From assembly GCA_947625505.1 (NCBI GenBank), contig CANQON010000016.1, forward strand, positions 1 to 34,550: DNA of 34,550 nt, given 5' to 3'. Position numbers and translations under genes: made by a program. Positions within the stretch are counted from its first letter, which is position 1. The number at the start of each line of letters is the position of its first letter. The notes beneath the pieces were generated by a model. That model ran no database searches and had not been told where the DNA came from. It was given only the letters and a program-made list of their open reading frames with translations. Positions 1 to 34,550 of this stretch are shown piece after piece. The stretch is from an uncultured Bacilli bacterium (GTDB lineage Bacteria > Bacillota_I > Bacilli_A > RF39 > UBA660).

Positions 1-39
1 CTTACAAATACATTATACTAAATTTTTATAAATAATAAA

Positions 40-104
40 AGACTGTTTTCAAAATTTCTTTTGTCAACAGTCTGAGAAGTTTAATATAAATTAAACTTCT
101 TTTT
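40..104. terminator. Two adjacent hairpins, second one a terminator
   Basis: An 8-bp inverted repeat (40-47 with 66-73) is followed at once by a 10-bp stem (75-84 with 91-100, six-base loop) and a T run at 101-104. The second hairpin is a good plus-strand terminator for a gene left of the window. The first hairpin has a T-rich flank on the minus strand (left of 40) and could end a minus-strand transcript. The rest of 1-153 holds no gene that I can support. Confidence 0.7.
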
Positions 105-127
105 GTTATACTAGTCTTTTTCTTTCA

Positions 128-133
128 TATAAT
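128..133 (+). promoter_or_regulatory. Candidate -10 of the spoVID-ysxE unit
   Basis: TATAAT lies 20 bases before the start codon of the SpoVID-like gene, with no convincing -35 element 17 bases upstream. Since the gene should be sporulation-specific, a sigma-E type promoter read from the surrounding CATATAAT is as likely as sigma-A. Confidence 0.4.
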
Positions 134-153
134 TTAATGATAGGAGAGATAAA

Positions 154-747
154 ATGAACAAAATATATTCTTTTAAAAAAGAGATATTATTTAAAAATAA
201 TATCTATGAAATATTAAGTATTGCAATTGATAAAAAATTCAGTATAGAAGGGTATACAATTAAAGGAGTATTTACAATTAATGGCGAATACTTAATACGT
301 GAAAATGAAAAAGATGAATTTAATATTGAAATACCTTATTTAAATTATATTGAAGATGATTATTTATTAAATAAAGTAAATATTGATATCGATGATTTTT
401 ATTATGAAATAAAAGATAGTAATAAATTAGTCATTAATATTGATATTTTAGTTGATGGATTAGAAGAAAAGCAAGATAGAGATATTATAGATAACTTAGT
501 TGAAGAAGTAGAAGCTAAAGGGGAATTAATAGATGATCCTGATGAAGATAATGAAGAAAGGCCTAATATCATAGAAAAGCAAAATAATGAATATATAACA
601 TATCGTGTTTGTATTGTAAGAGAAGGAGATACTCTAGATAGTATTTTAACTAAATATAATATATCTTCTGATACATTACAAAAATACAATACGATAAATG
701 AAATAAAAACAGGCGATAAACTAATAATTCCTTATGAAAAACATTAA
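154..747 (+). CDS. spoVID: Short SpoVID-like spore coat morphogenetic protein (SPOCS + LysM)
   Basis: Probable spore-encasement protein. Residues 1-105 match the N-terminal SPOCS-type domain of SpoVID: alternating strands with the EILSIAIDKKF and IKGVFTINGEY segments and an 'IEIPY' turn. An acidic linker (108-140) follows, then one LysM domain (about 149-193, with REGDTLDSI and TGDKLIIP). SpoVID normally guides coat proteins around the forespore, and its LysM contacts peptidoglycan or its precursor. Bacillus SpoVID is near 575 residues with a long acidic middle; this one has only 197, so the linker is almost gone. An RBS (AGGAGAG, 142-148) precedes ATG 154. The next gene overlaps its 3' end by 14 bases and is YsxE-like, the same neighbour as in Bacillus, which strongly supports the call. 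Confidence 0.85.
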   Translation: MNKIYSFKKEILFKNNIYEILSIAIDKKFSIEGYTIKGVFTINGEYLIRENEKDEFNIEIPYLNYIEDDYLLNKVNIDIDDFYYEIKDSNKLVINIDILVDGLEEKQDRDIIDNLVEEVEAKGELIDDPDEDNEERPNIIEKQNNEYITYRVCIVREGDTLDSILTKYNISSDTLQKYNTINEIKTGDKLIIPYEKH

Positions 748-1603
748 TGAAGTCTTAAGAAAAAATAATATAGGAGGAGTACGTTATCTAAAAAGAGGAA
801 AATGTACCATTATTGATTCAAAAGAAAATCGCTATGTTATAAAACCTAATAAAACTAAAATATATGATTATTTAAATTATCGTAATTTTCATAATTATCC
901 TAATTATCAAATAGATGAGGGATATGAAATATCCGAATATATTGAAGATGTAGATATTCCAAGAGAACAAAAGATGATAGACTTAGTCTCTTTAGTTGCA
1001 TCCTTACATAAGAAAACAACATATTATAAAAAAATTGATGATACTAGTATTAAAGAAATATATGATGATTTAAAAAAGGAACTAAATGAGATACAAATAT
1101 TTTATGATAATTTAATCGAAGAGGCAGAAACTAGTATTTATATGTCTCCTTCGCATTATTTATTAGCGCGTAATATTAGTTTTGTCTATAGTATGATTGA
1201 ATTAGCACATAAAAACATTGATAAGTGGTATAGTGATATGAAAGATAAAGATCGCTTTCGTGTAGCTATTATTCATAATAACTTAAAACTAGAACATTTT
1301 ATAAATAATACATTAATTAGTTGGGATAAATCTAAAATAGGAATACCAATTATCGATTTATATATTTTATATAAGACTAGTTATAATGAATATGATTGGC
1401 AAGAGTTAATTGATATATATAACTCCATTTTTCCTTTAAAAGATGACGAGATATTTCTTTTTAATACCTTAATTGCAATACCATTAAGAATTAATATGAC
1501 AAGTATTGAAATAGATAATGTTAAAGAAGTAAGTGAAAAACTTAATTATTTAAAATTAACGCATAACTTTTTAATTACCACAAAATACGAAATAGAGAAA
1601 TAA
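734..1603 (+). CDS. ysxE: YsxE/CotS-family spore coat pseudokinase
   Basis: A 289-residue protein of the CotS/YsxE family (aminoglycoside phosphotransferase/protein-kinase fold) found in spore coats. The C-lobe segment IIHNNLKLEHF (179-189) aligns with the family catalytic loop HGD/HGxLSxxHF, and ISWDKSKIGIPIIDLY (195-210) with the 'SWD...GxPxxDL' metal-site region. The catalytic Asp of HGD is Asn here (HNN), so it is probably not an active kinase. It starts within the 3' end of the SpoVID-like gene with a poor RBS, which suggests translational coupling. The spoVID-ysxE order is that of Bacillus subtilis. Its last 29 bases are overlapped by a small minus-strand ORF. Confidence 0.75.
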   Translation: MKNINEVLRKNNIGGVRYLKRGKCTIIDSKENRYVIKPNKTKIYDYLNYRNFHNYPNYQIDEGYEISEYIEDVDIPREQKMIDLVSLVASLHKKTTYYKKIDDTSIKEIYDDLKKELNEIQIFYDNLIEEAETSIYMSPSHYLLARNISFVYSMIELAHKNIDKWYSDMKDKDRFRVAIIHNNLKLEHFINNTLISWDKSKIGIPIIDLYILYKTSYNEYDWQELIDIYNSIFPLKDDEIFLFNTLIAIPLRINMTSIEIDNVKEVSEKLNYLKLTHNFLITTKYEIEK

Positions 1604-1745
1604 AAAAGAGAAAGAAAAAGAAAAATAATAAGAAAACATTAAAACGTGTGACAATGAAAAAAGTAATAATTAATTGATAAAAGATAATAATAAAAAATAT
1701 TAAAGATAGAATATACCATAATCCACGTCTTCGCCACCATTTCAT
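1575..1745 (-). CDS. Small membrane protein, 56 residues (unannotated-size ORF)
   Basis: Reading the minus strand from ATG 1745 gives an uninterrupted 56-residue ORF to TAA 1575-1577. It begins MKWWRRRGLWYILSLIFF, followed by an almost entirely hydrophobic Phe/Ile/Leu body and a FRILW end. The positive, Trp/Arg-rich N-terminus plus one or two membrane helices look like a small inner-membrane or forespore-membrane protein. A strong RBS (GGAGG, seven bases before ATG) makes translation likely. It runs convergently into the YsxE-like gene and divergently from yabG, inside a sporulation block, so a sporulation role is a reasonable guess only. I do not recognise the family. AT-rich DNA favours chance Phe/Ile/Leu-rich ORFs, which limits confidence. 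Confidence 0.55.
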   Translation of the reverse strand: MKWWRRRGLWYILSLIFFIIIFYQLIITFFIVTRFNVFLLFFFFFLFFISLFRILW

Positions 1746-1830
1746 AGTAATACCTCCATATGCTTATTAACTATAATAATATATGTGTATAAAATAAGAA
1801 GTTGATACATATATTTTATTAGGTGATACG

Positions 1831-2610
1831 ATGAAGATAGGAGATTTAGTTACTAGAAATTCCCATAATAATGATATTGTCTTTACGATAATTGATATTG
1901 AAAATAATATTTATTATTTAAAAGGTATTAATGTAAGACTATATGCTGATAGTGAAGAAGATGATTTAGTTAGTTATGATCGTAAAGAAGATATTGAAGA
2001 TGAAAAAACATTTCAAGAAAGATTAAAAGAAGAGCATATAGATAGAAATAGTGAATATTTTTATTTACCAGGTAAAATACTTCATATTGATGGAGATAAT
2101 GATTATTTAAATAGATGTTTAAATTATTATGAATCTCTTAATATAGCAGCTATAGGCTTTAGTAAAAAAGAGGATGAAATAGCTGATGAAATATATGATT
2201 TATTAGAAAAATATCAACCTAGTATATTAGTTATAACAGGACATGATGCATATTATAAAAAAAAGGGTAGTTATAGTGATCATGATGCTTATAAAAATAG
2301 TGATCGTTTTGTAGAAGCTGTAAAAGAAGCTAGAAGATATGAAAGTAGTCATCAAAAATTAATCGTTATTGCAGGAGCTTGTCAGTCTAATTATGAAGAA
2401 TTAATTAAAGCAGGAGCTAATTTTGCATCTTCACCTAAAAGAATTAATATTCATGCTTTAGATCCTGCTATTATAGCGTCTAAAATGAGTTTAGCTGATA
2501 TTAATAAAGAAATTAATTTAAAAGAAATAATAGAACATACTAAATATGGATCAGATGGTATTGGAGGCATAATAACTAAAGGAACTATGTATATGGGGTA
2601 TCCTAGATGA
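1831..2610 (+). CDS. yabG: YabG sporulation-specific cysteine protease
   Basis: A 259-residue YabG homologue (about 290 in B. subtilis). In Bacillus, YabG is made in the mother cell under sigma-K and processes coat proteins such as SafA and SpoIVA. GHDA (137-140) and AGACQS (181-186) are the conserved blocks. His138 and Cys184 are 46 residues apart, the same spacing as the reported catalytic pair His172/Cys218 of the B. subtilis enzyme. An N-terminal SH3-like segment (IGDLVTRNSHNNDIVFTI) is also typical. An RBS (AGGTGA) precedes ATG 1831. The gene ends in an ATGA overlap with veg, the same order as in Bacillus. Together with spoVID-ysxE it shows that this organism makes, or recently made, endospores. 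Confidence 0.93.
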   Translation: MKIGDLVTRNSHNNDIVFTIIDIENNIYYLKGINVRLYADSEEDDLVSYDRKEDIEDEKTFQERLKEEHIDRNSEYFYLPGKILHIDGDNDYLNRCLNYYESLNIAAIGFSKKEDEIADEIYDLLEKYQPSILVITGHDAYYKKKGSYSDHDAYKNSDRFVEAVKEARRYESSHQKLIVIAGACQSNYEELIKAGANFASSPKRINIHALDPAIIASKMSLADINKEINLKEIIEHTKYGSDGIGGIITKGTMYMGYPR

Positions 2611-2834
2611 ATATATATCAAGTAAAGAAATATTTAGAAAATAAAATAGGATATAAAGCTAAGATAAAATATAACTTAGGACGTAATAAATATGAAACTT
2701 ATGATGTTATTATTGATAAGTTATATGACAATGTCTTTACAGTTATTGAAAAGAAAGAATATGGTTCAATACTAAGATGTTTTTCTTATAATGACTTTAT
2801 TATGCACTTAATTAAAATTGATTTTATTAAGTAA
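2607..2834 (+). CDS. veg: Veg family protein
   Basis: A 75-residue small protein of the Veg family (DUF1021, SH3-like barrel), slightly shorter than the 86-residue B. subtilis protein. The pattern VKKYLENKIGYKAKIKYNLGRNK is characteristic, as is the later 'V.EKKEYGSILRCFSYND' style strand order. Veg is linked to biofilm gene control through SinR in Bacillus; its molecular activity is not firmly known. It starts inside the yabG stop codon (ATGA), so it is probably translationally coupled. In Bacillus veg likewise follows yabG. The ssrA promoter lies across its last codons. Confidence 0.9.
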   Translation: MNIYQVKKYLENKIGYKAKIKYNLGRNKYETYDVIIDKLYDNVFTVIEKKEYGSILRCFSYNDFIMHLIKIDFIK

Positions 2835-2846
2835 ATATGCTATAAT
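2818..2846 (+). promoter_or_regulatory. Promoter of ssrA
   Basis: TTGATT (2818-2823), a 17-base spacer, and TATAAT (2841-2846) with an upstream TGC giving an extended -10. The -35 lies inside the 3' end of veg. The predicted start near 2853 leaves a short 5' leader to be removed by RNase P before the mature tmRNA at 2858. Confidence 0.85.
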
Positions 2847-2857
2847 CTTTAGTACCT

Positions 2858-3199
2858 GGGGTCGTCTAGTTTCGACGGATCTACTGGTACTTAGATGGCA
2901 AGTCGGAGGTACACGTTAAGTACAACCCAAAAATAACTGGAAACAGATTAAATTTAGCTTTCGCTTAATAGACTAAGAAAGCGCTTCTTATAGTTCTTCT
3001 CCCACGAGGATTATAAGGGGCTCATCATTGTGGGATATATTATTATCATGCTTATAGTAATAATGAATTTAATAAGCTTACTAAAAAATGGGTTGTTAGT
3101 TACTAACATTTTTTAGGACATATGTATAACTGACTAAACTTGTAGAGGTCTAGGGGTTGGTATTTTCGGACATGAGTGCAATTCTCATCGACTCCACCA
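2858..3199 (+). ncRNA. ssrA: tmRNA (transfer-messenger RNA)
   Basis: Rescues ribosomes stalled on broken mRNA with SmpB, adding a degradation tag. The 5' end GGGGTCGTCTAGTTTCGACGG is the tmRNA signature; its first seven bases pair with CGACTCC at 3189-3195, followed by A and the encoded CCA (3197-3199). A T-arm-like GGACATGAG..CTCAT lies just before. The most plausible tag frame ends LNLAFA at two stops, TAA (2966-2968) and TAG (2969-2971). Read from CCA at 2927 the tag is PKITGNRLNLAFA; the exact resume codon is uncertain and may be the AAC at 2924. A -LAFA end rather than -ALAA resembles the hydrophobic -YAFA tags of Mollicutes. Length is 342 nucleotides. Confidence 0.95.
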
Positions 3200-3204
3200 G
3201 ATTG
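3190..3204 (+). repeat. Direct repeat copy A (ssrA 3' end)
   Basis: GACTCCACCAGATTG, spanning the 3' end of ssrA and five bases beyond it. It recurs with one mismatch at 3541-3555. Duplicated ssrA 3' ends are typical attachment sites of elements that integrate into tmRNA genes. Confidence 0.6.
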
Positions 3205-3236
3205 ATGATTAACTCGAGCTATTCGAGTATAAAGTG

Positions 3237-3263
3237 AGCGACTTGCAAAAAAGTCGCTTTTAT
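3237..3263 (+). terminator. Terminator after ssrA
   Basis: An 8-bp stem (AGCGACTT 3237-3244 with AAGTCGCT 3251-3258), six-base loop, then TTTTAT. A second small palindrome (ACTCGAG..) at 3212-3228 precedes it. Confidence 0.9.
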
Positions 3264-3427
3264 GTTATTATGAATTTGTCAAGGAAACTTGCATAAAATA
3301 AAAAAGGGAACATTCAGTTTTTGCGAGTTGAATGTCTACCCAAAATAAATTTGTTTAAACATTTAATTCAATGAAGAATTAAGTGTCATTTTTTATAACT
3401 ACTATCATAATGATAAGGAGAAATAAA

Positions 3428-3523
3428 ATGATAGTAATGAGCTTGAGAACTTTATATTTCAACAAAGTAGGGTATGTGTGTCCTAAAAAAATATGTAATA
3501 TATTTGGTGTGATAAATTATTAA
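3428..3523 (+). CDS. Candidate 31-residue small protein
   Basis: ATG 3428 to TAA 3521-3523 encodes 31 residues starting MIVMSLRTLYFNKVGYV, with two cysteines (CPKKIC) near residues 18-23. A near-ideal RBS AAGGAG (3415-3420) lies seven bases upstream, the main reason to list it. It sits inside the candidate transcript behind ssrA, upstream of a small hairpin and the terminator, so it could also be a leader peptide. No family recognised. Confidence 0.35.
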   Translation: MIVMSLRTLYFNKVGYVCPKKICNIFGVINY

Positions 3524-3540
3524 TGCTGAAAGCATAGTAG

Positions 3541-3555
3541 GACTCCACTAGATTG
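3541..3555 (+). repeat. Direct repeat copy B (imperfect ssrA 3' end)
   Basis: GACTCCACTAGATTG, one mismatch from 3190-3204. Both copies are followed by a short AT stretch and an 'ACTC' hairpin. This fits an old attachment-site scar, or a local duplication. No integrase gene lies between the copies. Confidence 0.5.
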
Positions 3556-3561
3556 TTAATA

Positions 3562-3588
3562 AACTCTTATTTTATAAGAGTTTTTTTA
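3562..3588 (+). terminator. Terminator of the post-ssrA segment
   Basis: AACTCTTAT (3562-3570) pairs with ATAAGAGTT (3574-3582) across a three-base loop, followed by six T. Confidence 0.85.
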
Positions 3589-3596
3589 TTATATTA

Positions 3597-3605
3597 TGAT
3601 ATAAT
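3597..3605 (+). promoter_or_regulatory. Extended -10 promoter
   Basis: TGATATAAT at 3597-3605, about 23 bases before the start codon of the next gene. There is no clear -35, since that position falls in the preceding terminator. Confidence 0.65.
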
Positions 3606-3627
3606 ATTAGTTATTTAGGGGGATTAT

Positions 3628-4452
3628 ATGAATAAGATTAGATATATATCACCATATTTTCAAATGGTAAGAGATAATAGTACTTTTTTTAAAGCTTATT
3701 ATTTTCATTCTATAATTGATTTAAATTTAACTAAATTAGATAGTATTTTAAAACATGGTATTATGTGTAAAAGAGATATAGAAAGAAATCATTTAATTAC
3801 TCTTTATACACATGATGCAAGATCCTTTGATTCTAAGAATGGATCTAGTTGTGTATCTTTAACATCTTATAGTGATGAGAATTCTTTTAATACTTTATTT
3901 GAGTCATTTCCAACCCATACTTTAACATCATTATCACTTATGGTAAGTAAAGATATAAAAACTTCAAAAGTAGGGGAAAGTGAAACATTCTTTGATGATG
4001 AAATATTTTATCATGGTAGTATTAGTAAAGAATATCTTCAAGGTATTATTTATCCTGAACATTTAACTAATCTATTAATTAAAGATGTTAATCCTTTACC
4101 TAATGATTTAGAATGTTATACTAAAAAATATTTATTAAATTGGTTAAAATGGATGGAGATATATTTTGGTTTAACTATTGCGTCAGATAAACTATTAGAT
4201 TATATTGATACTTTTTGGGATATAGCTTCAGAATACGAATGCCCTGAAAGATGGGTAGAGGGTATTATAAGAACACAAAAAGAAAAATATGGTGAAGATC
4301 TTAAAGATGTTTTAGCTAGTATATTACATACTTGTTGGACTTTAAAATTACAAAAAGATAATCCTACATTTCAAGATGTAGTAATTAATTTAAATAATAA
4401 TTCTTTACCAATTTATGAAATAAAACAAAAAGTATTAAGAAGAGTATCTTAA
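3628..4452 (+). CDS. Unrecognised protein, possible ADP-ribosyltransferase-like fold
   Basis: 274 residues, soluble, no signal peptide. The first half has the layout of small ADP-ribosyltransferases of the DarT/KptA kind. First comes FHSIIDLNLTKLDSILKHGI (26-45), a strand, a His and an 'L..IL.HGI' helix. Next is a SCVSLTS strand (74-80), and then DDEIFYHGSISKEYLQGI (123-140), where the Glu before the strand followed by 'gSI..eYl.GI' recalls the catalytic Glu segment. That gives a possible His27-Ser-Glu125 triad. The second half (about 145-274) is helical and unfamiliar. No antitoxin-like macrodomain partner is adjacent, so a DarTG pair is not supported. RBS is AGGGGGA before ATG 3628. It is a single-gene unit with its own promoter and terminator. 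The fold assignment is inference from motif spacing only. Confidence 0.4.
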   Translation: MNKIRYISPYFQMVRDNSTFFKAYYFHSIIDLNLTKLDSILKHGIMCKRDIERNHLITLYTHDARSFDSKNGSSCVSLTSYSDENSFNTLFESFPTHTLTSLSLMVSKDIKTSKVGESETFFDDEIFYHGSISKEYLQGIIYPEHLTNLLIKDVNPLPNDLECYTKKYLLNWLKWMEIYFGLTIASDKLLDYIDTFWDIASEYECPERWVEGIIRTQKEKYGEDLKDVLASILHTCWTLKLQKDNPTFQDVVINLNNNSLPIYEIKQKVLRRVS

Positions 4453-4461
4453 TACTTTTTA
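4429..4461 (+). terminator. Terminator overlapping gene end
   Basis: AGTATTAAGA (4431-4440) pairs with TCTTAATACT (4447-4456), followed by TTTTT. The stem includes the last codons of the 274-residue protein gene. Confidence 0.85.
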
Positions 4462-4483
4462 AGTATACAATGTAATTATTATG

Positions 4484-4492
4484 TGCTAAAAT
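4484..4492 (+). promoter_or_regulatory. Extended -10 promoter
   Basis: TGCTAAAAT at 4484-4492, followed by GGAGG 4501-4504 region and ATG 4510. Confidence 0.6.
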
Positions 4493-4509
4493 AAAGTTAG
4501 GAGGATAAT

Positions 4510-6138
4510 ATGAAAAAGAAAAAGAAAAGTAGTAATACTTATTTTATTAGAAATATATTACCAATAATTATTACTATTGTATTTGGATTATTGATGTACT
4601 ATATATTTTTACCCCCACTTAATATACATAGTTTTGCTTTTTGGTTTTATATTGTAATGTTATTATTAGTTTATTTTATTTCTTCAGTAATATCAAAAAT
4701 AGAGAAGAATAAGGTTATTGTTGTTAATGAAATAAATAATCCATCTAAAGTTATATTTGGCTTAATACTATTAATTATCTTTGGAGGAATTATTGTTAAT
4801 GTATGTGTCTCACCAATTTTTAATTCTAAGAGTTATTCTAAAAGAATAACAATTAATGAAGATACAACCTTTACAGAAGATGTTAAAGAAGTAGACTTTA
4901 AAAAGATTCCTTTGTTAGATAAAGAGTCTAGTCAAAAATTAGGTGATCGTGTTATGGGAGAAATGCCAGAGTTAGTTTCCCAATTTGATGTATCTGATTT
5001 ATATACGCAAATTAATTATAATGATGAAATAACACGTGTTACACCACTAGAATATTCTGGTATAATTAAATATTTTTCTAATCGTAAAGATGGTGTAAAA
5101 GGATATATAAAAGTAAACTCTGTTGATGGTAAAACAGAATTAGTTAAATTAGATAAAGGTATGAAATATATGCCTAGTGCTATGTTTAATGAAAATCTTA
5201 ATCGTAAGTTAAGATTTAGTTATCCAACAGAGATATTTGGTACTCCTTCATTTGAAATAGATAATGAAGGTAATCCATATTGGATTGTTCCTACTGTTAC
5301 ATATTCAGGAATAGGTATGAAAGAAAGAGTAACAGGTATTGTTGCTTTAGATCCTATTACAGGTAAGAGTAATAAATATAATTTAGAGAATATTCCTACT
5401 TGGATAGATCATGTATATAATGCTGATTTAATAATTGAACAAGTAGATGATTGGGGAAAATATCGTAATGGATTCTTTAATTCTTTATTTGGGCAAAAGA
5501 ATGTTGTTGCGACAACCGAAGGATATAACTATATGGTTATGGATGATGATGTATATCTTTATACAGGTATAACTTCTATCTTAGCTGATGAAGCTAATAT
5601 TGGTTTTATTTTAACTAATATGCGTACAAGAGAAACACATTATTATGCTGTACCAGGTGCTGAAGAATTTTCAGCTATGAGTAGTGCTGAAGGACAAGTT
5701 CAACAAATGGAATATCGTTCTACTTTCCCATTATTAATCAATCTAAATGGTAAACCTACATATTTAGTATCATTAAAAGATAATGCAGGCTTAGTAAAAA
5801 TGTATGGCTTTATTGATGTTCAAAATTATCAAAATGTTGTAGTAACTGATTACCAAGATGGTATTGAAAAAGCTGCTAAAAATTATTTAAATAGTTATAA
5901 AGAAGATGAGGAAACACCTAAAGAAGAATTAGAAAAAGATGTAACTATAAGTAATTTAAAAACAGTTATCATAGATGGTAATACTTATTATTATTTTGAA
6001 AGTGATAAACAAAAATATCGTGTTTCAATTAAAGTAAATCCTGAATTATTACCATACTTATCTAATAATGATAAAGTAAGTATTAAGTATAGAGAAGAAA
6101 AAGACTTAATTGAAGTATCCGATATTAAAACCAAATAA
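4510..6138 (+). CDS. Membrane protein with large extracytoplasmic domain, function unknown
   Basis: 542 residues. A Lys-rich start is followed by three membrane helices (about 14-34, 40-61 and 82-103), then a long soluble region (about 105-542) predicted outside the cell. The soluble part is beta-rich, with repeated dipeptide patterns such as GNPYWIVPTVTYSG, GIVALDPITG and GFINV-like strands. A C-terminal segment (about 475-542, TISNLKTVIIDGNTYYYFE..) looks like a small separate beta domain. I do not recognise the family. An RBS (AGGAGG) sits six bases before ATG 4510. The gene has its own promoter and shares a bidirectional terminator with the converging HAD-like gene. A role at the cell surface is likely from topology alone. 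Confidence 0.8.
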   Translation: MKKKKKSSNTYFIRNILPIIITIVFGLLMYYIFLPPLNIHSFAFWFYIVMLLLVYFISSVISKIEKNKVIVVNEINNPSKVIFGLILLIIFGGIIVNVCVSPIFNSKSYSKRITINEDTTFTEDVKEVDFKKIPLLDKESSQKLGDRVMGEMPELVSQFDVSDLYTQINYNDEITRVTPLEYSGIIKYFSNRKDGVKGYIKVNSVDGKTELVKLDKGMKYMPSAMFNENLNRKLRFSYPTEIFGTPSFEIDNEGNPYWIVPTVTYSGIGMKERVTGIVALDPITGKSNKYNLENIPTWIDHVYNADLIIEQVDDWGKYRNGFFNSLFGQKNVVATTEGYNYMVMDDDVYLYTGITSILADEANIGFILTNMRTRETHYYAVPGAEEFSAMSSAEGQVQQMEYRSTFPLLINLNGKPTYLVSLKDNAGLVKMYGFIDVQNYQNVVVTDYQDGIEKAAKNYLNSYKEDEETPKEELEKDVTISNLKTVIIDGNTYYYFESDKQKYRVSIKVNPELLPYLSNNDKVSIKYREEKDLIEVSDIKTK

Positions 6139-6159
6139 AACGACTTTATGTCGTTTTTT
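6137..6159. terminator. Bidirectional terminator between converging genes
   Basis: AAAACGAC (6137-6144) pairs with GTCGTTTT (6150-6157). T runs on both sides serve the plus-strand membrane protein gene and the minus-strand HAD-like gene, whose stop codon is in the loop. Confidence 0.9.
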
Positions 6160-6958
6160 CTTTTATTAAAGTTTTATTCTTAATTTTATTTTTGATAATA
6201 TTTATTAAGTGATTAATAATAACTAATTCATCATCCATAGCTTCTTTTTGATTAAATAATAAATAGTTTAATATTAATATGTATGTATCATCATCTAAAG
6301 TATTAAGCTCTAAATATTTTTTTAATAATTCATATTTTCTATGACAACATATTTCAGCAAAATTAACATATTCAATAGGTAATAAACAATTTCTTTGATC
6401 ATTAAATAAATCACTTAATGATTTATCTTTATTAGCATGTAAAAATCTATTCATTAGATTAATAACACCTTTAAAAGCAAATTCATTAGTACTATATATA
6501 TTAGAACTATTTCTCAATATTCCTCTTTGTGATGGTTTAAGTATAGCCATAGGCAGACTATCTTTATATTTAAGAGAATATATAGGATCAATCGTATCAT
6601 CAATAATCCAAAAATATTTAACATCACTATCTAAATAGTTTTGTTCAAATACATTAGTCTTATTATAATTATAAAAACTACCTAGTTCTTCTTTAGTATC
6701 ACTCTTATAATCATATGATCCAAATAAATAAAAGCTTTTACCAATATTAATACCATCTACTATATACTTATTAAAAATATTTAAATATTGTTTAATGGCA
6801 TTAGTATCATAAGCATGTGTTGATAAAAAAATGATAGTTTGATCAATATTTAATTGTCTTCTTAATGTATTTATCATTTGCATAAATTCATGAGCCTTAG
6901 TATCATCAAGATTATTTAAGACACCATCAACATCTAACATAACGATGAATTTTGTCAT
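6146..6958 (-). CDS. HAD-like protein
   Basis: 270 residues. The first half has the HAD phosphatase signature: motif I DVDGVLN (9-15, nucleophile Asp9 and Asp11), a motif II-like Ser in IIFLSTHAYD (46), and a motif IV-like acidic pair in FWIIDDT (120-121). Lys141 in AILKPSQRG may serve as the motif III Lys, although the order would be unusual. The C-terminal 100 residues are helical and unfamiliar. The substrate cannot be predicted. It resembles the 'HAD domain in Swiss Army Knife RNA repair' style of short HAD proteins, but that is only an impression. A single minus-strand gene with an extended -10 at 6985-6993 and a weak AAGG-type RBS. Confidence 0.7.
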   Translation of the reverse strand: MTKFIVMLDVDGVLNNLDDTKAHEFMQMINTLRRQLNIDQTIIFLSTHAYDTNAIKQYLNIFNKYIVDGINIGKSFYLFGSYDYKSDTKEELGSFYNYNKTNVFEQNYLDSDVKYFWIIDDTIDPIYSLKYKDSLPMAILKPSQRGILRNSSNIYSTNEFAFKGVINLMNRFLHANKDKSLSDLFNDQRNCLLPIEYVNFAEICCHRKYELLKKYLELNTLDDDTYILILNYLLFNQKEAMDDELVIINHLINIIKNKIKNKTLIKEKTT

Positions 6959-6984
6959 ATAACTACCATCCTTTTAATAATTTT

Positions 6985-6993
6985 ATTTTAGCA
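6985..6993 (-). promoter_or_regulatory. Extended -10 promoter of the HAD-like gene
   Basis: Minus strand reads TGCTAAAAT (6993 down to 6985), 27 bases before the start codon. Confidence 0.6.
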
Positions 6994-7032
6994 TAATAAT
7001 TTATCTTAAGTATATAAATATCTAATAAAATA

Positions 7033-7041
7033 TGTTAAAAT
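7033..7041 (+). promoter_or_regulatory. Promoter of tRNA-Gln
   Basis: TGTTAAAAT at 7033-7041, an extended -10 about 19 bases before the tRNA. Confidence 0.6.
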
Positions 7042-7059
7042 AATATGTAGTTGCAATAT

Positions 7060-7134
7060 TGCCCCATAGCCAAGCGGTAAGGCGGTGGACTCTGACTCCA
7101 TTATGCGTTAGTTCGAATCTAACTGGGGCAGCCA
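7060..7134 (+). tRNA. tRNA-Gln (anticodon CUG)
   Basis: Cloverleaf of 75 nucleotides with encoded CCA. Acceptor TGCCCCA/TGGGGCA, D-arm AGCCAAGCGGTAAGGC, anticodon stem GTGGA/TCCAT with loop CTCTGAC (anticodon CTG, reads CAG), and T-arm GTTAGTTCGAATCTAAC. CUG is the rarer glutamine anticodon; an AT-rich genome should also carry a UUG species elsewhere. Confidence 0.95.
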
Positions 7135-7142
7135 TTTATTTT

Positions 7143-7165
7143 GTCTTATAATATAAGACTTTTTT
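7143..7165 (+). terminator. Terminator after tRNA-Gln
   Basis: GTCTTAT (7143-7149) pairs with ATAAGAC (7153-7159), followed by TTTTTT. Confidence 0.85.
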
Positions 7166-7167
7166 AT

Positions 7168-7196
7168 TTGACTTATAAAAAATAGAATTATATAAT
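7168..7196 (+). promoter_or_regulatory. Sigma-A promoter
   Basis: TTGACT (7168-7173), 17 bases, TATAAT (7191-7196). It drives the next two genes; the 5' leader to ATG 7257 would be about 55 bases. Confidence 0.8.
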
Positions 7197-7256
7197 AGAT
7201 GTTATCTATAGGGGATATATACTATTTGATACGCATAATAATTATAGGAGGTAAAT

Positions 7257-8627
7257 ATGTTAAAGTTTCGTACAACAAAATTATGTAAACTACCAGATTT
7301 AGAACTTACTAAATATAGTAAAAATAATGAATTTTACTTTAATAAATTAGATAAAAAAATATCTTCTCCTTTAGCGTGTTCTGTTAAAACATTTCCAACA
7401 AGGTATGCTATAGAAAGTGATACTCAAGCATATATGCTGCTATATGGAGGCTTTGAACCTATTGCTTTTATTAAAATAAATACGAATAATGAAAGCGATA
7501 ATCTAGATATTGAATTACACTTTGATGAACAATATATTAGCCAAAAACAAATGCAAGTATGGGTTGATGGTATTGTAAGTTCATTAGGCTTTAATTTTTT
7601 TGAACAAAGAAAAATACGTATTCGTTTATATAATTCTTTAGAACTACCTGATTATCAAAAAGAAAAAAGACATGGTATTACTTGGTATACTAAGAATAAT
7701 TCTTATCATGAATATATGCTTGAACTCGTAAATGAACTACAAACACTAAAAGATGCTTTAATTGGACAATCTAGTTTTGAAGAACAAATTTGTTTAAGCC
7801 CTAATATAAGTAATCCTATAAGTTTAAAAGAATATAATGATCACCATGTACCTACAAATGAAATATTTAATAATGCTGATGCAGTTATATTAAGAGGATT
7901 AGCTAAAGATAATAACCCTTTAACCGCAACTTTTAAAAGAGATGGAAGTATTTCTTATCATCATAAAACAAATAATAATGGAGAATTTGATATTATCTAT
8001 AACACTAAAGATGATGGTGTAGATATATATGCTAGAACTAATCATATATTTACTATTAATAGTAATTCCTCTAATAGTATAATTACTTTACCAAATTTAA
8101 CTATATCATGTGACAAATCATCATCTACAAAAACTTATCAATCATCAACATCTAAAGATAAGCAAACAAAAAGTATGATGACTCTTAAAATGAATAGTAA
8201 TGAAGAATTTGAATATTGTTATATTGATTTTAATACTTATAAGGGAAACCATGTTAATGGAACATTTATGCTACGAATATATCCTAATGGTTTACGTTTA
8301 TTTTATACACATCGTAAAGGTTTACATCAAAATATACCTTTACCATATAAATATCAAGAATTATTTTCATCTCATGGCCAAATAGATGTTAATATGCTTG
8401 ATGATTTAATTGATTCTATATTACCTATTATTAATCAGTATAGTAAGAAGTATCAATTTGACAGACCTTTAACTCTTGATGAAATATTTAATAATGAATC
8501 AGAGATTTATTATCAAGTTGAACAACTAGAAGAAATGATTGAATTACCATATTTACAACAATTAGTTGGTAATATTAGAAATCATAAAAAAGATTCTAAA
8601 ATAAAGAAGTATGAATCAAAGGAGTAA
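7257..8627 (+). CDS. Protein of unknown function, 456 residues
   Basis: Soluble protein with no signal peptide or membrane helix. The first 140 residues alternate strands and helices (AYMLLYGGFEPIAFIKIN, then IRIRLYNSLELPDY) and faintly recall a GNAT-type acetyltransferase core, but the acetyl-CoA pyrophosphate loop is not evident. A Ser/Thr-rich loop (about 285-305, with many Ser/Thr/Lys) separates a second beta-rich domain (305-375) from a helical tail ending in Lys-rich sequence. I do not recognise the family. The RBS AGGAGGT is five bases before ATG 7257. It lies four bases upstream of the Ppx/GppA-like gene in the same transcript, so the two probably act together. Confidence 0.75.
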   Translation: MLKFRTTKLCKLPDLELTKYSKNNEFYFNKLDKKISSPLACSVKTFPTRYAIESDTQAYMLLYGGFEPIAFIKINTNNESDNLDIELHFDEQYISQKQMQVWVDGIVSSLGFNFFEQRKIRIRLYNSLELPDYQKEKRHGITWYTKNNSYHEYMLELVNELQTLKDALIGQSSFEEQICLSPNISNPISLKEYNDHHVPTNEIFNNADAVILRGLAKDNNPLTATFKRDGSISYHHKTNNNGEFDIIYNTKDDGVDIYARTNHIFTINSNSSNSIITLPNLTISCDKSSSTKTYQSSTSKDKQTKSMMTLKMNSNEEFEYCYIDFNTYKGNHVNGTFMLRIYPNGLRLFYTHRKGLHQNIPLPYKYQELFSSHGQIDVNMLDDLIDSILPIINQYSKKYQFDRPLTLDEIFNNESEIYYQVEQLEEMIELPYLQQLVGNIRNHKKDSKIKKYESKE

Positions 8628-8630
8628 ACT

Positions 8631-9530
8631 ATGCGTTACATTATAATGGAAGTAGGTTCCACAAATACTAAAAGTTCTTTATATGATAATGGTAAAATAA
8701 AAGACTTAGGTTTTTGTACTATCGAATTTAAAAATAATTATAAACAAAATAATAAAATAATCGATAGTGATAAAGAAAAACTATATACTTATATTGATAA
8801 TATAAGAGAAATAGATGAAACTATCTATGTATATGGAACAAGTATTTTTCGTAATTTAAAAGATAGTGAAAAGCAAAAATGGTTAAAAGAATTTAAACTT
8901 AAAACAGGACTAGAATTTAATATTGTTTCTTCAGAAAAAGAAAATGAATATACAGTATATGGTGCTTGTAATATCGACTATAATGGTAAGATTGCTGTCA
9001 TGATAGGTGGTGGAGGATCTACTGAATTAGCTATTGTTTTAAATAAAAAAATTATAGAAACAATTAACTATGATTTTGGCGCTATGGATATAACTGATAA
9101 ATATCCTGACTTAAGAATGGATAAAGCTATTACACCATTTGATAAGATGCTAGAAGAAACATTACAAGGTATGAAGAAACCTAATAATAAAGCCGATCTT
9201 CTTATTTTAGCAGGAGGAGACTATATAATGTTTTATGAAACTCTTAAATATCCTGTATCTAAAAATAAATTATATCGTAATCAACTACAACCTTACATTT
9301 TAGATATTAAGTCAATGGATAAGCTAGATCAAGACTTTTTATATGAACAATCATTAGAAAAAATTATTAATGATAATGGTAATGATGGATGGTGGCGTGG
9401 AGCAAGAGGTATGCGTATATGTGTTAAATCCATTACTAAACTATTAGATACTAAATATATTATTCCTACAAGAATTAATATGTTATATGGTATTATAGAA
9501 GAAATAAATAATAGTTTTGACAAAGAATAA
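8631..9530 (+). CDS. Divergent Ppx/GppA-like ASKHA-fold protein
   Basis: 299 residues, the size of the bare phosphatase core without the C-terminal HD-like domain of E. coli Ppx. Family landmarks appear in order: phosphate-1 loop MEVGSTNTK (6-14), YGTSIFRN (68-75, cf. ATsAlR.A), SEKENEYTVYGA (101-112, cf. GEEEA..iy.G), phosphate-2 loop GGGGSTEL (126-133), and a final IIPTRINMLYGII (cf. the 'glReG' end). Two acidic positions are changed: the usual Asp of DxGS is Glu7, and the Asp before GGGSTE is Ile125. It may therefore not hydrolyse polyphosphate or pppGpp in the usual way, and could bind nucleotides or act as a kinase-like protein. RBS AAGGAG precedes ATG 8631. It is cotranscribed with the unknown 456-residue protein. 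Confidence 0.7.
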   Translation: MRYIIMEVGSTNTKSSLYDNGKIKDLGFCTIEFKNNYKQNNKIIDSDKEKLYTYIDNIREIDETIYVYGTSIFRNLKDSEKQKWLKEFKLKTGLEFNIVSSEKENEYTVYGACNIDYNGKIAVMIGGGGSTELAIVLNKKIIETINYDFGAMDITDKYPDLRMDKAITPFDKMLEETLQGMKKPNNKADLLILAGGDYIMFYETLKYPVSKNKLYRNQLQPYILDIKSMDKLDQDFLYEQSLEKIINDNGNDGWWRGARGMRICVKSITKLLDTKYIIPTRINMLYGIIEEINNSFDKE

Positions 9531-9545
9531 AAAAAGTGATAGTAT
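9517..9545 (+). promoter_or_regulatory. Promoter of the T-box/aspS transcript
   Basis: TTGACA (9517-9522), 17 bases, TAGTAT (9540-9545) with an upstream TGA as extended -10. It lies over the end of the Ppx-like gene. Confidence 0.8.
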
Positions 9546-9551
9546 GTGTTT

Positions 9552-9786
9552 ATCGACTTTGATTAGGACTAGTATTATTTATTACTTAATAGAGAGTTCA
9601 TGGTTGGTGGAAATGAATATGTTAATTAATAAGAAGACACCTAGGAGTTATTTATTTGAATAAAGTAGGATAAATCGGATGAGCCGTTATCTCATTAAGT
9701 GACTATGTACTTAGTATGTAGTAAGTAGGGTGGTACCACGGATTCAACAGTTATTCGTCCCTTTGTGGATTGATAACTGTTTTTTT
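9552..9786 (+). promoter_or_regulatory. T-box riboswitch, specifier GAC (Asp)
   Basis: Uncharged-tRNA sensor controlling the next gene. Visible parts: AGAGAG (9591-9596) and GGTTGGTGG (9602-9610) of stem I; specifier GAC (9636-9638) in the context GAAGACACC; and the T-box core AGGGTGGTACCACG (9727-9740). The terminator stem is ACAGTTAT (9747-9754) with ATAACTGT (9773-9780) and a T run. GAC is an Asp codon, in agreement with the downstream aspartyl-tRNA synthetase. Uncharged tRNA-Asp should favour the antiterminator and raise expression. Confidence 0.92.
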
Positions 9787-9801
9787 ATGGAAGGTGGTAT
9801 T

Positions 9802-11115
9802 ATGAAAAAAATATATTTTAATAAGTTAAATGAATATTTAAATCAAGAAATAACAATTGAAGGTTTTATTGATAGTATTCGTAATTTACAATATGTTCAG
9901 TTTTTAGTTGTTAGAGATAATACAGGTAAAGTACAAGTAACAATTGAAAAGAATGAATCTAATGTAGAATTAAATAAGATTGTAGATAATTTAACTGTGG
10001 AAGGAACAGTTAAAATAACTGGTAAGTTAGTCTCTAATGAAAAAGTAAAATTAAATGGTATGGAATTAATACCAAATGATATTATAGAAACAAGTAAATG
10101 TTTAGATGAATTACCAATTAATTACAAAGATAGTAAGAGTTCTAGTATCGATACACGCTTAAACTATCGTTTCTTGGACTTACGTAATGAAAAGAATATC
10201 TTAATGTTTAAAGTACAAACATGTTTAATTAATGCTATGCGTGAATTTGTCTTAAATAATAATTTTGTTGAAATCCACACACCAAAAATTATTAGTGCGG
10301 CAAGTGAATCAGGTTCTGATGTTTTTGAAGTTAATTACTTTGATCGTAAAGCTTATTTAGCGCAGTCTCCACAATTTTATAAGCAAATGGCTATGTGTAG
10401 TGGGTTTGATCGTGTCTTTGAAGTAGCTCCTGCTTTTCGTGCCGAAAAATCGAATTCTTATCGTCATACAACGGACTTTACATCATTTGATATTGAAATG
10501 AGTTATATGGAATCTTTAGATGAGTTAATGGATTTTGAAGAGAATCTTTTTATTGCAGGTTTAACTAAAGTAAAAGAAAAATATGGCGAAGATATTAAGA
10601 AATTATTTAATGTTGATGTTGTTATTCCTAGTAAGCCTTTTCCAAGGATTAAATTAGAAGAATTATATCAAATATTAGAAGAAAAATATCATTATAAAAT
10701 GAATTATGAAGATGTTGGTGATATGAATGCTGAAACGGAGAAATTAGCCTATCAATATGTAAAGGAAAAATATCATCATGAATTTGTTTTTATTACGGAT
10801 TTTAGTGCTAAAAAAAGAGCATTCTATCATAAAAGAGTTAATGGTATACCACAAGGAGCAGACCTTATTTGGAAAGGCTGTGAAACTACTACTTTAGCGC
10901 TTAGAGAGCATCGCTATGATATATTATGTGAACAAGCTAAAGAAAAAGGTTTAGGTAAAGATGTAGAATTTTATTTAGAGTTCTTTAAGTATGGGTGTCC
11001 ACCTCATGGAGGATTTGCTTTAGGTGTTGATCGTATTACCATGTTATTACTAGAAACAGGTTCTTTAAAAGAAACAATGTTCTTATTTAGAGGACCAACA
11101 AGATTAGAACCATAA
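9802..11115 (+). CDS. aspS: Aspartyl-tRNA synthetase, archaeal-type
   Basis: 437 residues from ATG 9802 (AAGGTGG RBS at 9791-9797); a longer reading would run into the T-box and is rejected. It charges tRNA-Asp. An N-terminal OB-fold anticodon-binding domain (1-100, FLVVRDNTGKVQVTI) is followed by the class II core: QSPQFYKQMAM before motif 2 (FRAEKSNSYRHTTDF, from 212) and motif 3 GFALGVDR (404-411). Its length and motif wording are those of the archaeal/eukaryotic AspRS type, without the 150-residue GAD insertion of the usual bacterial enzyme (about 590 residues). Many archaeal-type enzymes in bacteria are non-discriminating and also make Asp-tRNA-Asn for GatCAB; I cannot decide that here. 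Regulated by the T-box. Confidence 0.92.
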   Translation: MKKIYFNKLNEYLNQEITIEGFIDSIRNLQYVQFLVVRDNTGKVQVTIEKNESNVELNKIVDNLTVEGTVKITGKLVSNEKVKLNGMELIPNDIIETSKCLDELPINYKDSKSSSIDTRLNYRFLDLRNEKNILMFKVQTCLINAMREFVLNNNFVEIHTPKIISAASESGSDVFEVNYFDRKAYLAQSPQFYKQMAMCSGFDRVFEVAPAFRAEKSNSYRHTTDFTSFDIEMSYMESLDELMDFEENLFIAGLTKVKEKYGEDIKKLFNVDVVIPSKPFPRIKLEELYQILEEKYHYKMNYEDVGDMNAETEKLAYQYVKEKYHHEFVFITDFSAKKRAFYHKRVNGIPQGADLIWKGCETTTLALREHRYDILCEQAKEKGLGKDVEFYLEFFKYGCPPHGGFALGVDRITMLLLETGSLKETMFLFRGPTRLEP

Positions 11116-11140
11116 AAAGAGTTTTTATAACTCTTTTTTA
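11115..11140 (+). terminator. Terminator after aspS
   Basis: AAAAGAGTT (11115-11123) pairs with AACTCTTTT (11129-11137) across TTTAT, followed by T's. It begins at the stop codon. Confidence 0.88.
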
Positions 11141-11193
11141 TACACTCACAAAAATTTCACATTTCAGGAATATTATTAATTTGAGGTGAAAAA

Positions 11194-12756
11194 ATGTATA
11201 TATTAAAAAATGCCTTTATTAGTATAATTCGTAATAAAGGAAGAAATATTTTAATTGGAATAATTATTATGGTTATATCAGCATCATGCGCTGTAACTTT
11301 AGCTATTCGTTCATCAGCTGATAAAATAGTATCAGCTTATGAAAAGAAGTATCCTATTGAAGTTACTATTGGTATGAACCGTGAGAATCTTACTAAATCA
11401 TTTAGAGAGAATAATACATCACAAGAAGAAATGATTGAGTCATTTAATGAGATTGAACCTATTACTATTGAAGATGTTGAAAAGTATGGTGATAGTAACT
11501 ATGTAAGTAATTACTATTATACTTATAGTGTTAGTCTAAATGGAAAAGACTTAACGGAAGCTACAGATAGTTTAGTTAAGGAAACAACTAAAACAGAAGT
11601 AGAAACAAATACGCGTACAGAAACATTTGGTACTCCTCCAACAGGTGGAAGAGGAGATAAATTTCCAGGTAATTGGGGATCTAAAAGTACTACTGAGAAA
11701 AAAACGACCACAACAACGACAGAAAATATTCGCAATGAAAGAGCTAGTAGGGGTGTATTTACTTTAACAGGCTATAATTCATATGATGCTATGAACGACT
11801 TTATAAATGGTAATTATACAATTACTGATGGAGAAGTAAATAGTAATTTTGAAGATAATTATTGTGTTATAAGCGAAGAATTAGCAACTTTAAATGAAAT
11901 AAAAGTAGGAGATAAAATTACTTTAGTCAGTCCTAGTGATGAAGATATTACTTATGAATTAGAGGTAACAGGTATCTATAAAGAAAATACTGATGAAGCT
12001 AGTGATATGCGTAATATGTTTTCTTCATCAGCTAATAATATTATTACTAATGTTAATGTCGTAAAAAATATTGTTGCTAAAGATGAAGATGCTAACGCTA
12101 CAGTTAATCCTACTTATGTTTTAAAGAGTAAAGATAATATTGATGCTTTTGAACAAGAAGTAAAAGATAAAGATTTAAATGAATACTATATGTTAAGTAA
12201 TAATTTAGATATCGTTAATAATGCTACTAAATCTATTATTAGTGTTAAAAACTTTGCTACAACCTTTTTAATTATTACATTAATTATCGGAGCTGTAGTA
12301 TTACTTGTTATAACAATGATTAATATTCGTGAACGTAAATATGAAATAGGAGTATTACGTACTATTGGTATGCGTAAAAGTTTAGTTAGTTGTCAATTTA
12401 TGTTTGAATTACTAGCTGTATGTATTGTTGCTTTATTAATAGGAGCAGGTATTGGAGGATTATCTAGTGTTAAAATATCTAACTCATTATTAGCCTCTGA
12501 AATAGAAAATGCTAAAAGTGATATGGAAGCAATAAATCAAAATTTTGGTGGAAATATGATGCATGACAATCGTGACATGCAGAAATTTGATATTGTTAAT
12601 ATCGAAACAGTTAATAGTATTGATGCTGTCGTAGATTTTCAAGTATTAGGTAAATTATTATTAATAGGTGTAGGATTAACTCTTGTTGGTAGTATATCTG
12701 CTATGATTGCTATTTCTAGATTTTCACCATTAGATATTTTAAAGGAGCGTAGTTAA
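11194..12756 (+). CDS. FtsX-like ABC transporter permease
   Basis: 520 residues: one N-terminal membrane helix (about 17-38), a large extracytoplasmic domain (40-345), then three helices (about 350-376, 398-425, 488-512) ending RFSPLDILKERS, the classic MacB/FtsX permease tail. The outer domain contains a Thr/Lys-rich low-complexity insertion (about 130-180, TTTEKKTTTTTT-type) that is probably a flexible linker. RBS GAGGTGA before ATG 11194. The next gene starts right after the stop and encodes the ATPase, so together they form a MacB-like, two-subunit exporter or mechanotransducer. Such pairs often export peptides or lipoproteins or serve antimicrobial-peptide resistance; the substrate is unknown. 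Confidence 0.88.
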   Translation: MYILKNAFISIIRNKGRNILIGIIIMVISASCAVTLAIRSSADKIVSAYEKKYPIEVTIGMNRENLTKSFRENNTSQEEMIESFNEIEPITIEDVEKYGDSNYVSNYYYTYSVSLNGKDLTEATDSLVKETTKTEVETNTRTETFGTPPTGGRGDKFPGNWGSKSTTEKKTTTTTTENIRNERASRGVFTLTGYNSYDAMNDFINGNYTITDGEVNSNFEDNYCVISEELATLNEIKVGDKITLVSPSDEDITYELEVTGIYKENTDEASDMRNMFSSSANNIITNVNVVKNIVAKDEDANATVNPTYVLKSKDNIDAFEQEVKDKDLNEYYMLSNNLDIVNNATKSIISVKNFATTFLIITLIIGAVVLLVITMINIRERKYEIGVLRTIGMRKSLVSCQFMFELLAVCIVALLIGAGIGGLSSVKISNSLLASEIENAKSDMEAINQNFGGNMMHDNRDMQKFDIVNIETVNSIDAVVDFQVLGKLLLIGVGLTLVGSISAMIAISRFSPLDILKERS

Positions 12757-12757
12757 T

Positions 12758-13444
12758 ATGGCTAGAGTTAAAAAAAGTGAACCTATACTAAGATTAGAAA
12801 ATGTATCATATCGCTATAAAGATGCGGCTAAAGATGATTATGTTTTTAAAGATATATCTTATAGTTTTGAGCCTGGCAAAATATATGCTATTAAAGGAAA
12901 AAGTGGTAGTGGTAAAACAACATTATTATCATTAATTAGTGGATTAGAAACTAAGTATGAAGGTAAAATATATTTTCGAGATAAAGATTTAAGTAAAGTA
13001 AAATTAGATAAATATCGTAATTCTAATATTGGTATTGTCTTTCAAAGTTATAATCTGTTAGTTCATTTAACAGCTAATGAAAATATTATGTTATCAATGA
13101 ATATTAATGGCATGAAAGAAAAAAACAAAAAAGAATATGTTAATCAATTATTAGAAAGTGTAGGATTAACTAAAGAACATGCTAAAAGAAGAGTATTAAA
13201 ACTTTCAGGAGGAGAACAACAAAGAGTTGCTATTGCTCGTAGTTTATCATATCATCCTGATATGATAATTGCCGATGAACCAACAGGAAATTTAGATCAA
13301 GAAACAGAAAATGACATTATGCATATCTTTAGTGATTTAGCTCATAAAGAAAATAAATGTGTTATCATTGTTACACATTCTAATAATGTAGCTAAACAAG
13401 TAGATGAAGTATTTGAATTAAAGGGTACAAAAAAAGGATTGTAA
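12758..13444 (+). CDS. ABC transporter ATP-binding protein (MacB/LolD type)
   Basis: 228 residues with a complete ATPase core: Walker A GKSGSGKTT (47-55), Q-loop FQSYNLL (95-101), signature LSGGEQQR (149-156), Walker B MIIADEP (169-175) followed by TGNLD, and switch His in VIIVTHSN. The TGNLD and FQSYNLL wording places it in the LolD/MacB/FtsE group that partners FtsX-type permeases, matching the gene just upstream (one base between stop and start). AAGGAG RBS lies in the end of the permease gene. No response regulator or histidine kinase is adjacent, unlike bacitracin-type systems. Confidence 0.93.
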   Translation: MARVKKSEPILRLENVSYRYKDAAKDDYVFKDISYSFEPGKIYAIKGKSGSGKTTLLSLISGLETKYEGKIYFRDKDLSKVKLDKYRNSNIGIVFQSYNLLVHLTANENIMLSMNINGMKEKNKKEYVNQLLESVGLTKEHAKRRVLKLSGGEQQRVAIARSLSYHPDMIIADEPTGNLDQETENDIMHIFSDLAHKENKCVIIVTHSNNVAKQVDEVFELKGTKKGL

Positions 13445-13456
13445 AAATCCTTTTTT
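13430..13456. terminator. Bidirectional terminator
   Basis: AAAAAAGGATT (13430-13440) pairs with AATCCTTTTTT (13446-13456). It ends both the ABC operon and the converging LCP gene, and overlaps both gene ends. Confidence 0.9.
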
Positions 13457-15431
13457 ATTGTGTATTTTCTGTTTCTGGTGTCGTAGGAGTAGGGGTAGTA
13501 GTAGTCGTACCCGTATCTCCTGTATCAGCACCTGAATCACTACCTTCATCAGGAGTAGTAGGTTCAGTTGGAACAACTGGTTCTGGTGCTTCAATAGATT
13601 CAATAACTGTTACTGTAACACTACGATTCTTTACTAAATCTAAATCACGTCCTACAGGAACATCTTGTGCAGTAATATTTCCAACTATACCACTTTTAGC
13701 AGTTATATAATTAATTACTAAATTTAAATCGTATTGACTAGCAACATTTCTAGCTTCACTTAATGATTTACCAACTAAGTTAGGCATTAATTCAACATCT
13801 GTTGTTGAACCTACACCTTTACCTATAACATATTCTGTATATTTTTCTTGAATAGAATAACTAAATTTCTTAACAGGTTTAACAGCTTGCAATCCTAAAT
13901 TTTGCTTCATAGCGTTAACAACAGCTTGTTTAGATTCTGCATAAGGTACGAAGTAATATAAACGTGTTTTAGTAGCTGTACTATATATATTGGCATCTTT
14001 ACCTGATAAGTATAATTTTTGCATACTGAATGCTTCTGTAGAACTTGATGATTTCTTTAAAATGTTTTTACCTAAATTATAGAATGAAAGAATATTATCA
14101 TTAGACATATTAGTACTAAAGTTTTTACTAATAGTATTTAATATCTCTTTAGCTTGATTATAATCAATATCCTTAAATTTAGCTAATAAAGCTTTAATAA
14201 CTAATTGTTGATGTTGACCTCTAGTAAAGTCATTCCAATAATTACCATTTTGGACATATTTAGCTCCACAGTATGAACGCATATAAGAAGTAATCTTACG
14301 ATGACGCGCAAATGCTAAAGCTTGTTCACCATTAAGTGTTTGTTTTCCAACATTTACAAAGACTGTATTTTTACCCCATTGACGTTTACTATTTTGTTCA
14401 CAGAAAGCATATGGTACATCAACTTCAACACCACCTACAGCATTAACAAGTTGAACAACACCATTAAAGTTAATTTTAGCATAATAGTCAATGGTTATAC
14501 CAAAGTAATTTTCAATAGCTGTTTGAACACATTTTTGTCCATAACGAGCAGCATCTGTAACTTTAAGTTTAGAACTACCTGAACATGATTTCATATATGT
14601 ATCACGAGGTATACTTAAAATAGTAGCATTTGTTGTATTAGGATTAAAAGTAACTAATATTAAGGCATCGCCACCTCCATTTGAACCAATACCATCACCA
14701 ACAGTATCAACACCCATGATTAGCATTGTAAAAGGTTCTGTAACTTTCTTTTCCTCTTTCTTTTCTTCAACTTGATCCATTTTCTCTTTTTTAGTATAGA
14801 TTATTTTAGTTCTTTCACTAATGTTTTCTAATCCTTCATTTTCAAAATCTTGAGTTGCATAATTAGATGGAAGAAGAGCAAAATTTATTTTACCATTTAA
14901 TAAATCAAGCAATAGTTGTTCCATTGAATCATAAGGAACGACGTTATTACTATTTATTTGATTTTCTTCAATTATTTTATTAGGAAGAGTATAGGCTTCA
15001 TAATATTCTTCATCATTAAAGATAGCAACTTTATCATTACGAATATCATCAATACTATTAGCTGTTGATTCACTTCTAACAACTAAACTAGATGAATATT
15101 CTTGTGGTTGCTCACTTGTAACTTCATTTAAGACATTATATACACCATTTACTTCATGACCTACAAATGTAATACCTGTAGAATATAATAAAGCAATAAT
15201 AGATATAATAACAAATCCTTTAGCTAGAACCTTTTTCTTAAATTTAACTAATAAAGCAATAATTAAAGCTAATATATCTATTAAAGTAATGCATCCTACT
15301 ATGCGCATTTTTGTTTCTACACCTTTATATAACGCTATAGCAAATATTAGATAGAATGTACTAAATATAAGATATAGTGTTAAAAATATTAATACGAATT
15401 TTCGCCAATTCTTTTTGAAAAATCTTTTCAT
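13455..15431 (-). CDS. LCP family cell-wall ligase with substrate-binding-like and PASTA domains
   Basis: 658 residues from ATG 15431 (RBS GAGGTG). LytR-CpsA-Psr proteins attach wall teichoic acid or other glycopolymers from lipid carriers to peptidoglycan. Three N-terminal membrane helices (about 11-33, 43-62, 73-92) are followed by a region resembling a lobe of a solute-binding protein (115-195: SLVVRSESTANSIDDIRNDK, then NGKINFALLPSNY). The LCP catalytic domain comes next (234-435) with GGGDALILV, SIPRDTY (273-279), FARHRK (374-379) and DFTRGQHQQ (401-409). A PASTA domain (about 545-615, MPNLVGKSLSEAR) binds muropeptides or beta-lactams in other proteins. The tail is Pro/Thr/Glu-rich. Four cysteines inside the LCP domain may form disulfides. 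The arrangement is larger than the usual 300-400-residue LCP protein. Confidence 0.9.
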   Translation of the reverse strand: MKRFFKKNWRKFVLIFLTLYLIFSTFYLIFAIALYKGVETKMRIVGCITLIDILALIIALLVKFKKKVLAKGFVIISIIALLYSTGITFVGHEVNGVYNVLNEVTSEQPQEYSSSLVVRSESTANSIDDIRNDKVAIFNDEEYYEAYTLPNKIIEENQINSNNVVPYDSMEQLLLDLLNGKINFALLPSNYATQDFENEGLENISERTKIIYTKKEKMDQVEEKKEEKKVTEPFTMLIMGVDTVGDGIGSNGGGDALILVTFNPNTTNATILSIPRDTYMKSCSGSSKLKVTDAARYGQKCVQTAIENYFGITIDYYAKINFNGVVQLVNAVGGVEVDVPYAFCEQNSKRQWGKNTVFVNVGKQTLNGEQALAFARHRKITSYMRSYCGAKYVQNGNYWNDFTRGQHQQLVIKALLAKFKDIDYNQAKEILNTISKNFSTNMSNDNILSFYNLGKNILKKSSSSTEAFSMQKLYLSGKDANIYSTATKTRLYYFVPYAESKQAVVNAMKQNLGLQAVKPVKKFSYSIQEKYTEYVIGKGVGSTTDVELMPNLVGKSLSEARNVASQYDLNLVINYITAKSGIVGNITAQDVPVGRDLDLVKNRSVTVTVIESIEAPEPVVPTEPTTPDEGSDSGADTGDTGTTTTTPTPTTPETENTQ

Positions 15432-15453
15432 CTTACACCTCACTACTTTAAAT

Positions 15454-15482
15454 ATTATATCGCAAAATGATTAAGATAACAA
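15454..15482 (-). promoter_or_regulatory. Promoter of the LCP gene
   Basis: Minus strand TTGTTA (15482-15477), 17 bases, TATAAT (15459-15454), about 22 bases before ATG 15431. Confidence 0.8.
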
Positions 15483-15514
15483 TAACGTACTATAATTAAT
15501 ATGTCCAAGATAAT

Positions 15515-15543
15515 AAAAAAAATAGATTCTAAATCTATTTTTT
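15515..15543 (-). terminator. Terminator of the coiled-coil protein gene
   Basis: AAAAATAGATT (15517-15527) pairs with AATCTATTTTT (15531-15541) across CTA; the stem includes the stop codon of the minus-strand gene. Confidence 0.85.
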
Positions 15544-17340
15544 GATGTTTGTTTTTTGATAAACAATACGTGATGATTGCATAACTTTAGGTCCTACAAT
15601 TAAAGGAATAAATAATACTTTTTTATTACTATGAGTTGTATATATTTTTAAATGATAGGCACCATTTAAACCATCAGGATTATTAATAGATGGTATAGTT
15701 GCAAAATTCCTTGGCATATATAATAAACCATTACCATATGAACCTAATAAGTCAACAAATGATTTATTACGATTAATACCTATTTTTTGATAGTATTCAT
15801 CTAAATATTGATCAATTGTATCAGGAATATCTTCTCTAATACTTTGATGTAATCTAATATCTTTAATATCTTGATTACCTATTGATACATTAGCGCTACT
15901 ATAACCTAAATCTTGTAAGTCACTACGATTTAAACATAAAGTACTAATATGATTTAATCCTAAAGATAATCCATTAATATCATATTCTCCGCCTAAGATA
16001 AAATTCATTATATTATGATCCTTAGGATAGAATTGAAAGGCAATATCTATTAATCTTTTAATTTGATCAGTATCTACTTGTTCATTAATATTAAAGAAAT
16101 TACCTAAATTAAAAATATAATTAATTCCATTAGCTGTACAATAATCATAGATATAACTCATAGTTCTTTTTAAGGATTCGCCATCACTTATCATTAGATT
16201 AGATATTAAAACAATATCAATTACATCTTGAGTAGTTGAAATAGATATTTCTTTAGGTTTAGGTATTGATTTATCTATACCATATACTACTTCTCCATCT
16301 TGAATACCTTTTTCTTCTATACGCCATTTACGTGATAAAAAAGCTATCTTTTGATATATCATTTCTGGAGAAACTTTAATACCTTTTTCTTTTAAATTAT
16401 CCCTAATAGAAGATATAGTAATATCTTTTTTAGTTATTTCTTCGATAATAGCTTTTATAATATGTTCATCTAAGATGCGACTTTTAGTTATTTCTATATG
16501 TTTAGATCTTTCTTGCTCTTCTTCTTTATTTTTTTCACGTGCTATTCTTTCATATTTTTTTTCTAATTCATGTAATGATTTAGTTAGTCCTTCAACTTCA
16601 CTAGCTTTTTTAGTATATGCTTTATTAGCTGCTTCTACTTTGCGTTCTAACTCTCTAATCTTAGCTTCAGAGCCTTTAATAATATCTTCTAATTCAGCTA
16701 TTCTTTTAGTTAATCTAACTATTTCATCATTTAAGCTTTTTATTTCTTTATGAGCCTGACTAGTTTCATTTTTAGAAGTTGTTAATTCTTTTTCCTTCTT
16801 TTGAAATTTATCTTTTGCTTGCTCTAATTTACTTTTTAAAACATCTATTTCTTTTTCAGCAGCTTTTAACTTTTTATTTAAATCTTCAATTAGCTTTCCT
16901 AGTGTTATTTGTTCTTCTGCCTCTTGTGCAGCTTGTTCTAATTCATCATCTTCAACAGGCTTATGTTCTTCAATTAGTTTTTTTAATTCTAGCATTTGAC
17001 TATTAACTTCTTCATCGTATATATCTGTATGATAATTAAGATAGTCTATATATTTCTCATGAATAGTTAACATTTTTTTATAAGTTAAAACATCTATTCC
17101 ATAATCTCTATTTACATGATTAAAAAATCTAATGGTATGATATAAAAGACGATTAACCATTTTAACACTATAATCATTTTCAAAACGCGCTAATAAAAGA
17201 TCAACTAAATAATTTAATATATCGCGATCATCATAATTACTTTTTCTGCTTGTATCATAAAAATCTTGATAATACACATTATTTAAAGGTAATTTAATTG
17301 CTCCCATTATTCTTTTTTTATCTAGTAATGTTAAGGCCAT
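15535..17340 (-). CDS. Coiled-coil, winged-helix protein with degenerate phosphoesterase-like domain
   Basis: 601 residues, cytoplasmic. A helical N-terminus (1-125) is followed by a long Lys/Glu-rich coiled coil (about 130-285), a winged-helix-like region (285-357: ITISSIRDNLKEKGIKVSPE, then a WRIEEKG wing), and a C-terminal alpha/beta domain (372-601). The last has the strand layout of calcineurin-like metallophosphoesterases, as found in archaeal PolB small subunit and similar proteins. The metal-binding motifs are altered: ISNLMISD (379-386) in place of D.H, LGNFF (412-416) in place of GD, LGGEYD (449-454) in place of GNHD; IRLHQS keeps a His at the 'L.HG' site. It may therefore be catalytically dead and structural or DNA-binding. 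RBS GGAGG seven bases before ATG 17340, with a strong promoter. No family name recognised. Confidence 0.7.
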   Translation of the reverse strand: MALTLLDKKRIMGAIKLPLNNVYYQDFYDTSRKSNYDDRDILNYLVDLLLARFENDYSVKMVNRLLYHTIRFFNHVNRDYGIDVLTYKKMLTIHEKYIDYLNYHTDIYDEEVNSQMLELKKLIEEHKPVEDDELEQAAQEAEEQITLGKLIEDLNKKLKAAEKEIDVLKSKLEQAKDKFQKKEKELTTSKNETSQAHKEIKSLNDEIVRLTKRIAELEDIIKGSEAKIRELERKVEAANKAYTKKASEVEGLTKSLHELEKKYERIAREKNKEEEQERSKHIEITKSRILDEHIIKAIIEEITKKDITISSIRDNLKEKGIKVSPEMIYQKIAFLSRKWRIEEKGIQDGEVVYGIDKSIPKPKEISISTTQDVIDIVLISNLMISDGESLKRTMSYIYDYCTANGINYIFNLGNFFNINEQVDTDQIKRLIDIAFQFYPKDHNIMNFILGGEYDINGLSLGLNHISTLCLNRSDLQDLGYSSANVSIGNQDIKDIRLHQSIREDIPDTIDQYLDEYYQKIGINRNKSFVDLLGSYGNGLLYMPRNFATIPSINNPDGLNGAYHLKIYTTHSNKKVLFIPLIVGPKVMQSSRIVYQKTNIKK

Positions 17341-17361
17341 ATAAATTCCTCCATAGGGATT

Positions 17362-17390
17362 ATTTTAATATTTCTACTAATGTTTGTCAA
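17362..17390 (-). promoter_or_regulatory. Promoter of the coiled-coil protein gene
   Basis: Minus strand TTGACA (17390-17385), 17 bases, TAAAAT (17367-17362). Confidence 0.85.
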
Positions 17391-17410
17391 TGAAAAGGGG
17401 ATAGTAAAAT

Positions 17411-17437
17411 AAAAAAGTCCTTTATTCAAAGACTTTT
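17411..17437 (-). terminator. Terminator after tRNA-Cys
   Basis: AAAAGTC (17413-17419) pairs with GACTTTT (17431-17437), extended by TTT/AAA after a bulged C. On the minus strand a T run follows. Confidence 0.8.
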
Positions 17438-17447
17438 AAAATTCATA

Positions 17448-17521
17448 TGGAGGGCCCGACCGGATTTGAACCAGCGATCAGGGAGTTGCAGTCCCGTGCC
17501 TTACCACTTGGCTACGGACCC
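17448..17521 (-). tRNA. tRNA-Cys (anticodon GCA)
   Basis: 74 nucleotides on the minus strand with encoded CCA (17450-17448). Acceptor GGGTCCG pairs with CGGGCCC (one G-T), D-arm AGCCAAGTGGTAAGGC, anticodon loop CTGCAAC giving GCA, T-arm GCTGGTTCAAATCCGGT. Confidence 0.95.
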
Positions 17522-17541
17522 AATTTAACTAACGCATTTAT

Positions 17542-17570
17542 ATTGTAATATAAATTAATATTCTTGTCAA
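17542..17570 (-). promoter_or_regulatory. Promoter of tRNA-Cys
   Basis: Minus strand TTGACA (17570-17565), 17 bases, TACAAT (17547-17542). Confidence 0.85.
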
Positions 17571-17600
17571 TAAAATACTATGTTAAAAAACTTTAAATAT

Positions 17601-17630
17601 GAAAAGAATTAGATAAATCTAATTCTTTTC
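17601..17630 (-). terminator. Terminator of the secreted-protein gene
   Basis: GAAAAGAATTAGA (17601-17613) pairs perfectly over 13 bp with TCTAATTCTTTTC (17618-17630). The following T run is weak on both strands. Confidence 0.7.
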
Positions 17631-17649
17631 ATTTGCTTTATTTGGAATA

Positions 17650-18408
17650 CTATAATGTTGTGTCTACGCCACCCATTTGATCATAAACATCAACTGCATC
17701 ACCGAAAAATAAGAATACAGCGCCATAGCCCGCAACATCTAAAATATATTGACGACTAGTAGTATACGTTATGTCCTTACTAGCATGTTGATAACTTGCA
17801 TAAATAGCCCCCTGTGGTTTTACATAGATTCTTTGATCAATGATCAAAGAGTCTTGATCATTTTCTGGTAATTTTAGTGAACAACCTAAACCATTTGAAA
17901 AAAGCTTATAATTATTACAATATGTTACTTTACTATTACTTTCAACGACTCTAGTCAAATAATTGTCATTATAAAACTCAGTATTTTTTAATCTAGTTCC
18001 AATTAAATCATAACTTCTAACGGTTGGCTTTTTAAGCCACGTTAATGTTGTAATAATTGTACAGAAATTTGAATTACAACTAGTCGTCAGTGTCAATCTT
18101 TTTGCGTTTGTTGCATGAACTGTACCCATAGGATTAAAACTATTATTTGATGGAACATCAAAGGAAACCTTAGTAGTCAAATTTTTACTGTTATTGATAT
18201 CTAAGTCTTTTAAGAAATTGTAATCATCTTGAGTCATATTTTCTACGTAGACTTTATTATACATGTTTAATATAACATTGTACTCTTTTTCGGTTAATTC
18301 AATACCATTATTGTTTGTATAATAAGCAGCTTGAACCTTAAAAGCAACTAGAAAGGAAAGGGTAAGAACAAATAAGTATCCCAAATATTTTGCCTTAAGT
18401 CTTTTCAT
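17650..18408 (-). CDS. Secreted protein of unknown function
   Basis: 252 residues from the second of two in-frame ATGs (18408). The first ATG (18417) touches the AAGGAGG RBS directly, while 18408 is nine bases from it. The signal peptide is clear: MKRLKAKY, a hydrophobic core LFVLTLSFLVAFKV, and a likely cut after VQA. The mature start carries a GIELTEKEYNVILNMYNKVYV and MTQDDYNFLKDL pattern that I have the impression of seeing in other secreted gut-Firmicutes proteins of unknown role. The middle is beta-rich with four cysteines in two pairs (CNSNFC; CNNY..GC), possibly disulfides. It lies 64 bases downstream of a membrane-bound XRE regulator on the same strand, with a candidate operator between them, so it is a probable target of that regulator. 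Confidence 0.75.
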   Translation of the reverse strand: MKRLKAKYLGYLFVLTLSFLVAFKVQAAYYTNNNGIELTEKEYNVILNMYNKVYVENMTQDDYNFLKDLDINNSKNLTTKVSFDVPSNNSFNPMGTVHATNAKRLTLTTSCNSNFCTIITTLTWLKKPTVRSYDLIGTRLKNTEFYNDNYLTRVVESNSKVTYCNNYKLFSNGLGCSLKLPENDQDSLIIDQRIYVKPQGAIYASYQHASKDITYTTSRQYILDVAGYGAVFLFFGDAVDVYDQMGGVDTTL

Positions 18409-18461
18409 TTTATGCATCCTCCTTATATTTTTAATTTATAATTAATATAAAAATATGTAAA

Positions 18462-18476
18462 GAGCAAATTTTGCCC
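18462..18476. promoter_or_regulatory. Candidate operator, copy 1 (GRGCA-N5-TGCCC)
   Basis: GAGCAAATTTTGCCC, a 5+5+5 inverted repeat, lies between the XRE sensor gene and the secreted-protein gene and abuts a possible -35 (minus-strand TTTACA at 18461-18456). The same architecture appears at 19637-19651 upstream of the XRE gene. It could instead be a weak terminator of the XRE gene. Confidence 0.4.
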
Positions 18477-18481
18477 ATTAT

Positions 18482-19567
18482 TTAGTTTTCAAATATGACA
18501 TCAATATAAGTCTTTTTAAAATAGTTTATTAAGTTTTTATCACATTCACCATATAAGCATTTTTCTTTAGAAAAGTCATATGTGAATACAGCAATATTAT
18601 TTTTACTCATAGATAAATTATTTGGCAAAATGAATTCATAAAAATAAGCATTATTAAAATCTTTTTCTTCAACCATCAAGGAAGTAGCTTTGTAATAGTA
18701 ATTAATAATAATTTCTTTATTGTTTAAATTAGAAGTATATGTGTATCTTTCCTTATCTTCTTCTAGTGTAAAATTATTTATTACATATTTAGGAGTACCT
18801 TTCTTTGAATTATAAGTTTCATTAAGGTAATTATTTTTGCTATTATCTGTAATGATTTCATTATTAGTAAAATCTTTAGTAACTGATAATTTTAATGTCG
18901 TACTAGTATCATCATATTTTATTTCTATATATAGATTGTTTTTAATATCTTTTAAATCTTTGTATGAAAAATAAGAATTTTTATCAAAGCTATTGGTAAT
19001 TAAAATGGACGCATCTTTATCTTCTGTTAAATCTATTCTTTTACCATTCTTTATGTAGTAAAGCTGTATCAAGGTTATATTTTTATTATTCTCATTTTTA
19101 ATATTACCTAAATCAATATAACATTTTTTTCTTGAGACAATTATTAATGAGTCATATATAGTAAAGTTATCGTCTTCACCAGCTATCGTATATACCTGTA
19201 TAGAGTTATAGTTAGTTATAAAGTAATAAATAAAGAATGATAAGATTAATAATAAAATAGTAAATAATGAAATAATAGATATTTTCTTAATTAATTGCTT
19301 ATTTCTTTTCAAAATATTAATAGTTACTTCATTTACTTGTTCTTTATTTTCTTCTGTTTGTCTTTCACCATAATATATTTCATTTACAGATACATTAAAT
19401 AGTTTACTTAATATTAATATATCATCATGCTTAGGGATACATATTCCACGTTCCCACTTAGATATGATTGATCTATCTAAATATACTTTTTCTGCTAAAT
19501 CTTCTTGCGTCATATTGTTTTCTTTTCTTAATTGAGCAATAAATTTACCAATTTTTTCACTATCCAT
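18482..19567 (-). CDS. Membrane-bound XRE-family regulator with extracellular domain
   Basis: 361 residues. An N-terminal helix-turn-helix of the Cro/C1-Xre type (about 7-64: MTQEDLAEKVYLDRSIISKWERG) is followed by a polar linker, one membrane helix (about 95-117), and a 240-residue extracellular beta-rich domain. This topology is that of one-step transmembrane sensors that bind DNA on the inside and sense something outside. I do not recognise the outer domain. The next gene downstream encodes a secreted protein, and matching inverted repeats precede both genes, suggesting self-control plus control of the secreted protein. RBS is AGGAGT, some 15 bases upstream of ATG 19567, so spacing is loose. 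Confidence 0.85.
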   Translation of the reverse strand: MDSEKIGKFIAQLRKENNMTQEDLAEKVYLDRSIISKWERGICIPKHDDILILSKLFNVSVNEIYYGERQTEENKEQVNEVTINILKRNKQLIKKISIISLFTILLLILSFFIYYFITNYNSIQVYTIAGEDDNFTIYDSLIIVSRKKCYIDLGNIKNENNKNITLIQLYYIKNGKRIDLTEDKDASILITNSFDKNSYFSYKDLKDIKNNLYIEIKYDDTSTTLKLSVTKDFTNNEIITDNSKNNYLNETYNSKKGTPKYVINNFTLEEDKERYTYTSNLNNKEIIINYYYKATSLMVEEKDFNNAYFYEFILPNNLSMSKNNIAVFTYDFSKEKCLYGECDKNLINYFKKTYIDVIFEN

Positions 19568-19636
19568 AATACATACAACTCCTAAATATATTTTAGTCTA
19601 ATAAAATGTATTTGAATATTGGTTATAAAACTAAAA

Positions 19637-19651
19637 GGGCAGTATTTGCCC
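19637..19651. promoter_or_regulatory. Candidate operator, copy 2 (GRGCA-N5-TGCCC)
   Basis: GGGCAGTATTTGCCC, with the same half-sites and five-base spacer as 18462-18476, lies 70 bases upstream of the XRE sensor start. Flanking AAA/TTT extend it to an 8-bp stem (19634-19654), so a minus-strand terminator for the 64-residue protein gene is the alternative. However, that gene already has a terminator at 19682-19720. Confidence 0.4.
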
Positions 19652-19681
19652 TTTACTTTCAATATGTTTAGCTATATCATG

Positions 19682-19720
19682 AAAAAAAGAAGAAGATTAC
19701 TAGTTATCTAGTTCTTCTTC
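19682..19720 (-). terminator. Terminator overlapping the stop of the 64-residue protein gene
   Basis: On the minus strand GAAGAAGA (19720-19713) pairs with TCTTCTTC (19696-19689), followed by seven T's. The stop codon is in the loop. Confidence 0.75.
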
Positions 19721-19894
19721 AATTGATTTATATAAATCTAAAATTTTATGTTCATAATCAGATATTTGTTGCTTATATATTTTTCTTTTTTTAAACTGAA
19801 AAAAGTAGGGTTTATGTTGCTTTATGAGTTCTATTTCTTGTTGATAGAATGTGATTAATTTGTTGTATTCATTGATAAGAAACTCTTTATTCAT
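19700..19894 (-). CDS. Small helical protein, 64 residues
   Basis: A charged, all-helical protein, probably a short coiled coil: INEYNKLITFYQQEIELIKQH, a basic turn FFQFKKRKIYKQQ, then ISDYEHKILDLYKSIEEEL. No membrane segment. An AGAAGG RBS precedes ATG 19894 and an extended -10 (19928-19936) lies upstream, so it is likely real. It is divergent from the double-XRE regulator with 88 bases between starts, the usual layout for a repressor and its target. No family recognised. Confidence 0.65.
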   Translation of the reverse strand: MNKEFLINEYNKLITFYQQEIELIKQHKPYFFQFKKRKIYKQQISDYEHKILDLYKSIEEELDN

Positions 19895-19927
19895 TCAATA
19901 CCTTCTTTCAGTTAACTACCTATAAAA

Positions 19928-19936
19928 ATTATAGCA
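19928..19936 (-). promoter_or_regulatory. Extended -10 for the 64-residue protein gene
   Basis: Minus strand TGCTATAAT (19936-19928), 34 bases before ATG 19894. A TAAAAT at 19956-19961 on the plus strand may serve the divergent regulator gene. Confidence 0.65.
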
Positions 19937-19982
19937 CATAATATCGTATATTTGCATAAAATAATTTTGTTTAGGAGTTTAT

Positions 19983-20414
19983 ATGAAGTTTGAAAATTTA
20001 ATTACACTTAGAAAAGAAGCTAATCTAAGTCAATATGAAATGGGTAAAATACTTAAAACAACACAATCTAATTATTCGAGATGGGAGACAGGTAAAGAAT
20101 ATATACCTTTACAAAAACTAGATATGTTATGTAAATATTTTAATGTTAGTATGAATTATGTGCTTGGCAAGACAAAGAAAAGGGAAGAGTATCAAATAAC
20201 ACATTTTAATAATAAAAAAGTAGGAAAAAATATAAAAGATTTAAGAGTACAAAATGGGGATACGCAAAAATCATTAGCGCAATATTTAAATACTTCACAA
20301 TCAACTATTAGTGCTTATGAAAGTGGAAAAAGTACCATATTAACTTCTTTTGCATTAAAGATAATAGATAAATATAATTGTTCATTAGATGATTTATGTA
20401 ATACCAAAAAATAG
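19983..20414 (+). CDS. Regulator with two XRE helix-turn-helix domains
   Basis: 143 residues made almost wholly of two tandem Cro/C1-type helix-turn-helix domains. Domain 1 is about 4-62 (LSQYEMGKILKTTQSNYSRW). Domain 2 is about 80-138 (DTQKSLAQYLNTSQSTISAY). A short basic linker TKKREEYQITHFNN joins them. Two DNA-binding heads in one chain suggest either monomer binding to a direct repeat or contact with two half-sites. RBS TTAGGAG is six bases before ATG 19983. No phage genes are adjacent. Divergent to the 64-residue gene, which it may control. Confidence 0.88.
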   Translation: MKFENLITLRKEANLSQYEMGKILKTTQSNYSRWETGKEYIPLQKLDMLCKYFNVSMNYVLGKTKKREEYQITHFNNKKVGKNIKDLRVQNGDTQKSLAQYLNTSQSTISAYESGKSTILTSFALKIIDKYNCSLDDLCNTKK

Positions 20415-20436
20415 TATTTTCAAAATACTATTTTTT
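20405..20436. terminator. Bidirectional terminator
   Basis: AAAAAATAGTATTTT (from 20406) pairs perfectly with AAAATACTATTTTTT across a tight loop. It serves the double-XRE gene and the converging transglutaminase-like gene and overlaps both ends. Confidence 0.9.
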
Positions 20437-21394
20437 AATAACTTAGTTCCTCATTTAAGAAAGATATATCTTCTTTTATTGTTTCATTAAATCTTTTTAT
20501 TTTTTCTTTATTATGTTCACAACTATCGTAGCACTCGTGTTGGGTACTAATTAAAGCTTTACTTCTTACGACTTTAAGTGACTTATCTTTTAATTGATGA
20601 TAGAAAGAGCATGTTGTTTTAATATTATACATACCTGTAGCGTATAATGACCATAACTTTAAGAAGTCTAAAGCTTTATATTCAGTTTCCTTGCTTGTTA
20701 TAATCGATAATGATATGGAAGTAGGATCAAGTAAATGATGATGACGATCAAATACTAATAATTCACTATGATTACCAAATTGAACATTACCATTACTAGC
20801 TTGGGCCTTTTCATTAAATTCTTCTTCAAAAGTATCATCTTGATCATGTGTTTGATGCTTTAATGCTTCTAATTCAGGAATTATATGAATAGGTTCTGAT
20901 TCTTTTGTTAAACGATCAGTCATGATAGGAATACTATTGATATTAAAATGAAATAATAAATCAGATAATAAAGCTGTATAATTACGACAAACACTTTCAC
21001 CTGTAACAATAGATAATCCAGGGCGTACATCTAGTTCTTTTTTAGGATAAATAAATTTTAATTCATTATCTAATGATAGATAGCCTTTACGTAAAATATA
21101 GGCATAAATAAATAGAATTTCTTCGATAGTAGGATTAGGCTTTATTTCTTGTATTAAATGAGATAGTTTATATAGTATATCTTGATAATGTCCTTCAATG
21201 AAACTTCCATATTTAGCATATAACTTATATCTTTCTAGGTATAGTTTATTAGCATACCTGCATGAAGCAAAATCAGGAGCTTCATTTTCATGTCCAAAGA
21301 TATGGTCAATATCAGGATATCTTAGTCTTTCTATTTTACATTGACCATCAAATAATAATTTACGAGCATATGTTGTAACTTTTAATTTCTTCAT
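20435..21394 (-). CDS. Transglutaminase-like protein
   Basis: 319 residues from ATG 21394; an upstream GTG (21421) would add nine residues but has no better RBS. The core of the transglutaminase/papain-like fold is visible: GESVCRNYTALLSDLLFHF (Cys136 at the start of a helix), NHSELLVFDRHHHLLDPT with His209 and Asp223, giving the Cys-His-Asp triad in order and with normal spacing. An acidic insertion (about 175-205, HDQDDTFEEEF) lies between Cys and His. The N-terminus is helical and no signal peptide is seen, so it probably acts in the cytoplasm. Substrate unknown: such domains act as peptidases, amidases or cross-linkers. A lone gene before the DUF378 gene on the same strand. Confidence 0.7.
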   Translation of the reverse strand: MKKLKVTTYARKLLFDGQCKIERLRYPDIDHIFGHENEAPDFASCRYANKLYLERYKLYAKYGSFIEGHYQDILYKLSHLIQEIKPNPTIEEILFIYAYILRKGYLSLDNELKFIYPKKELDVRPGLSIVTGESVCRNYTALLSDLLFHFNINSIPIMTDRLTKESEPIHIIPELEALKHQTHDQDDTFEEEFNEKAQASNGNVQFGNHSELLVFDRHHHLLDPTSISLSIITSKETEYKALDFLKLWSLYATGMYNIKTTCSFYHQLKDKSLKVVRSKALISTQHECYDSCEHNKEKIKRFNETIKEDISFLNEELSY

Positions 21395-21442
21395 ATTAAT
21401 CACTTGGTAGATATAATACACTTATTATATTTAAAAAGCAAT

Positions 21443-21473
21443 AAAAAAAACAGGTCTTTTAACGATCTGTTTT
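21443..21473 (-). terminator. Terminator of the DUF378 gene
   Basis: AAAACAGGTC (21447-21456) pairs with GATCTGTTTT (21464-21473), with one G-T pair, then a minus-strand T run. The stop codon is in the loop. Confidence 0.85.
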
Positions 21474-21662
21474 AATGTGATAGAATAATAATCCAATATT
21501 AATAAGTCCACAAATACCAACGACAATATATATTATACGACTTATAATATTAAAGCCACCAGTTATCAGTTCTACTACATTAATATCAAATAAACCTATT
21601 ATTCCCCAAACAACAGCGCCAATTATTGAGAAAACAAGTGCTGTTTTTTGTAATCCTTCCAT
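21459..21662 (-). CDS. DUF378 family small membrane protein
   Basis: 67 residues from ATG 21662, seven bases after a strong AGGAGG RBS; an upstream in-frame start at 21713 is rejected because it lies before this RBS. The sequence MEGLQKTALVFSIIGAVVWG, then GLFDINVV and a final 'ISRIIYIVVGICGLI', is the typical two-helix pattern of DUF378 (COG2155). The family is widespread in Firmicutes and has no known function. Confidence 0.88.
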   Translation of the reverse strand: MEGLQKTALVFSIIGAVVWGIIGLFDINVVELITGGFNIISRIIYIVVGICGLINIGLLFYHIKTDR

Positions 21663-21712
21663 GTTTATGCCTCCTATACTAATAGGATAACCAAAAACAT
21701 AGATTATATACA

Positions 21713-21949
21713 TTAATTATTATTTGGAATATATTCGACGATATCAGTAAGATTACAATCTAGATAATCACATAATCTAGCAAAGACCATAACATCTATT
21801 TTAGTTAAGTCACCATTAATAATTCTTTGTAGTACTTTAAAGTCTGTATTAGTATCACGCATTACTTTATTTTTGCTTAAATTACTACTATTAAGTAAAT
21901 CATCTAGTTTAAATAGATAACAACCATTTTCTACATTAACTTTAACCAT
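21713..21949 (-). CDS. Small XRE-type DNA-binding protein
   Basis: 78 residues forming one compact Cro/C1-like domain: LLNSSNLSKNKVMRDTNTDF (17-36) and VLQRIINGDLTKIDVMVFAR for the recognition and following helices, ending LTDIVEYIPNNN, as in short XRE repressors of the HTH_26 kind. RBS AAGGGA is ten bases before ATG 21949 and a TATGAT -10 is near 21978-21973. It stands just upstream of the DUF378 gene on the same strand, so they may be cotranscribed. Its target is unknown. Confidence 0.8.
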   Translation of the reverse strand: MVKVNVENGCYLFKLDDLLNSSNLSKNKVMRDTNTDFKVLQRIINGDLTKIDVMVFARLCDYLDCNLTDIVEYIPNNN

Positions 21950-22079
21950 ATATCGTCATCCCTTGTACTTTTATCATAACAACTTAACTAGTTTCTTGAC
22001 TATTGGCTAAACAACCATAGTAAAGCTATATTTACCTATAAATATTAGTTATTTAATCCTTTTTTTTATATTAGATTAG

Positions 22080-22088
22080 TGTTATACT
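22080..22088 (+). promoter_or_regulatory. Extended -10 promoter of the P-type ATPase operon
   Basis: TGTTATACT at 22080-22088. Transcription should start near 22095, which rules out the ATG at 22093 and supports ATG 22126. The 22000-22079 stretch holds only AT-rich sequence with a T run. Confidence 0.65.
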
Positions 22089-22125
22089 ACTAATGAATAA
22101 TAATTTAAAAATGGGGTATGATACG

Positions 22126-24447
22126 ATGATAGAAAAACCTAATATTCATCTTGGACTTAATCAAGCTCAAGTAAATGAACGTATATCTAAAAAGTTAGTT
22201 AATTATGATACAACTGTACCTACAAAAAGTTATAAACAAATTGCTTATGAAAATATATTTACTTTGTTTAATGTTTTAAACTTAGTTTTAGGATTATTAA
22301 TATTATGGACAGGCGCAATTAAAAATTTAACTTTTTTAGGCGTAGCATTCATTAATACTATTATTAGTATGTTCCAAGAGATGCGATCTAAACATGCTGT
22401 CGATAAATTAGCTATTATAGCGAGTACTAAAGTTAATGTTATTCGTGATGGTAAAGATGAATTTATTGATGTTGATAAAGTTGTCTTAGATGATATTGTT
22501 AAATATAAATTAGGTAATCAAGTTATTACTGACGCTATTATAAGAGAGGGAACTGTTGAAGTAGATGAATCTTTTATTACAGGTGAATCTGATACAATAA
22601 TTAAGCATGAAGGAGATAAATTATTATCAGGTAGTTTTATTATTAGTGGTAATTGTATTAGTCAAACAACTAGTGTAGGTGATGATAACTATACTAATAA
22701 AATATCTAAAGAAGCTAAATATATTAAAAAAGTAAAATCAGAAATAATGCTTACTTTAAAAAAGATAATTAAAGTTATATCTATCGTTATTATTCCTTTA
22801 GGTATTATCTTATTTATTAGACAATATAATCTTGATGGAAATTTAAATGAAGCTATTATTAGTACTGTAGCAGCTTTAATAGGTACTATTCCTGAAGGAT
22901 TAATATTACTTACTAGTACAGTATTCGCTATTGCATCTTTACGTTTAGCAAGAAAAAAAATCTTAGTTCAAGATTTATATTGTATTGAAAATCTAGCTCG
23001 TGTTGATACTGTATGTCTTGATAAGACAGGAACTTTAACTAGTGGAAAAATGCATATTGTTAAAGCTATTACTTTAAATGATGATTATGATATTGAAGAG
23101 ATTATGCAAAATATTAGTTATTATATGGATGATGGCAATAGTACTTCTTTAGCTATCAATGAATATTTTAAAGCAGGTGCTTCTTATAAATTAGTTAATA
23201 AAGTTGCTTTTTCTTCTAAAAAGAAATGTTCTATTTATGAATTTAAAAATGATACTTTTATTATAGGTGCTCCAGAATTCATTAATTATGAAGGTAAAAT
23301 TGATATTTTAAATCAATATTTAGATACTTATCGTGTTTTATTATTAGGAGCTAGTAAAGAGCATATTAATGATAATAAAATTAATGATAAAGTAACACCA
23401 ATTGCTTTAATATTAATTGAAGATGAAATTAGAAAAAATGCTAAAGATACTCTAGATTATTTAAAAGCTCAAGATGTAGATATTAAAATTATATCTGGGG
23501 ATAATCCTATAACTGTAGGTAAAATAGCTCAAAAAGTAGGATTAGAAGATATTAGAATATATGATATGAGTAATTATGATGAGAATACAAATCTAATTGA
23601 AATAGTAGAAAAGTATAATATCTTTGGACGTGTTACACCTAGTGGTAAGAAAGATCTAGTTATAGCTTTAAAAGCTTGTGGACATAAAGTAGCTATGACA
23701 GGTGATGGAGTAAATGACGTTTTATCACTTAAAGAAGCTGATTGTAGTATTACTATGGCTACAGGTAGTGATGCTGCTCGTAATGTTAGTGAAATTGTTC
23801 TTTTAGAATCTGATTTTAAAGAAATACCTGCGATTGTTAAAGAAGGACGTCGATCTATTAATAATCTTGAACGATCTGCTTCCTTATTCTTAACTAAAAC
23901 AATATATGCTTTTCTATTAGCTATCTTATTTGTTTTTATTAAGCGTGATTATCCATTTATACCAATACAATTAACTTTACTTAGTGTTCTAACTATAGGT
24001 ATTCCATCTTTTGTTTTAGCACTTGAACCTAATCATAATAGAGTTAAAGGACATTTTATTATTAATGTTATTCGTAAATCTATACCTGCTGCTTTAACAA
24101 TTGTTATTAATGTTTTAGCGCTTGTTCTTATATCATCTGTATTTGATTTTAGTGATGATTACTTATCAACTATGTCTGTTATCTTAGTAGCTTTTACAGG
24201 ATTTGTATTATTATTTAAAGTGTGCTATCCTTTTAATTACCTACGTGGTATTTTATTAGGTATTTTAATTGGTATATTTATAGGCAGTATTTTAGGTTTA
24301 AGAAAGCTATTTGAATTAGCTGTTTTAACACCATTTCAATTTATCTTTATCATTTTATTATGCTTATTAGATATAGGAATATTTAATATCTTAACTACAT
24401 TATGTGAAAAGAAAATATTTAAATATGAGGAGAAGATTATTAAGTGA
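22126..24447 (+). CDS. Cation-transporting P-type ATPase, CtpE-like
   Basis: 773 residues from ATG 22126 (GGGG RBS; see promoter). It pumps a cation across the membrane using ATP. Landmarks in order: an amphipathic N-terminus ending in two helices, actuator TGES (152-155), TM4 motif PEGL (256-259), phosphorylation site DKTGTLT (Asp299), hinge TGDGVND (525-531), and a C-terminal six-helix bundle. No N-terminal heavy-metal CxxC domain is present. PEGL with the following LLTSTVFAIASLRLARKKILV wording resembles the CtpE group, for which calcium uptake has been reported in mycobacteria. The next gene, a ZIP metal transporter, starts within its stop codon (GTGA), so Ca2+, Mn2+ or Zn2+ homeostasis is likely; the ion cannot be fixed from sequence. 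Confidence 0.9.
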   Translation: MIEKPNIHLGLNQAQVNERISKKLVNYDTTVPTKSYKQIAYENIFTLFNVLNLVLGLLILWTGAIKNLTFLGVAFINTIISMFQEMRSKHAVDKLAIIASTKVNVIRDGKDEFIDVDKVVLDDIVKYKLGNQVITDAIIREGTVEVDESFITGESDTIIKHEGDKLLSGSFIISGNCISQTTSVGDDNYTNKISKEAKYIKKVKSEIMLTLKKIIKVISIVIIPLGIILFIRQYNLDGNLNEAIISTVAALIGTIPEGLILLTSTVFAIASLRLARKKILVQDLYCIENLARVDTVCLDKTGTLTSGKMHIVKAITLNDDYDIEEIMQNISYYMDDGNSTSLAINEYFKAGASYKLVNKVAFSSKKKCSIYEFKNDTFIIGAPEFINYEGKIDILNQYLDTYRVLLLGASKEHINDNKINDKVTPIALILIEDEIRKNAKDTLDYLKAQDVDIKIISGDNPITVGKIAQKVGLEDIRIYDMSNYDENTNLIEIVEKYNIFGRVTPSGKKDLVIALKACGHKVAMTGDGVNDVLSLKEADCSITMATGSDAARNVSEIVLLESDFKEIPAIVKEGRRSINNLERSASLFLTKTIYAFLLAILFVFIKRDYPFIPIQLTLLSVLTIGIPSFVLALEPNHNRVKGHFIINVIRKSIPAALTIVINVLALVLISSVFDFSDDYLSTMSVILVAFTGFVLLFKVCYPFNYLRGILLGILIGIFIGSILGLRKLFELAVLTPFQFIFIILLCLLDIGIFNILTTLCEKKIFKYEEKIIK

Positions 24448-25205
24448 TAGCGTTATTATTAACTTTATTAGTAGGAATATTTATTGTTGTTGGTATTATC
24501 TTAGGTAATAAATTAAAAGAAAATAAAAAATTTATTGATATAGCAATTGGAATAGCTTTTGGAGTTATGACTATTTTAATATTATTAGATATTATTCCTG
24601 AAGCTTATGAAATGTTATATAATAGTACTAAAAATATTATTGGCATAATTATTTTAATTATAAGTACAATTATTGGTTTTCTTATATTAAAATTATTAGA
24701 TAGTTTTGTTCCACATCATGAACATGAAGCATTACATCATCATAAGCATAAAAATGAGAAATGTCATAATGAACATTTGGAACATGTAGGTATTTTAGCA
24801 ACCATAGCGATAGTTATTCATAATATTATTGAAGGTATGACTTTATATGTTACAGCTTATAATAATACTAAAGCAGGATTACTACTTTGTATTGCGATAG
24901 GCTTACATAATATTCCTTTAGGTATTGTTATATCTAGTACTTTACAAAGAAAAAAAGAATTAATTATTAATAGTGTGATTTTAGCACTTTCTACTTTTAC
25001 AGGAGGATTAATCATTCTATTAGTTAATAAATTAATAAGTGATATGTTAGTAGGTATACTATTATCTATAACTTTAGGTATGATTATTTATATTACTTTT
25101 ATGGAGTTATTGCCACAAATAATCTTTAATAAGGATAAAAAAGATAGTTTCTTAGGAATAGGATTAGGCGTTGTTTTAATTCTAATAAGTATGTTTTTAG
25201 GATAA
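24444..25205 (+). CDS. ZIP family metal transporter
   Basis: 253 residues, start GTG 24444 overlapping the ATPase stop by four bases, so translation is coupled. Eight membrane helices are expected. A His-rich cytoplasmic loop (about 88-116: HHEHEALHHHKHK) lies between TM3 and TM4. TM4 has HNIIEGMT and TM5 HNIPLGI, the paired metal-site motifs of ZIP (GufA/ZupT) proteins. The family imports Zn2+, Fe2+ or Mn2+ down a gradient. Coupling to a P-type ATPase is unusual and points to one metal being moved in both directions or to two linked cations. Confidence 0.92.
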   Translation: MIALLLTLLVGIFIVVGIILGNKLKENKKFIDIAIGIAFGVMTILILLDIIPEAYEMLYNSTKNIIGIIILIISTIIGFLILKLLDSFVPHHEHEALHHHKHKNEKCHNEHLEHVGILATIAIVIHNIIEGMTLYVTAYNNTKAGLLLCIAIGLHNIPLGIVISSTLQRKKELIINSVILALSTFTGGLIILLVNKLISDMLVGILLSITLGMIIYITFMELLPQIIFNKDKKDSFLGIGLGVVLILISMFLG

Positions 25206-25224
25206 ACTTATTTATCCTTTTTTT
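25199..25224 (+). terminator. Terminator after the ZIP gene
   Basis: AGGATAAA (25199-25206) pairs with TTTATCCT (25211-25218), then a T run. It overlaps the stop codon. Confidence 0.88.
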
Positions 25225-25225
25225 A

Positions 25226-25234
25226 TGTTATAAT
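25226..25234 (+). promoter_or_regulatory. Extended -10 promoter of dinB
   Basis: TGTTATAAT at 25226-25234, 15 bases before ATG 25250. No LexA-type box is visible here, so dinB may not be SOS-controlled. Confidence 0.65.
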
Positions 25235-25249
25235 GAAATTGGTGATAGT

Positions 25250-26461
25250 ATGGAGAGAATAATTATGCACATTGATGTTAATAATGCTTTCTTATCATGG
25301 ACAGCTGTTAAACTTCTTCATGATGGTTATAAAGTAGATATAAGAAAAATAGAAGCTGTTATTGGGGGAGATGAAAGTGCACGTCATGGCATTGTTTTAG
25401 CTAAGTCACCAATAGCTAAAAAAAGGGGAGTTAAAACGGCCGAGACTTTAGCGAGCGCTAGAAGAAAATGTCATAATTTACAAATATTTCCTCCTAACTT
25501 TAAGTTATATAATTATATGTCTAAAAAAATGTTTAACTTAATTAGAAAATATACACCTGATATTGAAATTATTTCTGTTGATGAGTGTTTCTTAGATTAT
25601 ACTAAAGTAAAACAATTATATGGAGATCCTATTAAATTTGCTTATAAGATTAAAGATGAAATATATACTTCTTTAGGATTTACTGTTAATGTAGGTATTG
25701 CGAATAATAAACTATGCGCTAAAATGGCATCTGATTTTGAAAAGCCTAATAAAGTGCATACATTGTTTCAAGATGAAATAGAAAAGAAAATGTATCCTTT
25801 AGATGTAGGAGATTTGTATGGTGTAGGAAAGAAAACAACCCAAAAATTAAAAGAATTAAATATTAAAACAGTAGCTGATTTAGCGCACACTGATGTTAAT
25901 TATTTATATCGTTATTTTAAAAACCAAGCACAATCTTTAATTGATAAAGCTAAGGGAATTGATAATAGTGAAGTTATAACTATTAGTGAAGAAAGAAAAG
26001 GTATTAGTAATTCTACAACTTTTAGTTATAATTTAATTAAATTAGATGATATTTTAAATAAGTTACATGCTCTAACAGAAAATGTTTGTTTAGCGCTTCG
26101 TAAAGATAATAAATACGCTAATGTTGTATGTGTAACTTTAAGAGATAAAAACTTTAATAATAAAAGTCATCAACGTAAGTTAAATAATGCAACTAGTAAT
26201 ACTGATGAAATATATGCATTAGCTAAAGAATTAGTTATGGAAATGTGGGATGAAGAACCCATAAGATTGATTGCTGTTAGTTTAAATAATCTAACTAATG
26301 TATCTAATCATCAATTATCACTATTTGAAGATTATAAAGATAAAGAACATAGTAATGAATTAGATAAAGTTATTGATAATTTAAAATTACAATATGGAGC
26401 TAAAATTATTAATAAAGCATCTTTAACTACCACAAATATTTCCAAAAAAGATATTGAATAA
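25250..26461 (+). CDS. dinB: Y-family DNA polymerase IV
   Basis: 403 residues; a translesion polymerase copying damaged templates. Catalytic acids are in place: IDVNNAF (Asp9) and SVDECFLDYT (Asp111, Glu112). YGVGKKTTQKLKEL is the helix-hairpin-helix of the thumb, followed by the little-finger domain (about 240-345). A C-terminal QLSLF (355-359) fits the beta-clamp binding motif, so it should be recruited by the sliding clamp. The palm reads NNAFLSWTAVKLLH in place of the usual FFASVE, as in a Clostridium-type branch. Start ATG 25250 has a GGTGAT-type RBS; Met6 is a possible alternative. Confidence 0.92.
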   Translation: MERIIMHIDVNNAFLSWTAVKLLHDGYKVDIRKIEAVIGGDESARHGIVLAKSPIAKKRGVKTAETLASARRKCHNLQIFPPNFKLYNYMSKKMFNLIRKYTPDIEIISVDECFLDYTKVKQLYGDPIKFAYKIKDEIYTSLGFTVNVGIANNKLCAKMASDFEKPNKVHTLFQDEIEKKMYPLDVGDLYGVGKKTTQKLKELNIKTVADLAHTDVNYLYRYFKNQAQSLIDKAKGIDNSEVITISEERKGISNSTTFSYNLIKLDDILNKLHALTENVCLALRKDNKYANVVCVTLRDKNFNNKSHQRKLNNATSNTDEIYALAKELVMEMWDEEPIRLIAVSLNNLTNVSNHQLSLFEDYKDKEHSNELDKVIDNLKLQYGAKIINKASLTTTNISKKDIE

Positions 26462-26500
26462 GAATTTAAGAAATAGTATAATATTTCTAGGTGACTAGTT

Positions 26501-26848
26501 ATGGAATGGATTTGGTTAGGTGTTATCATATCTTTATTACTAATTGAATTTATATCTCTTAATTTAACGGCAATTTGGTTTGTTATAAGTGGTATAGTAA
26601 GTTATATATTATTTAGATGTGGACAAGACTATATTATACAAGTTACAGTTTTCTTAGTACTAGGTTTATTATTAATATTATTGGTACGCCATCGTATTAA
26701 AGAAAGAGTATTTAAATATCGTGATAAAGTTATTAATAATATGGTAAGTAAACATCCTTTTTGGGGAAAAGTTTTCCCATCTGAACTTGTCACGACTAAA
26801 AGCGAATCAAGTAATAGTAAACAAAAGAAGAAAGGTCTTAAAAAGTAA
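26501..26848 (+). CDS. NfeD-like membrane protein without OB domain
   Basis: 115 residues: three close membrane helices (MEWIWLGVIISLLLIEFIS, LTAIWFVISGIVSYILF, then VTVFLVLGLLLILLV) with the NLTAIWF motif of the NfeD membrane region, followed by a basic tail (KSESSNSKQKKKGLKK). Normal NfeD proteins end in a soluble OB-fold domain of about 60 residues; here a Lys-rich tail replaces it. NfeD usually works with a stomatin/flotillin partner, which is not adjacent. RBS is AGGTGA, and TATAAT (26477-26482) lies within a small palindrome upstream. Likely lipid-domain related; the role is uncertain. Confidence 0.75.
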   Translation: MEWIWLGVIISLLLIEFISLNLTAIWFVISGIVSYILFRCGQDYIIQVTVFLVLGLLLILLVRHRIKERVFKYRDKVINNMVSKHPFWGKVFPSELVTTKSESSNSKQKKKGLKK

Positions 26849-26865
26849 TAATTTCTTCTTTTTTT
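26823..26865 (+). terminator. Terminator overlapping the NfeD-like gene end
   Basis: AAAAGAAGAAA (26823-26833) pairs with TTTCTTCTTTT (26852-26862) across an 18-base loop containing the stop codon, followed by TTTTTA. Confidence 0.75.
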
Positions 26866-26866
26866 A

Positions 26867-26875
26867 TGGTATAAT
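26867..26875 (+). promoter_or_regulatory. Extended -10 promoter of the murF operon
   Basis: TGGTATAAT at 26867-26875. The leader to ATG 26893 would be only about 11 bases. Confidence 0.65.
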
Positions 26876-26892
26876 AATTATATGGTGATTTC

Positions 26893-27621
26893 ATGCAAAT
26901 AAAAGTAAAAGATGTTAATATTAATTATGTAATGTATGGTAATCAAACAAGTGATACAATTGTGTATCTACATGGATGGGGACAAAACATCGATATGATG
27001 AAACCTATTGCTGATCCCTTTAGTAAAGAATTTAATATATTAATTATTGATATTCCAGGATATGGTTTAAGTGATGAACCCAAATATCCTTGGACATGTT
27101 ATGATTATGTTGAATGTTTTAAAGAAATGTTTGATCAATTACATATTGATAATCCTATTTTAATTGGACATTCTTTTGGAGGAAAAATTAGTTTATTATA
27201 TGCTAGTAAATATCCTGTTAAAAAGATGGTATTATTTGGTAGTCCTTTTAAAAAAGAAGTACAAAAATTATCTTTAAAAGTAAGAGTATTAAAGAAATTA
27301 AAGAAAGTACCTGGATTAAATAAATTAGAAGGGTTTGCTAAAAAACATATTGGATCAGATGATTATCGTCATGCAAGTGATACAATGCGTAAGATATTAG
27401 TAGAAACTGTTAATTTAGATATTACAGAAGAAGTAAAAAAAATTAAGTGTCCAACTTTAATTGTATGGGGAACATTAGATGAAGCAGTTCCTTTAGCTCG
27501 TGCTTATGAATTAGAAAAATTAATTAAAGATGCAGGCGTAGTTGTTTATGAAAATTGTACGCATTATGCTTATTTAGAAAATTTAAATCAAACAATTAAT
27601 GTTTTATGGAATTTCTTATAG
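26893..27621 (+). CDS. Alpha/beta hydrolase
   Basis: 242 residues, canonical alpha/beta-hydrolase fold without signal peptide. Oxyanion HGWGQN (27-32), nucleophile GHSFGGK (Ser94), acid in WGTLDEAVPL (Asp196) and His224 in CTHYAYLEN, so the triad is complete. The fold acts on esters, amides or other bonds and the substrate cannot be told. It begins an operon with murF and ddl (nine and twelve bases apart), so a link to peptidoglycan precursors or to cell-envelope lipids is possible. It could also simply be a housekeeping hydrolase carried along. Confidence 0.9.
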   Translation: MQIKVKDVNINYVMYGNQTSDTIVYLHGWGQNIDMMKPIADPFSKEFNILIIDIPGYGLSDEPKYPWTCYDYVECFKEMFDQLHIDNPILIGHSFGGKISLLYASKYPVKKMVLFGSPFKKEVQKLSLKVRVLKKLKKVPGLNKLEGFAKKHIGSDDYRHASDTMRKILVETVNLDITEEVKKIKCPTLIVWGTLDEAVPLARAYELEKLIKDAGVVVYENCTHYAYLENLNQTINVLWNFL

Positions 27622-27630
27622 GAGGATACT

Positions 27631-29223
27631 ATGTATTATTTTATTGCCTCATTATTTATAATACTAATATATATTTTATATAAATCAAAAAAGGCTATTC
27701 ATATATTACAACAAAATTTTTATGATGAATCACATCGTTATTTTATATGGATGACTAAAAATATAAAAAAAGTATTAGGTAATATTGATATTTTATTTAT
27801 CTTACCTTTAATCTTTTTATTTATTAAAATAGATAGTTTAGTAATTATAAGTTTAACGACATTACTTTATTTAATAATCTTTTATTTATATCGTAATAGT
27901 TATAAAAAAGAACAAACGAAAATTCCTTTAGCTTTTACTTCAAGAGTAAAAAGATTATATGTAACAGAAATAATCCTTTATTTAATTGTTAGTATCATTA
28001 TTATTTGTAACTATGTTGATACTTTAGTGCCTATTTATTATTTAACTATTGGATTAATAGCTTATTTTAGTTACTTAATTATTTGGATATGTAATTATCT
28101 TAATAAGCCAATTGAAAAATGTGTTTATTTACATTATAAAAGAATGGCAATGAAGAAACTAAAGAAAATGAATATTCCAGTTATAGGTATTACAGGTAGT
28201 TATGGAAAAACTTCTAGCAAAAATGCTATTAATGAAATATTAAATGTTCATTTTAATAGTTTTGCTACTCCTAAGAATTTTAATACTCCTTATGGATTAA
28301 TTAGATCAATTAATAATTATTTAGATAAATTTAATGATATTTTTATTGCTGAAATGGGAGCTTTTAAAAGAGGAGAAATAAAGAAAACTTGTCAGTTAAT
28401 GCATCCTACTCATGGTGTTTTAACTATTATTGGGGATGCTCATTTAGAAAGCTTTGGTAGTAAAGAAAATATTCAAAAAGGAAAATTTGAATTAATAGAG
28501 TCATTACCTCAAGATGGTATAGCTATCTTAAATGGTGATGATACATGGCAAAGAGATTATGATTTACAAAATAAAAAATGTAAAGTATTATGGATAGGTA
28601 TTGATAATGAAGATGTTGATTTAAGAGCTTTAAATATTAAGCTATCTTATAAGGGAACTGACTTTGATGTTAAATTTCGTCATGATGATAATTTATATCA
28701 TTTTCATACTTCTTTACTAGGTAAATATAATGTATACAATTTATTGGCAGGTATTTTACTAGGTAAAGAATTAGGAATGAAAATTGATGAATTAAAAAGG
28801 GGAGTAGCACTAGTAAAACCTTATGAACATCGTTTAGAGTTAAAGAAAAATGGTACATTAAATATTATAGATGATGCCTATAATTCTAATCCTTTAGGAT
28901 CAAAAATGGCATTAGAAGTATTACATTTAATGCCAGGTAAAAAAGTAGTTGTAACACCAGGTATGATTGAACTAGGTGAAAAACAATATGAACTAAATAA
29001 AAAGTTTGGTACTTATATAGCTAAAGTATGTGATTATGTTATATTAGTAGGTAAAGAACAAACAAAACCTATCTATGATGGGTTAATAGAACAACATTAT
29101 AATATGGATAATGTATATGTTCTAAATAATGTTTTAGATGCTTTTAATATTTTAAGAAGAATAGATGATGGTAATACTTATGTTTTATTAGAAAATGATT
29201 TACCAGATTTATTTAATGAATAG
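27631..29223 (+). CDS. murF: MurF-type D-Ala-D-Ala adding ligase with N-terminal membrane domain
   Basis: 530 residues. The first 160 carry about five membrane helices (1-18, 54-70, 71-88, 110-128, 132-157). They are followed by a Mur ligase with P-loop GITGSYGKTSSK (186-197), NFNTPYG (217-223), the catalytic EMGAF segment, HLESFGS, YNSNP and a C-terminal domain with GMIELGEKQYELNK. MurF adds D-Ala-D-Ala to UDP-MurNAc-tripeptide, and Ddl, which makes that dipeptide, is the next gene, so the assignment is solid. The membrane part is not found in E. coli MurF (452 residues) and should tether the enzyme to the membrane, near MraY. RBS AGGAGG before ATG 27631. Confidence 0.9.
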   Translation: MYYFIASLFIILIYILYKSKKAIHILQQNFYDESHRYFIWMTKNIKKVLGNIDILFILPLIFLFIKIDSLVIISLTTLLYLIIFYLYRNSYKKEQTKIPLAFTSRVKRLYVTEIILYLIVSIIIICNYVDTLVPIYYLTIGLIAYFSYLIIWICNYLNKPIEKCVYLHYKRMAMKKLKKMNIPVIGITGSYGKTSSKNAINEILNVHFNSFATPKNFNTPYGLIRSINNYLDKFNDIFIAEMGAFKRGEIKKTCQLMHPTHGVLTIIGDAHLESFGSKENIQKGKFELIESLPQDGIAILNGDDTWQRDYDLQNKKCKVLWIGIDNEDVDLRALNIKLSYKGTDFDVKFRHDDNLYHFHTSLLGKYNVYNLLAGILLGKELGMKIDELKRGVALVKPYEHRLELKKNGTLNIIDDAYNSNPLGSKMALEVLHLMPGKKVVVTPGMIELGEKQYELNKKFGTYIAKVCDYVILVGKEQTKPIYDGLIEQHYNMDNVYVLNNVLDAFNILRRIDDGNTYVLLENDLPDLFNE

Positions 29224-29235
29224 GAGAGATGTATT

Positions 29236-30432
29236 ATGAAACTAAAAGTAGGTGTTATATTTGGTGGAGAAACAGTTGAACATGAAGTAAGTATTATATC
29301 AGCTGTTCAAGCTATGGAACATATGAATGAGGATAAATATGATATTATTCCTATTTATATTAGTAAAGATCGTATTTGGTATACAGGTAAAATGTTAATG
29401 GATATAGATGTTTATCGTCATTTTGATGATCTAAAAAAATACGCTAAACAATGTACTTTAATTAAGAAAGATGATTCTTTCTATTTACAACGTACAACAG
29501 GATTATTTAGAAGAACAATTACGGAATTAGATGTTGTTTTACCTATTGTTCATGGTAATAATGTAGAAGATGGTACTTTAGCAGGACTTTTAGATAGTAT
29601 TGGTATACCTTATGTTGGAAGTAATGTTTTAGGTAGTGCTTTAGGACAAGATAAAGTAGTAATGAAACAAGTATTTAAAGATATGAATATTCCTATTGTT
29701 GATTATACATGGTTCTATGATTCTGATTATGCTGAAACACCAGATGATATCGTAAATAGAATAGAAGCATTAGGATATCCTATTATTATTAAACCTGCTA
29801 AATTAGGTAGTAGTGTAGGTATTACTTATGTTAAAGAAGCTAAAGACTTACGTGAAGCTATCGAAGAAGCTATTCAATATGATAATAAGATTATAGCTGA
29901 AAAAGCTGTTGAAAACTTAGTTGAAGTAAACTGCTCTGTTTTAGGTAATTATGCTTATCAACAAACAAGTGCTATTGAAGAAGTAAAAGGTAAAACAGAC
30001 TTCTTAACATATCAAGATAAATATTTAGGTAATGGAAAAACTAAAGGCGTTAAAAAAATGCCTAGTAAAGGTATGGTAAGTGCTAGTCGTATTATTCCTG
30101 CTCGTATTGATACAGGTATGGAAGAAGAAATACGTGAAATAGCTTGTGAAGCTTTTAGAGCGTTAAATCTTAGTGGATTATGTCGTATAGATTTTTTAAT
30201 AGATAGTAGTACTAAACGCGTATATATTAATGAGCCTAATACAATACCTGGTTCACTTGCTTTCTATTTATGGGAACCTGTAGGAAAGAGTTATTCTGAA
30301 TTATTAGATGAATTAATTACACTAGCTATTAAAGACTATAAAGCTAGACATAAAAAAGTATATTCTTTTGAAACTAATATCTTAAATGGATATAGTGGAG
30401 GATTAAAAGGAATGAAAGGAAAGCTTAAGTAA
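29236..30432 (+). CDS. ddl: D-alanine-D-alanine ligase
   Basis: 398 residues, ATP-grasp ligase making D-Ala-D-Ala for peptidoglycan. VGVIFGGETVEHEVSIISA (residues 5-23) is the Ddl start motif, IVHGNNVEDGTLAGLLDSI the substrate-loop strand, KPAKLGSSVGITYV the ATP-binding strand, and RIDFLIDS plus INEPNTIPGS the Mg2+-binding and product-binding segments. It is longer than the E. coli enzymes (306-364). I do not see a D-lactate-type change that would suggest vancomycin resistance, but judging that needs the omega-loop residue. RBS AGGAGA before ATG 29236; last gene of the operon. Confidence 0.95.
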   Translation: MKLKVGVIFGGETVEHEVSIISAVQAMEHMNEDKYDIIPIYISKDRIWYTGKMLMDIDVYRHFDDLKKYAKQCTLIKKDDSFYLQRTTGLFRRTITELDVVLPIVHGNNVEDGTLAGLLDSIGIPYVGSNVLGSALGQDKVVMKQVFKDMNIPIVDYTWFYDSDYAETPDDIVNRIEALGYPIIIKPAKLGSSVGITYVKEAKDLREAIEEAIQYDNKIIAEKAVENLVEVNCSVLGNYAYQQTSAIEEVKGKTDFLTYQDKYLGNGKTKGVKKMPSKGMVSASRIIPARIDTGMEEEIREIACEAFRALNLSGLCRIDFLIDSSTKRVYINEPNTIPGSLAFYLWEPVGKSYSELLDELITLAIKDYKARHKKVYSFETNILNGYSGGLKGMKGKLK

Positions 30433-30445
30433 TTAAGCTTTTTAA
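30420..30445 (+). terminator. Terminator after ddl
   Basis: AAGCTTAA (30421-30428) pairs with TTAAGCTT (30433-30440), followed by TTTAATTT. Confidence 0.8.
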
Positions 30446-30474
30446 TTTACAAAGGTAGTCATTCTTGTTATAAT
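30446..30474 (+). promoter_or_regulatory. Promoter of the glycosyltransferase gene
   Basis: TTTACA (30446-30451), 17 bases, TATAAT (30469-30474) with TGT upstream, so both a -35 and an extended -10. Confidence 0.85.
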
Positions 30475-30494
30475 AAATTCTTACATGGGGTGAT

Positions 30495-31556
30495 ATGATG
30501 AAAAAGGTATCTATAATAGTACCTTTATACAATACAGGTAAATATGTTTCTAAATGTATAGATAGCATTCTTAATCAAGATTATCCTAATATTGAAGTAA
30601 TTATTATTGAAGATTATTCATTAGATGATTCGCGTGAAGTAATAAAAAGATATAATAATAATCCTCAAGTAAAAATAATATTACAACCTATTAATAAAGG
30701 AGTAGGAGTAGCTCGTAATATAGGCTTAGATAATGCATCAGGAGATTATATAGCTTTTATTGATAGTGATGATATTATTGAACCAAGTATGATTAGTCAT
30801 TTAGTATTAGCATTAGAGCATTACAATGTATCTATTGCCATGTGTAATCATCGTTCTTTTATTAAAGAACCTAAACTATTATATCCCTCTACAAGTCATC
30901 CCAAACTTATTAACTTAGATCATAATATACCTTTTTTAATAGGAATGAGAGGATATTGTTGGGATAAGTTATATCGTAGAGAACTATTTAATAAGTTAAG
31001 ATTTCCAGAAGGTATTAAGTTTGAAGATTTATCATTTACTTATCCTGCCTTAATATCATCTAGGCAAATAGCTTATGTTGATGAAGAATTATATAATTAT
31101 CGACGTAATCTTAATGGAATAACTATGCTTAATAAAAGAATACCTAATCGAGGCATTATTGATTTATATTACGCTAGTGAAAAATTAAAAGATAATTATC
31201 AACTAATAAGGCAAGATAACACTTTTGATCAAGCAGTTATGTATTTAGCGCATGCTGCCATTTATATAGCGGCTTTAGACTCTTTATGTTGGCTTAGTAT
31301 GTCATATCTAGATCATCAAAAAATGAGTAATTATATAACATATTTAGCTAATCGAAAATATGGTATAACTCATTTAGAAAATCCTGTTATTTTAAATAAC
31401 ATGAAACGCTTATCTTATGTAACTCGTATTAAATTATTAGAAACATTAATAGATCCTAATTATCATACTAGTGCTAGCGATGATAAAATACTTAAAAAAA
31501 TAACTAAAATTGTTGATAATTATGATGAAAAAGGGTGTAAAGTAAAGAAGAAATAG
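30495..31556 (+). CDS. Family 2 glycosyltransferase
   Basis: 353 residues, GT-A fold. VSIIVPLYNTGKYVSKCIDS (5-24) is the nucleotide-binding start and FIDSDD (88-93) the DxD metal site. GIKFEDLSFTYPAL (about residue 175) resembles the ED general-base motif of GT2 enzymes. The C-terminal 150 residues are helical. It probably transfers a sugar onto a cell-surface polymer or lipid. It is a single gene with its own promoter and terminator, so no polysaccharide operon can be inferred. Start may be Met1 or Met2; the GGGGTGA RBS fits either. Confidence 0.93.
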   Translation: MMKKVSIIVPLYNTGKYVSKCIDSILNQDYPNIEVIIIEDYSLDDSREVIKRYNNNPQVKIILQPINKGVGVARNIGLDNASGDYIAFIDSDDIIEPSMISHLVLALEHYNVSIAMCNHRSFIKEPKLLYPSTSHPKLINLDHNIPFLIGMRGYCWDKLYRRELFNKLRFPEGIKFEDLSFTYPALISSRQIAYVDEELYNYRRNLNGITMLNKRIPNRGIIDLYYASEKLKDNYQLIRQDNTFDQAVMYLAHAAIYIAALDSLCWLSMSYLDHQKMSNYITYLANRKYGITHLENPVILNNMKRLSYVTRIKLLETLIDPNYHTSASDDKILKKITKIVDNYDEKGCKVKKK

Positions 31557-31580
31557 TAGTACATATTATTTCTTTTTTTT
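31546..31580 (+). terminator. Terminator overlapping the glycosyltransferase gene end
   Basis: AAGAAATA (31548-31555) pairs with TATTTCTT (31567-31574), then a T run. Confidence 0.8.
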
Positions 31581-31587
31581 GATAGTA

Positions 31588-31596
31588 TGCTATAAT
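31588..31596 (+). promoter_or_regulatory. Extended -10 promoter of the YerB-like gene
   Basis: TGCTATAAT at 31588-31596. No clear -35. Confidence 0.7.
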
Positions 31597-31615
31597 GAGA
31601 GAAAGGTAAGGTATT

Positions 31616-32686
31616 ATGAAAAAGAGAAAGAAATTAAAAACTGGTGTTAAGATTTTTTTAATTATTACTATTTTATTATTAGTTGTTGGAATAAGTGCAG
31701 GTGTTATTATTAATAAACTAGATAGTAAAAAAGAAGAAACAAAGTTAGAAGAAAAAACAGAACCTAAAGAAGAACCTATTAAAAAAGTCCAAGTAGTTGA
31801 CTTAGACTCAAACTCAAGAAATATTGCTGTTATGATTAATAATATATATAAAGTATGGGGATATCAAACAGGTATTCAAGATGCTTATCTAGTATATGAA
31901 ATAATCGTTGAAGGAGGATATACTAGATTAATGGCAGTCTATAAAGATAAAGATATTAATCGTTTAGGTAGTATTAGAAGTTCAAGACCTTATTTCTTAG
32001 ATTATGCCCTAGAAAATGATGCTATTTATATTCATTTTGGTGCTAGTAATCAAGCCCTAAGTGATATAAAAACATTAGGTGTTAATAATATTAATTTTAT
32101 GAATTATAGTGCAGGCTATTGGCGAGATAAAAATTTAGGTTTAGCTACAGAGCATACAGCCTATACCTCAACAGAAAAAATAAAAACAGGAATAACTAAA
32201 TATAATTATCGTACAACTACAAATACTAAAACCGTTTTAAATTATAGTGCTGATGAAATCGATATTAGTAGTAAAGAGGGAGCTATACCTGCTACAGACA
32301 TCTATATTAGATACTCTGGTAGTCGTTATACATCTTATATTTATGATGCTACTAACAAAGTATACTTACGTAGTCAAGGAACTAATAAAGACGCTATTCC
32401 TCATATAGATGCTGTAACTAAAAAACAATATACAGTAAAAAATATTATAACTTATCAGGTACCTACTAGAAATATTGATTCTTATGGAAGAAAAGCTATA
32501 AGTAATATTGGTGGGGGATCTGGCTATTATATAACTGATGGCTATGCTATTCCTATAACATGGGAAAAAAATTCACGATCAAGTAAAACAATATATCGTT
32601 ATGTAAATGGTGAAGAATTAGTCGTAAATGATGGAAATACTTTTATTCAAATACAACCTAGTTCAGAACAATTACTTATAAAATAA
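31616..32686 (+). CDS. DUF3048 (YerB-like) extracytoplasmic protein
   Basis: 356 residues with an N-terminal signal anchor (Lys-rich MKKRKKLKTGVK, then ~22 hydrophobic residues), an acidic linker (about 38-58), and a DUF3048 domain: NIAVMINNIYKVWGYQTGIQ, VYEIIVEGGYTRLMAVY and RLGSIRSSRPYFLDYALENDA are the family blocks. The C-terminal part ends NDGNTFIQIQPSS, also typical. The anchor has no lipobox cysteine, unlike B. subtilis YerB, which is a putative lipoprotein. Function of the family is unknown. RBS AAAGGTAAGG before ATG 31616. Confidence 0.9.
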   Translation: MKKRKKLKTGVKIFLIITILLLVVGISAGVIINKLDSKKEETKLEEKTEPKEEPIKKVQVVDLDSNSRNIAVMINNIYKVWGYQTGIQDAYLVYEIIVEGGYTRLMAVYKDKDINRLGSIRSSRPYFLDYALENDAIYIHFGASNQALSDIKTLGVNNINFMNYSAGYWRDKNLGLATEHTAYTSTEKIKTGITKYNYRTTTNTKTVLNYSADEIDISSKEGAIPATDIYIRYSGSRYTSYIYDATNKVYLRSQGTNKDAIPHIDAVTKKQYTVKNIITYQVPTRNIDSYGRKAISNIGGGSGYYITDGYAIPITWEKNSRSSKTIYRYVNGEELVVNDGNTFIQIQPSSEQLLIK

Positions 32687-32732
32687 GGAAAAACATAGTA
32701 TATATTGTCAATTTTGCAAATATTAAACTTTA

Positions 32733-32741
32733 TGATATAAT
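32733..32741 (+). promoter_or_regulatory. Promoter of the HD-domain gene
   Basis: TGATATAAT at 32733-32741, with a possible -35 TTGCAA (32714-32719) 16 bases upstream. Confidence 0.7.
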
Positions 32742-32762
32742 GAATAAGTCGGGAGATGGATT

Positions 32763-33275
32763 ATGCCAAATTATGAAAGGGATGAACAATACGTTAGAAT
32801 TATCAGTGATATCATGCAAAATGATAATTTTAGCCAAATGAACGAAATTCAACATCATAGTGACACAAGATTAAATCATTCCCTAAAAGTGTCATATTAT
32901 TCATATAAAATTGCAAAAGCTTTGCGATTAGACTATGAAGACGTAGCTAGAGGTGGATTATTACATGACTTCTATCTAGGTCAAGTAAGTGAACAAAAAA
33001 CATTAAAAGATAAATTCTTATTATATACAACAAAGCATCCAGATGAAGCTTTAATTAATGCTTCAGAATACTTTGAAATTTCAGAAAAAGAAAGAGATAT
33101 TATACGCTCACATATGTTCCCAGTGGACATAAAAGTTCCTAAATATGCTGAAAGTTGGATTGTCAGTATAGTGGATAAAGGCGTAAGTGCTAAAGAGTTT
33201 TATCATAAATTTAGTGAGAAAATATCTTGGGCTACTAATGTATACCTTTTAATGATATTGAATTTCATAAGATAA
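32763..33275 (+). CDS. HD-domain phosphohydrolase-like protein
   Basis: 170 residues of mainly helical HD fold. HSLKVSYYSYKIAKAL carries the first His (39), GGLLHDFYLG the HD pair (68-69), SHMFPVDIKVP a further His, and SIVDKGVS the last Asp. This completes an H..HD..D metal site, so a metal-dependent phosphohydrolase is likely. No GAF or GGDEF partner and no HD-GYP signature is seen, so c-di-GMP turnover is not indicated. Substrate unknown. RBS GGGAGATGG before ATG 32763. Confidence 0.88.
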   Translation: MPNYERDEQYVRIISDIMQNDNFSQMNEIQHHSDTRLNHSLKVSYYSYKIAKALRLDYEDVARGGLLHDFYLGQVSEQKTLKDKFLLYTTKHPDEALINASEYFEISEKERDIIRSHMFPVDIKVPKYAESWIVSIVDKGVSAKEFYHKFSEKISWATNVYLLMILNFIR

Positions 33276-33307
33276 AAAAGTATTAGAAAACAATTCTAAT
33301 ACTTTTT
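33275..33307. terminator. Bidirectional terminator
   Basis: AAAAAGTATTAGAA (33275-33288) pairs with TTCTAATACTTTTT (33294-33307). It serves the HD gene and the converging rdgB, overlapping the stop codon of rdgB. Confidence 0.9.
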
Positions 33308-33922
33308 ATTTATATATTCTAAAGATTTTCTTAAAGCTTTATAACGATAAGTATCATCTAATTCTTTACCTTTTAATTGATTAAAAGCTACATTAGTTCC
33401 TTCTAATATAAAGATAGAATAAAAATAAGGCTTTTTTATTTCACCAATTATATCTTTTGCAATTATACCTTTACTTTCATCTACGACTTGATAATACTCA
33501 CCACTTGGTAGCATGACAGTTACACAACAACGATAACAAGCTTGACGATTATCTTCATCTTTTAACTTATCTAATAGTTTAATAATACCTTGATATTTAG
33601 GAAGAGTAGGATTATTACTTATTTCTTTATCAGCATATCTAGCAGTATATATACCAGGTTCACCATTTAAAGCATCAACAAATAATCCTGCATCATCAGT
33701 AATAATAGGATAGGTTAAATTATGCTCTTTACAAAAAGATAATATAGCTTGGGCTTTAATAAGAGAATTTTCATTAATTGTTGATCCTGTTTCTTCTATT
33801 TCTCCCATATCCCAATTAATATCATTTAAATCTAATACTTCAATATTTAAACTACTTTCTTTGATGATATTTCTAAGATCTTCAACTTTTCTTTGATTAG
33901 TTGTACCAAATATTAATTCCAT
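33296..33922 (-). CDS. rdgB: Non-canonical purine NTP pyrophosphatase (RdgB/HAM1)
   Basis: 208 residues, the normal length. It hydrolyses ITP, dITP and XTP to monophosphates, keeping deaminated purines out of nucleic acids. Family motifs: IFGTTNQRKVEDL (start P-loop), ETGSTINENSLIKAQA, ITDDAGLFVDALNGEPG with the catalytic Asp pair, and ARYA. The C-terminal strand with ELDDTYRYKALRKSLEYI replaces the more usual 'SHR..A'. RBS GGAGG five bases before ATG 33922. The upstream gene ends eight bases before it, so the two are cotranscribed. Confidence 0.93.
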   Translation of the reverse strand: MELIFGTTNQRKVEDLRNIIKESSLNIEVLDLNDINWDMGEIEETGSTINENSLIKAQAILSFCKEHNLTYPIITDDAGLFVDALNGEPGIYTARYADKEISNNPTLPKYQGIIKLLDKLKDEDNRQACYRCCVTVMLPSGEYYQVVDESKGIIAKDIIGEIKKPYFYSIFILEGTNVAFNQLKGKELDDTYRYKALRKSLEYINKKY

Positions 33923-33930
33923 AATGCCTC

Positions 33931-34347
33931 CTAATTTTTGTGATGTTTTTTATCATAAGTACTTTTTATTTTAGAACTAAAATCAAAATTAAATTGTTCC
34001 AAATATTCAATAACTAAATCTATATGTTTTTCAAAATTAACATCTTCATGAATATTTTTTAAATATTTCGCTACCAACTTATTTGTATTAATACGTTCAA
34101 CATAATAACGTAGTAAATTAGTATCATCAACCTTTTCTTTACCTGCTTTAACAATTGAAGTTAAATATTCATGACAAGCTGTAGGTCCTGTAAAACCTAT
34201 ATCAAACATTATAAGGACACATCCTATAAAAATTTTATCAGTTCCATCTGAAGGTAAAGTCTTTTTAGTAAATTCTAATAATTCATTAATGGTATGAGAC
34301 TTGCTATATTCTTCTGAAAATATTTGTAAATATTTATTAATAATCAT
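33931..34347 (-). CDS. Unknown protein upstream of rdgB
   Basis: 138 residues, helical, soluble, no motifs that I can name. A central stretch IGCVLIMFDIGFTGPTACHEYLTSIVK faintly recalls the Spo0A C-terminal DNA-binding domain ('..LLHEIGIPA..KGY.YLR.AI..'), and a sporulation link would suit this organism, but the match is too weak to claim. RBS GTGAGG lies upstream of ATG 34347 and an extended -10 (TGTTAGAAT on the minus strand, 34384-34376) precedes it. It is the first gene of a two-gene operon with rdgB. Confidence 0.65.
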   Translation of the reverse strand: MIINKYLQIFSEEYSKSHTINELLEFTKKTLPSDGTDKIFIGCVLIMFDIGFTGPTACHEYLTSIVKAGKEKVDDTNLLRYYVERINTNKLVAKYLKNIHEDVNFEKHIDLVIEYLEQFNFDFSSKIKSTYDKKHHKN

Positions 34348-34375
34348 TTTATTTCCTCACTTTAAATACATAATT

Positions 34376-34384
34376 ATTCTAACA
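34376..34384 (-). promoter_or_regulatory. Extended -10 promoter of the 138-residue/rdgB operon
   Basis: Minus strand TGTTAGAAT (34384-34376), 29 bases before ATG 34347. Confidence 0.6.
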
Positions 34385-34404
34385 TATTTTTTAATAAAAG
34401 ATAA

Positions 34405-34436
34405 TAAAACTCAAACTTTTAGTTTGAGCCTTTTTT
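34405..34436. terminator. Hairpin with T-rich flanks between divergent units
   Basis: CTCAAAC (34410-34416) pairs with GTTTGAG (34422-34428). T-rich flanks lie on both strands (ttttatta on the minus side, ccTTTTTT on the plus side). It is placed between divergent promoters, so its use is unclear; it may insulate the two units. Confidence 0.55.
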
Positions 34437-34473
34437 ATCTAATTGTTAAAACTTAATATAAAATCTTGTAGTG

Positions 34474-34487
34474 AGAACAAATGTTTG
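34474..34487 (+). promoter_or_regulatory. LexA/DinR-type SOS box
   Basis: AGAACAAATGTTTG matches the Gram-positive SOS box CGAACRNRYGTTYG at all but the first base. It overlaps the -35 of the promoter below, an ideal place for LexA repression. Confidence 0.65.
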
Positions 34488-34513
34488 ACATAATTAATTT
34501 GGAACATTTAATA
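34485..34513 (+). promoter_or_regulatory. Promoter and RBS of a gene beyond the right edge
   Basis: TTGACA (34485-34490), then TTTAAT (34507-34512, 16 bases) or TTAATA (34508-34513, 17 bases). An AAGGGAGG ribosome binding site at 34541-34548 shows that the coding region starts just outside the window. Confidence 0.75.
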
Positions 34514-34550
34514 GTTGGGTGATTGCCAAACTTCATAAAGAAGGGAGGCG

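Follow-up and report, generated by a model that had tools for sequence, protein, structure and literature searches.

A probable decayed toxin-antitoxin cassette behind ssrA of an uncultured Bacilli bacterium, and a family of par-like modules tied to the ends of tRNA and tmRNA genes

The par locus of pAD1 (RNA I/RNA II, Fst) and its chromosomal homologues each combine a small hydrophobic peptide with a small antisense RNA, and the peptides of the Fst/Ldr group carry a signature consisting of a tryptophan between the transmembrane helix and the charged tail together with a PxxxG motif (PMC7472228). Serine recombinases that act on mobile DNA have been described in several settings. In Dehalococcoides, ssrA-specific islands bounded by 20-bp repeats carry the serine recombinases DsiA/DsiB (PMC3146451). 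The best-known serine-recombinase cassettes, the SCC/ECC islands, use CcrAB and the 3′ end of rlmH (PMC6222049). Among streptococcal IMEs, those with serine integrases insert into protein genes, and those that target tRNA genes have tyrosine integrases (PMC5357655). Here we describe a segment located immediately behind the tmRNA gene (ssrA) in a 34,550-nt contig of an uncultured Bacilli bacterium (the whole of this stretch is referred to as the window). We consider it highly probable that this segment, at positions 3205–3555, is a decayed toxin-antitoxin (TA) cassette that inserted at ssrA. Its contents belong to a family of modules that resemble par in architecture and that are found behind many different tRNA genes.

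An insertion between two copies of the ssrA 3′ end

The tmRNA gene, the target of the insertion, occupies positions 2858–3199 of the plus strand (Rfam RF00023, 148.8 bits). ARAGORN made no call for this gene despite its good Rfam score, and a second full tmRNA match (G000:C50:21–412, 108.8 bits) is present on a small contig of the same assembly; contamination of the assembly is about 4%, and this second tmRNA may be foreign. The surrounding DNA of this small metagenome-assembled genome (MAG; 1.66 Mb) includes a gene for a YabG sporulation peptidase (Pfam PF05582) shortly upstream of ssrA at 1831–2610, and a T-box leader at 9550–9765 (RF00230, 141.8 bits).

A 15-mer, GACTCCAC(C/T)AGATTG, occurs on the plus strand at 3190–3204, where it forms the 3′ end of ssrA and the left junction of the segment, and again at 3541–3555, where it represents the displaced ssrA end and the right junction. 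The two copies read GACTCCACCAGATTG and GACTCCACTAGATTG, respectively, and differ by one mismatch. Allowing up to two mismatches, these are the only two sites matching the 15-mer on either strand of the whole window, and the number expected by chance at the local composition is 1e-6 per 400 bp and 3e-4 per whole window. Because of this low chance expectation and because there is no other such site in the window, we take the repeat to be real, as the original prediction had claimed.

In three genomes from sister species of the same genus (G003, G004, and G011) the ssrA site is empty, with a terminator immediately behind ssrA in a 3′ flank that reads GACTCCACCA(G/T)TTTG(T/C)TAA..AACTCTTA..TAAGAGTTTTT. 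The stretch of the window that follows the second copy of the repeat (TTAATAAACTCTTATTTTATAAGAGTTTTT) matches the sequence GTTTGTTAACAAACTCTTATTTTATAAGAGTTTTT found directly behind ssrA in these three genomes, and the plus-strand region 3556–3588, whose counterpart stands directly behind ssrA in all three, is the trailer and terminator that ssrA had before the insertion moved them away. Since the counterpart of the sister-species terminator is located in the window behind the second repeat, we conclude that 3205–3555 is an insertion. Gain or loss of the whole block among relatives was the outcome that had been proposed as the mark of a mobile element, and this is what the alignment of the regions downstream of ssrA gives. 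This comparison shows that insertion at the 3′ end kept ssrA functional and left one ssrA-end repeat on each side, and moved the old ssrA terminator 351 bp downstream. As in the tDNA islands recognized by Islander, an intact target gene, here the tmRNA, stands at one end and a displaced fragment of the target at the other. Islander also calls for an integrase; none is found in the block, and there is no ORF of 80 aa or longer within 3205–3555.

A family of par-like modules behind tRNA and tmRNA genes

With positions 3150–3640 as the query, a search of the same genome gave six further sites with related DNA, and a 27-mer scan of GTDB genome contigs yielded at least 116 loci with the module. Among the matches listed, the records are mainly from uncultured Bacilli and related Firmicutes/Tenericutes MAGs. 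In the copies of the window's own genome, the plus-strand unit consists of a promoter, TTGnnA-17-TAtnAT, followed by GTCAAGGAAACTTGCATAAAATAAAAA, and comes after either the CCA end of a tRNA or a CCA junction. No module copy was found in viral contigs, nor in phage and plasmid collections searched with a single intact copy as the query. We surveyed the upstream sequence of the 139 non-redundant copies for which enough of it was available, with tRNA and tmRNA genes called by ARAGORN. Directly behind such a gene, at a distance of 41–139 bp, were 54 copies (the genes, of at least eight kinds, being Leu 18, Arg 12, Thr 10, Met 5, tmRNA 5, Ala 2, and Glu and Lys); a further 21 of the 139 stand behind a sequence like CCA but with no tRNA, and for 64 the upstream sequence contains neither feature. 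Simple arithmetic based on ~40 tRNAs in 1.2 Mb puts the chance expectation for tRNA adjacency at less than one copy. At three loci (L105, L116, and L090), tandem runs of three or four TA copies fit into a few kb.

The minus strand of the module typically encodes a peptide. When short hydrophobic ORFs preceded by a ribosome site were searched for, 90 of the 121 copies with enough downstream sequence gave a match, and in about 85 of these 121 copies the match is to a recognisable group of mutual relatives, the putative toxins, which are hydrophobic, 24–31 aa in length, and usually preceded by a GGAGG-like site; the remaining matches are unrelated ORFs or ORFs of a neighbouring tandem copy. The peptides fall into six subfamilies (e.g. 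MNKKDFLILSLVILIFLLVLLLFIVLI, MKTKTFIIKVLKLIAIILFLLIIMIVVIKK, and MTKREFSQFIIILLLFLVVIILLLK), and the distance between their stop codons and the beginning of the RNA core is 84–126 bp. The decapitated copy in the window lacks such a peptide gene with a ribosome site.

On the plus strand, an alignment of 48 RNAs (A1) supports a common fold of three hairpins for the antitoxin, the first (CAAG-GAAA-CUUG) being invariant and the last being the terminator, with compensatory double changes in 12 of the 22 consensus pairs. The terminator stem and the stop region of the toxin gene share sequence, so that the two transcripts would be convergent and overlap there, the promoter of the toxin being one predicted from sequence. 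Complementarity between the antitoxin and the toxin leader, at a place where the RNA and the leader do not overlap in the DNA, is moderately above controls. Duplex energies between antitoxin and leader, tried first, gave the weaker signal, and for this reason we used a contiguous-pairing score, which is higher within toxin subfamilies than between them (19.5 versus 17.9; 3 of 2000 label permutations).

Taken together, the module resembles a par-like type I TA locus in its sequence features. According to this model, an antisense RNA of ~115 nt would be read, in the window, from just behind ssrA, and its terminator would overlap the 3′ end of a convergent gene encoding a putative membrane peptide of ~30 aa. 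The architecture, the RNA structure, and the analogy to par/Fst suggest that in intact copies the RNA may pair with the peptide mRNA, at the terminator that the two share and at the leader, and so prevent its translation, and that loss of the cassette would leave behind a stable toxin message and a cell that is killed or stalled.

Like par, the module combines a small hydrophobic peptide with a small antisense RNA and has further complementarity at the toxin leader; its promoters, that of the toxin being a predicted one, would be convergent and its two transcripts would overlap at the terminator, as in par. It differs from par in several respects. The Fst/Ldr signature is absent from all six module peptide subfamilies, which have neither the conserved tryptophan nor the PxxxG motif, and searches of Pfam, NCBIfam, and PADLOC returned no family above threshold for the module peptides. 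The antitoxin is ~115 nt in length and has an invariant 5′ GNRA hairpin, whereas that of par is ~40 nt, and the similar sequences present in both RNAs of the module are hairpins whereas those of par are plain direct repeats. No antitoxin RNA match near the gathering score was obtained with Rfam (fstAT included), also in E-value mode. Finally, unlike par, many copies of the module are located behind tRNA or tmRNA genes. In the open literature that we searched, there were no reports that link type I TA loci to tRNA ends, and none of such cassettes from this group of bacteria. This family of RNA-regulated peptide modules, with at least 116 loci and its tie to the ends of tRNA and tmRNA genes, is undescribed in that literature.

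Cassette ends and candidate recombinases

The intact relatives of the window block are integrase-less and consist of a TA module and one cargo gene, sometimes arrayed. One such cassette is present in the same genome (C3), where it spans 1066 bp behind tRNA-Leu(caa) and contains no integrase. From its junction with the tRNA (..CAGGCACCA), it runs through a left end, the TA module, a gene for a 188-aa protein with a serine-hydrolase fold (Pfam PF06821), and AGTTGTCGTACTTCTTCCTTTAG, to its other end at GGCACCA, after which comes a terminator-like stretch; the flank of this cassette is too diverged in the sister genomes for an empty-site comparison. The standard right end, AGTTGTnGTACTTCTTCCTTTAG before the CCA core, was found at 24 distinct junctions in the loci examined, often behind other single genes and immediately before another left end, so that cassettes can form arrays. 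Behind the CCA, left ends read kATTGATAnnAAACTCG or GTGACGTTTCTGTTCGAAC. The left end of the window (plus strand, 3205–3230), which includes the hairpin ACTCGA-GCTAT-TCGAGT (3212–3228), looks to be of a type present in dozens of tRNA-linked copies; as CCAGATTGATG it is similar to the left ends of other cassettes (kATTGATAnnAAACTC), and as CCAGATTGATGATTAACTCG it is near type A, to which the native ssrA trailer is alike too. At 3541 the standard right end is absent. Dyad symmetry of the cassette junctions, examined because it can mark the att sites of serine recombinases, was at best 0.378, against a shuffle maximum of 0.393.

The same ends delimit an element that encodes its own recombinase. 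In genome G014, ssrA is followed by a standard left end that looks to be of the window's type, then by genes for a large serine recombinase, with Resolvase, Recombinase, and zinc ribbon domains, and for a Mob_Pre relaxase; the element closes with a standard right end, behind which another left end begins. Other elements with a recombinase and Mob_Pre likewise have left ends of the cassette kind and lie behind tRNA or tmRNA genes; that of G014 is one with the right end as well. Relatives of its recombinase (E≤1e-40) occur in 9 of 57 genomes, and most of these, where upstream sequence is available, are ~500–800 bp behind Leu, Gly, Trp, His, or tmRNA genes. The left ends of the recombinase elements include the type B form, as on many TA cassettes. 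The genome of the window contains no recombinase of this family at E≤1e-40 and has seven other recombinases that share the same Pfam domain. We lean towards the view that large serine recombinases act on the cassettes in trans; those of mobilisable elements with the same ends would then place cassettes behind tRNA and tmRNA genes. The window copy, whose right end is atypical and of another kind, may have been placed in this way too.

Mobilisation of this kind has partial counterparts among described elements. The ssrA islands of Dehalococcoides likewise use a serine recombinase instead of a tyrosine integrase. They differ from the elements described here in that the module ends lie behind many tRNA genes besides that for tmRNA, cassettes can be shorter than 0.5 kb, TA copies occupy the left end, and the relaxase is Mob_Pre. 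Large serine recombinases and insertion at the 3′ end of a conserved gene are features shared with SCC/ECC; here, however, the targets are tRNA and tmRNA genes instead of rlmH, and there are single-gene cassettes with a type I TA locus. Streptococcal IMEs with a MobV-type relaxase (PMC5357655) share the combination of a serine integrase with a small mobilisation relaxase.

It is possible, although we think it unlikely, that a larger tyrosine-integrase island once occupied the ssrA site and lost its integrase and most of its cargo, such that the TA module beside the left attachment site survived. A 15-bp repeat together with a displaced target fragment is typical of tyrosine-integrase islands (Islander, PMC4383910), and the right end of the window falls outside the class associated with serine recombinases. 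At another locus of the family (L127), a TA-only insertion of 429 bp follows tRNA-Arg and has more the look of a classical tDNA island: the complete tRNA-Arg gene lies on one side of the TA module and a displaced tRNA fragment of ~60 nt on the other, which is what tyrosine-integrase islands leave. However, the window block contains no integrase or fragment of one, and TA-only insertions occur at ssrA independently and with different toxin subfamilies, in the window and in another genome of the same genus (G006). Furthermore, the tyrosine recombinases of the window's own genome were considered as the cassette integrase and rejected, their relatives being present near TA copies at just two of the loci searched (L095 and L140). 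The L095 relative is a XerC/D-like protein. That at L140 (genome G057, 4971–5927) is a 318-aa tyrosine recombinase behind a tmRNA-linked TA copy; it is flanked by inverted repeats of ~26 bp (TCGTATAATACTTAATATTCTACGAT) and followed by an operon encoding camelysin/TasA-like and signal-peptidase-like proteins, an arrangement that looks like an invertible promoter switch.

What remains of the window copy

Within the decayed cassette of the window, the two halves of the module differ in their state. The enclosed segment had been predicted to have a terminator, and we find one at 3236–3259 of the plus strand (1 found versus 0.0 expected in a terminator scan); it is an intrinsic terminator for the ssrA transcript, and its hairpin overlaps the -35 box of the antitoxin promoter, TTGCAA-17-TATTAT (plus strand, 3243–3271). 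Taken by itself, the scan score of this promoter is no better than chance; its spacing is conserved upstream of other copies. The antitoxin RNA (plus strand, 3278–3394, as placed by the alignment) ends in a T-run and has the CAAG-GAAA-CUUG hairpin at 3280–3291, hairpin 2 at 3310–3335, and the terminator hairpin at 3359–3386. Promoter, hairpins, and terminator are thus all intact. The toxin gene is represented by a remnant of its C-terminal part (minus strand, 3379–3453; ...KVLKLITIILFLLIIMIVVIKNDT), and in translation its frame, ...LKYKVLKLITIILFLLIIMIVVIKNDT, has no ATG and no Shine-Dalgarno sequence. An intact counterpart in the same genome (G000:C32), 88% identical to the window over 227 bases, encodes MKIKTFIVKVLKLIAIILFLLIIMIVVIKK. 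Because the similarity to this counterpart stops at 3453, the first codons of the window toxin, its ribosome site, leader, and promoter are gone, and they and any standard right end have been replaced by 87 bp of unrelated sequence (3454–3540) for which the 58 family genomes contain no relatives beyond short AT-rich matches. The 31-codon ORF on the plus strand at 3428–3523, listed in the original prediction as part of the segment, runs antisense to the toxin remnant and is probably not a gene. Thus, as far as can be judged from sequence, it is the antitoxin half alone of the window copy that could still work, and the copy may either be a relic that does no harm or provide an RNA that silences related modules in other parts of the genome.

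The second of these fates, in its strongest form, would make the segment a stand-alone regulatory RNA gene, kept under selection since it guards the cell from the toxins of related modules. The preservation of antitoxin promoter, hairpins, and terminator next to a broken toxin is what such anti-addiction would look like, and the intact copy at C32 encodes a toxin of the same subfamily. Against this, the block is present in one genome only, and a recent relic would look alike, and we regard selection for such a function as doubtful. A non-mobile origin, by duplication of the ssrA tail or as a chance repeat, which the single mismatch between the repeats and the AT-richness of the DNA might have favoured, is refuted by the chance figure of 1e-6 in 400 bp, the empty sites of the sister species, and the contents of the block, which are those of a dispersed repeat family unrelated to ssrA. 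Three readings had originally been offered for the segment. The stub of a lost element and the minimal satellite element both draw support from the empty sites and from the related integrase-less cassettes behind ssrA and tRNA genes; the third, a duplicated ssrA tail turned into a new RNA, does not stand, as the RNA does not derive from ssrA and belongs to a family whose members follow Leu, Arg, Thr, Met, Ala, Glu, and tmRNA genes.

Returning to the reading that we prefer, in which the segment is a decayed TA cassette, we tentatively suggest a wider, integron-like system in uncultured Bacilli, although we would put its likelihood below even. In such a system, large serine recombinases would insert gene cassettes, in arrays, behind many tRNA genes, the attachment site being the T-arm/CCA end that tRNA and tmRNA genes have in common; a type I TA locus, often at the left end, would act as an addiction lock, and the window would hold a cassette with its toxin disarmed and its antidote kept.

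The family adds widespread, undescribed RNA-regulated peptide modules to what is known of a gut lineage represented mainly by MAGs, and connects them with cassette arrays and serine recombinases behind many different tRNAs. If the proposed system is true, it would constitute a natural cassette system with broad tRNA targeting, in which addiction modules lock single genes behind tRNAs. The window copy, with its toxin broken and its antidote retained, is a natural test of anti-addiction.
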